Shown: positions 1 to 64,000 of the stretch, in pieces
Position numbering within the stretch: position 1 is the first letter of the stretch
Layout of the letters: every line of letters begins with the position of its first letter
Assembly (NCBI GenBank): GCA_017405525.1
Contig: JAFRAH010000010.1
Coordinates: 62,001 to 126,000, forward strand
From: Synergistaceae bacterium
Lineage (GTDB): Bacteria > Synergistota > Synergistia > Synergistales > Aminobacteriaceae
DNA: 64,000 nucleotides
Direction: 5' to 3'
Notes under the pieces: model-generated
Told to the model about the DNA's origin: nothing
Databases searched by the model: none
What the model saw: the letters and a program-made list of their open reading frames with translations, nothing else
Program-made: the position numbers and the translations under genes

Positions 1-2
1 GG

Positions 3-80
3 GCTATACTCATTCTTGAACAGGCTGTGAAGGGCAGGAAGTATCACGTTATCATAGTTGGCGAGGATTTAGGATACTAA
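3..80 (+). CDS. C-terminal end of an unidentified protein (partial)
   Basis: An open frame enters from the left edge and stops at TAA 78-80. Only the last 25 residues are present, ending in VIIVGEDLGY. I do not recognise the family. A hairpin follows the stop, so this gene appears to end a transcription unit before the next gene. Confidence 0.5.
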   Translation, partial: AILILEQAVKGRKYHVIIVGEDLGY

Positions 81-96
81 CCAGGATTTCATCAAG

Positions 97-126
97 CCCT
101 CCTGCCTCAAACGGGAGGGTAATTTA
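97..126 (+). terminator. Hairpin after the partial gene, probable terminator
   Basis: An 8-bp stem (97-104 pairing with 112-119, one G-T pair) encloses a 7-nt loop and is followed by an A/T-rich but T-poor tail. It lies between the partial gene and the next gene. Confidence 0.45.
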
Positions 127-146
127 TTGAGGAGTGTATATACTTT

Positions 147-1142
147 ATGGAGAACAGAGACAAGATAGTAGTCCTCTTAGCGGGAGGAAGGATAGTGCAG
201 CGTCATGAAGGCCATGACAGCCCGGAGCTTACGGATGAAGAGCTCTATGCATTGTTGCCCGATGACGTGAAGAGTCATGTAGTGTTCCAGAAGTGGAGCT
301 TCCAGCCTGTGAGCAACTACACGCTCAGAATGTGCGGCGAACTTATGGGCATGGTAACGAGCTACGTCCATGATGAGGGGGCAAGAGGTGTAGTGGTAAC
401 CTGCGGCATTCAGGCACTGGCTGAGCTGTCGTACTTCGCGGATCTCATCTGGGACCTCAACCCCCCGTTAATCTTCACGGGCTCAATCTTCAACGCCGGG
501 ACCCCCAACAGTGAAACAGGTCTTAGGCTCACTCAGTCAGTCCGTGCGGCATTGTCTGGTTCATGCACTGGCAAGGGTGCGTTAATCTGCATTCAGGACG
601 CAATATATTCACCTGCCGATGTCCTGAGAATCTCGAACTTCAACAGGTCGGGACTTACTGCGTTTCCTGAGTCTCCTTTGGGGGTATTCTCCCAGCCATC
701 AGGGAGCTATATATCGCTGAGGTTTCCCCGTCATAGGAGGGTTCAGAAGATGCTTCAGCCATTAGCGCGAAATATCCCGGTTCTCACTGCCGCGCTTGGT
801 GATGGTGATGTTATCTTGCGTGCACTCCTCGATAAGAGATACGAGGAACTTGATGGCCTGATTATTTCGGGGCTCGGTGATGGTGATGTTCCCAGCTCAT
901 GGGTGCCATTGCTCAGGAAGATACTACGTTCTGATGTCCCGATAGTCTTAACGTCCCGCTACCCTGACGGAATAGTCCAGGCTACGGAGAACTACGAGGG
1001 CAGTGCGTCCCAGTTGCTTGAGATGGGGCTGATCAACGGCGGAATGCTCTCACCGTACCAGGCAAGGATAAAGCTGGCAGTAGGTATGTCTTCGGGGCTG
1101 AAGGGTCAGGAACTATCTGACTACATGGCAAGCAGGCACTGA
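147..1142 (+). CDS. Asparaginase-fold protein lacking the catalytic residues
   Basis: The protein (331 aa) follows the L-asparaginase (AnsA/AnsB) pattern. An N-terminal strand-turn reads LLAGGRIV (10-17), VVVTCGIQALAELSYF (82-97) stands where the family has VVVTHGTDTxEETAYF, and PLIFTGS (107-113) stands for PVVLTGA. The essential residues are gone. The first Thr (GGT) is Arg15, the Thr-Asp pair is Ile88-Gln89, and the region of the catalytic Lys has Arg161. It is therefore probably not an asparaginase but a binding protein or pseudoenzyme. The gene is 2 bp upstream of der, so the two are likely co-transcribed. GAGGAG lies 12 nt before the ATG. The fold assignment is fairly secure; the function is unknown. 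Confidence 0.75.
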   Translation: MENRDKIVVLLAGGRIVQRHEGHDSPELTDEELYALLPDDVKSHVVFQKWSFQPVSNYTLRMCGELMGMVTSYVHDEGARGVVVTCGIQALAELSYFADLIWDLNPPLIFTGSIFNAGTPNSETGLRLTQSVRAALSGSCTGKGALICIQDAIYSPADVLRISNFNRSGLTAFPESPLGVFSQPSGSYISLRFPRHRRVQKMLQPLARNIPVLTAALGDGDVILRALLDKRYEELDGLIISGLGDGDVPSSWVPLLRKILRSDVPIVLTSRYPDGIVQATENYEGSASQLLEMGLINGGMLSPYQARIKLAVGMSSGLKGQELSDYMASRH

Positions 1143-1144
1143 AG

Positions 1145-2479
1145 ATGTCAGGAATAGCAGCGATAATAGGCCGTCCTAACGCTGGCAAGTCATCACTCTT
1201 CGACCGCCTCACAGGAACACGTGATGCAATCGTTGACGACATTCCGGGAGTTACACGCGACCGTCTTTACGGTGAAGTTGAGCACGAGGGACGGAGCTTC
1301 TACGTTATCGACACTGGCGGGATTTTCGGGGAGGACACGGAATTTACGGCGGGGATCAAAGCACATGTTGACGAGGCAGTGAGGGAATGCGACGCAGTAA
1401 TCTTTGTGGTTGACGGAAGGGAAGGCGTTACGGGATCTGATGAGGAGATAGCTGACTTCATCCGCAAGGCAGGGAACAAGCCCGTAATAGTTGCGGTGAA
1501 CAAGCTCGATGACCCCAAGCATGACGACATGGCCAATGATGCCTACAGTCTCGGCTTTGAGCGGGTAATCCCGGTAAGTGCGCTCCATAAGCGGGGGCTC
1601 TATGAGTTGCTTGACGCGGTGAATGATATTTTGCCGGTTGATGATGAGGCTGAAGAATACCCGGATGATGGCGAGATACGAATAGTAATTGCTGGCAAGC
1701 CCAACGTCGGGAAATCCTCAATGCTCAACAAGATAACAGGTTCAGAGCGTTCACTAGTCAGCCCAATAGCCGGGACAACAAGAGACCCTGTAGACACCCG
1801 GACAATAATTGACGGGCAGAAGTTCAGGATTGTGGACACTGCCGGGCTCAGGAGACGGGCAAAGTTTGACGGCAACCTTGAGTATTACTCGTTCGTTCGG
1901 ACATTGGCGGCGGTTGACAGGTCAGATGTTGCGCTGCTCCTCATGGATGCCAACGAGCCCTGCACTGACCAGGACAAGAAGATTGCGGCTCATGTTGTGA
2001 ACAAGGGCAAAGGTTTAGTGATTGTGCTGAACAAGTGGGATTTAGCGGGAGGAGAGAAGGCCGGGAAAAAGGCAGATGAGCTCATGAAGAAGATACGTGA
2101 TGAGATGCCTTTTGTGGGTTATGCGCCGGTGATATTCGCCTCAGCACTCAGCGGGCGGGGCATCGGGAAAATCCTTCAGGCAGTTACAGCCGTGAACACC
2201 AACCGGAAGAAGCACATTCCCACCAACCAGCTCAACCGTCTTATGCGTGATGTCCTAGCGTTTGACCGCCTCCCGTCTGACAGGAAGGGCCGGAGCCTCA
2301 AGGTATATTACTGCTCACAGGCAGAAGGTGAACCGCCGACGTTCATATTCTTCGTGAATACCCCTGAGCTCGTGAACTCAGGCTTTGAGAACCACGTGAA
2401 GAACAAGCTGCGGGAACTTGAGGACTTTACCGGGACACCGATTAGGACGTTCTGGCGCGGAAAGGATAAGGAGGAATGA
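1145..2479 (+). CDS. der: Ribosome-associated GTPase Der (EngA)
   Basis: Der has two tandem GTPase domains and a KH-like C-terminal domain and acts in maturation of the 50S ribosomal subunit. Domain 1 (about 3-165) shows GRPNAGKSS, DTGG and NKLD. Domain 2 (about 177-350) shows GKPNVGKSS, DTAG and NKWD. The last 90 residues form the KH-like domain, and the length (444 aa) is normal. The gene starts 2 bp after the asparaginase-like gene, and its stop lies within the SD region of the NfeD-like gene. No anomaly is visible. Confidence 0.97.
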   Translation: MSGIAAIIGRPNAGKSSLFDRLTGTRDAIVDDIPGVTRDRLYGEVEHEGRSFYVIDTGGIFGEDTEFTAGIKAHVDEAVRECDAVIFVVDGREGVTGSDEEIADFIRKAGNKPVIVAVNKLDDPKHDDMANDAYSLGFERVIPVSALHKRGLYELLDAVNDILPVDDEAEEYPDDGEIRIVIAGKPNVGKSSMLNKITGSERSLVSPIAGTTRDPVDTRTIIDGQKFRIVDTAGLRRRAKFDGNLEYYSFVRTLAAVDRSDVALLLMDANEPCTDQDKKIAAHVVNKGKGLVIVLNKWDLAGGEKAGKKADELMKKIRDEMPFVGYAPVIFASALSGRGIGKILQAVTAVNTNRKKHIPTNQLNRLMRDVLAFDRLPSDRKGRSLKVYYCSQAEGEPPTFIFFVNTPELVNSGFENHVKNKLRELEDFTGTPIRTFWRGKDKEE

Positions 2480-2484
2480 AGGCC

Positions 2485-3777
2485 ATGAAGAAAATATTAT
2501 GCACCCTCACACTAATACTAACGCTCACACTTCCGGCATGGGCAAAATCCACCGTAACCCTCGCAGAACTCACCGGGACAGTCGGCGTTCAGATGGAGGA
2601 GTTCGTGAAGGAGACCGTAAACGCATCATCAATACGTGGCGACTCACTAATCATCTTCCAGCTCGATACCCCCGGCGGCCTGGTCTCGGCAATGCGCGGA
2701 ATCATTCAGGCGATACTCGGCTCGAAAGTCCCTGTGGCTGTCTGGGTACCACCCGGAGGACGTGCGGCATCTGCTGGGGCATTCATCGTTCAGGCGGCAC
2801 ACATTGCGGCCATGTCCCCGGGGACTAACATCGGGGCGGCTCATCCAGTTACTGGCGGCGGTGAGGACATCCCCAAAGGCGACATGAACAAGAAGGTCAT
2901 GAACGACCTCAAGGCTCAGATGCGGAGTGTAGTCCAGCTCAGGGGACGCAATGAAGACACAGCCGAGCAGATGATCGAGAACAGCATATCACTGACTGCG
3001 GTCGAGGCCCTAAAGGAACGTGTGATAGACATAGTTGCAGGGGACATAAGCGCGCTCATCAAGGCATCATCAGGACGGCGCATAAAGAACGGCAGCACAT
3101 CAACACGTTTAACTCTTGATGATGAGGTAGCGATTAACCGCGTGAACATGTCGTTTGCTGAGAGCATCATTCAGTTCGTCTCAAGCCCTGAAATTGCCTA
3201 CCTGCTCTTGTCTGGCGGAATGATGGCTATATTCTTCGAGGTCATCACTCCCGGCGGCTTCATTCTCGGAACTTTAGGGGGCGTTATGCTCCTTCTTGGT
3301 GCTATTGGCCTGAAGATGCTTCCGTTCAACTGGGCGGGCATCGTCCTCATTGTTGCGGGAATAATCCTCATGGCCGCGGATCTCATTGCCGGGACTTCCG
3401 GGGTACTCACACTTGCGGGGCTTCCTGTTTTCTGTTTGGGGGGAGTGTTCCTGTTCCGTGCTCCGGGCGGTGAATTGATGGAGCTCTCTTTATCGTTCAT
3501 CGGTGGGACTGCCCTTGCTCTGGGAATATGCTTCGGTGTGATGGCGTTCTTTGTGGTGAAGGGATTGCGCCGGAAGGTCTCGACAGGTCAGCAGGGAATG
3601 ATAGGGCTTGAGGCTGTGGCGGTCTCAGACTTTGACGCTGAGGGGACGGGACAGGTTATGTGTCATGGTGAGATTTGGCGGGCGAAATCTGAGGGCTCTA
3701 CGTTCCTGAAGGGAGATGCCGGGACGGTGAAGGAGACTGACGGAATGACCCTCATAGTAGTACGCAGTGCCGTGTAA
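2485..3777 (+). CDS. NfeD-family membrane serine protease
   Basis: This is a ClpP-class membrane protease joined to an NfeD OB-fold domain, as in the long NfeD (1510-N type) proteins. A signal peptide (MKKILCTLTLILTLTLPAWA) is followed by a protease domain with DTPGGLV and the catalytic Ser in AASAG, then about five hydrophobic segments, then the C-terminal OB-like domain (GMIGLEAVAVSDFD). An in-frame ATG at 2476 overlaps the der stop, but it sits 1 nt after the SD AAGGAGG (2468-2474). ATG 2485, 10 nt after that SD, is the better start. Long NfeD proteins work with SPFH membrane proteins; the nearest here are hflK/hflC, 2.4 kb away. Confidence 0.88.
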   Translation: MKKILCTLTLILTLTLPAWAKSTVTLAELTGTVGVQMEEFVKETVNASSIRGDSLIIFQLDTPGGLVSAMRGIIQAILGSKVPVAVWVPPGGRAASAGAFIVQAAHIAAMSPGTNIGAAHPVTGGGEDIPKGDMNKKVMNDLKAQMRSVVQLRGRNEDTAEQMIENSISLTAVEALKERVIDIVAGDISALIKASSGRRIKNGSTSTRLTLDDEVAINRVNMSFAESIIQFVSSPEIAYLLLSGGMMAIFFEVITPGGFILGTLGGVMLLLGAIGLKMLPFNWAGIVLIVAGIILMAADLIAGTSGVLTLAGLPVFCLGGVFLFRAPGGELMELSLSFIGGTALALGICFGVMAFFVVKGLRRKVSTGQQGMIGLEAVAVSDFDAEGTGQVMCHGEIWRAKSEGSTFLKGDAGTVKETDGMTLIVVRSAV

Positions 3778-3806
3778 TTCATGACACTGCGCAACCCTCT
3801 CACACT

Positions 3807-4871
3807 CTAGAACATCTCCGCAATACTCCTAGCGTCAGGAGGACAGCCCTTGACGTTCCTCGATGCCCCCGAACAGCAAGCCCCCACACCTAACGCACCG
3901 TCAGGAATATTCTTGCCCTTCCAGCCCTGGCCTATGTAGACATCCTGACCCCGTCCCTTCCTTTCGGCGTAGAGTGCCCTCACCAGTGCCGCATAGCAAG
4001 CTGAACATGCCGAGTCCTCGTGAACTTTCCTCGTGAGCTCTCCAACCCTCCCTGAAGGCTTCGGGTAACTCCCTGCATTCACCGGCTCGTTGAGGGTGAT
4101 TACGTCGTCGGGGGAAAACTTCATGCTTCCTGCCCCCCACATGTCGGCAATGGCGATATATGGCACCCTTTCGGTCTCAAGCCCCATCAGTCCCGCGCCG
4201 TAAGTGTCAATCATGACCGGGTCCGTTCCGAGAAACATCCTGTTAGTGTGTATTGGGTTTCCTCCCTCCTCAAAGCAGAGATCCCCGCAAATACTGTCGA
4301 CGATGACCAGTCCCGGCCTCAGTACAGCAGCAAGGGCGGCAATAGGCCGGGTTAATCCTATTGCGTGAAAGCGTCTCTTCTCGCGGTCAGGAAGGCAGCC
4401 TTTGAGGTTCTTGAGCGCACAGGTCATGACTGTCTGGCAATGTCCCTTCAGCACCGGGAGGTTGACGAGAAACCCGGCATCTAATGCACGGCAGCATATC
4501 TCCATCGGGCCAATGGGTGAGTCGATTTTTCGGGTCTTGTCGTGTTTCAGGTCATGGAACGGAACATCATACTTCCTGCAGATTTCGTCATAGCCTGCGC
4601 GCTTCATGGCCTTCATTGTCTCATCACCTACCCAGCTTCCCTCGATGATGCTGATGGATTTTGCCCCGTTGTCCCTGAAGTACTCTATGCATCCCGAAAG
4701 AACTCCGGCATGTGTTGTAGCTCCGTCTTCAGGCCGCCCGGCAATAACGAGGTTGGGCTTGAGTGCGATGCTTGCCCCGGAAGGTACAAGGCTTATTGCG
4801 TCAGAGGCTTCAAGCAGTCGCTTCGTCATCCCGTGAGAGTCGGTGCCGTATATGTTGTAGATCTTGCGCAT
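3807..4871 (-). CDS. DUF362 domain protein
   Basis: The body matches DUF362 proteins (ALKPNLV near the N-terminus, GAKSISIIEGS, ALKNLKGC in the middle). The family's function is not established, and some members carry iron-sulfur domains. No CxxCxxC ferredoxin domain is present, but the last 70 residues hold several cysteines (CSACYAAL, GACCSGA, KGCPPDA) that could bind a metal. AAGGAG lies 12 nt before the ATG. The gene follows the polymerase-like gene by 21 bp on the same strand. It converges on the NfeD-like gene across 29 bp with no clear terminator. Confidence 0.7.
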   Translation of the reverse strand: MRKIYNIYGTDSHGMTKRLLEASDAISLVPSGASIALKPNLVIAGRPEDGATTHAGVLSGCIEYFRDNGAKSISIIEGSWVGDETMKAMKRAGYDEICRKYDVPFHDLKHDKTRKIDSPIGPMEICCRALDAGFLVNLPVLKGHCQTVMTCALKNLKGCLPDREKRRFHAIGLTRPIAALAAVLRPGLVIVDSICGDLCFEEGGNPIHTNRMFLGTDPVMIDTYGAGLMGLETERVPYIAIADMWGAGSMKFSPDDVITLNEPVNAGSYPKPSGRVGELTRKVHEDSACSACYAALVRALYAERKGRGQDVYIGQGWKGKNIPDGALGVGACCSGASRNVKGCPPDARSIAEMF

Positions 4872-4892
4872 AAATTTTCAGTCTCCTTGTCG

Positions 4893-5945
4893 TTAAAGGT
4901 AGTCCCTGTATTTGTAGACGTAGATGAAAGTAATCGGGAAAAAGACCCAATACTCATTGCTTTGGCTCATGAATAACGGAATGAACATTAACATTGATGG
5001 TATTCCTGTCTTCATGTAACGCAAGTTCCTGACTATGCAGTACATGAAGAATATAGCGAACGGCCAGCCGAACAGAGCAGCCATGTAAAACCAGCCGTTT
5101 GAGCCGGTAACATCCCCGTAAATTCTTCCGTACTTCCTGAACTCCTGAGCACTTAAGCCGGTCAATGGAGATACTGCGCTCATGTTCAGCAATGCTATGT
5201 TGTCCCCAAGCCTTATGTACAACGAGCTTCTTTGCTGTAAATTCCTTGAGTCAAGTTTCTCCTGCACTACATCACTCCGCCATATCAGCAATGCGAGGAA
5301 GGCAGCAACGGCAAAAAGGATAACATACATTATTTTGTTTTTCTTCACTGACGCGTTGAACATGAATGATATTCCTGTTAGTGCCATCAGGCTTAGGTAT
5401 CCCATTGTAGACTGGCACACTATGATTGCGAGAATGACTATCCCGAATTTCTTCACGTAGTAGGCAATTTCGGAAAAGCTGAATTTCTTGAACTCATCAA
5501 AGAAAAGTCCAAGCACGAATATCATGATTATCTGGTATTCTCCCGGTTCCCAGTATATGGAGGCCATTCTTCCGCCCCAGTCCATGAATATATAGAATGT
5601 CGGCGCAGGATGTCCTCCAAAGCTACCTATGCCGAGGTTTACGTGGAGAGCCCATGCTACGAGGGTAGCGGCTGACAATATCGTTAGGGCCTTGAGGAGT
5701 TTTTCCCGGAACGTCCTGAATGATAGGGAGGATATAGCCATGTATGAGCTTGCGACGTTGAGCAATAAGACTGAATTAATCCCAACAGTTCCGGTTTGTG
5801 CTTCACCACCGATAACGTTGAAGATGAGACGTGATACGCACGCCCAAGAAAACAATACGACTGCGGACATTGCAGAGAAATCAAACTTGTTCTTGTATCT
5901 TTTCATGAACAACAGGAAAGACGTGGTAAAGAATATTACAGCCAT
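4893..5945 (-). CDS. O-antigen polymerase/ligase-like membrane protein, 5' end frameshifted
   Basis: A polytopic membrane protein with about 9-10 hydrophobic segments. The motif SIYWEPGEYQ resembles the FWEPG motif of Wzy/O-antigen-ligase-type proteins, which join or transfer polysaccharide repeat units at the inner membrane. The first available ATG (5945) has no SD. The frame stays open further upstream and encodes a plausible first membrane helix (ILEWLIAWEIILF), but no ATG, GTG or TTG is in frame there. Removing one copy of the adjacent 14-bp tandem repeat (6039-6066) joins ATG 6073 in frame and gives a 388-aa protein. The gene is visibly richer in A+T than its neighbours. It is either phase-off or a fresh loss-of-function allele. 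Family call moderate, frameshift reading good. Confidence 0.7.
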   Translation of the reverse strand: MAVIFFTTSFLLFMKRYKNKFDFSAMSAVVLFSWACVSRLIFNVIGGEAQTGTVGINSVLLLNVASSYMAISSLSFRTFREKLLKALTILSAATLVAWALHVNLGIGSFGGHPAPTFYIFMDWGGRMASIYWEPGEYQIIMIFVLGLFFDEFKKFSFSEIAYYVKKFGIVILAIIVCQSTMGYLSLMALTGISFMFNASVKKNKIMYVILFAVAAFLALLIWRSDVVQEKLDSRNLQQRSSLYIRLGDNIALLNMSAVSPLTGLSAQEFRKYGRIYGDVTGSNGWFYMAALFGWPFAIFFMYCIVRNLRYMKTGIPSMLMFIPLFMSQSNEYWVFFPITFIYVYKYRDYL

Positions 5946-6038
5946 TACTTTAGCGGGGATAAACCTTAGTCCGCTTGCATCGCTGCTCTGTCCTGAAAAA
6001 AGAATTATCTCCCATGCGATAAGCCATTCAAGTATGTC

Positions 6039-6066
6039 ATTGCTTTTGCCTGATTGCTTTTGCCTG
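6039..6066. repeat. 14-bp perfect tandem duplication in a gene start
   Basis: ATTGCTTTTGCCTG occurs twice head to tail, at 6039-6052 and 6053-6066. Because 14 is not a multiple of 3, the second copy shifts the frame between ATG 6073 and the body of the minus-strand polymerase-like gene. With one copy the whole reading frame 6073-4893 is intact (1167 bp). Confidence 0.9.
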
Positions 6067-6126
6067 ATGTCATTATTTTGTTCCCAGTTCCTGCATAAAT
6101 TTTTATCGGTATAGTGTTTTTGTTAT

Positions 6127-6132
6127 TATAAT
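6127..6132 (+). promoter_or_regulatory. -10 box of the hflK operon
   Basis: A perfect TATAAT lies 32 bp before the hflK ATG, in an A/T-rich divergent intergenic region. No good -35 hexamer is seen at 16-18 bp. AGGAGG (6152-6157) is the ribosome-binding site of hflK. Confidence 0.5.
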
Positions 6133-6163
6133 CAACAAATAAACTTTTCGCAGGAGGCTCTTA

Positions 6164-7063
6164 ATGAGACAGCAAAAATTCTTCATCCCCGCAATCATCA
6201 TCATAGCACTTGCCGTACTTCTCTCACTTGATGGCTTCTACACCGTCGGCGAACAGGAACAGGCAGTAATCACCATGTTCGGCAGTGTCATACGCACAGA
6301 CACCGCAGGACTGTACTTCAAGCTCCCGTTCATTCAGCGCGTCCACATCGTCGACATGACCACACACGGCACAGGAATAGGCTACGATACCGACCAGTCA
6401 TTCAGGAACGTTACTCGTGAGGACGAAAGCATCATGATCACTTCGGACTTCAACTTCGTGAACATTGACTTCTACCTTGAGTACAAAGTCTCAGACCCTA
6501 TAGCCTGGCTCTACAACTCAGACAACCCGGAGGCAATCCTGCGTAACATGTTGCTTGCCTGCATTCGTTCCGTTGTGTCTGATTACCCGGTCGACGAGGT
6601 CATAACCACCGGCAAAAATCAGATTCAGGTCTCAGTTCGTGAGAGGTTGACCGAGATGCTGGAGCAGAGCAATATCGGCCTTCAGTGCGTGAACCTGACT
6701 GTTCAGGACGCAGAGCCCCCAACCGAGAAGATCATTCAGGCGTTCAAGGAGGTAGAGACAGCCCGGCAGGCACGTGAAACTATGGTGAACAGCGCGAAAA
6801 AATACCAGTCCGAGCAATTGCCACTAGCTGAGGCAAAAGCAGACGAGATCATCCAGAAAGCTGAGGCAGTAAGGTCGGCACGAATAGCTGAAGCCACAGG
6901 TCAGGCAGTCCGTTTCAGGAACATGTACGAGGAATACAGGGCATACCCGCTCATCACAAGGCAGCGTTTATTCTACGAGGCAATGGAGCAGGTACTTCCT
7001 GGCGCAAAGGTCATCATCACTGACGGAACTACTAGCCGTTTGTTGCCGCTGGACAAATTTTAG
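6164..7063 (+). CDS. hflK: SPFH protease modulator HflK
   Basis: HflK is an inner-membrane SPFH/band-7 protein that with HflC forms a cage around FtsH and modulates its proteolysis. One N-terminal membrane helix (about 7-24) precedes the SPFH domain (VGEQEQAVITMFG, LYFKLPFIQRVHIVDM) and a C-terminal helical part rich in Glu, Lys and Ala (about 205-270). Length 299 aa. It is the first gene of a rightward run; hflC starts 17 bp after its stop. FtsH itself is encoded at 35789-37660. Confidence 0.9.
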   Translation: MRQQKFFIPAIIIIALAVLLSLDGFYTVGEQEQAVITMFGSVIRTDTAGLYFKLPFIQRVHIVDMTTHGTGIGYDTDQSFRNVTREDESIMITSDFNFVNIDFYLEYKVSDPIAWLYNSDNPEAILRNMLLACIRSVVSDYPVDEVITTGKNQIQVSVRERLTEMLEQSNIGLQCVNLTVQDAEPPTEKIIQAFKEVETARQARETMVNSAKKYQSEQLPLAEAKADEIIQKAEAVRSARIAEATGQAVRFRNMYEEYRAYPLITRQRLFYEAMEQVLPGAKVIITDGTTSRLLPLDKF

Positions 7064-7080
7064 GGAGGGCATAAGGACAC

Positions 7081-7962
7081 ATGAAGGGTTTAATCATAAG
7101 GTCAGCGTTAATTCTTGTGGGGGTGGTAGTTCTTCTCACTCTTCCGTTTTCGTTCTACGTTGTCGGGCCCAATGAGTACGGGGCGTTGTTCAAGTTCGGG
7201 AAAATCGTATCAGTTACCGACATTCCGGGCATAAAGTACAAGACCCCCGGAGTTCACACGGTGCGATACATCTCGAAGAAGCTCCATCTCTACGACATAC
7301 CGCGTTCAGGCGTAATCACGAAGGACAAGAAGTCCATGATTGCCGACAACTACGTTACGTGGCGGGTCATTGACCCCGTGAAGTACATTCAGACACTCAA
7401 CGCCATAGAGGCTCGTGCACGTGAACGCATAGAGGCGGCCGTCTACAATGCGGTGAAGAACGTAATATCCTCAATGACTCAAGACGAGGTTATAGAGGCA
7501 CGGGGCGGGAGGCTCTCAACGGAAATTGCGGGGGCCTCAAACTCAGACATAGGCATGTACGGAATCGAGATAGTCCAGACCGAAATCAAGGCACTCGACC
7601 TTCCCAACGACAACAAGGCGGCAGTCTATGAGCGTATGATTAGCGAGCGTCAGAACATAGCGGCCTCATTCACGGCAGAAGGTGATGCAGAGGCCCGCAA
7701 GATTCGCAACAGGACAGACAGGGATGCGGCAGTCAGGCTTGCACTTGCCGAGCAGAGCGCGGACGTGATTATTGCTGACGGTGAAGTACAGTACATGAGG
7801 ATACTTCAGGGGGCTTATGACACTCCCGAAAAGGCAGAGTTCTATAACTTCCTTCGTTCACTCGATGCCCTCAAGAAATCACTTTCAGGGAACGGGAGCA
7901 AGACAATAATTCTCGACAAGACCTCAGAAATCGGAAAGATGATTTACGGATTCCAAGAATAG
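7081..7962 (+). CDS. hflC: SPFH protease modulator HflC
   Basis: Partner of HflK. It has one N-terminal membrane helix (about 5-24), an SPFH domain (VVGPNEYGALFKFGKIV, PGIKYKTPGVHTV), the ADNYVTWRV strand and a C-terminal helical region (ISERQNIAASFTAEGDAEA). It ends with TSEIGKMIYGFQE. Length 293 aa. Thirty bp later the GHKL-like gene begins, so hflK, hflC and the next three genes look like one transcription unit. Confidence 0.9.
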   Translation: MKGLIIRSALILVGVVVLLTLPFSFYVVGPNEYGALFKFGKIVSVTDIPGIKYKTPGVHTVRYISKKLHLYDIPRSGVITKDKKSMIADNYVTWRVIDPVKYIQTLNAIEARARERIEAAVYNAVKNVISSMTQDEVIEARGGRLSTEIAGASNSDIGMYGIEIVQTEIKALDLPNDNKAAVYERMISERQNIAASFTAEGDAEARKIRNRTDRDAAVRLALAEQSADVIIADGEVQYMRILQGAYDTPEKAEFYNFLRSLDALKKSLSGNGSKTIILDKTSEIGKMIYGFQE

Positions 7963-7992
7963 CTTAAAATATCAAGTAAGGAAGGTGAAACG

Positions 7993-8607
7993 ATGATAAC
8001 CGAAAAAATCACAATCACAAAGTCAGGTTCAGGAATGGACGAGGCACTAAGCACCACCGAAAATGCCGCCGACAAAATGAGCCTAACTTCCCGCGAAAAA
8101 CTCAGGCTTCGTCTTCTCGCTGAGGAGATGATGAGCATGGTCAGGTCAGTAACAGGCGACTTGACCGCAACGTTCTGGCTTGAGGCTGAAGGAAAAACCT
8201 TCACGCTCCACCTTGAGGCCAAATCTGAGCTCAGCTACTCCAAGCGCAGGGAGCTTCTCTCAGCGTCAACGACCGGGAAAAATGCCGCCAATCTCGGCAT
8301 CATGGACAAGATACGCGGGATAATCGAGGCTGGAATTTATGGCCTTGAGGAGGGCTTTGAGCTTCAGGCGAAATACGGCACTGGTATGTTCTCCTATGGG
8401 GCAATGGGGCTTGAGGACTTCGGGATGTCCGAGGCTGTCTATGCGTGGTCAATGCAGAAATACAGGAACGACCTGGAGGCCGGACGCAATGACAACCCCG
8501 ACGAATGGGACGAGCTCGAAAAATCCATTATCGCCAACATAGCCGATGATGTCAGTGTTGGGATACTCAGGGACAAGGCAGTTCTCACAGTAACCAAGAA
8601 ATTTTAG
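7993..8607 (+). CDS. Degenerate GHKL/RsbW-like protein
   Basis: The 204-aa protein resembles small RsbW/SpoIIAB-type ATP-binding proteins. LRLRLLAEEMMSMV (about 34-47) stands where that family has the N-box helix (LALEEALTNVI), followed by a two-strand segment (ATFWLEAEGKTFTLHLEA). The N-box Asn and the Gly-rich lid are not recognisable, so ATP binding is doubtful. The C-terminal 90 residues are acidic and unlike known domains. SD AAGGAAGGTG precedes the ATG. It lies between hflC and two substrate-binding-protein genes. The ABC ATPase downstream carries a second module of this general type. Confidence 0.55.
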   Translation: MITEKITITKSGSGMDEALSTTENAADKMSLTSREKLRLRLLAEEMMSMVRSVTGDLTATFWLEAEGKTFTLHLEAKSELSYSKRRELLSASTTGKNAANLGIMDKIRGIIEAGIYGLEEGFELQAKYGTGMFSYGAMGLEDFGMSEAVYAWSMQKYRNDLEAGRNDNPDEWDELEKSIIANIADDVSVGILRDKAVLTVTKKF

Positions 8608-8626
8608 GGAAGGGGAAATATTCTCA

Positions 8627-9553
8627 ATGGCAAGAAAATTTTTGTTCGCTCTTTTGCTCGTCGTCCTGTCATGTTCGGCAGTCTTTGCGGCACAGCCAAA
8701 ACCCAAGAATGCACTAGATGCCGGAATACTGACCTATCTCGGAACAACTGAGGCTGAATTTCAGGAAGGTCTTGACGATCTCAGGAAGGCACTAGCCCCG
8801 CTGATACCTTCGGACGGTCCAAGAGATGACCGCGAGGACTACGACATGCTTGAAGGCTACCTCTCTGAACTCGTGAAGAACAGAAGGGTAGTTCACTTCT
8901 ATGATTCCCTGCTGAGTATGCAGATGGCTCTTCGTTCACACAGGATTGATGAGATAGTGCTGCCTGAAGCTGTAGTGATGTACCTCATGGCCAACAACCC
9001 GACAGGCTACGAGATACAGTTTTCGCTAAACATGATGCCGTCAACAATCTCATTTGGTTTCAAGGCCGGTAATACTGCCCTCAAGAAGGAATTTGACGAT
9101 GCCATCAAGGCCATGAAGAAAGACGGTACATTGATGACGCTTGAGAACGACTACATAACCAATCTGGGAACGAATGAGCCCGGACATGTTGCGTTCCACG
9201 AGTTCAAGGGTGCACCGACAATCAAGGTAGCAGTAACTGGAGACCTTCCCCCGCTGGATTATGTGGCGGCTGACGGAAGACCTGCAGGCTACAACACGGC
9301 GATACTCTCGGAGATAGGCAGGCGGCTCAAGAAGAATATCCGGGTGATTGGCGTTGATGCTGGTGGACGTTCGGCGGCTCTTGCGTCAGAGAGGGCTGAT
9401 GTAGTCTTCTGGTACAGGAACACCGAAGGAATGAAGCTCCCCAAAAAGGCAAAAGGCAGAAATCCCAAAGTCAACGATACACATACGGGAGTAATTTTGT
9501 CTGAGCCATATTACGAGTGGGACACTGATTTAGTCGTGGGAAGGTCAAAATAG
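8627..9553 (+). CDS. Circularly permuted SBP_bac_3-like substrate-binding protein (first copy)
   Basis: A signal peptide (about 1-21) is followed by two half-domains in swapped order. Residues 31-178 resemble the second half of an SBP_bac_3 protein: AGILTYLGTT for the GVQKGTT strand, FYDSLLSMQMALRSHRIDEI, then FGFKAGNTALKKEFDDAI and MKKDGTL. Residues 198-300 resemble the first half: IKVAVTGDLPPLDYVAADGR, PAGYNTAILSEIGRRL, ERADVVFWY, ending SEPYYEW. The protein ends where the family's hinge would continue. This is a clean circular permutation that could still give both lobes. It presumably binds a polar amino acid in the periplasm. Followed one base later by a paralogue. Confidence 0.72.
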   Translation: MARKFLFALLLVVLSCSAVFAAQPKPKNALDAGILTYLGTTEAEFQEGLDDLRKALAPLIPSDGPRDDREDYDMLEGYLSELVKNRRVVHFYDSLLSMQMALRSHRIDEIVLPEAVVMYLMANNPTGYEIQFSLNMMPSTISFGFKAGNTALKKEFDDAIKAMKKDGTLMTLENDYITNLGTNEPGHVAFHEFKGAPTIKVAVTGDLPPLDYVAADGRPAGYNTAILSEIGRRLKKNIRVIGVDAGGRSAALASERADVVFWYRNTEGMKLPKKAKGRNPKVNDTHTGVILSEPYYEWDTDLVVGRSK

Positions 9554-9554
9554 C

Positions 9555-10436
9555 GTGAAAAGGTTTCTCTGTTCGCTCATCATTGCGCTGTTCATGGCCA
9601 CACCGTCATTTTCGCTTGAGAGGCTGACGATAACCCTCGGCCTTCTCGAAAAACTCAACTCGACGGAAGAAAGATTCTCCCAGCAATGGCAGAAGGCTTT
9701 TGCCCCGAATAATGAGCTGCTCAAAGTCAACGTGAAGTTCTACCCGACATTAACGGCTCTTCAGATGGCACTCAATGCCGGGGAAATCAAGCACATGGTA
9801 CTTCCTGAGCCTTCAGCCGAATACGTCATGCGTCAGACCGGCGAATATGACCCTGTCCTTGTCCTCAGGTCTCAGGGGATGGGTCTGGCGTTCGGTTTCA
9901 GGGAGGAAGACCGGGAGCTTCGGGACAAGTTCAACGCCGCACTTGAGGCCATGAGGGACGGGCTGATACTCTCAGCACTTGAAGGGATGTACATAGCCTC
10001 GCCGGGCAATGATGACCCCCAGCCGGTGAAGTTCGCGGATTTTCCCGGAGGAATGACCATCAGGGCGGCAGTAACGGGCGACCTCCCACCCATCGACTTC
10101 ATCGCTCCAGACGGAACGCCTGCAGGGTTCAACACGGCGGTGCTGGCTGAGATTGGCCGGAGGATTGGGGCTAATATCCAGCTCGTGAACATTGACGCGG
10201 GAGCTAGGAGTGCCGCGCTTGCGTCGGGAAGGGCTGATGTCGTGTTCTGGTACGAGGTCGTGAAGGGTGCGGAAATTCAGCCGGATATACCTGAAGGGGT
10301 TATAGTCTCAGAGCCATATTACGAGTGGGAAAAGTTCATTCACCTTCGGAAAAAGCAAAAGCAGCAATCATCTTCATCATGGAGCTGGAATATCTCACTT
10401 CCTGACTTCATGAGCCTCTATCTTGGAGGTGAGTAA
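9555..10436 (+). CDS. Circularly permuted SBP_bac_3-like substrate-binding protein (second copy)
   Basis: Paralogue of the preceding gene with the same swapped order: signal peptide (about 1-20), second-half features (YPTLTALQMALNAGEIKHMV, LAFGFREEDRELRDKFNAAL), then first-half features (IRAAVTGDLPPIDFIAPDG, PAGFNTAVLAEIGRRIG, SGRADVVFWYE, SEPYYEW). It has an extra Ser-rich, Trp-containing tail of about 30 residues. The GTG start has GGAAGG 10 nt upstream, inside the previous gene. A strong hairpin follows the stop, so the hflK-to-SBP transcription unit probably ends here. Confidence 0.72.
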   Translation: MKRFLCSLIIALFMATPSFSLERLTITLGLLEKLNSTEERFSQQWQKAFAPNNELLKVNVKFYPTLTALQMALNAGEIKHMVLPEPSAEYVMRQTGEYDPVLVLRSQGMGLAFGFREEDRELRDKFNAALEAMRDGLILSALEGMYIASPGNDDPQPVKFADFPGGMTIRAAVTGDLPPIDFIAPDGTPAGFNTAVLAEIGRRIGANIQLVNIDAGARSAALASGRADVVFWYEVVKGAEIQPDIPEGVIVSEPYYEWEKFIHLRKKQKQQSSSSWSWNISLPDFMSLYLGGE

Positions 10437-10442
10437 AGACCG

Positions 10443-10476
10443 GGGCAGTATGTGAACTAGTCCGTACTGCCCTCGT
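10443..10476 (+). terminator. Hairpin terminator after the second binding-protein gene
   Basis: A perfect 8-bp stem (10443-10450 with 10465-10472), extendable by two pairs, encloses about 10-14 nt and is followed by a pyrimidine-rich tail. It lies between convergent genes and may serve both. Confidence 0.6.
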
Positions 10477-10488
10477 TCATTCATTCAG

Positions 10489-10896
10489 TTATTCGGTTTT
10501 CCCGTCATAGAACAAGCTGTTTGTCTCGCTGAACTCAAGAAGTATACTGTGCTGGTTGAATGCCTTCAATGCCTCATCCATGATGCCCTTTACTGCCTCG
10601 TCTGATGCACCGTCTATAACGCACACAAGAGTATGCTCACTGCTCACGTTCTCACCTTCACGCCAAAAACCATCAGCCTCATAGAGTGTGTAGCCGTCCA
10701 CGTACTTGATGGCTATCTCGTTGAAGATTTTGCGGGCTTCGGCCATGCTGTAGACCTGTTCGCCTGTGTCGCCGTCATTCATGCCGATGTAGAGGGTGTG
10801 CTTCGTGTGCATCACCAGCTCTGCCCCGAATGACATCGCTGACATGAGCACTGCCATAATTGCCGCAAGGGTGATTAGCCTGTAACTTCTGCGCAT
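10489..10896 (-). CDS. Small secreted protein, DUF3574-like
   Basis: The 135-aa protein has a signal peptide (about 1-24) and a body resembling DUF3574: HTLYIGMNDGD at the first strand, YVDGYTLYEADGFWREGE in the middle, TLVCVIDGA later. Function unknown. It is convergent with the binding-protein genes and divergent from the permease, with its own leader (AAAATTTTCAGGAGG) before the ATG. The family assignment is from pattern only. Confidence 0.55.
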   Translation of the reverse strand: MRRSYRLITLAAIMAVLMSAMSFGAELVMHTKHTLYIGMNDGDTGEQVYSMAEARKIFNEIAIKYVDGYTLYEADGFWREGENVSSEHTLVCVIDGASDEAVKGIMDEALKAFNQHSILLEFSETNSLFYDGKTE

Positions 10897-10909
10897 TGTT
10901 GAACGCCTC

Positions 10910-10937
10910 CTGAAAATTTTTGTGCCGTCATTATAAT
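10910..10937 (+). promoter_or_regulatory. Promoter of the permease-ATPase genes
   Basis: CTGAAA (10910-10915), a 16-bp spacer and TATAAT (10932-10937) lie about 40 bp before the permease ATG. GGAAGGAG (10958-10965) is its SD, somewhat distant from the ATG. Confidence 0.5.
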
Positions 10938-10978
10938 ATAGTCATCCCAACTTTCACGGAAGGAGTAAATTCCATCAA

Positions 10979-11656
10979 ATGCCACTGGATCAGATACTCT
11001 ACAGGATACTCATACAGGGCGGCTCATACATGACGATACTCAAGGGCTTTAACGCTACGTTACACATATCGGTGTTGTCGCTGATATTCGGGACGTTGCT
11101 CGGAGCGTTGGTGTGTATGCTCAGAATGTCGGGGGTAAAGGCACTCAGCATTCCCGCCAAAATATACATCGTCATACTCAGGGGCTCGCCTGTCTTGATG
11201 CTCCTGATGCTCATGTACTATGGGGTGTTTGCGCGCTCAAGCCTCGAAGCCTCGACAATCGCAGTCATCACGTTTTCCCTGAACGTCGGGGCACATGTTG
11301 CGGAGATACTCAGGGCCTCACTCAGTGCCACAGACAAGGGACAGGTTGAGGCGGCAAGAACGCTCGGATTCTCGGCATGGCAGGCTTTCAGGCTGATCAC
11401 ACTTCCGCAGGTTGTACGCATCGCAAAGCCGGTCTACCAGTCGGCAGTGGTGAACCTGATACAGTGGACTAGCGTTGTCGGCTACGTCTCAATCACTGAC
11501 CTAACACGTGTCATCAACAACATAGCCTCCCGGACAATGCAGCCAATGATAACGATAATTATCGGGATGCTGATATATCTTGCTATGGCCTACATAGTTC
11601 ACGGGCTGTTTGCACTTTCGGACTACTTCCAGAACAGAAAGGAAGCGTTATCATGA
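10979..11656 (+). CDS. Polar amino-acid ABC transporter permease (HisM/GlnP type)
   Basis: Inner-membrane subunit of a polar amino-acid importer, 225 aa, with about five membrane helices. The EAA loop that docks with the ATPase is present (EAARTLGFSAWQAFRLITLP). The stop overlaps the ATPase start by 4 bp, indicating tight coupling. There is no conventional binding protein beside it; the two permuted binding proteins 550 bp upstream are the obvious partners. Confidence 0.9.
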   Translation: MPLDQILYRILIQGGSYMTILKGFNATLHISVLSLIFGTLLGALVCMLRMSGVKALSIPAKIYIVILRGSPVLMLLMLMYYGVFARSSLEASTIAVITFSLNVGAHVAEILRASLSATDKGQVEAARTLGFSAWQAFRLITLPQVVRIAKPVYQSAVVNLIQWTSVVGYVSITDLTRVINNIASRTMQPMITIIIGMLIYLAMAYIVHGLFALSDYFQNRKEALS

Positions 11657-12762
11657 GCCTGATAGAAGTCAAGAATCTCTGCAAGTCTTTCGGAAAACTT
11701 GAGGTGCTCCATGATTTGAGCCTCGACGTTGAGGAGGGTGAACGTATCGCCATAATCGGAGGGTCAGGGTGTGGAAAGAGTGTATTCCTACGTTCGCTTG
11801 AGCTGCTTGAAGTCCCGGACAAGGGGCAAATCTTCATTGACGGCGATGAAATTACCGCCCCACATGCTGACGTGAACAGGATACGCCGAAAAATGGGGAT
11901 GGTCTACCAGAAATTCTATCTCTTCTCACACATGAACGTGATGGATAATTTATGCCTTGCCCCGGTGAAGCTCTCAGGAATGCCACGCAAAGAAGCCGAA
12001 GCCCACGCTATGGACTGGCTCGCCAAAGTCGGACTTACCTCAAAGGCTCACTCAATGCCCGCGACACTCTCAGGAGGTCAGCAGCAGAGGATAGCAATTT
12101 GCCGGAGTCTCATGATGGAGCCGAAGGTGCTCCTGTTCGACGAGCCGACAAGTGCGCTTGATCCTACTATGGTTGGTGAGGTCCTGGCGATGATTCGGAT
12201 GCTCACGAAACACAACATGACGATGCTGATAGTGACGCACGAGATGAATTTTGCCCGTGAGGTTGCCGACAGGGTACTGTTCTTTGCGGACGGGGGCATA
12301 TACGAACAGGGGACACCCAGAGAAATTTTTGACGCTCCCAAACGCAAAAAGACCCGGGCGTTCATACACAAGCTGAAATATTTTGCCTACGAGATACGCA
12401 GCAGGAACTTTGACTTGATGGAGATGCAGGGAAGGATACATCACTTTGCCGAGAGGTACGGGCTCAATTCAAGGCTGTCCTACAGGCTGGCATTATGCTG
12501 TGAGGAGCTGGCCTATGAGATGCTTGCGGGGTGCTGTCCTGACGGCGGGCCTGTCAGTATCGACATAGGAATATCGTACTCGGAGGCTGACGGCGCAACG
12601 GCTATAAGCATGTCCTGCAAGGGGAGGGAGTTCAACCCGTTCATGACTGCAGATGACGATGACGAGGCTCACTTGGGAGTAACAATACTCAGGAGGATAG
12701 CCGGGGAAAATATCAGGCATGAATATTCTGACGGCATTAACAGGATTGAGATAGTAATATGA
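11653..12762 (+). CDS. Amino-acid ABC ATPase fused to a GHKL/RsbW-like domain
   Basis: Residues 1-240 are a GlnQ/HisP-type ABC ATPase with Walker A GGSGCGKS (36-43), signature LSGGQQQR, Walker B VLLFDEPTSALD and switch His in VTHE. Residues about 250-369 are extra. They resemble a HATPase_c module of the RsbW kind: LALCCEELAYEML for the N-box helix, CKGREFNPF for the DxGxxFDP box, HLGVTILRRIAGE for the GLGLxIxR helix, and a closing GINRIEIVI strand. The N-box Asn and the Asp of the D-box are replaced, so ATP hydrolysis by this domain is unlikely. A normal ATPase of this family ends near residue 245, so this is a true C-terminal fusion, possibly a regulatory domain. Confidence 0.85.
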   Translation: MSLIEVKNLCKSFGKLEVLHDLSLDVEEGERIAIIGGSGCGKSVFLRSLELLEVPDKGQIFIDGDEITAPHADVNRIRRKMGMVYQKFYLFSHMNVMDNLCLAPVKLSGMPRKEAEAHAMDWLAKVGLTSKAHSMPATLSGGQQQRIAICRSLMMEPKVLLFDEPTSALDPTMVGEVLAMIRMLTKHNMTMLIVTHEMNFAREVADRVLFFADGGIYEQGTPREIFDAPKRKKTRAFIHKLKYFAYEIRSRNFDLMEMQGRIHHFAERYGLNSRLSYRLALCCEELAYEMLAGCCPDGGPVSIDIGISYSEADGATAISMSCKGREFNPFMTADDDDEAHLGVTILRRIAGENIRHEYSDGINRIEIVI

Positions 12763-12887
12763 CATTTTCATTTGCGTGAACGTTTTTCTGCGTTCGTGAA
12801 TGAGATTTCAAGCTCCTGTAAATTTTACCGGCCTGATGGAATAATTCATGAAGCAACCTTCAATCCCTACTAGAAAGCTGGTACACA

Positions 12888-14207
12888 ATGGACAGCATAA
12901 CCGTATCGAAATTCAGCGGAAGTTCACTCTATGATGCCGGGAGAGTCAGGAAGTCAGCCGAAATAATCAGGTCAGACCTTTCACGCCGCTATGTTGTCGT
13001 CTCAGCACCGGGCAAGACTTCAGGCAGTGAGGCAGGAATAACCGACATGCTCTATTTGTGTCATTCCATGTTCACCGAAGGCAGGGAGCACAAGCCAATG
13101 CTCAAGGAGATAGCCGGGCGTTTCAGCAAGATAGTTGACGGGTTGGGTATACACTTCAGCATTGATGACATGACCGCCTCACTGGAGAGGGATTTATTCT
13201 CCGGGAAGGATAACGGTTACTTTGCGAGCCGTGGAGAGTACTTCATGGCCGCAATAATGGCTGAGTACCTGGGCTGTGAGCTCGTTGACGCGGCAGGAAT
13301 AATCAAGTTCGACACCAACGGGACACTCAACGAGACTGCTACCTGTGTTGCGGCATCAATGAGGCTGAAGGACACAGAACGAGCCGTGATACCGGGGTTC
13401 TACGGGTCGATACAGGGCGGGAAGATAAAGACGTTCCAGCGCGGCGAGGGGGACATTACCGGGGCACTTGTTGCGCGTGCTGTGAATGCCGGAATGTTCG
13501 AGAAGTGGCACTACAAGGCAGAGATACTCAGCGCGGACGCAAAGATAGTTGATGACCCCCTGCCCGTACGGAACATAACCTACCGTGAGGCTGGTGAGCT
13601 CAGCTATGTGGGTATCCCTACGGTACATGACCGGGCGTTGTTTATGCTCATGGACGCGGGGATACCTTCATGCGTGAGGAGTGTCATGGCTCCCGAAGAC
13701 CCCGGAACACTCATTACCCCGGAACTTCCTGACGGTGCACGGCATAATGTGGCTGTGTGTGTTGCAGGACGCAGGAACTTCAGCATTGTCCATATTGAGA
13801 AATTCGGGGTGAACAAGGAGGCAGGGTTTGGGGAAAAACTGTTCAGGATTTTTGCCGGACATGGTATAGCGTGCGAGCATTGCCTTTCAGGTATCTACAG
13901 GATGTCGGTTGTTCTGAAGTCCCCGGTTTTCGACATAAGGAAGTCAGCGATACTTGACGAGATAAAATCCGTCCTCAATGCAACGTCAGTAACGGCAGAG
14001 AAAAATTTATCCCTCATAGCCATAATAGGCCAAGGAATGGGTACAGTTCACGGGACATTCAGGCGGGCATTCTCAGCACTGGAGAAGGTACAGGTAAAGG
14101 TGAGGATGATAGACCAGGGCTCAGACGACATGAATATTATTCTTGGTGTCTATGATGAGGACTATAATAAGGCAATCAAGGCTCTCTATGAGGGCATGAT
14201 ACTTTAA
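12888..14207 (+). CDS. Aspartokinase-like protein with altered nucleotide-site motifs
   Basis: The 439-aa protein has the architecture of an aspartate kinase (amino-acid kinase domain about 1-300, two C-terminal ACT domains with a late AIIGQGM strand). Key motifs differ: KFSGSS (8-13) for KFGGSS, RGEGD (185-189) for RGGSD, and EKWHYKAEIL (205-214) where clostridial-type enzymes have ENWTDVSG. Aspartate kinase makes aspartyl phosphate for lysine, threonine and methionine synthesis. Loss of the Ser-Asp and Thr-Asp elements suggests reduced or changed activity. No strong SD is seen before the ATG. It shares a run with the small secreted gene after it. Confidence 0.75.
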   Translation: MDSITVSKFSGSSLYDAGRVRKSAEIIRSDLSRRYVVVSAPGKTSGSEAGITDMLYLCHSMFTEGREHKPMLKEIAGRFSKIVDGLGIHFSIDDMTASLERDLFSGKDNGYFASRGEYFMAAIMAEYLGCELVDAAGIIKFDTNGTLNETATCVAASMRLKDTERAVIPGFYGSIQGGKIKTFQRGEGDITGALVARAVNAGMFEKWHYKAEILSADAKIVDDPLPVRNITYREAGELSYVGIPTVHDRALFMLMDAGIPSCVRSVMAPEDPGTLITPELPDGARHNVAVCVAGRRNFSIVHIEKFGVNKEAGFGEKLFRIFAGHGIACEHCLSGIYRMSVVLKSPVFDIRKSAILDEIKSVLNATSVTAEKNLSLIAIIGQGMGTVHGTFRRAFSALEKVQVKVRMIDQGSDDMNIILGVYDEDYNKAIKALYEGMIL

Positions 14208-14219
14208 GGAGGCGGTGCA

Positions 14220-14789
14220 ATGAGGAAGGTTTTATGTGTGTGTGCAGTCGTGGTAGCTCTCTGCAGTCCGGCCATGTCGGCAGGAAGGCAGGAAATGAAG
14301 CGGATGGGTGTGTTCCTGAGCAACTTCACGGAACTGGGAATGTATGACGTTGACGCTGAAGACATAAGCGACGCAGAGCTTGTGCGTTTCGGGATATGGC
14401 ACAACTACGTCAACAACTACAGGACACGGATCGAGGACTGCCCTGACGGTGAAGGCTGCCCCTACGGCTGGAAGGTGATACGTTCAAGCCATGTAGCCGG
14501 GTCGGTGAAGAAGTACTTTGACCTTGAGCTTGGGCACGTAAGCATTGAGGGCGGGCACTATGACGGGAGATACTACCACTTCATGCCGGCCGACGGGGAA
14601 ATACCGTACTATGCTGACGTTCAGGAGGTCTCACAGCGCGGCAGGGTCATTACGATGCGAGGGGAGCTCTACTCATCTGAGGACAGGGACGACCGGCCAG
14701 CAACATTCACGGCGACGGCGAAACCCTACAGGTACGACGGCAAAGACACGTGGGCACTGCTCACACTCAAAACGAAATGGAGGCGTTAA
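14220..14789 (+). CDS. Secreted protein of unknown function
   Basis: I do not recognise this 189-aa protein. A signal peptide (about 1-20, ending SPAMSA) is followed by a soluble domain with two cysteines close together (CPDGEGC) and many Tyr/Gly residues in the second half (GGHYDGRYYHF), suggesting a small beta-rich periplasmic fold. AAGGAGG lies 7 nt before the ATG, and the gene starts 12 bp after the aspartokinase-like gene. Confidence 0.7.
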   Translation: MRKVLCVCAVVVALCSPAMSAGRQEMKRMGVFLSNFTELGMYDVDAEDISDAELVRFGIWHNYVNNYRTRIEDCPDGEGCPYGWKVIRSSHVAGSVKKYFDLELGHVSIEGGHYDGRYYHFMPADGEIPYYADVQEVSQRGRVITMRGELYSSEDRDDRPATFTATAKPYRYDGKDTWALLTLKTKWRR

Positions 14790-14791
14790 AG

Positions 14792-15139
14792 TTGAAACGT
14801 ATAATCTCAGCAATAACATTGATGCTAATTCTTGCAGTCCCGGCATTTTCTCTCAGTGATGCGGAATATTTGAGGATGAAGAAGGCCAACGCTGACTTTG
14901 CGAAGGCTGACAGGCAGCTAACCCAAGTCTGGAACAAGCTCAAGAGCAGGATGAGCAGGAGCGACTTCAGGATACTTCAGGACGAACAGCGGGAATGGAT
15001 CGACTGGATGCGCGACAATGAGGCCGAGAGCTACATGGACAGCGGATATTCACGGATTGAGGCATACACGATGGCGACATATGACCGAGTGAGGTACATT
15101 CAGCAGAGAGCCAGGGATATTGAGCGTTACGGTGAATGA
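14792..15139 (+). CDS. LprI/DUF1311-like secreted protein
   Basis: After a signal peptide (MKRIISAITLMLILAVPAFS) the protein matches the DUF1311/LprI pattern: ADRQLTQVWNKLKSRM, then LQDEQREWIDWMRDNEAE. Some family members inhibit lysozyme; the cysteines of typical members are missing here. ATG 14777 and an earlier ATG at 14750 are in frame. TTG 14792, 8 nt after GGAGG (14779-14783) and right after the previous stop, fits signal peptide and SD best. A strong terminator follows. Confidence 0.7.
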   Translation: MKRIISAITLMLILAVPAFSLSDAEYLRMKKANADFAKADRQLTQVWNKLKSRMSRSDFRILQDEQREWIDWMRDNEAESYMDSGYSRIEAYTMATYDRVRYIQQRARDIERYGE

Positions 15140-15161
15140 GACTGAGAAGGAACTTTTCCTG

Positions 15162-15203
15162 CCCGGCACTGAGGCATTGAGCTTCTGCCGGGTATTTATT
15201 TTG
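15162..15203 (+). terminator. Rho-independent terminator
   Basis: A perfect 7-bp stem CCCGGCA/TGCCGGG (15162-15168 and 15186-15192) is followed by TATTTATTTT. It ends the aspartokinase-like run and overlaps the end of the convergent DUF2232 gene. Confidence 0.7.
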
Positions 15204-16128
15204 CGCCGAACTTGATTTTTTCCCGGAGGTTTATGGACATCTCACACATTCCTATCACGATAAGCCACGGCCAGAAAAACGGCACTGAAAGAACAAAGCA
15301 AACTGCTATTTTTGCACCCCTTCTGAGCCTGAAACCGTCCATAATCCAGAACGCCATAGATACCCCCTGAACGAACATAAGAATATTGGCTGTAATCTGC
15401 AAGTTCATCACGAACAGCGTAACTTCCCGGAACTCGTCAGCATCAATGAACCACCCAAGAATAAACCCTGCCACAGACACAAGGAGCAATGAAACCGGGA
15501 ACTTCCAGAGCCTGAAGGGTGGAAGCTCAGGAGGTATATTCTTGGACTGGGGAAAATACTTCTGCATCACAGCGCGGCACATGTGGTAGTTCAGGAATGA
15601 TTCTGCTGTGGCGTAAATCACCAGCATCGAGGGCATAAGATGGGGAATGAGTGATAATACCTGCCTGACTGCCTCCCTGAGTTCGGGCTGTTCACCGTAG
15701 AGTTCGGCCATGACCTCGCTGACCTGTGCGGCATCAGGGAACATGATATTTCTCCCGGTGAAGACCCAGAACAGCGCAATCATGATCAGCTTGAAGGCAA
15801 TATCAGCCCCCATGCAGATGAGGAGGCTTTCACCGCCGGTAAATTTCTTTGCGTCCCTGAAGTTTTCGCGTGAGAGTGAGAATATCACTGCCGACAGTGG
15901 CGCGCAACCAATCAGGAAATACGCGGCCATAGTCGGGGAGAATGCCAGGAACAACGTAGCCTCAATCATAAGCTCGGCAATGCTCATGTTCCTGTGTCCA
16001 TCGAGACAGCCAAGAATACACAAGGGCAGCGGGCATAACATGAGGCCGGTAAATCCTAGTACGGGTAAAAAACTCCCTGCGAATATCAGGGCTAGGGTGA
16101 TGAGTACGCAGGGAATTATTCTCTTCAT
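15196..16128 (-). CDS. DUF2232 polytopic membrane protein
   Basis: The 310-aa integral membrane protein has about seven hydrophobic segments and a YybS/DUF2232 pattern. In many Firmicutes and relatives this family sits beside rpsR, as here (11 bp from rpsR). The role is unknown. It is the last gene of the rpsF-ssb-rpsR run. Confidence 0.75.
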   Translation of the reverse strand: MKRIIPCVLITLALIFAGSFLPVLGFTGLMLCPLPLCILGCLDGHRNMSIAELMIEATLFLAFSPTMAAYFLIGCAPLSAVIFSLSRENFRDAKKFTGGESLLICMGADIAFKLIMIALFWVFTGRNIMFPDAAQVSEVMAELYGEQPELREAVRQVLSLIPHLMPSMLVIYATAESFLNYHMCRAVMQKYFPQSKNIPPELPPFRLWKFPVSLLLVSVAGFILGWFIDADEFREVTLFVMNLQITANILMFVQGVSMAFWIMDGFRLRRGAKIAVCFVLSVPFFWPWLIVIGMCEMSINLREKIKFGAK

Positions 16129-16139
16129 TGTGGTGTGGA

Positions 16140-16445
16140 TTAGTCGAGTGAGTAGGGAAGAAGTGCCATGTACCTTGCGCGCTTTATGGCCTCAGTGAGC
16201 AATCTCTGATGCTTTGCGCAGTTGCCTGTTACGCGTCTCGGAATGATCTTGCCTCTTTCGCTGATGTACTTGCGGAGCTTCTCCACGTCCTTATAGTCTA
16301 CGTGCTCCTGTTTCTCCACACAGTAGTAGCAGAACTTGGGCCTGCGTCTTGATGCACCCCTGCGCATTCCTCCACCGGCAGCGGCACCGTTGCGTGCGGG
16401 TGAACCGGCTCTGTTTTCGCGCTCTGTGTTCTCGCGTTCGTTCAT
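16140..16445 (-). CDS. rpsR: Ribosomal protein bS18
   Basis: Component of the 30S platform next to bS6. The core ([41 protein letters not shown]) is standard. A low-complexity Arg/Gly/Ala N-terminal extension of about 33 residues makes it longer (101 aa) than the usual 75-80. The CxxC pair marks a possible zinc-binding form. Confidence 0.95.
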
Positions 16446-16466
16446 TCTGTGTTCGTGTCCTCCATT

Positions 16467-16988
16467 CTAGAACGGTATATCTCCCTCAGAGTTTCCTCCG
16501 GGAATGTTGTTTGTGTCGGGCGTGAACCCGGAAGAGAACCCTCCTCCGAATCCGCTCTCTCCTATGCTTTTGCCGAAATCGTCATCACTGGGCGTGTATT
16601 CTCCGGCTGAAGAGTAGTCGCTGCCTGATGGTGAGGCTGAATAGCTGCCTTGTTCCCTTGAGCCGAGCATTATCATGTTGTCTGCGTTGACTTCAGTTAC
16701 GTACTTCCTGCCTGAACCGTCATTTGCCTCATAACTTCTTGAGCTTATACGACCCTCAATGAGTACCGGGCTTCCCTTCTTGAGGTACTTTCCGCAGGTC
16801 TCACCAAGCGGCCCCCATGCCACAACGTTAATATAGTCCGTACCTTCCTGATACTCGCCGTTGTTGTTCTTGTAGCGGTAGTTCACAGCAACACCAAATC
16901 TTGCATATGCCCTCTTATTCACGGTATATCTCAGGTCGGGGTCTTTCGTCAGGTTTCCGGCAATAATCGCGCGGTTAAATCCTCTCAT
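16467..16988 (-). CDS. ssb: Single-stranded DNA-binding protein
   Basis: An OB-fold domain (about 1-110) binds single-stranded DNA. A Ser/Gly-rich linker leads to the acidic tip GDIPF that recruits partner proteins. The ATG at 16988 is 9 nt from the SD GGAGG. A TTG at 16994 is in frame but too close to the SD. It lies between rpsF and rpsR, the classical order. Confidence 0.96.
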   Translation of the reverse strand: MRGFNRAIIAGNLTKDPDLRYTVNKRAYARFGVAVNYRYKNNNGEYQEGTDYINVVAWGPLGETCGKYLKKGSPVLIEGRISSRSYEANDGSGRKYVTEVNADNMIMLGSREQGSYSASPSGSDYSSAGEYTPSDDDFGKSIGESGFGGGFSSGFTPDTNNIPGGNSEGDIPF

Positions 16989-17000
16989 GCTCAAAGCCTC

Positions 17001-17282
17001 CTAGTCGTCAAGCAATACAGTAAGCTGGCGGTAAACATTCGCACGCAGGCTCAATATACGCCTAAGCTCAAATGTCTGTGAAGGCTCTAGCTTGAACGTG
17101 AACAAAACATAATATCCTTCGGTCTTCTTGTTGATGGGATAGGCAAGGGTACGTTTCCCCCAAGCATCTGACTTCGACACAGTCCCGCCCAAGTTCCCGA
17201 TAACCTCCTGAATCTTGGAGATCTCTTCACTCTGGCTCTCGTTCCCTGCGTCAAGAATGACAAGCATCTCGTAATCTCGCAC
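17001..17282 (-). CDS. rpsF: Ribosomal protein bS6
   Basis: The 93-aa protein begins MRDYEMLVILDA, typical of bS6, and ends with the RxNVYRQLT region. The start is GTG 17282, 9 nt after GGAGGAGGT. An in-frame ATG further upstream (17354) would add 24 unrelated residues and lies against the promoter. First gene of the rpsF-ssb-rpsR-DUF2232 run. Confidence 0.95.
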   Translation of the reverse strand: MRDYEMLVILDAGNESQSEEISKIQEVIGNLGGTVSKSDAWGKRTLAYPINKKTEGYYVLFTFKLEPSQTFELRRILSLRANVYRQLTVLLDD

Positions 17283-17356
17283 TTCTCTGCACCTCCTCCC
17301 TGTGGTCTCACGGCCTCCAGTCCAGTGCGCCAATGACCAGAGGCAGGGCGGCAATG

Positions 17357-17365
17357 ATTATAGCA
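17357..17365 (-). promoter_or_regulatory. Extended -10 promoter of the rpsF operon
   Basis: On the minus strand TGCTATAAT (TGn-TATAAT) lies about 75 bp before the rpsF GTG. No -35 hexamer is evident, consistent with an extended -10 promoter. Confidence 0.55.
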
Positions 17366-17375
17366 TAACACGCGC

Positions 17376-17413
17376 AAAAAATGAGACCCTTGCATTTTCC
17401 GCAAGAGCCTCAT
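17376..17413 (-). terminator. Rho-independent terminator of tRNA-Pro
   Basis: A 13-bp stem with two G-T pairs (17381-17393 with 17401-17413) and a 7-nt loop is followed on the minus strand by six T. It lies just downstream of the tRNA and upstream of the rpsF promoter. Confidence 0.85.
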
Positions 17414-17430
17414 CATTATTCTCTGGTTTA

Positions 17431-17509
17431 TGGTCGGGACGAGAGGATTCGAACCTCCGACCCCCTGCACCCCATGCAGATGCGCTAAGCCAGACTGCGC
17501 TACGTCCCG
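17431..17509 (-). tRNA. tRNA-Pro (anticodon GGG)
   Basis: On the minus strand a full cloverleaf can be folded: acceptor CGGGACG/CGTCCCG, D arm GCGC/GCGC, anticodon arm TCTGC-ATGGGGT-GCAGG giving anticodon GGG with T33 and G37, and T arm GGAGG-TTCGAAT-CCTCT. The discriminator is A and CCA is encoded (17431-17433). It reads CCC, and CCU by wobble. It has its own promoter and terminator. Confidence 0.95.
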
Positions 17510-17521
17510 AAAACACACGCT

Positions 17522-17549
17522 ATTTTACCGCAAATCCCCGATACGTCAA
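17522..17549 (-). promoter_or_regulatory. Promoter of tRNA-Pro
   Basis: On the minus strand TTGACG (17549-17544), a 16-bp spacer and TAAAAT (17527-17522) end 12 bp before the first tRNA base. The same pair of hexamers is seen before purB. Confidence 0.75.
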
Positions 17550-17559
17550 GTTTTGCCCC

Positions 17560-17826
17560 CTAGAGCTCCCTCTTCATGATGACAAAGAAAACGTTAGGGT
17601 CAAATGTCGTCCTGACTGCGAAAATCTCGGCAATCTCCCAGCCGTCTTTACCCTGTTCGTTCAGGAGGGATTCTACCTGTGCTGTCTTTGAGGCAGCTTC
17701 TTTGGCCTTCTGCAATGAAGTCAGCGACCCAAGAGGAACAACCTTGTATTCATACCTTTTTGCGGCGGCAAGTGAAGGGCTCGCAAAGAATGCCATCATC
17801 AGAAACACAATCAGAAATTTCTTCAT
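17560..17826 (-). CDS. Small secreted DUF4177-like protein
   Basis: The 88-aa protein has a signal peptide (about 1-20) followed by the DUF4177 pattern: YEYKVVPLG, a helix, LNEQGKDGWEI, then a strand with VFFVIMKREL. Function unknown. It starts 15 bp after the OPX gene with SD GGGGGAG, so it belongs to the export operon. Confidence 0.65.
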   Translation of the reverse strand: MKKFLIVFLMMAFFASPSLAAAKRYEYKVVPLGSLTSLQKAKEAASKTAQVESLLNEQGKDGWEIAEIFAVRTTFDPNVFFVIMKREL

Positions 17827-17841
17827 GGCCTGAGCTCCCCC

Positions 17842-20145
17842 CTAGTCAGTAGCGTTGATTATGACACCAGCAGCAACAGCTATCTTGTAGATTATGTCGA
17901 CCGCGTCCTTGAACGACTCGATGCCCTGCCTGTCCATGTACTTGACCGGCACGACTATAGTATCTCCCGGCTCAACCTTCGCCGAATATCCCCGTGGGGG
18001 TGTCCACTGCTTGCTTGAGAGCATGGCCGTGCTCCGTGTCAGCCTCAAGGTAGTACCGTCAGCCTTCAGGAGGTAGACCATACGTTTATGCGCGCTCCTG
18101 AGTGCCCCACCTGCCGCGCTGATGTAGGCGTTGATGCCCATCTCAGGACGATAGAGCTGTGTCGATGACGTGTAGACCGCACCGAGTACATGAACGGTTA
18201 AAGGTGTCTGCGGAATGCCGAGATAATCCCCGTCCTGAAGCTCATAGTCCCAAACCGTCCCGGCTATGTTCTTGGGGGTGTCTATCTTCGTGATTATCCT
18301 GCCCATTATGTCGAGATGCCGTAGGTTGCTGATGAGCTGCCTCCTCCTGTTGAACTCCTGCTGAAGTGCCCCGGTGTTCTCAGTGCCTGCCGTGTTCTGG
18401 GATGCCTCCAAAAGCTCCCTCTCCATTCTGTCGGCCATCTGGTTCAGTGAACGCCTCTGCTCTGCCGCAACACTCCTTCGCGTGAACATTGCCCCTCTCA
18501 GGTACGCCTTGGGGGTAAATCCGCCCGCCCTGTTGATGAGGTCTGAGAGCCTCTCGCCCACAAACATGGAGTAGCTGCCCGGGTTGACGACTTCACCGGC
18601 TATCGTAACACGTATCTGCTGTTTCCAGTTGGGTATGACGAGCACCGTTATTTGGTCGTTCTGTTCAAGGACTATGTCATGCTCCGGGTTTCTCTGCATT
18701 ACCTGTGTGAGACTGACAGTGAAGCGTTCGTTCACAGGGCCGTCAATTGTGGGAGTTACGCGGGTGATTTCAGCCTTGTCGGATGCCGTTACTCCCAAAC
18801 CACCAGCACGCTCTAGGATCTCAGAGAATCTTGTTCTTCCGGGAATTATGGCGTACCTTCCGGGTCTCAGCAACGGGCCGGTAATCAGTACTGACGACGC
18901 AAAGCTGATGACCGGGTAAAGCCTCAGTATATCGCCGTCCTTGAGCTCTGTATTCTCGATGTCAGCAAGACTTCCCTCAAACGCTCCAGCATATGCATGG
19001 TCAAATATCCTGTAGAACTGTATCCTTCCCCTGAAAGTCCGGGCATTGAGGCCGCCCGCAATGTATAGCAAATCCTGAACCCTCGTTGCACCGTTGAGCT
19101 CATACACTCCCGGCATGTGAACCTCGCCCGCAAGTCCCACAAGAGGCCCTACAGGAGGAATATATATCACGTCCCCGTCCTGAAGCCTCACGTCCTGGGT
19201 CTTGTCGCCATGAAGGAGCATTGCGTACATGTCGAAAACCGCAACAGTCCTTCCGGCACGTTTGAGCTCGATTTTGCGGAGCGTTCCATTCGCTGAAGGC
19301 CCGCCCGAAGAGATGAGTGCGTTCACCAGCGTGGAGAATGACGAGACGGTATAAGCTCCCGGCCTCCTTGCATTGCCCGTAACGTAAACCAGAAGTGAGC
19401 TCAGCCTTCCCATCGACAAATTCATCTGGAAGCCCGTGTAATACTGCCCAAGCCTCGCGTGCAATATCCTCTCAGCCTCAGAGAAAGTGTAGCCTGCAAG
19501 CCTCACCGTTCCTATATGGGGGATTGTCGCCATGCCGTCCCTGTTTATCGTGAAGTTGAAGTTGCCTTCTTCAGGAATGCCCCATATCGTCAAGGTCATC
19601 TGATCGCCCACTGTTATCCTGTAGTCCTGAGCAACGGGCACTCTGTCGACCGGTGCATATGTTGACGGAGGCCGCCGGAAAAATGACATCCCGAACCTCG
19701 GAAGCCTGCCGAAAAGTGCACCCACCGGGTTGCTTGCGTTCCTTGAGTTCAGTATATCCTCAAAGTAGTTGTTTATTTCCGTTTCGTTGATGGGGGTATC
19801 AACATCTAGTTGCTGATCGAGCGGCTGGGTTTGTGTGTTGTTGCCTGTTGTCGCTGGAGTGTCAGGCGTGAACCCGTCAGTCGTAACGTCCTGATATGAA
19901 TTTGCGGGGGTATCAGTGTAGTTTTGGGGTCCCGGGTTTATCGTGCCTACTGGAATATCCATGCCGGGCTGTGGTGTGCTGGGAGCGTCGGGAATTGCCA
20001 CATCCCCCATTGGTGTGGGAGCAGCAAGGACTGCAGGAGCCGGGACTGCATCGGCCGCGTATGACGTGCAGGCTGTGAGCAAAAGCAAGAGTAACGCCGA
20101 AAGAATTTTGATGCAAGCTGAGTTTTTGTTTCCCAATATAATCAC
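17842..20145 (-). CDS. Polysaccharide export outer-membrane protein (OPX/Wza-like, multiple SLBB)
   Basis: The 767-aa protein has a lipoprotein-type signal (LLLLLTACTS). A Pro/Thr-rich linker leads to the polysaccharide-export domain beginning at about 165 (YRITVGDQMTLTIWG, DGMATIPHIG). Several SLBB beta-grasp domains follow (VTGNARRPGAYTV, LAGEVHMPGVYEL, ITGPLLRPGRYAI, IAGEVVNPGSYSM, VLGAVYTSSTQLY). A hydrophobic C-terminal segment (about 745-765) ends the chain. It should form the periplasmic/outer-membrane channel for exopolysaccharide. It is longer than Wza (about 380 aa) because of extra SLBB repeats. It lies 39 bp downstream of yjbH. Confidence 0.88.
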   Translation of the reverse strand: MIILGNKNSACIKILSALLLLLLTACTSYAADAVPAPAVLAAPTPMGDVAIPDAPSTPQPGMDIPVGTINPGPQNYTDTPANSYQDVTTDGFTPDTPATTGNNTQTQPLDQQLDVDTPINETEINNYFEDILNSRNASNPVGALFGRLPRFGMSFFRRPPSTYAPVDRVPVAQDYRITVGDQMTLTIWGIPEEGNFNFTINRDGMATIPHIGTVRLAGYTFSEAERILHARLGQYYTGFQMNLSMGRLSSLLVYVTGNARRPGAYTVSSFSTLVNALISSGGPSANGTLRKIELKRAGRTVAVFDMYAMLLHGDKTQDVRLQDGDVIYIPPVGPLVGLAGEVHMPGVYELNGATRVQDLLYIAGGLNARTFRGRIQFYRIFDHAYAGAFEGSLADIENTELKDGDILRLYPVISFASSVLITGPLLRPGRYAIIPGRTRFSEILERAGGLGVTASDKAEITRVTPTIDGPVNERFTVSLTQVMQRNPEHDIVLEQNDQITVLVIPNWKQQIRVTIAGEVVNPGSYSMFVGERLSDLINRAGGFTPKAYLRGAMFTRRSVAAEQRRSLNQMADRMERELLEASQNTAGTENTGALQQEFNRRRQLISNLRHLDIMGRIITKIDTPKNIAGTVWDYELQDGDYLGIPQTPLTVHVLGAVYTSSTQLYRPEMGINAYISAAGGALRSAHKRMVYLLKADGTTLRLTRSTAMLSSKQWTPPRGYSAKVEPGDTIVVPVKYMDRQGIESFKDAVDIIYKIAVAAGVIINATD

Positions 20146-20184
20146 CTCAAAGATTTATGTTAGTGATGCCTTTTTCCGTGCTGG

Positions 20185-22353
20185 TTACCTGAAAATGTAT
20201 CCGAGAATGCCCGTTACTTCCTTATCACCTTCTGACCTTGCTTCATCATCGTATGAACAGTACTCACGAAGGAGCTTCTCAACGTTCTTCTTCATCGAGA
20301 CAGGACGGAGCTGGCTCATCATCCTTTCAGGAGAGCGTATATATCCTCCCTCACGGCCTGAATGCATCCTCCACGTTGAATGAAGTATAGTGTTCTGTTC
20401 CCAGACGTGAGAGCTTGGGTTTCCGAACCATGAGCCAAACCACTTTTCTGCAGGCAGCTCAAGGTGAACGCCTGCCCTCGTGTAGTCCCTTCCCGGCGCG
20501 TGAATGTCCGTGTCAATGTACCAGAACCCCAGCGCAGTATCGTCCCAGTGCCTCGTGATGGAGAACTTCCAGCCCTTGTCGTCGTCGGCAAAGTGCCCGT
20601 AGTCGGCCTCAAGGTCAAGGTCAAGCCCGGCAATGTTGTAGCCCGCCTGAACCCAGCCCGCATATCTCCATTCACCGTCTGTGTCGTCCTCGTGGATTCC
20701 GCCGCCCCTGTATACCAGTTTTCCGTCAGTGAGCCCGGCAAACGAGAAGGGATCTCTGTCGTGGAATGCCGAGAGCCTCGCGCCTATCCACCAGTTTCCG
20801 CTCTTCCCGTAGTATCTCGTCCACAAGTTCGCACCGAACCATTCTTCATCGAGGTAGCCGCCCTCGCCGAAAAACCAAGCCCTGCCCTGACTGCCCCAAG
20901 TGTTAGCGTAGAGCATGGCCGCCTGGTTGATACGTATCTCGTCATTCAGGTCTTTCTCCCACCAAATGCCGTAGTTGTTGCTTATGTCGACGTTGTTATA
21001 GATTGGGAACCTGACATCAATGATTGAGCCCCATCCGTTCGAGTAACGCCCGGTATATACTGCGTCAATGTTGAGCCTGTCCATGTATGCCTCGCTGAGT
21101 GTCTGGTCTATTCGCGGCTCATATACCAGCATTGCCTTGAACTCATGGCGTGCCCTGTCTTGGAGGAACTCACCATCAGGGTCATCAATCCCGCCGTTCC
21201 TTCCTGCCCACTCAAAGACTGCAGCATGTATCGGGTCTTCCTCTTCGCGGAGTGCCCTTGCCCTTATGTCGAAAAGGAGAGTGCCGGGAAAACTTGCCTT
21301 CACTATGGGAATGCCAGCGTTCTTGTGGATTAGCACGAGCTCGTCAGTCTCAGGCATCACTGAGGAAAGAACGACAAGAACCCTCGTCATTGCCTCAGCA
21401 TGTGAAGCATAGCCGTAGTTCTCGTAGGCAAGTGTCATTCTGTGGCCGTCTTCAGTGTCCTCAAGTTTTGCCTCGACATCACGGACACGAACATATTTTT
21501 CGAGCCCGGACTTCAGGCGCATGATGAGATCTTGTGAGGCTGTATCGTTCCATTGTGGGCATCTTGACGTTCCGGGAGTCTCGTAGCGTTTCGGGGCATT
21601 CCCGATGAACGGACCTTTGAGGTCTATACGCTGGGAGATGCTGAAGACCCATTCATTACCGCGCTGGTAACTGACTGAGCCCTCCATTCCCCAAGGAGCT
21701 CTGAGGACTATTCCGGCGTTGTATTTCTCTTTGGGCAGCTCCTTCACTACACGAGTTCTTGATACTGTGTCATGCTCATAGTCTAGGGGGCTGTATTCGG
21801 CCTTGAACGTCAGCCAGTTGGTTATGTCCCATTCGATTCCGCCATATACTCCGTTGAGCCTGTCAGTTCCGTAGCCTATTGTTGCCGCGAATTTCCCGAG
21901 CCTCCATGTTGCCGCGGCGTATTTGGCCTTCATGAGCTCAGTACCCATCATGTCGACCATGCCTATAGCGATTGAGGGGATTATCCAGTTCTGGGGGTCT
22001 TTGCTGTGCCATAATACTGCCTTGAAGTCTATTGCCTTGTCCATGTAGCGGCGGCCTTTGACTGTTTCTTCTGAGCCTATCCTGTTTATCACGCTTACGT
22101 TGATTGTGTCGAATGTAGTGAAGCGTGCGTTTATCTCGAACCAAGGAAGCCATGCAAGATCAATGAAGTAGAACCCGTAAGGTGATGCGTGAGTGTATCC
22201 GAAGCGTCCTGCTCCGTCCTCGGGCATCTCAGCGGTTGGGTATTCCCATAAGCCCGTGAGTCCCGTATTCCCTCCTGTGGAAGCAAGAAGGCTCCCGCAA
22301 AAAATGTTGACCGTCAGGACTGAGACGAGGCAAAAAAGAAAGACCCTCCGCAA
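20185..22353 (-). CDS. YjbH-like outer-membrane protein
   Basis: The 722-aa protein starts with a signal peptide (about 1-25), then NTGLTGLWEYPTAEMPEDG, the hallmark opening of YjbH proteins. The rest is full of alternating aromatic strands as in an outer-membrane beta-barrel (GYGTDRLNGVYGGIEW, WWIGARLSAFHD). YjbH proteins assist exopolysaccharide secretion. Here it is followed by an OPX exporter, the YjbF/G/H arrangement in reduced form. Leader AAAATTTTTCCAGAGGAG precedes the ATG. Confidence 0.8.
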   Translation of the reverse strand: MRRVFLFCLVSVLTVNIFCGSLLASTGGNTGLTGLWEYPTAEMPEDGAGRFGYTHASPYGFYFIDLAWLPWFEINARFTTFDTINVSVINRIGSEETVKGRRYMDKAIDFKAVLWHSKDPQNWIIPSIAIGMVDMMGTELMKAKYAAATWRLGKFAATIGYGTDRLNGVYGGIEWDITNWLTFKAEYSPLDYEHDTVSRTRVVKELPKEKYNAGIVLRAPWGMEGSVSYQRGNEWVFSISQRIDLKGPFIGNAPKRYETPGTSRCPQWNDTASQDLIMRLKSGLEKYVRVRDVEAKLEDTEDGHRMTLAYENYGYASHAEAMTRVLVVLSSVMPETDELVLIHKNAGIPIVKASFPGTLLFDIRARALREEEDPIHAAVFEWAGRNGGIDDPDGEFLQDRARHEFKAMLVYEPRIDQTLSEAYMDRLNIDAVYTGRYSNGWGSIIDVRFPIYNNVDISNNYGIWWEKDLNDEIRINQAAMLYANTWGSQGRAWFFGEGGYLDEEWFGANLWTRYYGKSGNWWIGARLSAFHDRDPFSFAGLTDGKLVYRGGGIHEDDTDGEWRYAGWVQAGYNIAGLDLDLEADYGHFADDDKGWKFSITRHWDDTALGFWYIDTDIHAPGRDYTRAGVHLELPAEKWFGSWFGNPSSHVWEQNTILHSTWRMHSGREGGYIRSPERMMSQLRPVSMKKNVEKLLREYCSYDDEARSEGDKEVTGILGYIFR

Positions 22354-22406
22354 AATTTATCGCTCCTCTGGAAAAATTTTGTTTATTTTACACTAAAACG
22401 GGCTGA

Positions 22407-22412
22407 ATTATA
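22407..22412 (-). promoter_or_regulatory. -10 box of the yjbH operon
   Basis: On the minus strand TATAAT lies about 54 bp before the yjbH ATG. The -35 region is poor and overlaps the -35 box of the divergent purB promoter, so the two promoters probably interfere. Confidence 0.45.
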
Positions 22413-22417
22413 CAACC

Positions 22418-22446
22418 TTGACGGGTGATTGAGAGGCCATTAAAAT
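22418..22446 (+). promoter_or_regulatory. Promoter of purB-miaB
   Basis: TTGACG (22418-22423), a 17-bp spacer and TAAAAT (22441-22446) lie about 40 bp before the purB ATG. Confidence 0.7.
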
Positions 22447-22487
22447 TTTTGGCATCACTAAAATTTATCAGCAATGGAGATTTTTTC

Positions 22488-23786
22488 ATGATAGAAAGAT
22501 ATTCAGAGCGTGATGTTTCAGCCTTATGGGATGAGTATAACAGGCTCAAGGTCATGCTTGATGTTGAACTCGCCGTGTGTCAGGCATGGTGTGAGATGGG
22601 CAGGATACCCGAAGAGGCACTGGAGGACATAGTGGCACATGCAAGTTTCACGGTTGAGCGCGTCCAGGAAATAGAGCGGAAGACACAGCATGATGTAGTG
22701 GCATTCGTGAGTGCTGTAGCTGAGAACATAGGGGCAAATGGCCGGTATCTTCATCTTGGGATGACCTCAAGCGACATTCTCGACACAGCAAGCTCCATAA
22801 TGCTCCGGGACTCACTGGACATAATCATTAAGGCACTCGCTGAACTCGACGAAGTAACTGCAGAGCTCGCCAAGAAATACAAGCACCTTCCCACAATCGG
22901 ACGGACTCACGGGATACATGCCGAGCCGACATCACTGGGCTTGAAGTTCCTGAACTGGCACGCAGAAATTCTCCGGGACATTGGCCGCCTCGAATACGCG
23001 AAGAAAGACGTATCAGCCGGGAAAATTTCCGGGGCTGTGGGAACTTACGCGATGAGCTCCCCGAAACTTGAGGCAAGAGTGTGTGAGCTCCTGGGACTTG
23101 AACCTGCCAAAGTCTCGAACCAGATACTGCAGCGCGACCGTCATGCGGGAGTCCTGAATGCCCTTGCGGTTATGGGCAGCACGCTTGAACGTATGGCACT
23201 CGAAATCCGCAACCTCCAGCGCACAGAAGTACGGGAGGCATTCGAGCCTTTCGGTGTGGGGCAGAAGGGATCCTCAGCGATGCCGCACAAACGCAACCCC
23301 GTAAAGTGTGAACGTATCTGCGGAATGTCGAGGCTCCTCCGGGGCTATGCACTCACTGGGATGGAGAATGTAGCCTTGTGGCACGAACGAGACATCTCCC
23401 ACTCCTCAACCGAGCGCGTGATTTGGCCTGATGCGTTCAACATTGCGGCGTTCATGGTTCGGAGCATGACGAAAATTTTGCGGGGTCTTGTTGTCGATGA
23501 GGCGAGGGTGAGGCACAACATCAACCAGACTAACGGCCTCGTGTATTCGCAGAGGGTGTTGACGTTCCTGCTGGATGAGCTGAAACTTTCGCGCGAGGAT
23601 GCATACGCAATCGTCCAGGAAAACGCAATGAAGACGGCATCAAGCGGGGTGGCATTCCTTGATTTGCTGCTCAGTGATGAGAGGCTGAAAGAGGCTGTTG
23701 ATCCTGAGAGGCTGAAGGAACTTTTCGAGAATGACTTTTACCTGCGCTATGTCGATGAGATTTTTGCGAGGTTCTTTGAGGAGTAA
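22488..23786 (+). CDS. purB: Adenylosuccinate lyase
   Basis: Fumarase/aspartase-superfamily enzyme that releases fumarate from SAICAR and adenylosuccinate in purine synthesis. The signature GSSAMPHKRNP is present, as are TSSDILDTA and GRTHGIHAEPTS. Length 432 aa, normal. ATG 22488 with GGAG 9 nt upstream gives the usual MIERYSERDVSALW start; a TTG-type start at 22425 would overlap the promoter. The stop overlaps the miaB ATG by one base. Confidence 0.96.
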   Translation: MIERYSERDVSALWDEYNRLKVMLDVELAVCQAWCEMGRIPEEALEDIVAHASFTVERVQEIERKTQHDVVAFVSAVAENIGANGRYLHLGMTSSDILDTASSIMLRDSLDIIIKALAELDEVTAELAKKYKHLPTIGRTHGIHAEPTSLGLKFLNWHAEILRDIGRLEYAKKDVSAGKISGAVGTYAMSSPKLEARVCELLGLEPAKVSNQILQRDRHAGVLNALAVMGSTLERMALEIRNLQRTEVREAFEPFGVGQKGSSAMPHKRNPVKCERICGMSRLLRGYALTGMENVALWHERDISHSSTERVIWPDAFNIAAFMVRSMTKILRGLVVDEARVRHNINQTNGLVYSQRVLTFLLDELKLSREDAYAIVQENAMKTASSGVAFLDLLLSDERLKEAVDPERLKELFENDFYLRYVDEIFARFFEE

Positions 23787-25114
23787 TGACAGCAAATAAA
23801 TTCTGCGTCAAGGTCTACGGCTGCCAGATGAACGTCTACGATGCCGACAGGGTACGCACCGTTCTTTGTTCGCGCGGTTGGGAGGAAGTCAGCGAGGACG
23901 AGGCCGATATAGTCATGATTACGGGCTGCAGTGTCCGGGCAAAAGCTGAGCAGAAGGTCTGGAGTGAGCTCGGACTCTATGAGCCTTCGTGGCTGAAGTG
24001 TCAGCGGCCAATAATCGCACTTACCGGGTGCATTGCCCAGAGGATAGGAGCACGTGCACTTGAACGCTTCCCGTATGTGAGGCTTGTTGCTGGCCCCCGA
24101 CACATCGGCCTTCTTCCTGACGCAATCGAGCAGGTTCACTCACACCCTAAATCACGCATAAGCCTCCTTGATGATGACCCGAAAGAGTTTCACGCACTTG
24201 ACCTTGACCCCGACAACGTAACCATAAAGCGCGGGAACAAGTACAAAGCCTATGTTACGATTGCGCACGGTTGCGACAACTTCTGCACGTATTGTATTGT
24301 CCCGTATGTCAGGGGGCGTTTCGTCTCAAGGAAACCTGATGACGTTCTTGACGAGTGCCGGATGCTCATTGATGATGGCGTGAAGGAGATTACCCTTTTA
24401 GGCCAAAACGTGAACAGCTACGGAAAAGATATAGGTCTGAACTTTTCGGGACTGCTCAGGAGTGTAGCGAGGCTTTGGGGAATTAGGCGCGTGAGGTTCG
24501 TTACGTCATTGCCGCAGGATTTTACCTCGGACATCGTTGACGTTATGGCCAGTGAGGAGGCTGTATGCCCGTCGCTGAACTTGCCCGTACAGTCAGGAAG
24601 CACTAGGGTATTGCGCCTCATGAACAGGAAGTACACGCGTGAGGAATACATCGAGAAGGTGAACATGACGCGGGGGAAAATTCCGGGCTTGGGACTGACT
24701 ACCGACCTAATTGTGGGATTTCCCGGCGAGACTGACGGGGATTTTGACGCATCAATGAGCCTGTTACGTGAGATACGTTTTGACCTCGTCCACAGCGCGG
24801 CATATTCCGAACGTGAAGGTACACCTGCCGCAACAATGGAGGGAGCTTTGCCCGTAAGTCTGAGGCTCGAACGTTTGAACCGCCTCAATGAACTTCAGGA
24901 CAGCATAACCCTAAGCATCAACCGGGAACTGACGGGGCAGGTCGTAGAAGTCCTTGCGGATGACGTTGCGCCGAAGGGTGAAGGAATGTTACAGGGCAGG
25001 ACTCCAAGCGATAAGGTAGTGATTTTCCCGGCCAGCAAGAAGATACTGGGGAAGTTCGTGAACGTGAAGATCACTGAGGCTGAAGCGTGGTGTCTTCACG
25101 GTGAATTAGTCTGA
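23786..25114 (+). CDS. miaB: tRNA-2-methylthio-N6-isopentenyladenosine37 synthase MiaB
   Basis: Radical-SAM methylthiotransferase for A37 of tRNAs. The N-terminal MTTase domain has the cluster Cys residues (YGCQMN, ITGCSV, LTGCIAQ), the radical SAM domain has CDNFCTYC, and a TRAM domain ends the protein. Length 442 aa. The last 44 bp overlap the 3' end of cobQ on the other strand. Confidence 0.95.
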   Translation: MTANKFCVKVYGCQMNVYDADRVRTVLCSRGWEEVSEDEADIVMITGCSVRAKAEQKVWSELGLYEPSWLKCQRPIIALTGCIAQRIGARALERFPYVRLVAGPRHIGLLPDAIEQVHSHPKSRISLLDDDPKEFHALDLDPDNVTIKRGNKYKAYVTIAHGCDNFCTYCIVPYVRGRFVSRKPDDVLDECRMLIDDGVKEITLLGQNVNSYGKDIGLNFSGLLRSVARLWGIRRVRFVTSLPQDFTSDIVDVMASEEAVCPSLNLPVQSGSTRVLRLMNRKYTREEYIEKVNMTRGKIPGLGLTTDLIVGFPGETDGDFDASMSLLREIRFDLVHSAAYSEREGTPAATMEGALPVSLRLERLNRLNELQDSITLSINRELTGQVVEVLADDVAPKGEGMLQGRTPSDKVVIFPASKKILGKFVNVKITEAEAWCLHGELV

Positions 25115-26573
25115 GTATTCCGGGGATGTCGAGGCTCCGGGAGAGCACGCGGGCTATTGAGTTGTAGGAATTATCGTTTGCGGTGAGTGTGTCAGTGATG
25201 GCATGTTCACCGTAATTTTTTGCCCTCCGTATCGTGTTGAGCCATAACGCCCGGAAATTGTCGCTGCTGAACACCCCGTGAAGGTACGTTCCTGCCCTCC
25301 TCATGTCATGGCCGATAATCCCCTCGTTCATGCCCTCAACCCTGAACAACGGCCTGAACCCGTCGCCGTAAACGTACTCAGTCCTGCCCAGGTGGAGCTC
25401 ATAGCCTGAGACTGACTCAGAAGTCCCGTATATTGTCCCGGAGACCTGATGGGTGATTTTGCTGGTGGCGTTGAAGCTCGTTACTGCCGGGAGAATACCC
25501 AAGCCTTCAGCACGTTTCAGTGTGTCGTTCTCGTGAAGGCTGTCATCAATGAGTTCACTGCCCATGACCTGAAGCCCCCCGCAGATGCCGAAGATGAAGC
25601 CCCTGAAGCCCCGTATCATTGCGTCAAACCCCGAAGCCTTGAGCCATCCGAGAGCCGCAAAAGTATTCTTTGTCCCCGGAAGTATCAGAGCGTCGAGTGC
25701 GTTGAAGTCCCTCACGGTGATGCTGTCGTCAATGTAGAGTGTCTCAACGTCAGGCTCATGTGTGAACGCGTCAAAGTCGCTGAAGTTTGAGATGCCCGGA
25801 AAGTTCATGATGCCTATTGCGATTTTGCCCGGTGTTATTGCCGTCATGGTTTGAGCCTTAAGGTTGAGGCTGTCCTCGCCGGGAATGTTCACGCCCCTCA
25901 CGAACGGGACGACCCCCAAGACCTTAACGCCCGTATAGCTCTCAGTCCACCTCACCGCGTCAGTGAAGAGCCCAATATCCCCGCGGAACATGTTGAAGAT
26001 TATTCCCTTGACGCGCCGCCTGTCATCACCCAAGAGTTCGAGCGTCCCTGCAACCGCCGCCAGTGAGCCCCCCCTGTCAACGTCAGCAACAAGGACAACA
26101 GGAACATCTGCCTCACGAGCTATCCTCATGTTGACGATCTCGTTTGCGTTGAGGTTGATTTCCGCCGGGCTTCCTGCACCCTCAATGATGACAGCGTCAA
26201 AGTTCCGTTCTATGTGCCTGAGTGCATCACGTACCGCCTCAATGCCTGCCGTCCGTGTGAACTCCCTGTAGCCTTTCGTGTTGTGGGCATATACCCTGCC
26301 GTTGAGGATGACTTCGGAGGAGCATTCATGACGTGGCTTGAGGAGTATCGGGTTCATGAAGTATTCGGGGCGTAATCCTGCCGCCTGTGCCTGGACTGCC
26401 TGAGCTGTGGAGATTTCGAGGCCGTCATGTGTGATGCTTGCGTTGTTGCTCATGTTCTGGGACTTGAACGGGCAAACATGAATTCCCATCCCTGCGAGGA
26501 GCCTGCACAGACCCGTAACGATGAAGCTCTTACCTGAGCCGCTCGATGTCCCCTGTATCATGAGGCCGTTCAT
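25071..26573 (-). CDS. cobQ: Cobyric acid synthase
   Basis: Amidates adenosylcobyrinate side chains in cobalamin synthesis. The N-terminal P-loop amidoligase domain reads GTSSGSGKSF and PFKSQNMSNNA; the C-terminal class-I-amidotransferase-like domain has FGICGGLQVMG with the catalytic Cys and a late His in TYLHGVF. Length 500 aa. It starts by a 4-bp overlap with cobD, and its 3' end overlaps miaB. Confidence 0.95.
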   Translation of the reverse strand: MNGLMIQGTSSGSGKSFIVTGLCRLLAGMGIHVCPFKSQNMSNNASITHDGLEISTAQAVQAQAAGLRPEYFMNPILLKPRHECSSEVILNGRVYAHNTKGYREFTRTAGIEAVRDALRHIERNFDAVIIEGAGSPAEINLNANEIVNMRIAREADVPVVLVADVDRGGSLAAVAGTLELLGDDRRRVKGIIFNMFRGDIGLFTDAVRWTESYTGVKVLGVVPFVRGVNIPGEDSLNLKAQTMTAITPGKIAIGIMNFPGISNFSDFDAFTHEPDVETLYIDDSITVRDFNALDALILPGTKNTFAALGWLKASGFDAMIRGFRGFIFGICGGLQVMGSELIDDSLHENDTLKRAEGLGILPAVTSFNATSKITHQVSGTIYGTSESVSGYELHLGRTEYVYGDGFRPLFRVEGMNEGIIGHDMRRAGTYLHGVFSSDNFRALWLNTIRRAKNYGEHAITDTLTANDNSYNSIARVLSRSLDIPGILRLIHREDTTLQPQ

Positions 26574-27559
26574 GGCCGGGCAATCTCCTTCATGGCCGCA
26601 ATGAGCCTCGCATTATCCTCCGGGCATCTCGTAGCAACACGTATATATCTCCCCTCAAGTCCCGGAAAATTCCTCGTGTGCCTTACAGCTATTCCGTGTC
26701 TCAGTAAGTGCCGTATAACTTCCCCGTCATCCTCCACTCTAACCAGGAAATAGTGAACGTCCGAGCTCATCACCTCAAAGCCTGACTGCCTCAAGTCCTC
26801 CATGAACAGGGGAGTGTTGACGCGGTAGAACTCACGGGTTGCCTCATAGAACGCCGAATCATTCAGGAAGTATAGTGCAAGTTCTTGGGCGAATGAGTTT
26901 ACGTTCCACGAGGGAAGGAAGCTCCTTAGTGCCGCCGAAATTTCTTCATTGGCTATAACGTAGCCTATTCTTGCGCCCGAAAGGTGAAATATCTTCGTGA
27001 GTGAACGCAAAACTACAACGTTCGGGAAAATGCAGAGCCTCTCAGGTTTTTCCTCTCTCAGGAAGTCTATATATGCCTCGTCAACAATGAATACGGTATC
27101 AGGGCAGTTCATGACCCGGCGGCTCAGGTCAGGCATGAATTTTCCCGTTGGGTTGTTGGGGTTGGAGAGTATGACGGCCTCATAGCCCCCGGCATCATCA
27201 AGCGTGAATATGTCTCGTGCGTTCTTGAATGCCCGCCTGTATTCGGTGTATGTCGGCTGAAGTATGGCTGTCCTCCCGGTGAAGACGTGAGAGAGCGCAA
27301 ATATTGCCTCGTTGCTGCCGCTGGTGAATGTTACTCGTGAGGGGCTGATGTCCTCCCTTGATGCGATGAGTTCCCGGAGCTTTCGGCATTCGTTGTCCGG
27401 GTAATGTGAGGCGAGACGCTCAACGTCAACATGAATTTCCGGCCATGTGAGGGCGTTAGTGTTCGTGCTGAAGTCGATAACCCTGTCAGGAATTGGGAGG
27501 TTGAAGGAACGATAGAGATTTTCGGGATCAGCTCCATGAAGAGAAAGAATGTTATTCAT
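26570..27559 (-). CDS. cobD: Threonine-phosphate decarboxylase-like aminotransferase (CobD/CobC)
   Basis: PLP-dependent fold-type I enzyme of 329 aa. NPNNPTG, DEAYIDF and SLTKIFHLSGARIGY (PLP lysine) are present. The family forms (R)-1-amino-2-propanol phosphate for the lower loop of cobalamin; histidinol-phosphate aminotransferases look similar, but the cobQ neighbour favours the cobalamin role. There is no SD; a TATAAT ends 6 bp before the ATG, so the mRNA may be leaderless. Confidence 0.85.
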   Translation of the reverse strand: MNNILSLHGADPENLYRSFNLPIPDRVIDFSTNTNALTWPEIHVDVERLASHYPDNECRKLRELIASREDISPSRVTFTSGSNEAIFALSHVFTGRTAILQPTYTEYRRAFKNARDIFTLDDAGGYEAVILSNPNNPTGKFMPDLSRRVMNCPDTVFIVDEAYIDFLREEKPERLCIFPNVVVLRSLTKIFHLSGARIGYVIANEEISAALRSFLPSWNVNSFAQELALYFLNDSAFYEATREFYRVNTPLFMEDLRQSGFEVMSSDVHYFLVRVEDDGEVIRHLLRHGIAVRHTRNFPGLEGRYIRVATRCPEDNARLIAAMKEIARP

Positions 27560-27565
27560 GAGGGT

Positions 27566-27571
27566 ATTATA
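27566..27571 (-). promoter_or_regulatory. -10 box of cobD-cobQ, possible leaderless start
   Basis: On the minus strand TATAAT (27571-27566) is separated from the cobD ATG by 6 nt. Transcription would then start at or next to the ATG. The -35 region is weak and coincides with the terminator of the preceding gene. Confidence 0.45.
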
Positions 27572-27576
27572 GCGCG

Positions 27577-27610
27577 AAAAAAAGAGCCTCCCTGTTTTTC
27601 AGGAAGACCC
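27577..27610 (-). terminator. Rho-independent terminator after the 1202-aa Ig-repeat gene
   Basis: On the minus strand an 11-bp stem with G-T pairs (27600-27610 with 27584-27594) and a 5-nt loop is followed by seven T. Confidence 0.8.
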
Positions 27611-27629
27611 TTCAGTTTCTGAGGTTAAG

Positions 27630-30600
27630 TTATTCTGTTGCGGTTATGTGGAGTTCATCAGTCTCAAGTTCAATGCCTCCAGATTTTGCCCTGACAGACA
27701 CGCAGAAACCTCCATCAACCATTTCAGCCGGGAGCGTGAATTTCCCCCCATCCTCAGAAAACGTAATGCCTTCAGCGGGCTTGAAGTTGTAGATTACCTG
27801 AACGTCTGAAACTTCAGCCATTGAGCCATCAAGATAGAGCCACTTTCCGAGAATGAACGTGATAGCTTTTCCCTGTTGAACGTTGACGAGGTCAGAGTCG
27901 CGGCCACTGCCTGCCGAGAGAATATCACTGCTCAAGACTTCGAGGGTTGCGGGGATTATTACTCTTGTGTTAGCTGAGAGTTCAGGAATTTCGGTGAGGG
28001 CTTGGGAGTTTTTGGGCTGGACTACTTTCACCGTGAACTTCTTGCTTGATGCAGCACCGTTCTTGTCTTTCGCCTTAATGGTGAACTTGTAGCTTCCTGA
28101 TTTTGTGGGAGTGCCTGAGATTTTCCCGGTCGAGGCTTTGAGTTTCAGACCGTCCGGGAGCTTCCCACTGCTCACGCTCCAAGTGTAGGGAGATGTCCCG
28201 CCTGATACCTTGAGCGTCCACGAACACGAGGCTTTCCGGGTTATTGTTGTCGGGATTGAGCCTGTTAGTGTTGTCTGGGTTACCTTCACAGTGAAGGACT
28301 TAGTGGCCGCCGCACCGTTCTTGTCTTTTGCCTTGATGGTAAACGTGAAGATGCCCGCCTTCGTTGGAGTACCTGAAATTTTCCCTGTCGATGCATTGAG
28401 CTTTAAGCCGTCTGGGAGTTTCTCACTGCTCACGCTCCAAGTGTAGGGAGATGTTCCACCCGATGCCTTGAGCGTCCACGAACACGAGGCTTTCCGGGTT
28501 ATTGTTGCCGGGATTGAGCCAGTTAGTGTTGTCTGGGTTACCTTGACGGTGAATGACTTTGAGGATGCTGCACCGTTCTTATCTTTGGCCTTGATGGTGA
28601 ACGTGTAGGTGCCTGCTTTTGTGGGAGTACCTGAGATTTTCCCGGTCTTTGAGTTTAGGGACAAGCCCGCCGGTAATTTGCCGCCGCTTACGGTGAACGT
28701 GTAGGGAGATGTCCCGCCTGATACCTTGAGTGTCCATAAACAGGAGGCCTTCCGGGTTATTGTTGCCGGGATTGAGCCTGTTAGTGTTGTCTGGGTTACC
28801 TTCACCGTGAATGACTTAGTGGCCGCCGCACCGTTCTTGTCTTTGGCCTTGATGGTAAACGTGAAGTTGCCTGCCTTCGTGGGAGTACCTGAGATTTTCC
28901 CGGTTGATGAGTTTAGGGACAAGCCCGCCGGTAATTTACCACTACTCACAGTGAACGTGTAGGGAGATGCCCCACCCGATGCTTTGAGCGTCCACTTGCA
29001 CGAGGCTTTCCGGGTTATCGTTGCCGGGATTGTGCCAGTTAGTGTTGTCTGGGTTACCTTCACCGTAAATGACTTTGAGGCTGTCATGCCGTTAGCATCT
29101 TCCGCCGAAACAGTGAACTTGAACGTTCCAGCCCTTGACGCAGTCCCTGAGATTACCCCTGTAGCTGGGGCAATGTTCATTCCTTCAGGGAGCGTCCCAC
29201 TGGAAACCTTGTAGGTATATGGCTGAGTCCCTCCATCTGCCGTCAATGCCTCCCTGTATTTGCCCTTCCTCGTACAGCCAGAAAGTGAACCGTATAGCTT
29301 TATGACCGTTATATTGACGCTGAAGTTCCGTGTTACGGAGTTACCTGTGCTGTCTGAAGCCTTGATGCTGAAGTTGTAGTAGCCTTCCTTTGAGGGAGTG
29401 CCTGAGATTACGGCCTTGTTCCCCGAATAGCTGAAGCTGAGCCCCGAAGGTATATTCCCGGCTTTCTCCCATGAGTATGGCATTACACCGCCGGTTGCCT
29501 CAATGCTCCCGGAGTATAACTTCCCCGCAATGCCATCACTGAATGTGTCCCCGCTCAATGTGAACGGAAGAGTGCTTACAGTCAGGGTGAAAGTCTTTTC
29601 CGCACTGCCGAGTGAGTTGGTGGCTTTCACGGTAAATGTGAACGTTCCTGCTGAACACAAGCGGCCATGCAAACGTCCTGAGTCCCTCTCAAGCGTCAAG
29701 TCCGGGGGCAAAGTTCCTCCTGTCTTCTCCCACGTGATGGGAGTTCTGCCATTTCTCGCAAGGGTGAGGTCATAGTCATTGCCTGTTGTTCCTGCTGGAA
29801 GGTTGTTGCCGGTGGTAATTTCTGGCGCGTCCGGGTCTCGTATGAAGATGGTGAAGTCCTTTTCCGCCGAGCCTGAATCATTCTGAGCCTTGAGCCTGAA
29901 AGTATATGTTCCTGTTGAGTTGAGATGTCCCCACAAACGCCCGGAGTTCTCATCAAGCCTCAAGTCCGGGGGAAATGAGCCGCTTACCTTCTCCCAGTGA
30001 GTATTGCCGTTCCCTGTGCACCTGAACGTGAACTCGTAATCCGTTCCTTTCGTGCCGCCGGGTAGTGTGCTGTCGGAAGTAATCTCCAGCGCGTCCGGGT
30101 CTCGTATGAAGATGGTGAAGTCTTTTTCCGCCGAGCCTGAGTCATTCTGAGCCTTGAGCCTGAAGCTGTATGTACCTGTTGAGCTGAGATGTCCCCACAA
30201 ACGCCCGGAGTTCTCATCAAGCGTCAGGTCCGGGTGGAATGAGCCGCTCACCTTCTCCCAGTGAGTATTGCCGTTTCCCGTACACCTGAACGTGAACTCG
30301 TAATCCGTTCCTTTCGTGCCGCCGGGTAGTGTGCTGTCGGAAGTAATCTCTATCGTCGGATGGGGATCTTCAGGCTGTGGGCTGCCTCCATCGCTCACCG
30401 TAAGCGTAAATTCCTTTGTGCCAGTGCCGCTGAGATTCACGGCCTTGACGGTGAACCTGAAAGTCCCTGCCTCCTGGACATACCCGAAAAGCCGCCCGCT
30501 GTTGCCGTCGAGCTCAAGCCCTGAAGGATGAGTGCCGCCGTCAAAATACCAGTGAGCCGAGCCCTCGCCTGTGCATTCAAGCAGCTTGTCGAAGTAAGTT

Positions 30601-31238
30601 CCCGTTGTCGTTCCCGGAAGAACTGAGCCGGTGGTTATCTCTATCGTACTGGGAGAAGGGTTCACCGGCCCGTCTGAAGGTGAGGGAGCCCCAAGCTGAT
30701 AGACCGACGCACCGCCCTTGTTGCCTGCCCTGTTGTAGGCATCAGCCAGCTTTGACCAGGTCAAGTAGTTGTTGGTTATCTTGCCCGATGAGTAGTTGGC
30801 CTGCAGAAATTCCACACCGTTATCGTCAAGCGCAGACACTATCGCCGTGTGAGGGGTGTACACGTTGCCCCAACGCCAATACATCTGGACGACATAGCCC
30901 ACGTTCGCGTGCTCGAATATTCCCTTCACGTCATCAGGTGATATGCTCGTCCTGTTCACGCCTATGATGACCTGCCCGTCCTCAATGGGTGTTAATCCCC
31001 TTATGGTAGCCCCGCCGGTGAAGAGCCCTCCTATGCTTGGTCTTTGCTCATCAAGCAGGACTTGTTTGGCGAAAAGGTAGCAGTTCCCCCCTAGTGATGC
31101 CTCATACTTTTTCCACTCGGAGGCGTTGTACTTTGACGGCCTGCTTATGTTGGCGGCGAATGACTGCCCAGAAAACCCAATCATCGCGCAGAGGATGACT
31201 GCAATAATTGCCGAAAAACTTTCCTTCTTCACGTTCAT
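27630..31238 (-). CDS. Giant secreted protein: possible cysteine amidase domain plus Ig-like repeats
   Basis: The 1202-aa protein has a signal peptide (about 1-29). Residues 30-190 resemble a CHAP/NlpC-type cysteine amidase: GGNCYLFAKQVL supplies a Cys and TPHTAIVSA a His. About ten putative Ig (He_PIG-like) repeats follow, each with a GTLPxGLxL...SGRLxGxxxxxGTYxFTxKA pattern. The last four or five are nearly identical 86-residue units (258 bp). The final 105 residues form a domain shared with the next gene upstream (LEVLSSD, FTLPAEM, ELETDELHITA). Probably a cell-surface adhesin or wall-active protein. It starts 4 bp after the partner gene. Confidence 0.7.
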   Translation of the reverse strand: MNVKKESFSAIIAVILCAMIGFSGQSFAANISRPSKYNASEWKKYEASLGGNCYLFAKQVLLDEQRPSIGGLFTGGATIRGLTPIEDGQVIIGVNRTSISPDDVKGIFEHANVGYVVQMYWRWGNVYTPHTAIVSALDDNGVEFLQANYSSGKITNNYLTWSKLADAYNRAGNKGGASVYQLGAPSPSDGPVNPSPSTIEITTGSVLPGTTTGTYFDKLLECTGEGSAHWYFDGGTHPSGLELDGNSGRLFGYVQEAGTFRFTVKAVNLSGTGTKEFTLTVSDGGSPQPEDPHPTIEITSDSTLPGGTKGTDYEFTFRCTGNGNTHWEKVSGSFHPDLTLDENSGRLWGHLSSTGTYSFRLKAQNDSGSAEKDFTIFIRDPDALEITSDSTLPGGTKGTDYEFTFRCTGNGNTHWEKVSGSFPPDLRLDENSGRLWGHLNSTGTYTFRLKAQNDSGSAEKDFTIFIRDPDAPEITTGNNLPAGTTGNDYDLTLARNGRTPITWEKTGGTLPPDLTLERDSGRLHGRLCSAGTFTFTVKATNSLGSAEKTFTLTVSTLPFTLSGDTFSDGIAGKLYSGSIEATGGVMPYSWEKAGNIPSGLSFSYSGNKAVISGTPSKEGYYNFSIKASDSTGNSVTRNFSVNITVIKLYGSLSGCTRKGKYREALTADGGTQPYTYKVSSGTLPEGMNIAPATGVISGTASRAGTFKFTVSAEDANGMTASKSFTVKVTQTTLTGTIPATITRKASCKWTLKASGGASPYTFTVSSGKLPAGLSLNSSTGKISGTPTKAGNFTFTIKAKDKNGAAATKSFTVKVTQTTLTGSIPATITRKASCLWTLKVSGGTSPYTFTVSGGKLPAGLSLNSKTGKISGTPTKAGTYTFTIKAKDKNGAASSKSFTVKVTQTTLTGSIPATITRKASCSWTLKASGGTSPYTWSVSSEKLPDGLKLNASTGKISGTPTKAGIFTFTIKAKDKNGAAATKSFTVKVTQTTLTGSIPTTITRKASCSWTLKVSGGTSPYTWSVSSGKLPDGLKLKASTGKISGTPTKSGSYKFTIKAKDKNGAASSKKFTVKVVQPKNSQALTEIPELSANTRVIIPATLEVLSSDILSAGSGRDSDLVNVQQGKAITFILGKWLYLDGSMAEVSDVQVIYNFKPAEGITFSEDGGKFTLPAEMVDGGFCVSVRAKSGGIELETDELHITATE
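28020..29060 (-). repeat. 258-bp tandem coding repeats (86-aa Ig-like units)
   Basis: Near-identical blocks recur every 258 bp. The plus-strand motif CTGGGTTACCTT occurs near 28280, 28537, 28795 and 29052, and a diverged copy is near 28018. They encode TITRKASC...GKISGTPTKAG units. Such repeats can expand or contract by recombination and may also be mis-assembled. Confidence 0.8.
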
Positions 31239-31242
31239 GAAA

Positions 31243-34200
31243 TTACCTCGTTTCTATGGCTGTAATGTTGAGTTTTTCCGTCTCAAGCTCAGTCTCTCCC
31301 GCAAGTGCCTTCACCGTTACGCTTATCCCTCCGTGAATCATCTCTGCCGGAAGCGTGAACGTCCCTTCATCCGATACGGTTATGCTCACGTCGGGCTCAT
31401 CGTTCACGAAAACGCAGACACCAGAGACCTCAGCACTTGACCCATCAGGATAGACCCACCCGCCTATCACGAAACTTAGCGGCAGGCCAGCCCTGACATC
31501 AACGAGCCCGGCATCAATCCCAGTCCCTGCATAGAGGACATCACTGCTCAGGACCTCAAGCCCTGTAACCGCATTAAGCCCGGTGTTTCCACCATCACTG
31601 TAGGTTTCAGGGTTGGGAACTTCACGCGCTGACTCGTCATTGCCGGGAACGTCAGGAGAATTTTCAGGCTTACCTTCAGGTGATGAGGCTTGCGTGTCTT
31701 CAGTCTGTGAGGCTGAGAGGTCTATAACCCAGAGAAGATATGTAGCCTTGCCTGTTGCACCGTTGGCATCCTTGACTTTTACCGTGAACTCAAAATCCCC
31801 GGCCTCGCATGGAACTCCTGAGATTGTCCCATTATTCTTGTTGAGCTCCAGCCCTATGGGAAGTCTGCCGGAACTCACTGACCACTTATAGGGTGAAGTC
31901 CCTCCTTTTGCCGAAAGAGGTACGTTGTAGCTGTCCCCCAAAAAGCCAACGTCAAGTGTCCCGGTTATCTCAGGCTCAGTTATTCTGACGGTGAAGACCT
32001 TTGAGGCTGAAGTGTTGTTCTTGTCCTTTACCCTTACGACGAACGAGAAAGTACCTGCCTTTGTGGGAGTTCCTTTTATCTTGCCGGTATTAGGGGCAAT
32101 CGTCAGGCCGTTGGGAAGTTTACCGGAACTTATTGACCATTTATAGGGTGATGTCCCTCCTGTGGCATTAAGAGTCCCTGTGTATGGTGCCTTGACTGGT
32201 TTAGTCGTTGGGATTGTCCCGGTTATTGCTAGTTTTGCCGACGATGAAGTTACGGTTATCTTGTAGGTCTTAGACCCGGCCGCACCGTTAGCATCTTTTG
32301 CCTTCACTGTGAAACTGAATGCTTTTGCCTTTGTTGGCTTGCCCTTTATCTCGCCGGTATTGGGGTTAATCGTCAGACCGTCAGGAAGTTTCCCGGATGA
32401 GACCGACCACTTATAGGGTTTCGCTCCACCTGAAGCCTTCGGTGTCCCTGTGTATGATGCCGTGAGTGTGGCTGTAGCTGGTATCGAGCCGGTTACTGAT
32501 GTCTGAGTTACCGCAACACTGAATGACTTTGTTCCTTCCACGCCGTTAGCGTCCCTTGCCTTTACGGTGAAGGTGAAAGCTCCTGCCTTGCTGAGAGTTC
32601 CCTTTATTTTCCCGGTTGACTTGTTGATGCTGAGGCCGTCGGGTAATTTCCCCGCGCTTATCGTCCAGGTATAGGGTGCTGTTCCTCCTGAGGCTTTCGG
32701 TGTCCATGTGATGGATGCCTTGCGGGTTGAAGTGGCTGGGATTGTCCCGGTTACTTTTGTCGCTGTTACGGTTATGGTGAACTTCTTTTCGTTCGACATT
32801 CCGTTTTTGTCGCTGACCTTGACCTTGAACGTGAACGTGCCGGATTTTGAGGGCTTGCCGGAAATTTTGCCGGTCGACGTGTTGAGACTTAGGCCGTTCG
32901 GAAGATTCCCTTCACTGACTGACCATGTATAGGGTTTCGCACCGCCTGAGACTGAGAGCCCCCACTTGTACGTTCCTTTCTTTGCGATCTCTGAAGGGAG
33001 GGTGCCGCTAAGTTTTGTCTGTGTTACGTTGAGGGTGAAGGTCTTTGATGTGCTCCCAACTGAATTTTTCGCCTTTAAGGTGAACGTATACTTTCCTGTT
33101 CCTGAGAGAATGCCTTTGAGTTTTCCCCCGCTGGTCAGTGATACGCCGGGAGGAAGTGTCCCGCCTGTTCTGCTCCAGGTTATGGGCTGTGTACCGGTTG
33201 CGGCAAAAGTGATGTTGCAGGTCTGCCGTCTGGTCATGGCCGGAAGTGTCTTGCCTGTGGTTATGGTGGGAGGTGTTCCGGCTGAGAGACCTTCGGGGGC
33301 GTTTATCTTCACGGTGTATTCCTTCTCGGTGTATGCGTTCCTTCGGTCGGTGAACCTGAGCTTGAATGTGTACGTTCCGGGAGTGTCCGGGATTCCCTCA
33401 AGGTAGAAGTTCCCTTCATCCTGCCTGATGTAGAACCTCGTAGGAAGTGAGCCGCTAATCAGGTTGAACGTGTATTCCCTGACTCCTCCGCTGACTGCTA
33501 TGCTGTTCGAGTACCATGTGTTGACCCCGTAGCCTTCGGGGAAAGTCCCGGATGCCGACATGTCTTGTGCTGAATATGGAGTGCCCTTTATCTTGAGGGT
33601 AAATTCACGCTCGACGAACTTGTTCCTCTGGTCAGTTACCCGGAGCTTGAACGTGTAATCTCCAGCAGTGTCCGGGATGCCCTCAATGTAGAACCTTCCG
33701 CCGTCCCTCCTGACGTAGAAGCCCGGAGGAAGTGAGCCGCTCGTTATCGTGTGAATGTAGTCTGCCGTACCGCCGCTGACCTGGACATAGCCGGAGTACC
33801 AGTTGCTGACCGTGTAGCCGTCAGGAAGTGAGCTGCTCAATGACATATCCGTAGTTGACTGGAACGAGGAATCAGCATTGCCCTTTATCGTAACGCTGAA
33901 TGTCCGTTCAACGTAGGCATTCCGAATGTCTGTAATCCTGAGCCTGAAGTTGTACCTTCCTGTCCGTATTGGGATACCCGCAAGGTGTATCTCATTCACC
34001 CAAGACTTGCAGAGGAACATTCCCGGAGGAAGTGAGCCATTTACGAGGGTGATGTTGAAGTCGCCAGTATACCCCATCGCATACACATAGCTGTCGTAGG
34101 GAACCCATGCATTTTTGTCGGTGTCGAGGTCGCCTGTTATCGACATGTCTGAAGCCTCGTAGGGTGTACCGTTTAACTTCACGGTGAACTGACGCTCAAC

Positions 34201-35679
34201 ATAGGCATTCCTGCTGTCTGTTGCCCTGAGAGTGAACTTGTAGGTGCCGCCCTTGTTGGGTATTCCTGTGAGGTGTATCTCATCTCCCCAGTTCTTGGCG
34301 AGTGAGAGCCCCGGAGGAAGGTCGCCGCTTACATGGCCGATGCTCATAGTGCCGGTGTACCCGCTGACCTTGACGTAGCTGTCGTAGCGGTCATTTACCC
34401 TTCTGCCACTGGTGAAGTCGCCGGTTATAGATATGTCGCTGGCCTTGTAGGGTTTGTCGTTGATTTTGACGGTGAATTGACGCTCAACATAAGCGTTCCT
34501 TTTGTCTGAGGCCCTGAGCTTGAACGTGTATGTGCCGCCCTTGTTGGGAGTGCCATAGAGGTAGACAGTCCCCCAGCTGTAGCCACCGAGAGACATTCCT
34601 GGAGGGAGGCTGCCTTCAGAGACTCCCCAATATATTGTGTCGGTGTATGTCTCACAGTTCACGGCACTGGAGATGTATTCGTTGACCCTTCGGTTTGTGA
34701 GGAGGTTGCCGGTTATGGTCATGTCCCCGGAAATGAAGGGGGTATCGTTTATCTTGATGGTGAAGCGTTTTTCGGTGTACTTGTTCTGAGTGTCGGTTGC
34801 CCTTATCGTGAAGGTGTACTTTCCGCCGGTGTTGGGTATTCCTGAGAGTGTTGCGCCTTCGTTCCCCCATCCGTATGGTGAAAGCGAGAGGCCGGGGGGA
34901 AGTGTCCCGCTCACTATGCTCCATGTTATGCTGCCATTGTAGCCGCTGACAGTAACGCCGCTGCTGTAGTCTGCATTGATCCGCCTGTCTGTGTGGAAAC
35001 TGCCGGTTATTGCCATGCTGTCAGACAGTGAGGGGGCATTTCTTGTCCCGGTTATTTTGACGGTGCTCTTGATGCTTGCGTATGAGTTCCGCCGGTCAGT
35101 TGCCTTCAGCGTGAATGTGTACGTCCCGGCCTTTGAGGGTATGCCTTCAAGGAAGAACCTGTTAGCGTCCTGCCTGATGTAGAGCCCCTCCGGGATAGTG
35201 CCTGAGACGTTGAACGTGTAGCCTGAAGTTCCGCCGGTTATGGTTGTCGTGCTCTGATACCATGTTCCTGCCTGACCTGTTGCCGTGAAGACAGGGGATA
35301 TTGTCATGTCGTCAGCCTTGTAGCTCTGTCCTCCAATATCGAAACTGAAGCTCTTTTCGGCGTAGCAGTCCCTTCTGTCTGTAACCCTGAGCTTGAAGGA
35401 GTAAGAGCCTGCCGTGTCAGGTGCTCCCTCAACGTAGAACGTACCGCCGTCCTGCCTGATGAAGAAGCCCGGAGGCAGTGAGCCCTCTGTGATGTTGAAG
35501 GTGTAGTTTCCGACTCCTCCTGAACAATTTAGCGGGTATGAGTACCAGGGGTTGACGGTGTAGGCTTTTTGGAGTGAGCCGGACAAAGTCATATCGCTTG
35601 CTAGTTTTGCTGTGGAAGAGCCAGCCCAAAGAAGGACAACCAAAAATGACAGAGCCGCTGAAAATTTCTTGAAGCTCAT
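31243..35679 (-). CDS. Giant secreted protein of Ig-like repeats
   Basis: The 1478-aa protein has a signal peptide (about 1-24) followed by nine or so repeats of one type (SGSLPPGFxIRQDGGxFYxEGxPDTAGxYxFKLRVTDRRN). About six repeats of a second type follow (SSGKLPxGLxxNxxTGxIKGTPTKA). An acidic linker with DTQASSPEGKPENSPDVPG leads to a C-terminal domain shared with the downstream gene. It has no catalytic domain, LPxTG signal or barrel. Likely a surface adhesin or structural fibre. It is expressed from an extended -10 promoter with the smaller partner behind it. Confidence 0.75.
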   Translation of the reverse strand: MSFKKFSAALSFLVVLLWAGSSTAKLASDMTLSGSLQKAYTVNPWYSYPLNCSGGVGNYTFNITEGSLPPGFFIRQDGGTFYVEGAPDTAGSYSFKLRVTDRRDCYAEKSFSFDIGGQSYKADDMTISPVFTATGQAGTWYQSTTTITGGTSGYTFNVSGTIPEGLYIRQDANRFFLEGIPSKAGTYTFTLKATDRRNSYASIKSTVKITGTRNAPSLSDSMAITGSFHTDRRINADYSSGVTVSGYNGSITWSIVSGTLPPGLSLSPYGWGNEGATLSGIPNTGGKYTFTIRATDTQNKYTEKRFTIKINDTPFISGDMTITGNLLTNRRVNEYISSAVNCETYTDTIYWGVSEGSLPPGMSLGGYSWGTVYLYGTPNKGGTYTFKLRASDKRNAYVERQFTVKINDKPYKASDISITGDFTSGRRVNDRYDSYVKVSGYTGTMSIGHVSGDLPPGLSLAKNWGDEIHLTGIPNKGGTYKFTLRATDSRNAYVERQFTVKLNGTPYEASDMSITGDLDTDKNAWVPYDSYVYAMGYTGDFNITLVNGSLPPGMFLCKSWVNEIHLAGIPIRTGRYNFRLRITDIRNAYVERTFSVTIKGNADSSFQSTTDMSLSSSLPDGYTVSNWYSGYVQVSGGTADYIHTITSGSLPPGFYVRRDGGRFYIEGIPDTAGDYTFKLRVTDQRNKFVEREFTLKIKGTPYSAQDMSASGTFPEGYGVNTWYSNSIAVSGGVREYTFNLISGSLPTRFYIRQDEGNFYLEGIPDTPGTYTFKLRFTDRRNAYTEKEYTVKINAPEGLSAGTPPTITTGKTLPAMTRRQTCNITFAATGTQPITWSRTGGTLPPGVSLTSGGKLKGILSGTGKYTFTLKAKNSVGSTSKTFTLNVTQTKLSGTLPSEIAKKGTYKWGLSVSGGAKPYTWSVSEGNLPNGLSLNTSTGKISGKPSKSGTFTFKVKVSDKNGMSNEKKFTITVTATKVTGTIPATSTRKASITWTPKASGGTAPYTWTISAGKLPDGLSINKSTGKIKGTLSKAGAFTFTVKARDANGVEGTKSFSVAVTQTSVTGSIPATATLTASYTGTPKASGGAKPYKWSVSSGKLPDGLTINPNTGEIKGKPTKAKAFSFTVKAKDANGAAGSKTYKITVTSSSAKLAITGTIPTTKPVKAPYTGTLNATGGTSPYKWSISSGKLPNGLTIAPNTGKIKGTPTKAGTFSFVVRVKDKNNTSASKVFTVRITEPEITGTLDVGFLGDSYNVPLSAKGGTSPYKWSVSSGRLPIGLELNKNNGTISGVPCEAGDFEFTVKVKDANGATGKATYLLWVIDLSASQTEDTQASSPEGKPENSPDVPGNDESAREVPNPETYSDGGNTGLNAVTGLEVLSSDVLYAGTGIDAGLVDVRAGLPLSFVIGGWVYPDGSSAEVSGVCVFVNDEPDVSITVSDEGTFTLPAEMIHGGISVTVKALAGETELETEKLNITAIETR

Positions 35680-35724
35680 GGAAAAATCACCTTCCTGAAA
35701 AATTTTGGGATAAGAAGTGAGCTC

Positions 35725-35733
35725 ATTCTAGCA
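35725..35733 (-). promoter_or_regulatory. Extended -10 promoter of the Ig-repeat gene pair
   Basis: On the minus strand TGCTAGAAT (TGn plus -10) lies about 46 bp before the ATG. The leader then reads AAAATTTTTCAGGAAGG ahead of the start. Confidence 0.5.
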
Positions 35734-35734
35734 T

Positions 35735-35769
35735 AAAAAAAAAGCTCCCCTGCCTTTCACAGGGAAGCC
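35735..35769 (-). terminator. Rho-independent terminator of the ftsH unit
   Basis: On the minus strand a 9-bp GC-rich stem (35760-35768 with 35744-35752) and a 7-nt loop are followed by nine T. Confidence 0.85.
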
Positions 35770-35788
35770 TCACGACTAAATCACTATG

Positions 35789-37660
35789 TCATTCTTCCTT
35801 TGTCTTTTCCTCGCGGGAAACTATCGCCTTGATCTCGTCGCTGTTGATTACTTCCTTGTCCTGCAACGTCCCGGCAACCTCATGAAGAACGCTCTCATGT
35901 TCACGCAGGATAGTCATTGCCTGTTCTTGAGCCTCATTGACGAGCCGCTTGATTTCCCCGTCAATAATCTCTGCAGTCCCCTCGCCTATGTCGTTGCGAA
36001 CCTCAGAGCTTCCTGCAAGGTACATCATTGACGGTGAAGCATACCTGACGGGCCCCAGTTTCTCGGACATTCCGAACTCCGTAACCATCCGCCGGGCTGT
36101 CTCAGTGGCACGCTCAAGGTCATTTGATGCGCCAGTTGATGCCTCGTTGAACACAAGAAGCTCTGCCGCACGACCTCCAAGCATTACGGCCATTCTCGTC
36201 TTGAGTTCGGCCTCAGTAACTAGGTACTTGTCCTCGTTGGGCATGTTGAGTGTGTAGCCAAGAGCTCCCTTTGTCGTTGGGATGATGCTGACCTTGTGGA
36301 CGGGGTCAGAGCCCGGAAGGTAGCAGGAAACCAAAGCGTGCCCTGTCTCATGGTAGGCTACCTTCTTGCGGACTTCAGGGGTCAGGGGTGTCTTACGCTG
36401 GAGGCCAGCAACAACGCGCTCAATTGCGAGGTCAAAGTCATTCATGGAGACCTTGTCGGCCTTGCGTCTTGCGGCTAATAGTGATGCCTCGTTGGCGATA
36501 TTGGCGAGGTCAGCACCTGAGAAACCGGGCGTAACCTTAGCGATTGACTTCAAGTTTATGGCCGGGTCAAGCGGTAATTTCTTGGTGTGTATCTTGAGGA
36601 TTTCCTCCCTGCCTTCTTCGGTGGGAAGAACTACCTGTATCTGCCGGTCAAATCGTCCGGGCCTGAGCAATGCTTGGTCGAGTATCTCCGGCCTGTTGGT
36701 TGCCCCCATGATTACGACACCGTTATTGTCCTCGAAGCCGTCCATCTCAGCAAGTAACTGGTTGAGTGTTGCCTCCTGCTCTGAATTGCTGTTGAAGTTC
36801 CGCATTCTCGACTGCCCTATAGCGTCAATCTCATCAACGAAAATTATGCATGGAGCTTTCTTTTTGGCCTGCTCGAAAAGGTCTCTCACTCTTGCCGCAC
36901 CGACACCTACGAACATTTCAACGAAACTTGACCCCGTGATGAAGAAGAACGGGACTCCTGCCTCACCAGCACAAGCCTTAGCCAGTAAGGTCTTGCCTGT
37001 ACCGGGAGGGCCAACAAGGAGAACGCCGCGCGGTAATTTTGCGCCGAACTTGTCGAAGCGTTTAGGATCTTTCAGGAAGTCGATAATCTCCCTCAGCTCT
37101 ACTTCAGCCTCACCAGCACCGCCAATGTCCCCGAAGTGTACCCCGCTCATTTCGCCCTGAAGCTCTTTAGCCTTGCTCCGTCCGAACGAGAAGATACCTC
37201 CCCCGCCGCCGTGCATGTTCCTGAATATGAAGTACCAGATTATCATCAAGGGCAGCATTGGCAGGAAGATACCCACGAGAAGATCTATGAGCCCGTCCTG
37301 CTTGGCGACACCTCCGAACTTTATGTCAGCACTGGCGAGCCGCTCAATGAGGAACGGATCAGCTAGACGTACAACGCTCTTTATGCTGTCTTGGGATTTT
37401 GCCTTTCGGTTTGTGAGTATCTTGCCGCCGACTATGGGACGTTTGTCGGGGCTTACGTCTTCCTTGAGTGCGTAGATGATCCGGGATTCTGTGATGTCTG
37501 CTGTCTCTATGGTACCAGCCTCAAGGTCTGCGAGAAATTCGCTGTATGGGACTTCATTTTTCCCTTCAGTGTAGGGCTTGTATATGTACTCGGCAAAAAG
37601 CCACGCAACTATCAGTGCCGCAAGAAAATACCATACTGAAAATTTTTGTCCTTTGTTCAT
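35789..37660 (-). CDS. ftsH: ATP-dependent membrane zinc protease FtsH
   Basis: AAA+ protease of the inner membrane that degrades misfolded and regulatory proteins. Two N-terminal membrane helices (about 8-25 and 112-130) flank a periplasmic domain. The AAA module has GPPGTGKT and FVDEIDAIG, and the protease has HETGH. Length 623 aa. AGGAG lies 10 nt before the ATG. HflK and HflC, its usual modulators, are encoded at 6164-7962. Confidence 0.97.
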
Positions 37661-37682
37661 TCGTCAAAATCTCCTGTAAAAG

Positions 37683-38129
37683 TTAAAGCCTTGCGCTCCT
37701 CATTAATGCCCTTCCGCCTTCATTGCGCCTTGTCCTGTTACGGAGGCGGTCAAACTCTTCTGCTATCTCCTCTCTTTCTGACTGGCTGACCGGCATAACG
37801 TCAAGGAAGCTGTTTACTTTCCCTTCAAGCTCGTCAATCTCCTTTGTTCCGGGTGGAATTGTGCGACCTATATTCTTGAGGCTCATCACTGCAACATCAG
37901 CAATAAGGACGGCCAAATCATGGAGGTCTTTGCTGTCGTCATCACCTGATGATGAACTGCCTGACTTCTCGGACTTAACCCTTGTGGCGAAACAGAGAAA
38001 GCCCACAGTAACAGCCAGCCAGGCCGCGCCCAAGTCATTCTTGCCGGTGTTGAACATGTAGCCCGCGAAAATTGCCGTGATTATTCCCGCGCAGAAAAGC
38101 ATCCAGCGTAAAAGCCTGTCTATAGTCAT
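37683..38129 (-). CDS. Small membrane protein of unknown function
   Basis: The 148-aa protein has two N-terminal membrane helices (about 8-25 and 32-47), a Ser/Asp linker (SGSSSSGDDDSKD) and a cytoplasmic helical region (DELEGKVNSFLDV, EREEIAEEFDRLRNRT). I do not recognise it. It overlaps gmk by 4 bp and is 22 bp before ftsH, so it belongs to the same unit. It does not look like RpoZ, which often follows gmk elsewhere. Confidence 0.65.
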   Translation of the reverse strand: MTIDRLLRWMLFCAGIITAIFAGYMFNTGKNDLGAAWLAVTVGFLCFATRVKSEKSGSSSSGDDDSKDLHDLAVLIADVAVMSLKNIGRTIPPGTKEIDELEGKVNSFLDVMPVSQSEREEIAEEFDRLRNRTRRNEGGRALMRSARL

Positions 38130-38671
38130 GATATTATCTTTCTGAGTTCCTCACATGCTGAATCTAAATCGTCATTCACTACAACGTAATCGTATCTATC
38201 CTTCAGCGAAAGTTCATTCAAGGCGTTGTTCAGTCTCACCTTCAGGGCATCCTCGCTTTCAGTTTTGCGACCTCTAAGTCGTCGTTCAAGAACCTCAATG
38301 CTTGGCGGCGCAACGAACACAAGAACCGCACCGGGCATCTTCTCCTTGACCTGCAATGCTCCCTGAACGTCAATCTCAAGCAATACATCATGGCCGGATT
38401 CGAGCTCGTTCAACACGTCCTGCTTGAGCGTCCCGTAGAAGTCCTCGTGAACGTGTGCATACTCAAGGAACAAGCCCTGCGATATTCCCTCCCTGAATTT
38501 TTCGCGGGATATGAACCTGTATTCCACACCGTCAGTCTCGCCTTCACGTGGTTTTCTTGTTGTGCAGGAAATCGAGTAGACCAGCCCCGGAATGTCCTTC
38601 AGTGCGCGTTCCCTGAGAGTTCCTTTGCCGACACCGCTCGGCCCTGAGAGTACGAATAGTTTTCCCGTCAT
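38126..38671 (-). CDS. gmk: Guanylate kinase
   Basis: Phosphorylates GMP to GDP. MTGKLFVLSGPSGVGKGTL starts with the P-loop; SISCTTRKPREGE, YAHVHEDFYGT and LLEIDVQGA are typical. ATG 38671 gives 181 aa; an upstream ATG at 38758 would overlap yicC by 83 bp. No SD is evident, and the gene starts 4 bp after the yicC stop, suggesting translational coupling. Confidence 0.95.
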   Translation of the reverse strand: MTGKLFVLSGPSGVGKGTLRERALKDIPGLVYSISCTTRKPREGETDGVEYRFISREKFREGISQGLFLEYAHVHEDFYGTLKQDVLNELESGHDVLLEIDVQGALQVKEKMPGAVLVFVAPPSIEVLERRLRGRKTESEDALKVRLNNALNELSLKDRYDYVVVNDDLDSACEELRKIIS

Positions 38672-38675
38672 AGCG

Positions 38676-39563
38676 TCATTCAATGTTCTGTATCTGTTCG
38701 CGCATTCTCTCAATGCAGGTTTTTGCCTCGACAACTCCCCAGCGGAACTCGGCATCATTGACCTTTGAGCCCATCGTATTGATCTCCCTGTTCATCTCTT
38801 GGATGAGGAAGTCGAGCTTTTTCCCGCACGGTTCGGCCATGTCCATAGTCTGCCGGAATTTCTCCGTATGAGCCTCAAGCCTTGCAGTCTCCTCCGAAAC
38901 GTCCCACTTGTCCGACATTAACGCAACTTCCTGAGCTATCCTCGCCTCGTCAATCTCAAGGTCATAGTGCTCCATTACGCTGGCGATCCGTGTCCTCAGT
39001 CCTTCGAGTGCGTCAGTGCTTGCGACCTTCCAGCGTTCCTTCAGGGAGTGGGTTATGCCTTCAAGCGTCTGAAGGTCAGCCTCTACCTTCTCCCTGAGCT
39101 TCGCACCTTCGGACTTCTTCATCTCCATCAATGAGGCTATAGCGTCAAGAGCTAGCTTGTCCCAGATTTCGGGGTTCTCACGGGCGGCCTCTTCTGCTAC
39201 GTTGCTGGAATCGTCAAGGACTCCGGGGAGCATGAGGAAACTTGTTATGTCGTTAGGGGTCTCTAGGTTGTTGCGTCTTGCGATGCGCCTGACCTGATTA
39301 ACGAGGTTCATCAATCCGTCATTGTCGAAAACGGGGATCTTTGCGCCGGGATTCCATGTGATTTCTGCTGAGAGCTTGACTTTTCCCCGGCCTATTGAGC
39401 TTCTGAGGAGGGTTACTATTCTTGTCTCAAGTGAGGACAATTCACGGGGTAATCTTGCGCTGAAGTCCTGGTACTTGTGGTTGACGGAAGTAATCTCGAA
39501 CGACACCGTGCCCCACGAAAACTCCTGAGAGCTGCTCCCGAAACCTGTCATGCTGAGAAACAT
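38676..39563 (-). CDS. yicC: YicC/YloC family endoribonuclease
   Basis: The 295-aa protein begins MFLSMTGFGSSS and ends with GSKVNDAEFRWGVVEAK, both diagnostic of YicC/YloC. EMNREINTMGSK is the conserved acidic segment near the C-terminus. The family includes RNases that act on small RNAs. Its place next to gmk is the common arrangement. It starts 2 bp after plsC. Confidence 0.92.
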   Translation of the reverse strand: MFLSMTGFGSSSQEFSWGTVSFEITSVNHKYQDFSARLPRELSSLETRIVTLLRSSIGRGKVKLSAEITWNPGAKIPVFDNDGLMNLVNQVRRIARRNNLETPNDITSFLMLPGVLDDSSNVAEEAARENPEIWDKLALDAIASLMEMKKSEGAKLREKVEADLQTLEGITHSLKERWKVASTDALEGLRTRIASVMEHYDLEIDEARIAQEVALMSDKWDVSEETARLEAHTEKFRQTMDMAEPCGKKLDFLIQEMNREINTMGSKVNDAEFRWGVVEAKTCIERMREQIQNIE

Positions 39564-39565
39564 AG

Positions 39566-40192
39566 CTATTCCTCTGCCTCCAGTTCCCTCATGGCCTGAT
39601 TTAGGCTCTCCATGATGATGCTTCTACCTTCCTTGCTCCTGTAGACTTCATCGCTGAAACGCAAGGGCTTCCCGAACGTAATGCGCAACTTTGTGGGCTT
39701 CACGAACGCTGATCCGGGAGGCATTGCCCTGAATGACCCGTGAATGAATGCAGGGAGTATTGGTGCCTTAGTGTGGGAGGCTATGACTGCTACCCCGGCT
39801 TCAAGCGGCTGGAGGTTACCGTCAAGTGTCCTGCCTCCTTCCGGGAATATGAGGACATCGCTGCCTTCCTGATAGAGCTTCATGAATCCCTTGAGTGCCC
39901 CGGCGGCTGATGCGTTGCTCTCACGTGAGACAGGAACAGCACCCAATGCGGTTATGCAAGTCCCAAGAAACCAGCCCGTAAAGAGCTCTTCCTTGGCGAA
40001 ATACCTTAACCTTCGCGGGAAAAAGCACCCTACTATCAGCGGGTCGAGATTGCTTGCGTGGTTGCAGGCCACTATGAATTTCTCGTCAGGGTTCAGCTTC
40101 TCAATCCATCTTGAGGAACAACGGTTGTAGATCTTCAGGAGTATCTTGAAGAAATTTTTGACGATTGCGTAAAATATCTTATTCTGTTTCAT
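39566..40192 (-). CDS. plsC: 1-acylglycerol-3-phosphate acyltransferase
   Basis: Membrane-associated PlsC-type acyltransferase that makes phosphatidic acid. NHASNLDPLIVG contains the HX4D catalytic motif (with Ser-Asn-Leu) and FPEGGRTLDG the substrate motif. Length 208 aa. It overlaps the cmk 3' end by 14 bp, the cmk-plsC order seen in many Firmicutes-type genomes. Confidence 0.93.
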   Translation of the reverse strand: MKQNKIFYAIVKNFFKILLKIYNRCSSRWIEKLNPDEKFIVACNHASNLDPLIVGCFFPRRLRYFAKEELFTGWFLGTCITALGAVPVSRESNASAAGALKGFMKLYQEGSDVLIFPEGGRTLDGNLQPLEAGVAVIASHTKAPILPAFIHGSFRAMPPGSAFVKPTKLRITFGKPLRFSDEVYRSKEGRSIIMESLNQAMRELEAEE

Positions 40193-40847
40193 GGGATAAT
40201 ACTTCTTTCACCTTGTCGGTTATGAATTTCACGGCCTCTTCTTCGGTCATGTCTGAGGTGTCTAGGTATATTGCCCCGTCCGGGACTGTGAGGGGTGAGG
40301 TCTTGCGGGTTGAGTCGTTTATGTCGCGTTCCTTTATGGCCTGAAGTATCTCGTCATAGTCTGCAGGAATGCCCTTAGTGATGCGCTCCCTGTAACGTCT
40401 TTGCGCCCGTGCTTCAGGTGATGCAGTGAGGAAGAACTTTGCCTTTGCGTCAGGAAATACAACGCTCCCAACGTCCCGGCCTTCTGCCACTATTGAGCCG
40501 TGCTTCTCCTGTTCTTTCTGGAGTCCCAAGAGTGCCTGCCTCACGGAAGGAATTGCAGAGTATCTTGATGACAGCTCGTCAACTTCAGGAGTCCTTATTT
40601 CCCCGCTCACGTCAAAGCCATTAACCAGCACAGATTTTCCCCTAAGCTCTATGCTTATCTTCTCCAGAGCCCGCCGCATAATGTCATCATCAACCGGCTT
40701 CACTTCGGACTCAAAGAGTATCAACGCTATAGCCCTGTAGATTGCCCCGGTGTCGAGGTACTTTATGCCCAGAGTTGAGGCGACATCTTTTGCGACAGTA
40801 CTTTTTCCCGCACCTGCAGGGCCGTCTATCGTTACAACGTATGACAA
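40179..40847 (-). CDS. cmk: Cytidylate kinase
   Basis: Phosphorylates CMP and dCMP. The P-loop GPAGAGKSTVAK, LDTGAIYRA, and EGRDVGSVVFPDA are present; 222 aa. The start is TTG at 40847 with only a weak SD, 6 bp after the HDOD gene stop. Confidence 0.95.
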   Translation of the reverse strand: MSYVVTIDGPAGAGKSTVAKDVASTLGIKYLDTGAIYRAIALILFESEVKPVDDDIMRRALEKISIELRGKSVLVNGFDVSGEIRTPEVDELSSRYSAIPSVRQALLGLQKEQEKHGSIVAEGRDVGSVVFPDAKAKFFLTASPEARAQRRYRERITKGIPADYDEILQAIKERDINDSTRKTSPLTVPDGAIYLDTSDMTEEEAVKFITDKVKEVLSHETE

Positions 40848-40853
40848 TTCAGC

Positions 40854-41744
40854 TCAAAGCCCCGCCATATCGCCCATATCACTCGCAACACTCCCGGCGA
40901 AATCTATCATCTCCGACAACAGGCTGTCGAAATTCGTGATGCCGAGCCTCTCTACCGGTTCAGGGAAAAGATACGCCTGCAGGCCGTCAGCACCGAGACC
41001 GATTCCGAGCATGAGGCAAATTGTGTTCGCCACAGTAACAACGTCAAGCAACGGCTGATGCTGTATCATGTCCTCCGGGAGTTCATTGGGCTTGTGGTGG
41101 TAGGCAATCGCTACCCTGTATGCTTGGGGCATGTCCCACTTTCCTACAAGGAGCTCGCCTATTTCTGCGTGGTCAAAGCCGAGCACTTTCCACTCTGCTT
41201 CGGTGAACGGTATGTGCTTCTCCTCAACCATCTTGACGATAATTCCATAGCCGAAACGTACATAGTCATTCAGGATTACCTTGCCTATGTCATGGAGCAA
41301 GCCCCCGACGTATGCATCTTCTGTGCTGACCTTCCCGGTTAGTCCCGCAAGATGCCTTGAAGTGTACGCGACCATGAGGGAATGCCGCCATAACTCGCCG
41401 CGGTCAAGTGCATAGCCGGTTAATCCCTTGTCCATCGCTGAATAGACAGTGGCAGCAAGTATGATGTTGCTCACGCTCTTGTAGCCGAGTAACGCAATGG
41501 CTTCGGCAATGTTCGAGATGTTACGGGTAACTCCATAGGCTGCGGAATTGGCCAGCTTGAGGACACGGAGAACAAGACCCTCATCACGTGATAGGCTCTG
41601 AGCAACGTCCGCTGCATTGCTTTCGGGGTCATTCAGTTTTCTCATAGTCTCTAGCACGAACTGGGGAAATGATTTTATGTTCTGCATGTTGCTTAGTATC
41701 CTGGTCTTGATTAGTTCTCTGGATTTCTCATCGATTTCACTCAC
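40854..41744 (-). CDS. HDOD domain protein
   Basis: The 296-aa protein carries an HDOD domain (about 20-215). The pattern FPQFVLETMRKLNDPES and VLRVLKLANSAAYG is typical, and it keeps HSLMVAY and LLHDIGK like true HD hydrolases. HDOD proteins act in signalling, often with chemotaxis or cyclic-di-GMP circuits; the exact role is unknown. GTG start. It lies upstream of cmk on the same strand. Confidence 0.85.
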   Translation of the reverse strand: MSEIDEKSRELIKTRILSNMQNIKSFPQFVLETMRKLNDPESNAADVAQSLSRDEGLVLRVLKLANSAAYGVTRNISNIAEAIALLGYKSVSNIILAATVYSAMDKGLTGYALDRGELWRHSLMVAYTSRHLAGLTGKVSTEDAYVGGLLHDIGKVILNDYVRFGYGIIVKMVEEKHIPFTEAEWKVLGFDHAEIGELLVGKWDMPQAYRVAIAYHHKPNELPEDMIQHQPLLDVVTVANTICLMLGIGLGADGLQAYLFPEPVERLGITNFDSLLSEMIDFAGSVASDMGDMAGL

Positions 41745-41773
41745 GGACTTTTAACCCCCTTTTTGTGGAAAAA

Positions 41774-42490
41774 TTAAACTGTACCGCCATCAAATATTTT
41801 AGTGTAGAGTTCAGAAAATGACAAACTCACATATTCACCGCTTCCCAGAGTCTCAAGCCTCAAGCCTCCTATCTTCCGCCGTATGAGTCTCTCCACCCTG
41901 AAACCTGCCTCCCGTGCCATAAGCCTGACCTCACGCTTCAAGCCCTCGACAATCACGACCCTCACCCACTGCCCTGAAGGTTCCTGCTCCATTGCCTCGA
42001 TGCTCAGGGGTGCGACATGACGGCCTCCCTCAATCTCGAAACCCTTGCGCCAACGTTCCAGCTGCTTCTGGTTTATCGGGATGTTGAGGAGGGCTTCATA
42101 CTCCTTGCGGATTTGCTTGGAGGGGTGAAGGATGCTCTGCGTGAAATTCCCGTCATTCGTCAGGATAAGCAGCCCCTCGCTCTCACGGTCAAGACGGCCG
42201 ACAGGGTAAAGCCTCCCTTCATGGCCGGAGATGAGGTCGACTACAACGGGATCATACTTGTCGCTTGCGGCACAAACATAACCGGCGGGCTTGTTGATGA
42301 CATAGTAGGTGAGCTGTGAGAGTGTCAGGGGCTTTCGGTCGAGGGTAACTGTGTCGTTCTCCGGGTCAACGCTGAAGAACGGGGCAAGAACTATTTTGCC
42401 GTTCACCTGTACCCTGCCGCTGAGTATTACTGTCTCGGATTTGCGCCTTGAGGCAACACCACATGATGAGAGATATGCATTCAGCCTCAT
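41774..42490 (-). CDS. RluB-type pseudouridine synthase
   Basis: An S4 RNA-binding domain (about 1-60, MRLNAYLSSCGVASRRKSE) is joined to an RsuA/RluB catalytic domain with YPVGRLDRESEGLLILTND, whose Asp is the nucleophile. It probably modifies 23S rRNA. Length 238 aa. It starts 10 bp after the trpS stop. Confidence 0.92.
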   Translation of the reverse strand: MRLNAYLSSCGVASRRKSETVILSGRVQVNGKIVLAPFFSVDPENDTVTLDRKPLTLSQLTYYVINKPAGYVCAASDKYDPVVVDLISGHEGRLYPVGRLDRESEGLLILTNDGNFTQSILHPSKQIRKEYEALLNIPINQKQLERWRKGFEIEGGRHVAPLSIEAMEQEPSGQWVRVVIVEGLKREVRLMAREAGFRVERLIRRKIGGLRLETLGSGEYVSLSFSELYTKIFDGGTV

Positions 42491-42500
42491 GAGTCAGTCA

Positions 42501-43511
42501 TCATCTCGCAGGGTTCGGCAGGAGTCCCATAGCCGGATAAATCGCGCTCATGGTCTCACGAGCAGTCTTTCCCGCACGAGCAGCACCTTCCGCAAAAATC
42601 TCGTCAAGCAGTGCCCTCTTCCCCTCGTATTTTGCCCGGCGTTCACGAACTGGCTCCATCATTGCCTGAATGTGAGCGTTGAGCTTCTTCTTACAGTCGA
42701 TGCAACCAATCCCGGCAGACTTGCAGCCCTCGCAGATTTCGGCCTTCTCCCCAGCGTCAGGGTTGAACACCTTGTGCAGATCCCACACCGGGCACTTATC
42801 GGGGTCTCCGGGGTCTGTGCGTCTCATTCTTGCGGGGTCGGTCATCATTGTACGGAGCTTCTGCCACATTGAGTCGGCAGGCTCGGAGATTTCGAGGGCG
42901 TTACCGTAGGACTTGCTCATCTTGCGGCCATCAGTTCCGGGGACTTTCGGGGTCTTCGTGAACAACGGCTGAGGCTCAACAAGCAACCCCTCACCGAAGA
43001 AGTTGTTGAAGCGTCTCACTGTCTCGCGGCTCAACTCAAGGTGTGCGCTCTGATCCTCACCTACAGGGACAAGCTCAGCACGGTACAACAATATATCGGC
43101 GGCCATAAGGACAGGGTAACCGAGAAATCCATACGTCCCTAAGTCCTTGTTGGTGATGTTCTGGAGTTGCTCCTTGTAGGTAGGATTACGGTAGAGCCAA
43201 CCCAGCGGCGTAATCATCCCCAGGGCAAGGGCAAGCTCTGCATGTTGCGGAACGTGGGACTGAATGAACAGGGGGGATTTCTCCGGGTCAAGCCCAACTG
43301 ACAGCCAGTCGAGTAATGCAGTGTAGCAGTATTCGCCGGTGTTCGCGCTGTCCTCGTAGTTCGACGTGAGGGCGTGCCAGTCGGCTATAGCGTAGTAGCA
43401 CTCGTAGTTCTCGTCATTCTGGAGACTCACGAAATTGCTCAGTGCCCCGGCCATGTGCCCCAAATGAAGCGGGCCGGTTGGTCTCATTGCGCTTAGTACT
43501 CGTTTCTTCAT
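42501..43511 (-). CDS. trpS: Tryptophanyl-tRNA synthetase with [4Fe-4S] motif
   Basis: Class I synthetase charging tRNA-Trp. The HIGH-like motif is GPLHLGHM and the KMSKS loop is DGRKMSKSYGN. Cysteines at 240, 263, 270 and 273 follow the pattern C-x22-C-x6-C-x2-C, the spacing of the iron-sulfur cluster in the Thermotoga enzyme near the anticodon-recognition site. ATG 43511 with AGGAGC upstream; 336 aa. An ATG at 43556 is in frame but adds 15 residues that overlap the previous gene. Confidence 0.95.
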   Translation of the reverse strand: MKKRVLSAMRPTGPLHLGHMAGALSNFVSLQNDENYECYYAIADWHALTSNYEDSANTGEYCYTALLDWLSVGLDPEKSPLFIQSHVPQHAELALALGMITPLGWLYRNPTYKEQLQNITNKDLGTYGFLGYPVLMAADILLYRAELVPVGEDQSAHLELSRETVRRFNNFFGEGLLVEPQPLFTKTPKVPGTDGRKMSKSYGNALEISEPADSMWQKLRTMMTDPARMRRTDPGDPDKCPVWDLHKVFNPDAGEKAEICEGCKSAGIGCIDCKKKLNAHIQAMMEPVRERRAKYEGKRALLDEIFAEGAARAGKTARETMSAIYPAMGLLPNPAR

Positions 43512-43543
43512 GTCTATACTTGCTCCTGTAATGTTAAGTAGTG

Positions 43544-43876
43544 TCAGAACATGCACATATCCATCTTTGAGATTTTCCCATCGGTTGCCTTTATCCTGAG
43601 ATATGCCTCTTTCGTACCGTCCTGAACAAGTTTTATCATGTTGCCGCCGAAAATATCATCACTAACGACAGATACTTCAACTTTTGAGCCGCTAGTCTTT
43701 ATGGCGTTGAACTTGCCGGTAATGTACCCCGGATACTCGTCAGCATACATTGAGGCAAATACCCACTGTGAATCATACTGGAAGTCAGGGTGAATATGTC
43801 TCACAAGCTCCGAGGCATCCAGCGTTCTCCATGCCTCAGCAAGTACCTCAAGAAGTTCCTGATGGCCTTCATTCAT
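43544..43876 (-). CDS. NTF2/SnoaL-like small protein
   Basis: The 110-aa protein has the look of an NTF2-like alpha+beta barrel: an N-terminal helix pair (EVLAEAWRTLDASELVRHI), HPDFQYDSQW, and later strands with EVSVVSDDIFGGN and AYLRIKATDGKISKMDM. Function unknown. SD AGGAGC precedes the ATG. It lies between the DUF34 gene and trpS with 12- and 32-bp gaps. Confidence 0.65.
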   Translation of the reverse strand: MNEGHQELLEVLAEAWRTLDASELVRHIHPDFQYDSQWVFASMYADEYPGYITGKFNAIKTSGSKVEVSVVSDDIFGGNMIKLVQDGTKEAYLRIKATDGKISKMDMCMF

Positions 43877-43888
43877 TCTCGTATGCTC

Positions 43889-44650
43889 CTATACTCTCAG
43901 GATTGGGGGAAGTGCCTTAACGTCAATAATCACGGTCTCAACTTCACACTCTGAAACCTTCCGCGAAAGTTTAGGGATTGATGCCCTCTCCATCTCTCCA
44001 TGATCCGCAAGGGCTATCATCATTCCCGAACGTTCAGCGTCAATGACCTCGTGATATTTCATGTCGGCAGTGATATACAGGTCAGCCCCCCAAGATTTAG
44101 CGGCCTTCCAGAACTCAGCACCTGAACCCCCGCATATAGCCACACGAAGAACATGCTCAAGTATATATTTCGTGTAGACATCGAGGCGTGAAAGTCCCCA
44201 TGAGGATTTTACGTTCTCGGCGAAATTCTTGACTGCCATCGTCTTGGGCAACAATCCGCAAACCCCGAACGTCCCCAATGGCTCAACGTCCCTCAATCCC
44301 GCAAGACCTGCAAGAATGTCGTTTACCCCGCCTTGTGCCTTGTCCCAGTTTGTGTGGGCAGCTATAACGTTCACCCCGCGCTTTACGGCCTCGATTATTG
44401 TCCTTCCCTGCTCTGAGTCGTCAGCTACCCGCCTCAATGGCCGAAATATCAGCGGATGATGACACACAAGGACGTTGCACCCCTGCCTGTCAGCCTCAAT
44501 CACCGCATCACTCACAGCGTCAAGACAAACACCCACACGCTTAACGTCAGCGTCATAGCTCCCGACCATCAAGCCGGGGTTGTCCCATTCTTCGGCGAGC
44601 TCAAACGGTGCGAATGTGTCTATGTGTGCTAGTACGTCGCTAACCTTCAT
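43889..44650 (-). CDS. NIF3/DUF34 dinuclear-metal protein
   Basis: The 253-aa protein has the NIF3 metal-ligand motifs: LVCHHPLIF, HTNWDKAQGGVN, and the C-terminal LADHGEMERAS. The GGSGAEFW and ADMKYHEVIDA segments are also conserved. Members bind two metal ions and form hexamers; the role is uncertain. It overlaps the kinase start by 4 bp. Confidence 0.92.
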   Translation of the reverse strand: MKVSDVLAHIDTFAPFELAEEWDNPGLMVGSYDADVKRVGVCLDAVSDAVIEADRQGCNVLVCHHPLIFRPLRRVADDSEQGRTIIEAVKRGVNVIAAHTNWDKAQGGVNDILAGLAGLRDVEPLGTFGVCGLLPKTMAVKNFAENVKSSWGLSRLDVYTKYILEHVLRVAICGGSGAEFWKAAKSWGADLYITADMKYHEVIDAERSGMMIALADHGEMERASIPKLSRKVSECEVETVIIDVKALPPILRV

Positions 44651-45291
44651 GGCCGCGAAAACCTCTCAGGGAAGAACGCCTTAATGTCCTCAAGGAACGC
44701 ATCAACCCTTGACGGCGTATTGATGAATGAGGGATCCGACAGCTCAAGCTCATAGAACGTAACATCACGGCCAAGCTCAGACTTCACGAAATCGAGGAAC
44801 GGCATGTAGGCATCATAGAGGTTCTTCCAGTACTCAACGCCCGCATCAATCTCGTCCTGCCTTCCGCGATTGTGTATCCTGCGCATTATCTCGTTGAACT
44901 CACAGTGAACGAGAACAAATAGCCGGGGCTTCTTCACGTAACGCAACAGTGAGTCATAGAGCGTCAGGTAACAGCCGAACTGACTATCCCGAAAATATCC
45001 GTCCTTGTAGTAGAGCGTGGCATATACCTTGTCGCCGAATATGCTCCGATCAAGTATGTAGTTGTCCTCCTCGCTGGCACATAGATATTGCGCGAAACGT
45101 GTCGCAAGAAAATTCAGCTGCATGGGAAAAGCCCATTTCTCTTTGTCGTGGTGAAACCTGCTGAGAAGGTCCAAAGGGTCCCGGAACTCTTCAGGCATAA
45201 GCTCAAAGCCGAGACGTTCGGAAATGAGGTTGACGATTGTGGATTTGCCGCTTGCCGTCATCCCCTCAACAATGATTTGTATCTGTCCCAA
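44647..45291 (-). CDS. Deoxynucleoside kinase family protein
   Basis: A P-loop (VEGMTASGKST), the DRS motif in ILDRSIFGDK and the Arg-rich lid RRIHNRGRQDE match the dNK family that phosphorylates deoxynucleosides for salvage. Length 214 aa. TTG start at 45291 with GGGAG 10 nt upstream. Substrate preference cannot be read from sequence. Confidence 0.85.
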   Translation of the reverse strand: MGQIQIIVEGMTASGKSTIVNLISERLGFELMPEEFRDPLDLLSRFHHDKEKWAFPMQLNFLATRFAQYLCASEEDNYILDRSIFGDKVYATLYYKDGYFRDSQFGCYLTLYDSLLRYVKKPRLFVLVHCEFNEIMRRIHNRGRQDEIDAGVEYWKNLYDAYMPFLDFVKSELGRDVTFYELELSDPSFINTPSRVDAFLEDIKAFFPERFSRP

Positions 45292-45380
45292 TAAATTACA
45301 GCTCCCTTGAATGTTTAAGTATGTGTGAGAATTATGCGATTATACCAGATTGCTTTTAGCCCTGAACGTTAAAGGCTGGC

Positions 45381-45416
45381 AAAAAAAATTCCCCCCCGGA
45401 AAAATCCAGAGGGGGC
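45381..45416 (-). terminator. Rho-independent terminator of the alpha-2-macroglobulin gene
   Basis: On the minus strand a 9-bp GC-rich stem with two U-G pairs is followed by eight T. The region 45292-45380 holds no gene. Confidence 0.85.
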
Positions 45417-45437
45417 ATGAAATTTTCTGTGTTGTGT

Positions 45438-48400
45438 CTAGCGTATCGTTATGTCAGGCTGTGGGTTGCCCGTGAACCTGATCGAGGCATCATACATTCC
45501 CATAGCACTGACCTGCGGGACCTTGAACGTTCCACGAGTTACTGCCCTCATCCTGAAACCGTATGACCTTTCAGCCTCAAGCCTCCCAAAGAAGAGCACT
45601 AACCTGTCATCCCGAATGTCATTCACTACACCTGATGAAGTCCCTGCGTCGTTCATGCCGTCATCAAGGCGAGGGTTCTCCAGCTCAAATCCTGCAGGCA
45701 ACAGGTAGCTCACTGCAAGGTTGTTGACCGTCATTGATGGCTTGATCCCAAGTACTACCTGAATGATTTTCCCATGTTCAACAGGCTGTGAAGGGTCGAG
45801 AATATTTCCCTTGTCGTCATAGTATAGGCACTCAATGTTGACGTTCCTGCGTTCAGGTTTGGGCTGAGCCTTCGGGCTTCCTGTGATGTTCCACGAGTAG
45901 CAGCCCTGCCCGCTGCCTTCTGCCTCAATGAGGATATTCGCGCCTCTTGGTAGCTCACTGACCTTCACGGTTGCCGTGCCGTCATTGCTCCTGTAGCTGA
46001 GTATCGGCCTGTCGCTGGTCTCTGTGCTGACACGTGCGGTGATGTCGCTCTTAGCCCCTGCCGCCTCAATGTTGTAGCGTGAGAGTGCCACGATTGCCGC
46101 CGCGTTGTCCTGGGTGCTGTACCACCTGAGAGACACAAGACGCTGTGCAAGCTCCGTAACCTCCGGGGCTTGGGGCTCAACGTCAAGCCACATAGAGAGC
46201 AATGCCGCCGTGTTCCGTGCCTCTGATTCGAGCGTCATTCCTGAGTAGCCTGAAGTCTTCCCGGCAGTAAGTGCCCTGAGAGCGTCAGCCTTCCCGTCAA
46301 CCACTGCCTGAGCTCCGGCCAAGTAGATATGTCCCGACTGAAGAAGGCTGTTCTGGTTTTCCCTCAAGTACTCAATCCATCCGAGGGGCTTTTCACCGTT
46401 GAGAGCCAGAACGTAAACGGCATATGCTTTTGCGGTGAGGTCATCGCGTTCCTCTCCGGGGTAATTGTATTCGGGCATTGACGCAAGGAACTCACGAATC
46501 CAGTTCAGCGACCCCGTAAGCATCTCCTCCGGGAAATTCACGCCTGCATTCCGTGCGCTGAGTAGGAAGTGTGCCGCATAGACGCTCCCCCAGTTGTAGG
46601 GCTGGTTAGTTCCCGGCCACATTGCGAACGAGCCGTTGAAGAGCTGCATTGACTGGATGCGGGATATTGCCCCGTCAGTGCGTTCACGTATCTGCTGGTC
46701 AGTGATTACCATCGGGTCAAGCTCAGCCACAGCGTCAGGGACAATCAGGAACGGCCATGCTCCCGAAATAGTCTGCTCAAGGCATCCGTAGGGGTACGAG
46801 TTCAGGAAGTTCACGGCCTGATTGATGCTGACCGCCGGGGTATCTGAGAGTGTCAGTGTCCCGGTGATGTTCCCGTCGAAATCGTCAAGGGGAATGTCGA
46901 GCCTCGTTGTCCCGTTCTCGAACGTCCCGGAGCCTCCCACAGTAACAACCGGCCATGCAGGACGCACGGGCATTTCTATTTCCTGAGTGAATGAGCGTTC
47001 ATTTCCGTGTTCCGTCCACTCAGTTACGACCTTAAGCACTGCCTTATCCGCACCGCCTAGTGCCCTTGCCTGAGCAGTGAACGATGACTTAGAGCCTGCC
47101 GAAATTCTCAGGTCGGCAAAAGAATTGTCGAGCATGAGCCCTTCAGGTACAAGGCTAACCTTCACGCTCCTGTTCTCGTTTGAGGTGTTGAAGACTGATA
47201 CGGGGATGGTGAAGCTGTCTCCCGGTGCCGCAAAACGTGGAAGCCCTGCCTCAGTTACTATGTCGCGGGCAATCTCTACGGTTGTCTCACTGCTCCCGAA
47301 GCTCCTTCCTGAAGCCGCAACGACAAAGAGCCTTCCTCTTCCCGAAAACTCAGGGATGTCCAGTTCTGTCGTGAGCATTCCGCGTTCGTCAGGGTAAAGA
47401 ACTCCCTCAAAGAGCGACAATATCTTGAACCTCTGGACGCTGGCATCACCTGCAAGCATGTCAAGCTCCTCATCACCGCCGGGGTGGAGCTGTTCTGTTG
47501 CCCTGTCCTCAACCGGGATTAGCTGGTCGTATATGTCGTAGCCCTGTGAGTTGAGTTTCTTCAAGCCCCAGAAATGATGAAGGAGGTCGGGCACCTTGTA
47601 CCTAGTGAGACCAAGTACCCCGTCATCTACGAGTGCTATCGAAACGTCGGCATTCCGTGAAATTCCTGCACTGCTGCCCTTGAGCGTTATAGTTACCGGG
47701 AGCTTTGTGGATGGCTCTATTTTCTTGGGTGCACTGATGGCTACGTCTATGTTGTAGTCGCTAAGGTCTGTCTTAATCCGCGTAAGTCCTACAGCCCTGT
47801 GTGAAGCCCACTGCCTCGCGTCCGAGTCCTCAACTGGACGGATGAGCCAAGCACTGACCCAGACGTTGGGCCTGAAGTCCTGAGTTACGGGGATGTCAAA
47901 CGTTAGCTCAGACTCGTGGACCTCCTGAATTTTCCGGGTGATCAGCTTTGAGCCTTCAACAGTAATCATCATGAGGCCCTCAAAGGGAGCTTTGACTTTT
48001 ATCTTTGCGGTCTCGCCAAGCCGGTAAAATTCCTTCTCGGTCGTCATCTCGATTCTGTCTATGAGCTGTGAGCCTGAGCCTGCAAATTTCGGGTCTTCTG
48101 CGTAGAATCTGTAGACTGCTCTTGCGTTGTCGTCAGCATCTGAGACTTTGACCATGTAGCTCCCGTAAGTCTCAGGTCTGAAAGATACTTCACCCAGTCC
48201 GTTCTTGAGGGTGATTATCTTTTCGGCGACCTTCTGGAGCTCCTCGGTTGACTGCCAGCGTTTACGTCCGTCAATCTCAACCATGTTATAGCTCCATGTG
48301 ATTTTGTGGAGTTCTGCCCTGATTTCGCCGGGGTTAGCTGGTTCTTCGTCCGGGGTAATTCCGGCAACCTTGAAGGTTATGTTGTTCCTTACGCTGAACT

Positions 48401-50789
48401 TTTCGCCGGTTGGAGCGATGCCCAAGAGCCACGGCGCAGGGTAGTACGGCCTCGTTATTGTGCCTGATACCCACCTTCCAGTGTCCTCCATGACTTCAGC
48501 CCTCAAGGTTACGTTGATGAACGTGGGAGCTTCCCAGTTCTCTTCAAGTTTGAGGTTTACCTTTGCCGCACCGAAATTGTCGAGCTGTGAGTCATCAATA
48601 TCGCCTTCCTCAGCGGTGAAGTGCCTTGAAGGGTCGCCGAACTGATAGCCCTTCCACCTGTCCTGCGCGGGCTCAAAATTTCCTTCGCGGGCAGTCCATG
48701 AAGTCTTGTACTTCAGACCGGCGGCATCAACCCCGAAAAGCCAGCGTGAATATATATCCGCTGTGAACGTGTCATTGTGTATCAGGTACTGCCTGTAAGA
48801 GTTCAGCTTAACCTCAACACGAGGGGGTGCGAAATCCTCAACATGGAACTTGTACGAGGCTATAGGCTTGTTTTCATTGCCTGGAACTGCAAGGGAGGCC
48901 GTCCATACTCCTGTGAGGGCATTTCCCGGAAGGCTCAGGTTTGCGATTGCGCTTCCTTTTGCGTTGAGGGTTATGGTTTCCTGCTTCACCTTGCGGCCCA
49001 GCGTGTCCCTCACTATGAACATAACAGGGAATGCTTCAGGTGTAGTGATGTCGGCGTTCCTGACTATGGCCTTGAAGGCTGCATTTTCGCCCGTCCTGTA
49101 GATGTCTCTCGGTGAGAATATCACTGCGTCATAGCCGGATTTGAGCCAGTCGCGCCCGGAGGTGTCGAATATTTCGCGGTTCAGCAAATTACGGGTCAGG
49201 TGGACATAAGTCAGGTCGTTTCCCTTCGAGATTACCGCAACGTCAGGCAGATTGTCTTCAGGCCATGTTTTCCCGTCAGGTATCTCGTAGTAGAAGACCC
49301 CGCCGGTATTGGTCTTTCCCTGAGCTAGCAGCTGCTTTCTCGCCGAGAATATCTTTACCGTCGCGTCAGGTACTCCCCTTGCTGTGGTGAGGGTATTGAC
49401 CCAGATTAGGGCGGCATCCTCCCAGAGCCTCACGGTTGCGCCCAAGTCGCTGAGGTTGATCATCTGACTAGTCTCGTTCCAGTATTCACCCTCAGCATCG
49501 CGGGCAGTGAGCAGGAATAATCCCCTGTCCCCTGATGCCATCTCGTCAAGGGGTATGCTCCTCCTCACTCTCTGGTTTAACGGGAGGCTTAACGGGATTT
49601 CTCTCGTGAAGACCCTCTGCGCTATATCCCTGTCGAAATATTCATACTCATCATTCAGTACATGGGGTATGTTGTTCTCGTACATTCTCCACAAATCAAG
49701 CTGAAGCCTCTTCACGTTCAGGAGCTCGACGGGAATTAGCCCTTTCCCCAGTGCTGTGAGGTATGTCCCTGCGGCAGGAAGAGTTATGTCTGACTCAAGG
49801 TCCGGCATAATCACGGCCTGCTTGTAGTCTTCCTTGAGGACAAGGCCGCCCTTTGAGGGGAAGCCCTTTCGGAACGTGAGGACAAACCTGCTGCGTGGCT
49901 TGAAGTCGTCAGCCCGTATAGTGAGTATCTCATCACTCCAGCCTGACTCGAACTTGAGGCCCTTCACTTCAGGCTCAACAGTAACGAAGCTCCTCACGGT
50001 CTCAGGGTCAACGCCGAAATTCAGGGTTGCACGTATCTCGTTCTCACCGTTAGCCCTGACCTCCTGAACCATTAGTGCCGGGTCAAGTATGACGTTCTCG
50101 GAGATTTCGCGGTCAATCCCTAAATCACCCTCGCCGGATTTCAGCCCTGCCGCTATTTTCACGGTGAACCTCTGGCGTGATGATGCCTTCTGCACAGGAA
50201 CGGAAGCCCTGATTACCCTTGAGGGCAATGCGCCGCTTATGCTGTAGGGCATCTCCCTGCCCTCGCTGTTGAGTATCCTCATGTAGCCCTTGAGCCTCGA
50301 AGGATCTACCCTCATGTTGAACGTCAGGGTGAAGTGAGCATTTCCGTCTCTTCCCATTGAGGCACGTATGTCCGCAGGTGAGAGCCCCTCAGTCTGAAAC
50401 CTGAACTCTCCCGGTCCTACTGAGTTCCCGCGCCTGTCCTTGAGGCCGTCCCTGAGTGTCGCCGTGTAGGTCGTGGCGTTCCTCAGCGGTGAGAGCAACC
50501 GGGCCGTGAATGTCCGTTCGTTCTGCCAGCGTCCCTCAAGCTGAAGGGGAGGGTTGACCTCAAACGGGAAGAGCGAATTTTCCGGGGTTATTGCTTTGCC
50601 GGTCTGGCTCCTGTTCACGATGGGGTTCGAGAACACAGCCCTGAATGATACGTTGTCGGGAACTGTTCCTGTCGGCGAAAAGCTCCTTACTCCCGCGGGC
50701 ATTCCTGAGCGTGCAGGGGCAGACATGGCCGGGGAAGGCAGCAGAAAGAGCAGAAGGATCAGCATTAAGATTCTGTGATGCCTTTGCAA
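45438..50789 (-). CDS. Bacterial alpha-2-macroglobulin with thioester motif
   Basis: Large periplasmic protease trap of about 1780 aa. A signal peptide (LMLILLLFLLPSPAMSA) is followed by many macroglobulin-like beta domains, a middle bait-like region, the ANA2 region and the thioester domain with YPYGCLEQT (intact CLEQ). A C-terminal receptor-like domain ends the chain. It has no lipobox, unlike the E. coli YfhM lipoprotein, and no pbpC gene beside it. Start: TTG 50789, 10 nt after AAAGGA, gives the best signal peptide. ATG 50765 and a farther upstream ATG at 50852 are alternatives. Confidence 0.92.
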   Translation of the reverse strand: MQRHHRILMLILLLFLLPSPAMSAPARSGMPAGVRSFSPTGTVPDNVSFRAVFSNPIVNRSQTGKAITPENSLFPFEVNPPLQLEGRWQNERTFTARLLSPLRNATTYTATLRDGLKDRRGNSVGPGEFRFQTEGLSPADIRASMGRDGNAHFTLTFNMRVDPSRLKGYMRILNSEGREMPYSISGALPSRVIRASVPVQKASSRQRFTVKIAAGLKSGEGDLGIDREISENVILDPALMVQEVRANGENEIRATLNFGVDPETVRSFVTVEPEVKGLKFESGWSDEILTIRADDFKPRSRFVLTFRKGFPSKGGLVLKEDYKQAVIMPDLESDITLPAAGTYLTALGKGLIPVELLNVKRLQLDLWRMYENNIPHVLNDEYEYFDRDIAQRVFTREIPLSLPLNQRVRRSIPLDEMASGDRGLFLLTARDAEGEYWNETSQMINLSDLGATVRLWEDAALIWVNTLTTARGVPDATVKIFSARKQLLAQGKTNTGGVFYYEIPDGKTWPEDNLPDVAVISKGNDLTYVHLTRNLLNREIFDTSGRDWLKSGYDAVIFSPRDIYRTGENAAFKAIVRNADITTPEAFPVMFIVRDTLGRKVKQETITLNAKGSAIANLSLPGNALTGVWTASLAVPGNENKPIASYKFHVEDFAPPRVEVKLNSYRQYLIHNDTFTADIYSRWLFGVDAAGLKYKTSWTAREGNFEPAQDRWKGYQFGDPSRHFTAEEGDIDDSQLDNFGAAKVNLKLEENWEAPTFINVTLRAEVMEDTGRWVSGTITRPYYPAPWLLGIAPTGEKFSVRNNITFKVAGITPDEEPANPGEIRAELHKITWSYNMVEIDGRKRWQSTEELQKVAEKIITLKNGLGEVSFRPETYGSYMVKVSDADDNARAVYRFYAEDPKFAGSGSQLIDRIEMTTEKEFYRLGETAKIKVKAPFEGLMMITVEGSKLITRKIQEVHESELTFDIPVTQDFRPNVWVSAWLIRPVEDSDARQWASHRAVGLTRIKTDLSDYNIDVAISAPKKIEPSTKLPVTITLKGSSAGISRNADVSIALVDDGVLGLTRYKVPDLLHHFWGLKKLNSQGYDIYDQLIPVEDRATEQLHPGGDEELDMLAGDASVQRFKILSLFEGVLYPDERGMLTTELDIPEFSGRGRLFVVAASGRSFGSSETTVEIARDIVTEAGLPRFAAPGDSFTIPVSVFNTSNENRSVKVSLVPEGLMLDNSFADLRISAGSKSSFTAQARALGGADKAVLKVVTEWTEHGNERSFTQEIEMPVRPAWPVVTVGGSGTFENGTTRLDIPLDDFDGNITGTLTLSDTPAVSINQAVNFLNSYPYGCLEQTISGAWPFLIVPDAVAELDPMVITDQQIRERTDGAISRIQSMQLFNGSFAMWPGTNQPYNWGSVYAAHFLLSARNAGVNFPEEMLTGSLNWIREFLASMPEYNYPGEERDDLTAKAYAVYVLALNGEKPLGWIEYLRENQNSLLQSGHIYLAGAQAVVDGKADALRALTAGKTSGYSGMTLESEARNTAALLSMWLDVEPQAPEVTELAQRLVSLRWYSTQDNAAAIVALSRYNIEAAGAKSDITARVSTETSDRPILSYRSNDGTATVKVSELPRGANILIEAEGSGQGCYSWNITGSPKAQPKPERRNVNIECLYYDDKGNILDPSQPVEHGKIIQVVLGIKPSMTVNNLAVSYLLPAGFELENPRLDDGMNDAGTSSGVVNDIRDDRLVLFFGRLEAERSYGFRMRAVTRGTFKVPQVSAMGMYDASIRFTGNPQPDITIR

Positions 50790-50831
50790 GGTGATGCATT
50801 CCTTTCTTTGAATGGGATAATTAACGGGGTT

Positions 50832-50867
50832 ATTATAGCCTGTAAAATGCAAAATATAAGCTATAAT
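50832..50867. promoter_or_regulatory. Divergent -10 boxes for the alpha-2-macroglobulin gene (-) and cheV (+)
   Basis: A minus-strand TATAAT (50837-50832) points at the macroglobulin gene and a plus-strand TATAAT (50862-50867) points at cheV. Their -35 regions overlap and match consensus poorly. Confidence 0.45.
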
Positions 50868-50908
50868 CTAAACGTTCACATCAAAGAGGGAGGAAGTAAT
50901 TTCACGTC

Positions 50909-51820
50909 ATGGAAGAAAAACGGAATGTTGAAGCCGCAAGCCGTAAATGGGAGGTAGTAGTCTTCACGCTGGGAAAGGATGCCTTTGCGATAAACGTCAA
51001 CAAGACCCGCGAGATACTCAGGTGGACAGGATGCCGGCCCGTTCCCACAAAGACCCCGGCCTTTGTAGGCATTACGACCTTGAGGGATGCCCTCCTGCCT
51101 TTGATTGACCTCCGAATATTCTTAGGCATAAACTCAACTGTCCCCATGGCGAACACTAAGGTGATGGTTGTAGAGTTCAATGACATAAAACTTGGCTTTC
51201 TTGTTGACGGTGTTGAACGGATAAGGCAGGTAAACGCTGAGGATCTCGACAGCTCAAAGATGAGGGGAGTATCGCTGAAGTGGGTGCTCTATATCATCAA
51301 GCGCGACGAGAGGAACATACTCCTTCTAGACTACGAGGCAATAATTCAGGAGACAGCTCCGGCGGTTGCTGAACACATGTTCGACCAGGGGAAACTTGAG
51401 ACGTTCCACCGGCAGATAGGACATGTTGAGGACTTCCACATACTCGTAGCGGATGACTCGCCGTTGCTCAGGCAGCAGACCTGCGACGTACTCAAGCAGT
51501 CCGGGTTCACGAGCATTTACCCGGTCAAGGACGGAGTGGAGGCCAGGAAGTTGCTGCTTGACCAGGGGGAGAACTTCGACCTTCTTGTGTCGGATATTGA
51601 GATGCCGCTTCTGGATGGGTTGAGCCTCGTCGAGACGTTAAGACAGGATTCGAGGACTGAGAACATGCCCGTAATATTATTCTCGTCCATAATGGTGAAG
51701 GAGCTCTTAGACCGTGCCGAACGCCTGAAAATTATTCACGTGCTGAAACCTGATGTGTATAAGCTGGTGGAGGCAGTGATGAGAATTTACCACGAGTGCA
51801 AGAAGAACAGGAACTATTGA
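50909..51820 (+). CDS. cheV: Chemotaxis coupling protein CheV
   Basis: A CheW-like domain (about 12-155) couples receptors to the kinase. It is joined to a response-regulator receiver domain (about 175-300) with ADDSP, the phospho-acceptor Asp in SDIEMPLLDG, FSSI and LKPD. Length 303 aa. There is no other chemotaxis gene in the window, though the HDOD protein may belong to the same signalling network. Confidence 0.92.
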   Translation: MEEKRNVEAASRKWEVVVFTLGKDAFAINVNKTREILRWTGCRPVPTKTPAFVGITTLRDALLPLIDLRIFLGINSTVPMANTKVMVVEFNDIKLGFLVDGVERIRQVNAEDLDSSKMRGVSLKWVLYIIKRDERNILLLDYEAIIQETAPAVAEHMFDQGKLETFHRQIGHVEDFHILVADDSPLLRQQTCDVLKQSGFTSIYPVKDGVEARKLLLDQGENFDLLVSDIEMPLLDGLSLVETLRQDSRTENMPVILFSSIMVKELLDRAERLKIIHVLKPDVYKLVEAVMRIYHECKKNRNY

Positions 51821-51827
51821 GTTGATG

Positions 51828-51854
51828 CCCCCCTTGATGTGAACTTTGGGGGGG
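51828..51854. terminator. C-run/G-run hairpin between convergent genes
   Basis: Six C (51828-51833) can pair with six of the seven G at 51848-51854 over a 14-nt loop. There is no T tract, so termination is uncertain. Confidence 0.3.
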
Positions 51855-51863
51855 TATGTGTCA

Positions 51864-52301
51864 TTACGGCTTCAAGGTGAATTGCATGGTTATGTTGTCG
51901 TTTTTCTTTACCGTGAGTATCATTTTATTCTTGTCCCAGTCAAAGCTCACTACTTCATGTTCAAATATTCTAATCGGCGAGTCTATTGTCGGGATTGTTA
52001 TTTCACCATCAGTATAGGAATATGTACCTGCATCATGACCTGCTTCTATGTCGTGATCGATATTACGCAATATATTCCTGTCCCATACTGAAACCTTGCC
52101 TCCGTGTACGCTGTTGAAGTTATCACCGTTAAGTGTCTGCTGGCTTAACCAGTTGGCATAAAACATCATGTCGTCCCTGTCCTTTATGTTCGTGAGGTTC
52201 TCAGTCTGACCAGCAATGAACTCGAACATTCCGCCCATCATTATCCCAAAAATCGTCATGGCCGCCAAAAATTCCGTGAAGGTCTCGCCCTTCCTCTTCA
52301 T
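51864..52301 (-). CDS. Type IV pilin-like (pseudopilin) protein
   Basis: The 145-aa protein starts [27 protein letters not shown]: a short positive leader, a Gly before the expected prepilin cleavage, Glu at +5 and a hydrophobic helix. This is the class III signal of type II secretion or type IV pilus pseudopilins. The C-terminal part is not family-specific. It overlaps prmC by 4 bp. No other pilus gene is in the window, so it may be an orphan minor pilin. Confidence 0.65.
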   Translation of the reverse strand: MKRKGETFTEFLAAMTIFGIMMGGMFEFIAGQTENLTNIKDRDDMMFYANWLSQQTLNGDNFNSVHGGKVSVWDRNILRNIDHDIEAGHDAGTYSYTDGEITIPTIDSPIRIFEHEVVSFDWDKNKMILTVKKNDNITMQFTLKP

Positions 52302-53092
52302 GTCGCTTCATGCCTCCTTAGTGTTATGCATCGTGGGAAATTCCCGCCGTCATTGACCGACCCGGAGAACTCGAACTCACCGCCCAAGCCCTCAAGCTCC
52401 ACTGCCTGCCTCATGTCCCCCGCCTCAAGGACGAGATACCCCCCCGGCCTCAGCCTACCTAGTGCCAGCGCAATAACCTCACGGTAATACTTCATGCCGT
52501 CATCTCCACCGTCAAGCGCAGAATGAGGCTCATAGTCCCGGACTTCACGCATGAGCCCGGAAATTTCCCCTGAAGGAATATACGGTGGGTTACTGATGAG
52601 AAGATCGAGCTCCGGGCTGACGGCTTCGGTGATGATTTCTGCCCTGTCAGTGAGGCCGTAACGTTCGAGATTCTCGCGGGCATACTTCAGGGCTTCGGTG
52701 CTGATGTCGAGCATGTAGCCACATGACTCCGGGAACTCAAGCAGCAAGGTGATAGCTATGCATCCTGAGCCTGTCCCCCAGTCCATGAACGTGAACGAAT
52801 CATCACGGGCAAAGAGCCTCCTCACTCCCTCGATTAGGGTTGCTGTGTCGTTGCGTGGAATGAGAACGCCCGGCCCAACGCTGAAATCACGCCCGCAAAA
52901 ATCCGCAGTGCCTAGAATGTACTGCAAGGGTTCGCCGTTCTCGCGACGTGAGATTAACGCCTCAATTCTTGCGCACTCGTCAGGGGTGAACTCGTTGCGG
53001 GCATATACTGCCGAGTGCCCAACGCCCAGAGCATGGGAGATCAGCCACAATGCTTCATGCCCCGCGCGCCGGAAGTAGTCATCAGCCCTCAA
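52298..53092 (-). CDS. prmC: Release factor glutamine methyltransferase PrmC
   Basis: Methylates the GGQ glutamine of RF1/RF2 using SAM. An N-terminal helical domain is followed by a Rossmann methyltransferase ([13 protein letters not shown]) with the catalytic ISNPPYIP. Length 264 aa. The TTG start overlaps the prfA 3' end by 11 bp, so its substrate is encoded directly upstream. Confidence 0.93.
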
Positions 53093-54161
53093 TGTCCTGT
53101 AGTTTCTGCGTCTGTTCAGCTAGGAGCATGGCATCAATCATCTCATAAAGGTCTCCGTCAAGGTAGCTCTCCAGCTTGTAGAGTGTGAGGTTTATGCGGT
53201 GGTCGGTTATCCTGTTCTGCGGGAAGTTGTACGTCCTCACTCGTTCGGATCTGTCGCCGCTCCCAATCATGCCCCTTCTCTCACTGGCCTGCTCACTGCT
53301 CTGCTTCTGTTGCTCCAAGTCGTATAGCTTCGTCTTGAGGTAGGACATTGCGCGGGCACGGTTCTTGATCTGTGAGCGTTCATCCTGGCAGGTTACGACA
53401 ATCCCGGTCGGAAGGTGAGTGATCCTCACGGCTGAGTCAGTCATGTTTACGTGCTGTCCTCCTGCTCCGCTTGAACGGTAGGTGTCGATCTTGAGGTCTT
53501 CCGGGCGAATCTCCACCTCGACATCATCAGCCTCCGGGAGAACTGCAACAGTAGCCGCGCTCGTGTGAATGCGTCCTGATGCCTCAGTTACCGGCACTCT
53601 CTGGACACGGTGAACACCCGACTCGTACTTCATCTTGCTGTATGCTCCCTGAGAGTCTATCCTGAAGACTATTTCCTTGTAGCCGCCAATCCCTGCAGTG
53701 TTCGTTGAGCTGTCTATGACTTCAACCTTCCAGTGCTGACGCTCGCAGAAACGCGTATACATCCTGAAGAGGTCTGCCGCAAATAGTGTAGCCTCATCGC
53801 CGCCTGTCCCTGCCCTGATCTCGACTATGACGCTCTTGTCATCGTTAGGGTCTTGTGGCAGGAGCAGCAACGTCAAATCGTGGGTAAAGCTCTCTATCTT
53901 GGGTTCAAGCTCCGCAATCTCCTCACGTGCCAATGCCTCAAGCTCAGAATCCCCGGACTTTATGAGCTCCTTTGCCTCAGCTATGGACTTCTGGGCTGAC
54001 TTGTACTCCTGATATTTCGTTACGACTGGTTCAAGCTGTGCGCGTTTCTTGCCCAATATCTGGAGCTCCTTGGGGTCTGAGGCTATTTTCGGGTCAGCTA
54101 ACTTCCTGCCGACTTCTTCGTATTCCTGCTCGATTGCCTGCAGTTTAGGTTCTATGTTCAT
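53082..54161 (-). CDS. prfA: Peptide chain release factor 1
   Basis: Terminates translation at UAA and UAG. The GGQ loop [18 protein letters not shown] is intact, and the family's codon-recognition segment lies before it. Length 359 aa. Its ATG overlaps the DUF1385 stop by 4 bp. Order thyX-DUF1385-prfA-prmC. Confidence 0.96.
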
Positions 54162-55087
54162 GACAGCAGCCCTCCTTCAAGTGCGGTGTCTAGTGAGATT
54201 AACGCTACCTCTGCCTGCCTGATGTCCGGCTCTCTTGTCGTGAGGTACTGGAGCGTCAGGAACGGGGCAATGACACAGAGCCCGAACTTCCCCGATTTTG
54301 AGGCAAGGCGTATTATCTCGTAGGATATTCCGATAACGACAGGGATTAGTATTACTCTGGCCAATACCTGAAGAATGAAGCTCTCTCCTGCTATGAGCGT
54401 CTTTACCGGCGAAAACACAATTATGCTCACGATTACGGCAATAAGCAGGAACGATGTCCCGCACCTTGGGTGTATCCTCGAACACGTCATTATGTTTTCG
54501 GGTGTCATCTTGAGACCGTGCTCGAATGCGTTGATTGTCTTGTGCTCAGCTCCGTGATACCTGAAGACCTCGCGGATGTCCTTCCACAACCCTATCACAG
54601 CAACATAGCCGATGAAGATTACTGCCCTCATTACTCCCTCGATGATGTTCACGTGAAGGGGCTCGGTGGCAACCTTGCCTGCAAGCCACAAAGGCAACGC
54701 GATGAACAGCCCTCCCACTGCACCGACAGCAAGCAGCACTGACAGCACTATATCCTTGATGGTCATCTTCTCGTCTTCTTCCTCAAGGGCAACTTCAGCA
54801 GATTTCGAGAGAGCCTTGAAACCTGTAGCCATCATCTCGCACATAACGACAACTCCGCGAATGAACGGGAGCTTCCAGGGCATTCTCTCAGTTCGTGAGG
54901 AGTTCGGCCATGTCTCGGTGAAGATGTCCCCTGACGGCCTGCGGACTGCCAAGCCCCATAAAGTTTTCCCCTTCATGAGGACTCCCTCAATCACTGCCTG
55001 CCCCCCAACGGGTATTTTCTTGGGTTCAGCATCAGAGGCAAGCATGTTCATAGCCATCATCAACAAAATGTTTAGTCTCTTAAGCAA
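54158..55087 (-). CDS. DUF1385 membrane protein
   Basis: The 309-aa protein matches DUF1385 ([23 protein letters not shown]-like segment, [24 protein letters not shown]). It has about four or five membrane helices. Function unknown; it often lies next to prfA and rpmE. TTG 55087 overlaps thyX by 8 bp, but ATG 55060 or 55045 are also possible starts. Confidence 0.85.
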
Positions 55088-55769
55088 ACAGCAAATCCTC
55101 CATATCTCTATACGGCTTCCCGCAATTCCTGGTCTCGTTGCATTTCCCGTAGATGCATGACGGCCCGGCCTTCCCGAAAAGAACGGGAGCTTTCTCGCGG
55201 CAAAGTATCAGCATCTTCCGGGCAAGCTCGTGAATCTCCCACTGTGCTCGGCGGCATAGTCTCAGGCTGAAGAAGTGGTGAAGCTCCCTCGCGTTCATGG
55301 TCATCACCAGCCTCGTTGATTGCCCGTGCGGGAGAATGAACCTTGCGTCCTCCTTCGGTATTCCTGCCTCGATTAGTGCCCTGTAGGTCTCCTGAGATGT
55401 CTTCACGGCCTCAGTGTAGAGCCTCAATGCCTCCGGGGTCTCACTGACTGACGGGGGGATAACCACGCTTTCAGGGTCTGGGCTCATCTTCACGTAACGC
55501 TGGCTCTGCTGGCTGAAGCTGGCTACCCTGTGCCTCACCAGCTGGTGTGATGCTACCCTGCTCAGCCCGTCAATCCCGAACGTGAAGCTGACATGCTCGA
55601 ACGTCGAGAGATGCCCGCTCCTGAAGAGGTCGGCAATGAGACCCTCCGATAACTTCTGTTCCTCGCCATGAAGCAGCTCGCCCGCCGTAACGTCCCGGTA
55701 GCATATTCTTGCGGCGGCGGCAACGAGTGCATCAGGTTCAGGGGTATACGACAATAAGATTACGTCCAT
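55080..55769 (-). CDS. thyX: Flavin-dependent thymidylate synthase ThyX
   Basis: Makes dTMP from dUMP with FAD and methylene-tetrahydrofolate. The signature RHRVASFSQQSQRY is present and the length, 229 aa, is normal. No SD is seen; the ATG lies 3 nt after the T-run of the rpmE terminator, so expression may depend on read-through. Confidence 0.94.
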   Translation of the reverse strand: MDVILLSYTPEPDALVAAAARICYRDVTAGELLHGEEQKLSEGLIADLFRSGHLSTFEHVSFTFGIDGLSRVASHQLVRHRVASFSQQSQRYVKMSPDPESVVIPPSVSETPEALRLYTEAVKTSQETYRALIEAGIPKEDARFILPHGQSTRLVMTMNARELHHFFSLRLCRRAQWEIHELARKMLILCREKAPVLFGKAGPSCIYGKCNETRNCGKPYRDMEDLLFA

Positions 55770-55772
55770 AAC

Positions 55773-55799
55773 AAAAAAGGGAGCATCTTTCAGCCCCCC
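55773..55799 (-). terminator. Rho-independent terminator after rpmE
   Basis: On the minus strand a 6-bp GC-rich stem with one G-U pair and an 8-nt loop is followed by six T, directly in front of the thyX ATG. Confidence 0.65.
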
Positions 55800-55815
55800 A
55801 TAGTGGTCTGCCGGT

Positions 55816-56043
55816 TTATACTTCCGTCTTCTGCCCGTAGTTCACGCCCTTGTACTTCTTCTGGAACTTTTCGAGCCTTCCTGCCTCAGCAAGTACCCTG
55901 CCCTTCTTGCCCGAATAGAACGGGTGGCACGCCGAGCATACTCCTACACGGATTTCCTTCTGTGTCGAACGGGTCATGAAGGTGTTTCCGCAAGCGCATG
56001 TAACCTTGCACTCCTGATATTCAGGGTGAATGCCTTTCTTCAT
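55816..56043 (-). CDS. rpmE: Ribosomal protein bL31 (zinc form)
   Basis: The 75-aa protein has [22 protein letters not shown] and [11 protein letters not shown], so the zinc-binding cysteines of the C+ type are present. It follows rpsO by 15 bp. Confidence 0.96.
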
Positions 56044-56058
56044 GGTGATGATTCCTCC

Positions 56059-56325
56059 CTAGTGCCTTAATCCGAGACGCTCAATCAGTGAACGGTAGCG
56101 GTTGAAGTCCTTGTTCATGAGGTAGCGGAGAAGCCTCCTGCGTGAACCTACCATCTTGAGGAGTCCTCTGCGTGAGTGGAAGTCCTTCTTGTGGATCTTG
56201 AGGTGCTCGGTGAGTTCCCTGATGCGTTCCGTGAGTACTGCTACCTGTACTTCAGGAGACCCGGTATCTTTCTCGTGGGTCTTGTACTCTGCTATTACTT
56301 CCTGTTTCTTTTCCTTCTGGATCAT
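56059..56325 (-). CDS. rpsO: Ribosomal protein uS15
   Basis: The 88-aa protein has the standard uS15 sequence ([39 protein letters not shown]). SD CAGGAGG precedes the ATG. A leader of about 85-90 nt with a hairpin precedes it. Confidence 0.97.
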
Positions 56326-56370
56326 GAATGAATTAACCTCCTGATGTTGCTAGTCCTTCAGAGCCTGGGA

Positions 56371-56405
56371 CAAGGCCGATCCATCAAGCCATGTTCTAAG
56401 CCTTG
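56371..56405 (-). promoter_or_regulatory. Hairpin in the rpsO leader, possible S15 autoregulatory element
   Basis: The 6-bp inverted repeat CAAGGC (56371-56376) and GCCTTG (56400-56405) brackets 23 nt in the mRNA leader between the promoter and the rpsO SD. S15 represses its own synthesis through leader structures in several bacteria; this one is only a candidate. Confidence 0.35.
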
Positions 56406-56418
56406 AGTGTAAGCAGGG

Positions 56419-56424
56419 ATTATA
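56419..56424 (-). promoter_or_regulatory. -10 box of rpsO-rpmE
   Basis: On the minus strand TATAAT (56424-56419) lies about 94 bp before the rpsO ATG. The -35 region is A/T-rich without a consensus hexamer. Confidence 0.5.
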
Positions 56425-56494
56425 TTAGCACATGGGGAAAAAATTTGCAGTCTTTGAGCTTGACAGGAAAAAAATTTTTTTTGTGCGGCCATGT

Positions 56495-56503
56495 TGCTAT
56501 AAT
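56495..56503 (+). promoter_or_regulatory. Extended -10 promoter of rpiB-upp
   Basis: TTGCTATAAT contains a TGn-extended -10 box (TATAAT 56498-56503) 40 bp before the ATG. AAGGAG lies 12 nt before the ATG. Confidence 0.55.
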
Positions 56504-56543
56504 ACGTCTTAAATTTTCCACAACAAAGGAGCTAAAGCGCAGA

Positions 56544-57638
56544 ATGAAAATCGCACTTGGCACGGACCACGCAGGCTTTATCCTGAAAGACGCAGTAACA
56601 AAATTTCTCAGCTCACGAAAAATTGAAGTGATAGACTTCGGAGCTTACATGAAGAATGATGAAGATGATTACCCCGACGTAGCTTTCAAGGCATCAAGGG
56701 CAGTAGCTGATGAGGAAGCTGACGCGGGGATTTTATTATGCGGGACTGGCTACGGAATTTCCATCGCGGCCAACAAAGTTCTGGGGATAAGGGCAGTCGC
56801 ATGTGATACCCCCGAAAGCGCAAGGCGTGCGAAATCCCACAACAACATCAACGTGATTGCACTCGGAGGAAGCTCGGTGAACCCTTCGGACGTTCCGGCA
56901 ATACTCAGCGCATGGCTGGATACTCCCTTCGAGGGAGGAAGGCACTTGCGCCGAATCAACAAGATCTCCATGGCCGAACGTTCAACCCTCAACGCTCACC
57001 TGTCATCAGGCGGTCGTGTCGTAATCTTCAACCACCCGTTAGTTCAGCACAAGGTAGGAATAATCCGGGACGTGAACACGAGCGTAAAGCAGTTCCGTGA
57101 ATTGCTCCAGGAGATTGCCGGGCTCATGGTCTACGAGATAACCCGGAGCTTGCCCCTCACCGCAAAGGAAGTACAGACCCCCATCGAGAAGACGACCGTC
57201 AAGACGATTGAGGGCCGTAAAATGGCAATAGTCCCCGTACTGAGGGCAGGGCTCGGAATGGTTGACGGTATCCTACAGATCGTGCCTAACGCGAAGGTAG
57301 GACACATTGGGCTTTACCGGGACCCTGAGACGTTGAAGCCTGTAGAGTATTACTGCAAGCTCCCGTTCGACATTGAGGAACGTGAAATATTCGTTCTTGA
57401 CCCTATGCTTGCTACCGGCGGATCATCTGCGGCGGCAATAAGCCTCATCAAGAAACGCGGCGGCCGTAAAATCTCTCTGGTCTGTCTCATTGCTGCCCCC
57501 GAAGGAATCGAGAAGGTTCACAGTGAGCACCCTGAAGTAGATATTTTTGCGGCGGCTCTTGACTCACACCTCAACGAGCACGGCTATATAGTTCCCGGAC
57601 TTGGTGATGCTGGCGACAGGTTGTTCGGGACAAAATAA
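56544..57638 (+). CDS. Fusion of ribose-5-phosphate isomerase B and uracil phosphoribosyltransferase
   Basis: Residues 1-140 are RpiB ([10 protein letters not shown], active-site CGTGYG at 66-71, ANKVLGIRA), which interconverts ribose-5-P and ribulose-5-P. Residues about 155-364 are Upp ([29 protein letters not shown] loop [10 protein letters not shown]), which makes UMP from uracil and PRPP. There is no stop or internal start between them, so one 364-aa polypeptide is made, linking pentose-phosphate supply to pyrimidine salvage. ATG 56544 fits RpiB; an open frame upstream (to 56403) is not coding-like and covers the promoter. wecA-like follows after 9 bp. Confidence 0.9.
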
Positions 57639-57647
57639 CGGGCTGAA

Positions 57648-58532
57648 ATGCTTGACGTTAGGTTGTTCATCTTCCTCCTCCTCGGATTTTTCTGGGGAGG
57701 ACTTACTGCACCAATATCGATAAGGCTTGCGGGCATCTACGGGATAATCGACGTACCTGATGCCCGGAAAATCCACAAGGGGAACATGCCGCGTGGTGCA
57801 GGTATAGGCTTATGGCTCGGCTATATGCTCATGGCCGTACTGATGTCTGAGGAGATGCCGGGGTTGCGTTATGTGGCCACAGGTGCAACGGTGATATTCC
57901 TTTGCGGCTATCTCGATGACATGTGCTCACTTAGTCCGTTCTTGAGGCTTGGCCTTCACTTGGGGGCGGCGGCTCTCGTAGTTGTCCCGCTGGGTCTGAG
58001 CATCCCTGTAACGCTGCTGGCGGTAATCTGGCTTGCAGGTCTGACCAGTGCCTATAACCTCATTGACGGAATGAACGGCCTCTGCATCTCGATATTCATT
58101 GCGTCATCTCTTGCTTTGTTCCTTCTTGGGCGTTCATATTCCGGCGTGTACATGGGGGCAATGGCACTCGGTGTGTTGTGCTGGAACTTCCCTAGTGCCC
58201 AGACGTTCTTGGGTGATGGGGGAAGTACATTGCTGGGGTATCTATTTGCCTCTCACTTCCTGATGATCGCCCTGCCTCAGCTGGAGAGTATAGGCATTCA
58301 TGAGCTGGTTCTGTTGATGGTACTTTTCGGGGGGATTCCTGTAGTCGATACATTGACGGCGTTCACGAGAAGGATACTCAGCGGGAAATCGCCATTTTAC
58401 CCGGACAAGAAACACCTTCACCACATACTAATCTCACTCACAGGCTCTAACGTCCTGACTGTGAGCATTATCTTATCCCTTCAGGTCATCATGTTAGTGT
58501 GTGGTCTGAGACTGTATTTGAGGCTGGTGTGA
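57648..58532 (+). CDS. WecA/MraY-family polyprenyl-phosphate sugar-phosphate transferase
   Basis: Polytopic enzyme (294 aa, about nine membrane helices) that transfers a sugar-1-phosphate to undecaprenyl phosphate. DVPDARKIH, LDDM, NLIDGMNGL, FLGDGGST and PDKKHLHH are the family's catalytic-site motifs. Its neighbour wecB makes UDP-ManNAc, so the pair points to envelope glycopolymer synthesis. The stop is 2 bp before wecB. Confidence 0.88.
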   Translation: MLDVRLFIFLLLGFFWGGLTAPISIRLAGIYGIIDVPDARKIHKGNMPRGAGIGLWLGYMLMAVLMSEEMPGLRYVATGATVIFLCGYLDDMCSLSPFLRLGLHLGAAALVVVPLGLSIPVTLLAVIWLAGLTSAYNLIDGMNGLCISIFIASSLALFLLGRSYSGVYMGAMALGVLCWNFPSAQTFLGDGGSTLLGYLFASHFLMIALPQLESIGIHELVLLMVLFGGIPVVDTLTAFTRRILSGKSPFYPDKKHLHHILISLTGSNVLTVSIILSLQVIMLVCGLRLYLRLV

Positions 58533-58534
58533 AC

Positions 58535-59665
58535 ATGAAGAATATAGCTTGCATTGTAGGGACGAGACCAGAGGCCATAAAGATGGCACCGTTAATCCTT
58601 GAGCTGAGGAATGACACGGATATTAGCGTTACAGTTCTTGCGACGGGACAACATACCGACATGCTGAGGCAGGCACTCGATGACTTCGGGATTACGGCAG
58701 ACTTCAACCTCAACATCATGAGGCAGTCCCAATCACTCGACCACATTACCGCGAGCGTACTTCAGGGAGTGGGTAGTTTCCTCGATGAGCACCCGCAGGA
58801 CATGATACTTGTTCACGGCGACACATCAACGACATTTGCGGCGGCACTTGCTGGGTTCTACAGGCATGTTCCTTCCGGCCATGTTGAGGCGGGACTAAGG
58901 AGCTATGATTTATCGTTGCCATTCCCCGAAGAGGCAAACAGGGTATTAACTGACAGGATAGCCAGCCTGTTCTTTGCGCCGACTAAGGGAGCTGCCGGGA
59001 ACCTGATACATGAGGGAGTTCCACGCGAGAAGATACACATCACGGGTAACACGGTAATTGATGCACTCTATGACATTCTGAGGAGACGGCAGGGAATGAC
59101 TGAGCCGGAATACCTGAGCTCACTTCATGGCCGGCCGTTAGTCCTCATGACTGCACACCGTCGGGAGTCTTGGGGTGAACCGCTCGTGAATATCTGCTGG
59201 GCAGTGAGGGACGTTATACGCGCAAGACCTGATACTGTGTTCCTGATACCACTCCACAAGAACCCGGCAGTCAGGGAAGTCATACGCAGGGAACTTGACG
59301 GCCTGAAGGACAACGTGATATTCACCGAGCCTTTGGGTTATTCCGAGTTCGTTTATGCCATGAGCAGGAGCACGTTCATTCTGTCAGACAGCGGAGGAGT
59401 TCAAGAGGAAGCCAGCGCAATCGATAAGCCCGTGCTGATTATGCGGACAGTGTCGGAACGCCCGGAGGCAGTAACTGAAGGGACATGCATTCTTGTGGGA
59501 ACTGACAGGGAGAACATACGCACCCATGCCGTGAAAATCCTGAATGAGCCTGAGTACCTGAGAGCCATAACCGCCAAGAACACAAGGCCGTTCGGTGATG
59601 GGACTGCGAGCGTGAAGATACATGAGTCAGTGAGGAGGTATTTCGGTGTCCACTGTTCCCGCTAA
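58535..59665 (+). CDS. wecB: UDP-N-acetylglucosamine 2-epimerase (non-hydrolysing)
   Basis: Interconverts UDP-GlcNAc and UDP-ManNAc. CIVGTRPEAIKMAPL, VHGDTSTTFAAAL, GHVEAGLRS, the RRES motif and SDSGGVQEEA are present. Length 376 aa from ATG 58535; an open frame upstream (58499) overlaps the transferase and is less likely. Its last 20 bp overlap the ankyrin gene. Confidence 0.95.
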   Translation: MKNIACIVGTRPEAIKMAPLILELRNDTDISVTVLATGQHTDMLRQALDDFGITADFNLNIMRQSQSLDHITASVLQGVGSFLDEHPQDMILVHGDTSTTFAAALAGFYRHVPSGHVEAGLRSYDLSLPFPEEANRVLTDRIASLFFAPTKGAAGNLIHEGVPREKIHITGNTVIDALYDILRRRQGMTEPEYLSSLHGRPLVLMTAHRRESWGEPLVNICWAVRDVIRARPDTVFLIPLHKNPAVREVIRRELDGLKDNVIFTEPLGYSEFVYAMSRSTFILSDSGGVQEEASAIDKPVLIMRTVSERPEAVTEGTCILVGTDRENIRTHAVKILNEPEYLRAITAKNTRPFGDGTASVKIHESVRRYFGVHCSR

Positions 59666-60695
59666 ATTTATGGCAGTGCTGGCAATCTTTCTTTTGTCTG
59701 CCGTGCCGTGCTTCCCTGAAGGCGTTAATGTTGTTGACGATGACGGAAAAACACTCTTCACCGTTGACGTGAACATACGCGACAAACAAGGCCGTACCCT
59801 CCTAATGCTCACAGCCGGAACGTCAAGGAATCCCGAACAGGTCAAGGCACTCATTGATGCCGGGGCAGACGTGAACGCAAAAGCCCCCGATGGAGAAACT
59901 GCACTCTTCTTTGCGGCCTTCAACAACAGCAACCCCGAAATCATCAGGCTGCTCATCTCGGCAGGAGCAGACACCTCAGCACGTCTCATCAACGGAGCAA
60001 CCCCACTCATTGCGGCGGCAAGGAGCAACATCAATCCCGGAATAATTCAGGCTCTCGTGAAAGGTGGCTCTGACATAAACGCTGAGGACAACAGGGGACG
60101 TTCACCGCTCATAGTCTCGGCCATGTTCAACCCGAACAAAGACGTGATGAGGGCGGTAATATCTTCTGGCGCGGACGTGAACAGACGCAATAAGAACGGA
60201 CTTACTCCCTTGATGGTTCTTGCCTCGAACAATGCCAGCAACGAGGCAATGAGTATCCTTCTTGACACTTCCCCAGACATAAACGCAAGGGACAAACACG
60301 AATGGACGGCTCTGACTTTTTCGGCGACAAACGGAAAATCAGCCCACGAAAATATCAGGCTTCTCCTTGAGGCAGGGGCTGATACCAATATCCCGGACGA
60401 TGACGGAATAACCCCGTTAATGTGGCTTTGCATGAACAAGCCCGACGCTGAGACGGTCAAGCTCATTCTCTCACACGGGGCTGACGTGAACGCAATAACT
60501 GGAGAGCTATGGACTGCCTTGACGTTCGCGCTAATGAAGAACGCAGAGATTGAGGCTGTCAGGGTACTTCTTGAGGCCGGAGCAGATACGTTGATTAGGG
60601 ACAAATACGGAAAGACAATGCTGGATTACGCAAAGACCGACAGCGTTAAGGAACTCATCATCAATGCCGCAAAAAAACAAGGACAGGAGGAATGA
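59646..60695 (+). CDS. Secreted ankyrin-repeat protein
   Basis: A signal peptide (about 1-24, ending SAVPCFP) is followed by eight or nine ankyrin repeats of about 36 residues (ADVNAKAPDGETALFFAA, ADTSARLINGATPLIAAA, ADVNRRNKNGLTPLMVLA and so on). It should bind proteins in the periplasm. GTG 59646 with GGAGG 7 nt upstream is the start; ATG 59670 would truncate the signal peptide. It overlaps wecB by 20 bp. Confidence 0.88.
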   Translation: MSTVPAKFMAVLAIFLLSAVPCFPEGVNVVDDDGKTLFTVDVNIRDKQGRTLLMLTAGTSRNPEQVKALIDAGADVNAKAPDGETALFFAAFNNSNPEIIRLLISAGADTSARLINGATPLIAAARSNINPGIIQALVKGGSDINAEDNRGRSPLIVSAMFNPNKDVMRAVISSGADVNRRNKNGLTPLMVLASNNASNEAMSILLDTSPDINARDKHEWTALTFSATNGKSAHENIRLLLEAGADTNIPDDDGITPLMWLCMNKPDAETVKLILSHGADVNAITGELWTALTFALMKNAEIEAVRVLLEAGADTLIRDKYGKTMLDYAKTDSVKELIINAAKKQGQEE

Positions 60696-60703
60696 CACCA
60701 TAG
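60692..60703 (+). CDS. Minimal three-codon ORF (M-T-P-stop) in the murA leader
   Basis: ATG-ACA-CCA-TAG follows AGGAGG (60685-60690) by 1 nt and ends 14 nt before the murA ATG. The spacing to this ATG is too short for strong initiation, so it may be chance. Confidence 0.2.
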   Translation: MTP

Positions 60704-60717
60704 ACAACAAGAACGTA

Positions 60718-61977
60718 ATGAAAATCAACGGAGGAATACCCCTCAGCGGAACGGTAAAGACCCAAGGCGCAAAGAATGCCGCCCTCCCTGTCATGGCCGT
60801 ATGCCTCCTTCTCAGGGACGGAGCTTTAACCCTCGACAATGTCCCGGATCTCCACGACATCAACACGATGATAGAGCTGCTCAAGTCATTAGGTGTTGAG
60901 GTCAGCATTAAGCGTGATGAGAAATCCTCACAGGTGATATTCCGTTCACCCTCTGAGCTCAAATGGGAGGTCTCAGAGACATTAGCCCGGAAGATGCGTG
61001 CCTCCTCACTTGTACTTGGCCCATTGCTCGCCAGTTGCGGGAAGGTCTCCCTGCCATTGCCTGGAGGTTGCTCAATCGGAAGCAGACCCATTGACCTGCA
61101 CCTAAAGGGTCTCAAGCAGATGGGGGCAGAAATTGACATCAGGGACGGAGTAGTTCATGCCAGCGTCAAGGGAAGGCTCAGGGGGCGGCGGCTATACCTC
61201 GACTTCCCTTCAGTGGGTGCGACCGAAAACCTCATGATGGCGGCGGCACTGGCTCAGGGTGAGACGATAATCGAGAACGTAGCGCGTGAACCCGAAATCG
61301 ACAACCTCGCGGCGGTGTTGCGCTGTGTCGGTGCTACTGTCGAGACCGAAGGGGCAGGAGGTGTCCGCATTCTCGGAATTGACCGGGCGCATTCAGGGCG
61401 TGAACGTGTCATTCCCGACAGGATAGAGGCATGTACCTACATTCTCGCGGGAGTGATGACGAACGGGCACATAAAGGTTGAGGACGTTGTGCCTTCACAC
61501 ATTGATGCAGTCCTCGCGAAACTTGAGGAGTCGGGGGCAAAGTTCAGCGTCAGGAAAAAGACAATCGAGATTTTTCCCTCAAAGAAGAGACTTCACCCCG
61601 TAACAGTAAAGACGATGCCATACCCCGGATTTCCGACAGACTCACAGCCTCAGATGGCCGCCGCACTCTCAATAGCACGAGGAGTTAGCACAGTTGAGGA
61701 GAGCGTGTTTCAGGCAAGGTTCCTTTACGCCCAGGAGTTGAACCGAATGGGAGCAGATATTCAGATTTCGCGTGATGTCGCTGTGATCCGGGGGGTTGAG
61801 GGACTCCAAGGTGCAAGCGTTAAGGCTACAGACCTCCGGGCAGGTGCTGCGCTGATTATTGCGGGGCTTGCGGCAAAAGGTGAGACACGGGTTGAGGACA
61901 TGATACACGTCTGGCGGGGATATGAGGCAATCGACAAGAAGCTGTCAGCATTGGGGGCAAGGGTTGAACTCCTCTGA
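60718..61977 (+). CDS. murA: UDP-N-acetylglucosamine 1-carboxyvinyltransferase
   Basis: First committed step of peptidoglycan synthesis (enolpyruvyl transfer from PEP). The loop LPGGCSIGSRPIDLH keeps the catalytic Cys (118, counting from this start), the target of fosfomycin. GAKNAALPVMA is the N-terminal signature. The ATG gives 419 aa. An in-frame ATG at 60664 overlaps the ankyrin gene by 32 bp. The SD AGGAGG (60685-60690) is 27 nt from ATG 60718 but 9 nt from an in-frame ATA (60700), so the start is unsettled. Confidence 0.94.
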   Translation: MKINGGIPLSGTVKTQGAKNAALPVMAVCLLLRDGALTLDNVPDLHDINTMIELLKSLGVEVSIKRDEKSSQVIFRSPSELKWEVSETLARKMRASSLVLGPLLASCGKVSLPLPGGCSIGSRPIDLHLKGLKQMGAEIDIRDGVVHASVKGRLRGRRLYLDFPSVGATENLMMAAALAQGETIIENVAREPEIDNLAAVLRCVGATVETEGAGGVRILGIDRAHSGRERVIPDRIEACTYILAGVMTNGHIKVEDVVPSHIDAVLAKLEESGAKFSVRKKTIEIFPSKKRLHPVTVKTMPYPGFPTDSQPQMAAALSIARGVSTVEESVFQARFLYAQELNRMGADIQISRDVAVIRGVEGLQGASVKATDLRAGAALIIAGLAAKGETRVEDMIHVWRGYEAIDKKLSALGARVELL

Positions 61978-62797
61978 CGTTCTCGCAGGAATTGAGGTTA
62001 CCTCGCTCGTTGGCCCTGCAGGTACAGGCAAGAGCCACAGGGCAGTGATGACGGCGAAACAGAACGGTATAGACGTGATAATTGATGACGGCCTCGTAAT
62101 CTCACGCGGGAGGATTCTTGCAGGACGGAGCGCAAAATCTGAGGTCAACAGGTTACGGGCAATCAAGCGCGCAATATTTGAGTACCCCGAACACAGGGAT
62201 GAAGTGGTGAACTACCTGACGAAGAACCCTCCCGAAAAAATCATGATACTTGCCACGTCTGACGAGATGGTCGCGAAAATCACATCAAGGCTCGGACTTA
62301 ATCCCCCCTCAAAGACAATCAGGATAACCGAAATATCTTCACCCGAAGAGATCGAGGCGGCATTACGTGAACGAAAGGAGAAGAAGCAGCACGTTGTCCC
62401 GGTGGCGAAGGCACAAATACAGCACAATTTCGCGGGAAAGCTCGTGAGCCAGATACGAGGTTTCTTCAAGGGCAGGGAGAAGGACGAATCACGCAACACA
62501 ATCGTCAAGCCACTGTTCAGCTTTAACGGGAAGGTAACTATCGGCTCGGACGCAATACTGGAGATGAGCAGGAAGCTGTTAGAGCTCGGCGACCACGTCA
62601 GGAAAATACGAAGCCTCGACATTGAGACCTATGATGACAGAATTTCACTCAGTGCATCAATAGACCTAAACCTCAGCGGAAGGAGCGCGTTGTCAATCGC
62701 AAAGACGTTGCAGAAAAAAATCAGAATGGGCTTGAGCTACTTCACAGGAATGGAAATCAGGCAGGTAAACATAAAAGTGAACGAGATATTTCTATGA
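61964..62797 (+). CDS. P-loop ATPase-like protein with an Asp23/Gls24-like C-terminal domain
   Basis: The N-terminal part has a Walker A (SLVGPAGTGKSHRA) and an AAA-like region (IDVIIDDGLVISRGRIL, ILATSDEMVAKIT). The C-terminal 85 residues (VTIGSDAILEMSRKLLE, ISLSASIDLNLSGRSALSIA, TGMEIRQVNIKVNEI) resemble the Asp23/Gls24 fold. Between them lies a Lys-rich linker. Function unknown; the pair suggests ATP-dependent regulation at the envelope. Start TTG 61964 overlaps murA by 14 bp. It overlaps the glycosylase start by 4 bp. Confidence 0.65.
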   Translation: MNSSDVLAGIEVTSLVGPAGTGKSHRAVMTAKQNGIDVIIDDGLVISRGRILAGRSAKSEVNRLRAIKRAIFEYPEHRDEVVNYLTKNPPEKIMILATSDEMVAKITSRLGLNPPSKTIRITEISSPEEIEAALRERKEKKQHVVPVAKAQIQHNFAGKLVSQIRGFFKGREKDESRNTIVKPLFSFNGKVTIGSDAILEMSRKLLELGDHVRKIRSLDIETYDDRISLSASIDLNLSGRSALSIAKTLQKKIRMGLSYFTGMEIRQVNIKVNEIFL

Positions 62798-63390
62798 CTA
62801 TCGACATTAATACGGCATGGGATGAACTGAAGCGCAGGGTCTCCGAGTGCCAGAAGTGCAGGCTGTGCGAGAAGAGACGGAATACAGTTTTCGGCGAGGG
62901 CCCGGAAACTGACTGCAGGGTTGTGGTCATCGGTGAGGCTCCCGGTGCTGACGAGGACATTATAGGCCGTCCGTTTGTCGGCAAGGCAGGCCAGCTCCTC
63001 AACAGCATACTGGAACAGGGCGGAAATATCCCACGAAGCAGCCTCTACATCACCAACACCGTAAAGTGCCGCCCACCCGAAAACAGGAATCCCACCAAAG
63101 ACGAGGTACAAGCCTGCAGTGAGTTCCTTGAAGCTCAGTTATTGCTGCTCCACCCGGATATAGTCGTAACGCTCGGCAACGTTCCGACACAGGCACTTCT
63201 TGGCACGAAGCAAGGCATCTCGAACTTGCGCGGGCAGTGGCTGGAGTGGCGGGGTATAAGACTTCTCCCAATGTATCACCCCAGCTACTTGCTCAGGAAC
63301 GACTCAAGGGCTCAGGGAAGTCCGAAATATCAGACATGGCAGGACGTTAAGGCACTCAAGGCAGAAATCGACAAGTTACCCAAACTATAA
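62794..63390 (+). CDS. Family-4 uracil-DNA glycosylase
   Basis: Excises uracil from DNA. CQKCRLC supplies two cluster cysteines, VKCRPP and QACSEFL the others, so a [4Fe-4S] cluster is expected. VIGEAPGADED and the C-terminal MYHPSYLLRN are the active-site motifs of family 4. Length 198 aa. Confidence 0.93.
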   Translation: MTIDINTAWDELKRRVSECQKCRLCEKRRNTVFGEGPETDCRVVVIGEAPGADEDIIGRPFVGKAGQLLNSILEQGGNIPRSSLYITNTVKCRPPENRNPTKDEVQACSEFLEAQLLLLHPDIVVTLGNVPTQALLGTKQGISNLRGQWLEWRGIRLLPMYHPSYLLRNDSRAQGSPKYQTWQDVKALKAEIDKLPKL

Positions 63391-63404
63391 GGAGCTGAAA
63401 TATT

Positions 63405-64000
63405 TTGACGGACACAAAGATACCCCGGCATCTTGCAGTAATTCTTGATGGCAATGGACGCTGGGCAAAGAGCAGGCATCTTCCCCGCCTCATGGGACAC
63501 AGGGCAGGAGTACGAAGGCTTGAGGACATGGTCAGGCTCGTGAAGCGCGAAGGTATACGCTACTTCTCGGTGTATGCATTCTCCACGGAGAACTGGAACA
63601 GGCCGGTGATGGAAGTTACGGGGCTTATGCGTCTTTTCGAGTACTACCTCCGCAAGAAGATCAAGGAGATCAAGGAGGAAGGCGCGCGTTTACGTTTCTG
63701 CGGGAGGAAGGATAGGATACCCGAAAAGATATTGAGCCTCATGGAGTGGTCAGAAGACTACACGAAGGACGAGAAGATACTTGACTTCATCGTGTGCCTG
63801 AATTACGGCGGGAGGGCTGAAATTCTCGACGCTGTGAACTCAATCATTGCCGGGAACCCAACAGCCCCCATCACAGAACAAGACCTGAAGAATCACCTCT
63901 ACCTCCCTGATGTCCCAGACCCTGACCTGATTATACGGACAAGCGGCGAATTAAGGCTGAGTAATTTCTGGTTATGGGAGAGCGCATACAGTGAGTACTA
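63405..64000 (+). CDS. uppS: Undecaprenyl diphosphate synthase (partial, 3' end beyond the window)
   Basis: cis-Prenyltransferase that makes the lipid carrier of cell-wall and O-antigen synthesis. LAVILDGNGRWAK holds the catalytic Asp, FSTENWNRP and RTSGELRLSNFWLW are further signatures. TTG start at 63405 with AAGGAG 10 nt upstream. The frame runs off the right edge with about 199 residues seen. Confidence 0.94.
   Translation, partial: MTDTKIPRHLAVILDGNGRWAKSRHLPRLMGHRAGVRRLEDMVRLVKREGIRYFSVYAFSTENWNRPVMEVTGLMRLFEYYLRKKIKEIKEEGARLRFCGRKDRIPEKILSLMEWSEDYTKDEKILDFIVCLNYGGRAEILDAVNSIIAGNPTAPITEQDLKNHLYLPDVPDPDLIIRTSGELRLSNFWLWESAYSEY

Follow-up and report, generated by a model that had tools for sequence, protein, structure and literature searches.

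Does the 14-bp tandem duplication at the 5' end of a polysaccharide-type gene in this Synergistaceae bacterium form a phase switch, as an earlier note on the same DNA had proposed, or is it a mutation of another kind? Throughout, the window is the whole stretch of 64,000 nucleotides that was analysed, and coordinates without a locus prefix refer to it (Table 1). The reading that we favour, with a probability of about 55%, is that of a recent and reversible OFF duplication of the pneumococcal cap3A/tts type, which sits in a genome that appears to be switched by repeats elsewhere and is not itself a dedicated switch.

The duplication and the frame it breaks

The unit ATTGCTTTTGCCTG occupies 6039-6052 and 6053-6066 (2.1 copies, 100% match) and has no other occurrence in 98% of the genome. 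Shuffled and Markov controls of the window never produced a perfect tandem of period 12 or more, which rules out a chance origin, and the duplication is as real and as perfect as had been reported. It lies at the 5' end of the frame, just inside ATG 6073, where a unit whose length is not divisible by three shifts the frame. That this ATG is out of frame owing to the second copy, and that a single copy would restore a protein of 388 aa, had both been claimed and both hold: translation from ATG 6073 reads 22 codons and stops, and the frame arithmetic for the one-copy form, (1181-14)/3, agrees with 388 aa plus a stop. Both the duplication and the broken frame are direct observations. The ribosome-binding site ahead of ATG 6073 is weak.

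Frame 4893-6122 on the minus strand runs through 409 codons without a stop, and this openness up to 6122 leaves room for the gene to be ON, either through ATG 5945 or through a rare start (ATC, ATT or ATA) in the open upstream frame. We regard this as improbable, as ATG 5945 has no ribosome-binding site at the usual distance and the only orthologue, described below, starts well upstream and keeps the segment that such a start would lose; on the same grounds ATG 5945 is disfavoured as the natural start. The frame holds no ATG, GTG or TTG upstream of ATG 5945, which bears out the earlier statement that no usable in-frame start exists between that codon and the repeat. That the second copy is an assembly or consensus error, or belongs to a minor allele in a mixed population, appears very unlikely: the assembly is a draft in 43 contigs, but the locus is single, no second contig carries the 14-bp repeat, and ordinary reads are longer than a 30-bp repeat, which makes assembly errors of this kind uncommon. 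No one-copy junction was present in the viral contigs searched.

Table 1. Coordinates of the duplication, the Wzy-like gene and its neighbours in the window, and of arrays behind promoter-like elements elsewhere in the genome.
Feature	Position	Strand	Remark
Perfect 14-bp tandem duplication	6039..6068	.	Copies 6039-6052 and 6053-6066, then two more matching bases
Conserved coding frame, Wzy/O-antigen-ligase-like membrane protein	4893..6038	-	Orthologue homology starts at codon 6038-6036
ATG, probable original start	6071..6073	-	Out of frame with the gene in the two-copy form
22-codon reading frame, ATG 6073 to stop 6005-6007	6005..6073	-	Product of the assembled allele if translation begins there
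ATG, sole ATG/GTG/TTG in frame	5943..5945	-	Without a ribosome-binding site at the usual distance; use would lose the conserved first segment
TATAAT, possible -10 box in the Wzy-like gene's own promoter	6125..6130	-	By eye; not listed by the consensus scan
DUF362 gene	3807..4871	-	Downstream neighbour; also beside the orthologue
HflK-like (SPFH) gene	6164..7063	+	Divergent; neighbour of the inserted Wzy-like gene
Penta-, hepta- and octamer arrays directly behind TTGACA-N16-18-TATAAT	L042:7402-7440; L148:8428-8487; L079:14395-14432; L149:9432-9462		
Further such arrays	L107:8437-8483; L105:16141-16184; L140:16926-16968, others		Own genome, outside the window

A probably accessory Wzy-like gene and its orthologue

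As assembled, the open reading frame encodes 350 aa and an apparently multi-span membrane protein. The label 'polymerase' had to be softened: the match to PF04932 (Wzy_C) is weak and sub-threshold, at 10.5 bits in the window protein and 25.9 bits (E 9.7e-6) in the orthologue against a cut-off of 31.7, and the predicted structure has a pLDDT of 36, too low for the model to be of use. What stood is that this is a real and otherwise intact polysaccharide-type gene with a broken 5' end; judging from its sequence, the product is likely, though not proven, to be a polysaccharide polymerase or ligase.

The gene stands alone between the HflK-like and DUF362 genes. These are separated by 62-64 bp in four sister genomes, which together with a GC content of 44%, against 51-55% in the neighbours, argues that the Wzy-like gene is probably an accessory insertion; no Wzy-like remnants were found at the DUF362 locus of the sister genomes. 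It is present in two of 188 Synergistota genomes (43 genomes of the genus being among those searched), the sole orthologue, likewise adjoining DUF362, being that of the goat-rumen MAG Synergistaceae RGIG3234 (G004, locus L003), and no further homologue was found in the 188 phylum genomes or in the genome contigs searched. The sporadic occurrence, the insertion between closely spaced genes, the low GC content and a repeat of only two copies without a cassette all favour the main rival reading, in which an accessory gene that is being lost has simply suffered a loss-of-function mutation and reversion is irrelevant. We nevertheless consider it doubtful, since the 1.1 kb of coding frame carry no further lesion and genes of the same functional class are under repeat control elsewhere in the genome.

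The window protein and the orthologue are 39-42% identical over the length of the gene, and their alignment opens at the first codon after the repeat (DILEWLIAWEIILFSG in the window, NFLEWAAAWEIVIFSG in the orthologue). The orthologue starts 13 residues upstream of the aligned segment, behind GGAGG, a good ribosome-binding site; these 13 residues have no alignment with the window sequence, and L003 has no repeat there. Because the orthologue aligns across the segment above ATG 5945 and starts 13 residues earlier, that segment is real protein in the relative, and the conservation of what is lost is observed directly. The two-copy allele, to go by the alignment, separates this conserved first segment from its start, and the openness of the rest of the gene, with its identity to the orthologue, argues that the break is recent.

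Tandem repeats with longer units were also seen. Genome G029 carries 6.7 copies of a 108-bp unit in the interval from HflK to DUF362 (L008:2520-3240), which give rise to decoy 21-aa ORFs; the unit corresponds to the DUF362 start region, with a promoter-like box, a ribosome-binding site and the first ~20 codons. Sister genomes carry a ~80-bp DUF362 start repeat (L022:1367-1513) and a 122/179-bp tandem repeat resembling the NfeD 3' end (L026:727-1245). The window also holds long tandem repeats at 28054-29075 (258 bp, four copies) and 29825-30350 (264 bp, two copies), with lengths that are multiples of three, which are probably the repeat domains of a large protein.

Simple repeats across the genome

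The repeat survey covered 2.12 Mb of the 2.17-Mb genome, taken in stretches, with expectations drawn from order-4 Markov sequence. Against an expectation of zero, 20 heptamer arrays of at least three copies and 10 pentamer arrays were observed; poly-G/C tracts of at least 11 numbered 15 (~1 expected), while 8- and 9-mers were depleted (9 seen against 45-70 expected), as would follow from maintenance of long tracts but not of short ones. Among the ORFs at repeats, 31 were scanned and 28 had Pfam matches, almost all to glycan-assembly families (GT1/4, GT2, GT8, GT10, GT61, Branch, LicD, acyltransferases, MBOAT, pyruvyl transferase, UDP-sugar dehydrogenase and others). Two GT8 paralogues illustrate the arrangement, with states assigned, as for all arrays, from sequence alone in draft assemblies: at L042:7402-7440, (CGCCCAA)5.6 lies between an ATG with a strong ribosome-binding site and the GT8 frame, which would be OFF, and at L148:8428-8487, with 8.6 copies, the frame reads through and would be ON.

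Poly-G/C tracts of 11-14 occur in or at the start of glycan-type genes at L063:19308, L071:10207, L095:12840, L133:1602, L151:3597, L116:9847, L087:3058 and L125:11287, where the two gene halves are often in different frames, and a 145-aa ORF is immediately preceded by a 20-bp unit repeated 5.5 times (L116:2043-2152). Two arrays were excluded as in-frame coincidences, one a heptamer within a pth-like gene and the other a pentamer within a map-like gene. The genome appears to hold ~45 candidate switches, mostly at sugar-coat genes, as a mix of strong cases (long arrays at recognisable genes) and weaker ones. Five arrays lie at contig ends (L048:1, L076:1, L147:9931, L151:7071 and L058:4); with contigs stopping within simple repeats, longer arrays probably interrupt the assembly, and the true repertoire would be larger than the count.

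The simple-repeat contingency loci of Haemophilus influenzae, which include penta-, hepta- and octanucleotides and the heptamers of the hmw promoters, resemble the present repeats in that short arrays lie at surface genes, where they shift the frame or stand near promoters, and in that LicD-type genes are among the targets (PMC2651432). They are mainly tetranucleotides, whereas in this genome the prevailing repeats are heptamers, pentamers and poly-G/C, and a conserved TTGACA/TATAAT element adjoins most arrays. The Wzy-like site, unlike the Haemophilus loci, is not a short-repeat array. Heptamer arrays are likewise scattered through single genomes in Xanthomonas and Nostoc, but there they share one common G-rich unit and have no tie to surface genes, whereas here the units are locus-specific and mostly at surface-glycan genes (PMC4692102).

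A promoter-like cassette in the genus

At about 30 arrays of at least two copies, the repeats start no more than two bases from the last base of a TTGACA-N16-18-TATAAT element, whose TATAAT may be a close variant; AAGGA mostly precedes the TTGACA, and a TGnTATAAT box often lies some 30 nt further upstream. A reversed-sequence control gave seven matches, six of them with 6- or 9-bp units; arrays of at least 2.6 copies at these elements have units of 4, 5, 7 or 8 bp and never of 6 or 9. The genes that carry cassette arrays at their 5' ends encode glycosyltransferases, LicD, acyltransferases and similar proteins, and otherwise unrelated genes can share a leader peptide: MKNGIIIDQTRPDQT is common to an acyltransferase and a GT61, and MT[DE][EK]VGTM to a GT8 and a GT2. 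Similar genes in other species have different repeat units (L176 and L042; L170 and L149). The strict cassette pattern was found in 28 of 43 genomes of the genus (27 of 42 sisters, and the genome studied here) and in 4 of 145 outside it. Nineteen of the 20 sister elements that were read carry a 5- or 7-mer array, unit lengths that are not divisible by three, and on inspection by eye several of the genes that follow look like glycosyltransferases.

This pattern reads as translational phase variation with interchangeable 5' cassettes at surface-glycan genes, and a genus-wide phase-variation cassette, leaving any step of RNA polymerase aside, seems to us quite probable. It is a bolder and rather unlikely proposition that species of this genus carry a genus-specific contingency cassette in which a sigma-70-like promoter directly adjoins the frame-shifting repeat at the 5' end of dozens of surface-glycan genes, and that RNA polymerase at this promoter itself both seeds the repeat and makes it unstable; to the cassette repertoire the Wzy-like duplication would then be a sporadic addition.

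A probable reversible OFF allele

With a frame-shifting unit at a 5' coding position in a glycan-type gene of a switch-rich organism, the site at 6039-6068 has several attributes of a contingency locus, as the proposal of a dedicated, frequent phase switch there would have it. The arrays of simple-sequence-repeat contingency loci, however, have at least three units of 1-9 bp, against 2.1 copies of 14 bp at this site; switches elsewhere in the genome have units of 1, 4, 5, 7 or 8 bp, mostly in at least three copies; and the TTGACA/TATAAT element that neighbours most of them is missing, the full genus cassette (AAGGA-TTGACA-N16-18-TATAAT-array) having no match anywhere in the window and hence none before the repeat. 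Similar duplications are also not rare: the genome has 15 of 11-20 bp, nearly all of two copies, and those other than the 14-bp one keep the frame, lie within an intact ORF or fall mostly in intergenic DNA. Given the two copies, the lack of a cassette and these similar duplications, we do not class the 14-bp repeat as a repeat switch, and a dedicated switch is unlikely; no one-copy allele was seen in the material searched. What survives of the earlier proposal of slipped-strand phase variation is its wider part, as the genome-wide repeats indicate that the organism appears to phase-vary its surface-glycan genes by slippage. One further duplication, a perfect 11-bp repeat in a GT11 (fucosyltransferase-like) gene at L040:15198-15221, was considered as a second broken glycan gene and rejected, its two copies being the in-frame state of an intact gene.

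The closest likeness is to the pneumococcal capsule. In the part of the literature summarised in PMC4243769 (Waite et al. 2001, 2003), OFF variants arise by spontaneous tandem duplication in cap3A, cap8E and tts, which breaks the frame of a polysaccharide gene, needs no prior repeat and can be undone when one copy is lost; cultures there showed both alleles as well as reversion, whereas here there is one assembled allele in an unrelated gene and phylum. A frame-breaking tandem duplication inside a polysaccharide-synthesis gene is what the window contains, with a weakly supported polysaccharide role. This capsule-type duplication, together with OFF glycan genes that look commonplace in this genome, makes a reversible OFF allele the best reading.

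According to this reading, a recent 14-bp duplication at the very beginning of the coding sequence would have parted the start codon of an accessory Wzy/O-antigen-ligase-like gene from its frame, leaving an allele that is OFF as assembled and would yield a 22-aa product or, at best, a protein begun at ATG 5945 that lacks the first conserved segment. If slippage removed one copy, the frame would be whole again, so that the state is reversible in principle. The observed repertoire of repeats suggests that surface-glycan genes in this genome are widely switched, and an OFF state of such a gene is therefore probably tolerated or favoured. We infer that the Wzy-like product is absent, that reversion happens and that it alters the cell surface.

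Taken alone, the duplication adds an instance to a known route by which polysaccharide genes are silenced. The surrounding repertoire weighs more, with ~45 candidate switches in a phylum, Synergistota, for which our literature searches found no account of repeat-based phase variation. Surface variation of uncultured gut bacteria within their hosts becomes testable from existing reads, and the repertoire suggests that phages, protozoa or hosts may exert strong pressure.

Follow-up and report, generated by a model that had tools for sequence, protein, structure and literature searches.

Two adjacent ORFs in the window, the 64,000-nucleotide stretch of Synergistaceae DNA analyzed here, raise the question of whether a type II substrate-binding protein (SBP) can be circularly permuted in nature. 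The original prediction, made from sequence alone, was that both encoded proteins carry the features of the second half of an SBP_bac_3 protein first and those of the first half last, and that the termini are moved while both lobes could form; no described pair of this kind was known to the predictor, no search having been made. Both ORFs are present, at 8627–9553 and 9555–10436, and their products are called P0001 and P0002. The explanation that best accounts for them is that they are secreted, working, circularly permuted type II binding proteins, derived from SBP_bac_3 and cut at one hinge. We regard this reading as very probable, with ligand binding, closure, and delivery being inferred in the absence of experiment. 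The computation shows that the halves are swapped, that both are included in a compact fold predicted with confidence, that they covary, that the genes are under purifying selection, and that the operon is conserved. The features of the locus are collected in Table 1.

Table 1. The permuted SBP genes of the window, their parts, and the neighboring genes.
Feature	Position	Strand	Basis
ORF of unknown family (orf7993), 204 aa	7993..8607	+	directly 5′ of P0001, kept in most relatives
P0001, permuted SBP, whole ORF, 308 aa	8627..9553	+	profile matches, AF2
P0001 putative Sec-type signal peptide, residues 1–22	8627..8692	+	by eye; AF2 helix 3–19
P0001 C module (second half): lobe 2 and the last two helices of a normal SBP	8711..9160	+	PF00497 77–131, TIGR01096 145–250, AF2 E29–H178
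P0001 linker, former C- to former N-terminus	9161..9217	+	AF2
P0001 N module (first half), last element the hinge strand SEPYYEWDTDLVV	9218..9544	+	PF00497 1–63, AF2 E198–E306
P0002, permuted SBP, whole ORF, 293 aa, GTG start	9555..10436	+	profile matches, AF2
P0002 putative Sec-type signal peptide, residues 1–20	9555..9614	+	by eye; AF2 helix 2–14
P0002 C module (second half)	9624..9992	+	AF2 E24–H146, covariation, weak Pfam match
P0002 linker, former C- to former N-terminus	9993..10055	+	AF2
P0002 N module (first half), last element the hinge strand	10056..10352	+	PF00497 1–95, TIGR01096 25–125, AF2 E168–E266
P0002 C-terminal extension, low confidence	10353..10433	+	pLDDT 49–59
ABC permease, amino-acid type (BPD_transp_1), probable partner	10979..11656	+	profile match, conserved operon
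GlnQ/EhuA-type ATPase with C-terminal extension, probable partner	11653..12762	+	profile match, conserved operon

Order of the Halves

The linear order that defines SBP_bac_3, namely lobe 1, lobe 2, and the terminal helices, is not met by P0001 or P0002. The Pfam profile PF00497.25 (SBP_bac_3) matches each protein in two stretches, with scores of 53.7 and 49.9 bits against a cut-off of 26.4, so that homology is established with both halves represented. In P0001, profile positions 77–131 come before positions 1–63 in the chain; a search across the window genome gave the first of these stretches as 97–131. P0002 has its strong match, to profile positions 1–95, in the closing part of the chain (residues 169–269). 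With the NCBIfam model TIGR01096, residues 78–177 of P0001 correspond to model positions 145–250, and residues 168–273 of P0002 correspond to positions 25–125. The claim that the second half comes first in both proteins was thus upheld by the order of the Pfam and NCBIfam matches, which also rules out a full normal-order domain hidden inside either protein.

When the first part of the chain is compared alone with PF00497, the match is moderate for P0001 (E = 4.7e-5) and weak for P0002 (E = 0.17). Taken by themselves, these weak scores would leave doubt about the swapped order; the doubt is removed by the scores of two paralogues, P0003 and P0004, by the family alignment, and by the structural models. 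P0003 and P0004 match PF00497 in swapped order at 108–117 bits. P0003, encoded on contig 12 of the same genome, is the clearest permuted copy, a GlnH-like protein in an SBP-permease-ATPase operon, and its matches to the TIGR01096, GlnH, and cystine-SBP models are each split into two stretches whose order is swapped. Rejoining the halves in normal order gives P0003 a single continuous TIGR01096 match over model positions 25–250 (124.9 bits), and P0002 likewise matches in one piece, residues 2–217 to model positions 25–238 (58.9 bits). Rejoined P0001 gains little, its TIGR01096 match being confined to the second half.

Predicted Structure and Covariation

AlphaFold2 (AF2) predicts P0001 (97 family sequences; pLDDT 91.1, pTM 0.85) and P0002 (139 family sequences; pLDDT 91.5, pTM 0.84) as compact proteins that are closed within one chain at high confidence. 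The order of elements is the same in both, as follows: lobe 2, the terminal helices, the linker, lobe 1, and a final hinge strand. Each protein is thus predicted to be one confident compact unit and not two unrelated domains, the outcome that would have counted against the original prediction. Foldseek retrieves mostly type II folds (SBPs, LysR effector domains, and ATP-PRT) with E values of about 1e-6 to 1e-5. The superpositions on these type II folds are poor, with TMq of 0.23–0.42 and rmsd of 6–13, as would be expected if the lobes were paired out of order. The 50 listed hits of each search include no solved structure that superposes in the permuted chain order. Foldseek aligns chains sequentially, which leaves it no means of superposing a permuted one, and its hits alone are no proof of the fold. 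The SBP fold of the models, which is a prediction without experimental support, rests on sequence homology, the order of elements, and covariation.

In a mean-field analysis of 300 units (Neff 203), the terminal helix 120–137 is coupled to helix 192–206, hinge residues 99 and 102 are coupled to 264 and 263, and residues 114–116 are coupled to 252. Y90, in the second half, covaries with residues 174–181 and 255 of the first half, and these positions are expected to line the cleft. In four controls with shuffled halves, no more than one score reached the 40th real covariation score. Covariation between the halves at helix–helix and hinge pairs is consistent with an SBP fold. Phylogenetic signal was not removed from this analysis, shuffles included, and it cannot distinguish contacts within one chain from contacts between two. 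Taken together, the profiles, the rejoined matches, AF2, and Foldseek support the claim of a circular permutation in which both lobes could form, with the reservation that the models alone do not prove the SBP fold.

Relatives, Permease Fusions, and Arrays

The window genome (2.17 Mb, 99.4% complete, 43 contigs) encodes eight permuted SBPs and three normal ones. Its contig 26 carries two permuted GlnH-like SBP genes close together (L002/L003), with a small ORF between them. The same order was found in other genomes: relatives of P0002 are present in all 36 sampled genomes of the genus, with 1–27 matches each, their sources being rumen and other ruminant-gut Synergistaceae or ‘Fretibacterium’ MAGs. 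Every SBP ORF at the loci of named genomes (176 of 176) is in C-N order, and 300 distinct C-N units were collected for the family. Four more genera of the same family have full-length permuted relatives of P0003, and nearly all single SBPs in the sampled other genera are in normal order. No unpermuted near relative of P0002 was found. A search of plasmids for permuted genes gave two-piece or partial matches only, and annotation of two of them revealed no permuted gene. No permuted gene was found in the viral contigs searched. Genomes of other phyla were outside the search, so that absence beyond Synergistota is not established.

Long open frames in genomes of the same genus, up to 3249 aa, consist of permuted units, second half and then first, repeated up to 12 times. 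These arrays end in an ABC permease wherever the contig reaches that far. In the window itself, P0001, P0002, and the permease are separate ORFs; there is no SBD-permease fusion. Single-unit permease fusions, in two families, are also found in other genera (G104, G039, and probably G111). At L082:858–10604, and also at L079–L088 and L095–L098, the ABC permease is part of giant fusions in which a single polypeptide (3249 aa) holds as many as 12 permuted SBP units.

The spacing within the arrays defines the unit. The C-to-N junction within a unit is 21.6 ± 1.2 residues long (n = 73, with exactly 22 residues in 53) and has a conserved pattern. The N-to-C linkers between units measure 31.2 ± 4.1 residues (n = 61, range 24–42) and are often rich in Pro, Ser, or Thr. 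Since the former is near-constant and the latter are variable, the permuted unit, and not the normal one, is the domain. The alternative register, normal N-C units with stray ends, is ruled out by the same comparison. The original prediction, in speaking of a pair, was therefore too narrow, as the family has many copies, which occur singly, fused, or in tandem arrays.

Operon, Selection, and Ligand Site

The order orf7993, P0001, P0002, further permuted SBPs, a DUF3574 gene on the other strand, permease, and ATPase is kept in many relatives with a long enough contig. P0001 and P0002 are under purifying selection, with dN/dS of 0.09–0.12 against orthologues and dS near saturation. That the pair feeds the adjacent importer is likely, delivery being inferred from operon linkage only.

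Several neighbors deserve mention. The product of orf7993 has no Pfam or NCBIfam match. Between P0002 and the permease, the opposite strand carries the DUF3574 ORF (10489–10896), which is retained in several relatives. The C-terminal extension of the ATPase encoded at 11653–12762 is about 120 aa long, has no Pfam or NCBIfam match of its own, and by eye resembles a GHKL/anti-sigma ATPase; orf7993 shows no similarity to it. Elsewhere in the window, at 27630–35679 on the minus strand, two very large secreted-looking proteins of 1202 and 1478 aa contain repeated Ig-like domains, as judged by eye.

The TxxR arginine, which holds the ligand carboxylate in amino-acid SBPs, is absent from P0001, P0002, and their aligned relatives; P0003 keeps the motif (TDER). 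With this arginine lost, the ligand of P0001 and P0002, if they bind one, may be other than a simple amino acid. It is possible, judging from the alignment, that the near-invariant R218 stands in for it. The ligand class, an amino acid or a derivative, is suggested solely by the type of permease and ATPase, there being no binding data.

Comparison with Known Binding Proteins

The closest known proteins are the cluster F amino-acid SBPs of type II (GlnH, HisJ, and LAO-BP; PF00497, TIGR01096). Both halves are homologous, all the lobe and hinge elements are present, an amino-acid-type permease and ATPase are adjacent, and P0003 retains TxxR. The differences are that the halves of P0001 and P0002 are swapped, their termini are at the hinge, and TxxR is missing. 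P0001 and P0002 should not be filed as plain members of SBP_bac_3 because the defining order is not met. They are better described as a variant that probably works like a member, a view we consider likely on inferred function and ligand.

The claim that no such pair is described needs qualifying. TpMglB-2 (Tp0684), designated ‘type Ic / cluster Bc’, is a natural circular permutation of a type I glucose-binding protein (PMC4990184). Like the window pair, it is a naturally permuted binding protein of an ABC transporter, and it keeps binding and closure. In TpMglB-2, however, the fold is of the type I sugar-binding kind, the N lobe has its first three strands relocated to the end, and the hinge is crossed a fourth time, whereas P0001 and P0002 are type II and cut at the hinge. 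They do not belong to type Ic / cluster Bc, their sequence and fold matches being type II / SBP_bac_3.

A type II permutation has been engineered. In cpLAO-BP, one inter-lobe linker was cut and the old termini were joined; lysine is still bound, with an affinity about 36-fold lower (PMC5087393, which cites the permuted LAO-BP of Okada et al. 2009). The protein kind and the design are those of P0001 and P0002, with the new termini on different lobes. The engineered protein is man-made, with a (GGS)4 linker and a sensor use, whereas the window family is natural and multi-copy and has a conserved junction of about 22 aa. No natural type II permutation was found in the open-access literature searched, subscription papers being outside the search.

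In GlnP of GlnPQ, a tandem SBD1-SBD2 is fused to the permease (PMC8025302, PDB 6h30). Tandem SBPs fused to an amino-acid permease are likewise seen in relatives of the window pair. GlnP has two SBDs in normal order, whereas the relatives have 1–12 permuted units and the window pair is unfused. The best PDB match of P0003 is this tandem GlnP (6h30), with an alignment that runs without a break from the second half of SBD1 into the first half of SBD2.

Mechanism and Origin

In the proposed mechanism, the chain would have been opened at the first inter-lobe hinge strand, with the former C- and N-termini connected by a linker. The polypeptide would then run through lobe 2, the terminal helices, the linker, and lobe 1, leaving one new terminus on each side of the hinge. 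By inference, a single chain makes up the entire bilobed fold and closes on a ligand, which P0001 and P0002 would hand to the permease and ATPase encoded just downstream.

The usual path to circular permutation is a tandem duplication after which the outer halves are lost. We infer that an SBP gene was duplicated in tandem and then lost its outer halves; this route would fit the GlnP-like alignment of P0003 and the arrays. The tree compared 110 permuted with 43 normal units, although one of the rows labelled normal (L094) is in fact a truncated array. Left unconstrained, it places the permuted units in three groups and requires 3 changes. Holding the permuted rows in one clade raises the score by 7.2 log units, and this topology is not rejected (p-AU 0.60). 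A single origin of the permutation is therefore allowed, not shown.

Alternative Explanations

The best-surviving rival is a role other than transport. The fold would be kept, and the pair would be periplasmic sensors or regulators of the importer that bind no transported solute. The loss of the TxxR arginine and the presence of several SBPs per single permease in the operon speak for it. Against it, linkage to permease and ATPase is conserved, the covariation of Y90 reaches across the halves to positions expected to face the cleft, and R218, by inference, could replace the lost arginine. We consider this role unlikely.

A second rival is domain swapping, in which each SBP fold would combine halves from different chains, the second from one and the first from the other, either in a homodimer or between P0001 and P0002, and the chain order would be a consequence of swapping. 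Covariation and profiles are blind to the difference between intramolecular and intermolecular contacts, and engineered halves taken from a type I PBP do show segment swapping (PMC9815098). However, AF2 closes the protein within one chain, the intradomain junction in arrays is near-constant in length and conserved in sequence, and the SBP-permease-ATPase operon of the C12 locus has a lone permuted gene. There is very little room for this rival.

That the genes are remnants or chimeras, left by fission of a tandem SBP array, by truncation to pseudogenes, or by a metagenome assembly artefact, gains some support from the fragmented genome, the metagenome-assembled relatives, and the tandem arrays with the same half order, but is virtually excluded by intact ORFs with dN/dS of about 0.1, a signal peptide (judged by eye) preceding the permuted start, and relatives from many independent assemblies that cover both halves in this order in nearly every genome sampled from the genus.

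Implications

The preferred reading remains that of working, hinge-permuted type II binding proteins. A bolder one traces a new topological class of type II binding proteins in Synergistota to a single ancient permutation, arising through duplication and trimming within a tandem SBP-permease protein. With its termini on either side of the hinge, each unit would be a link whose ends shift as ligand binds, and this would have allowed expansion into chains of up to 12 units per permease that act as a ligand-responsive capture array. As one joint claim this is improbable, though not excluded.

SBP_bac_3 ranks with the most thoroughly studied protein families of bacteria and serves as a model for the evolution of two-lobed binding proteins. 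Automatic annotation masks the permutation, as profile tools report partial matches to the ordinary family. Natural hinge-permuted SBPs may serve as scaffolds for hinge-terminated biosensors like the engineered ones, and the range of forms, from single proteins through permease fusions to arrays with as many as 12 units, constitutes a natural series for testing the duplication route to permutation.
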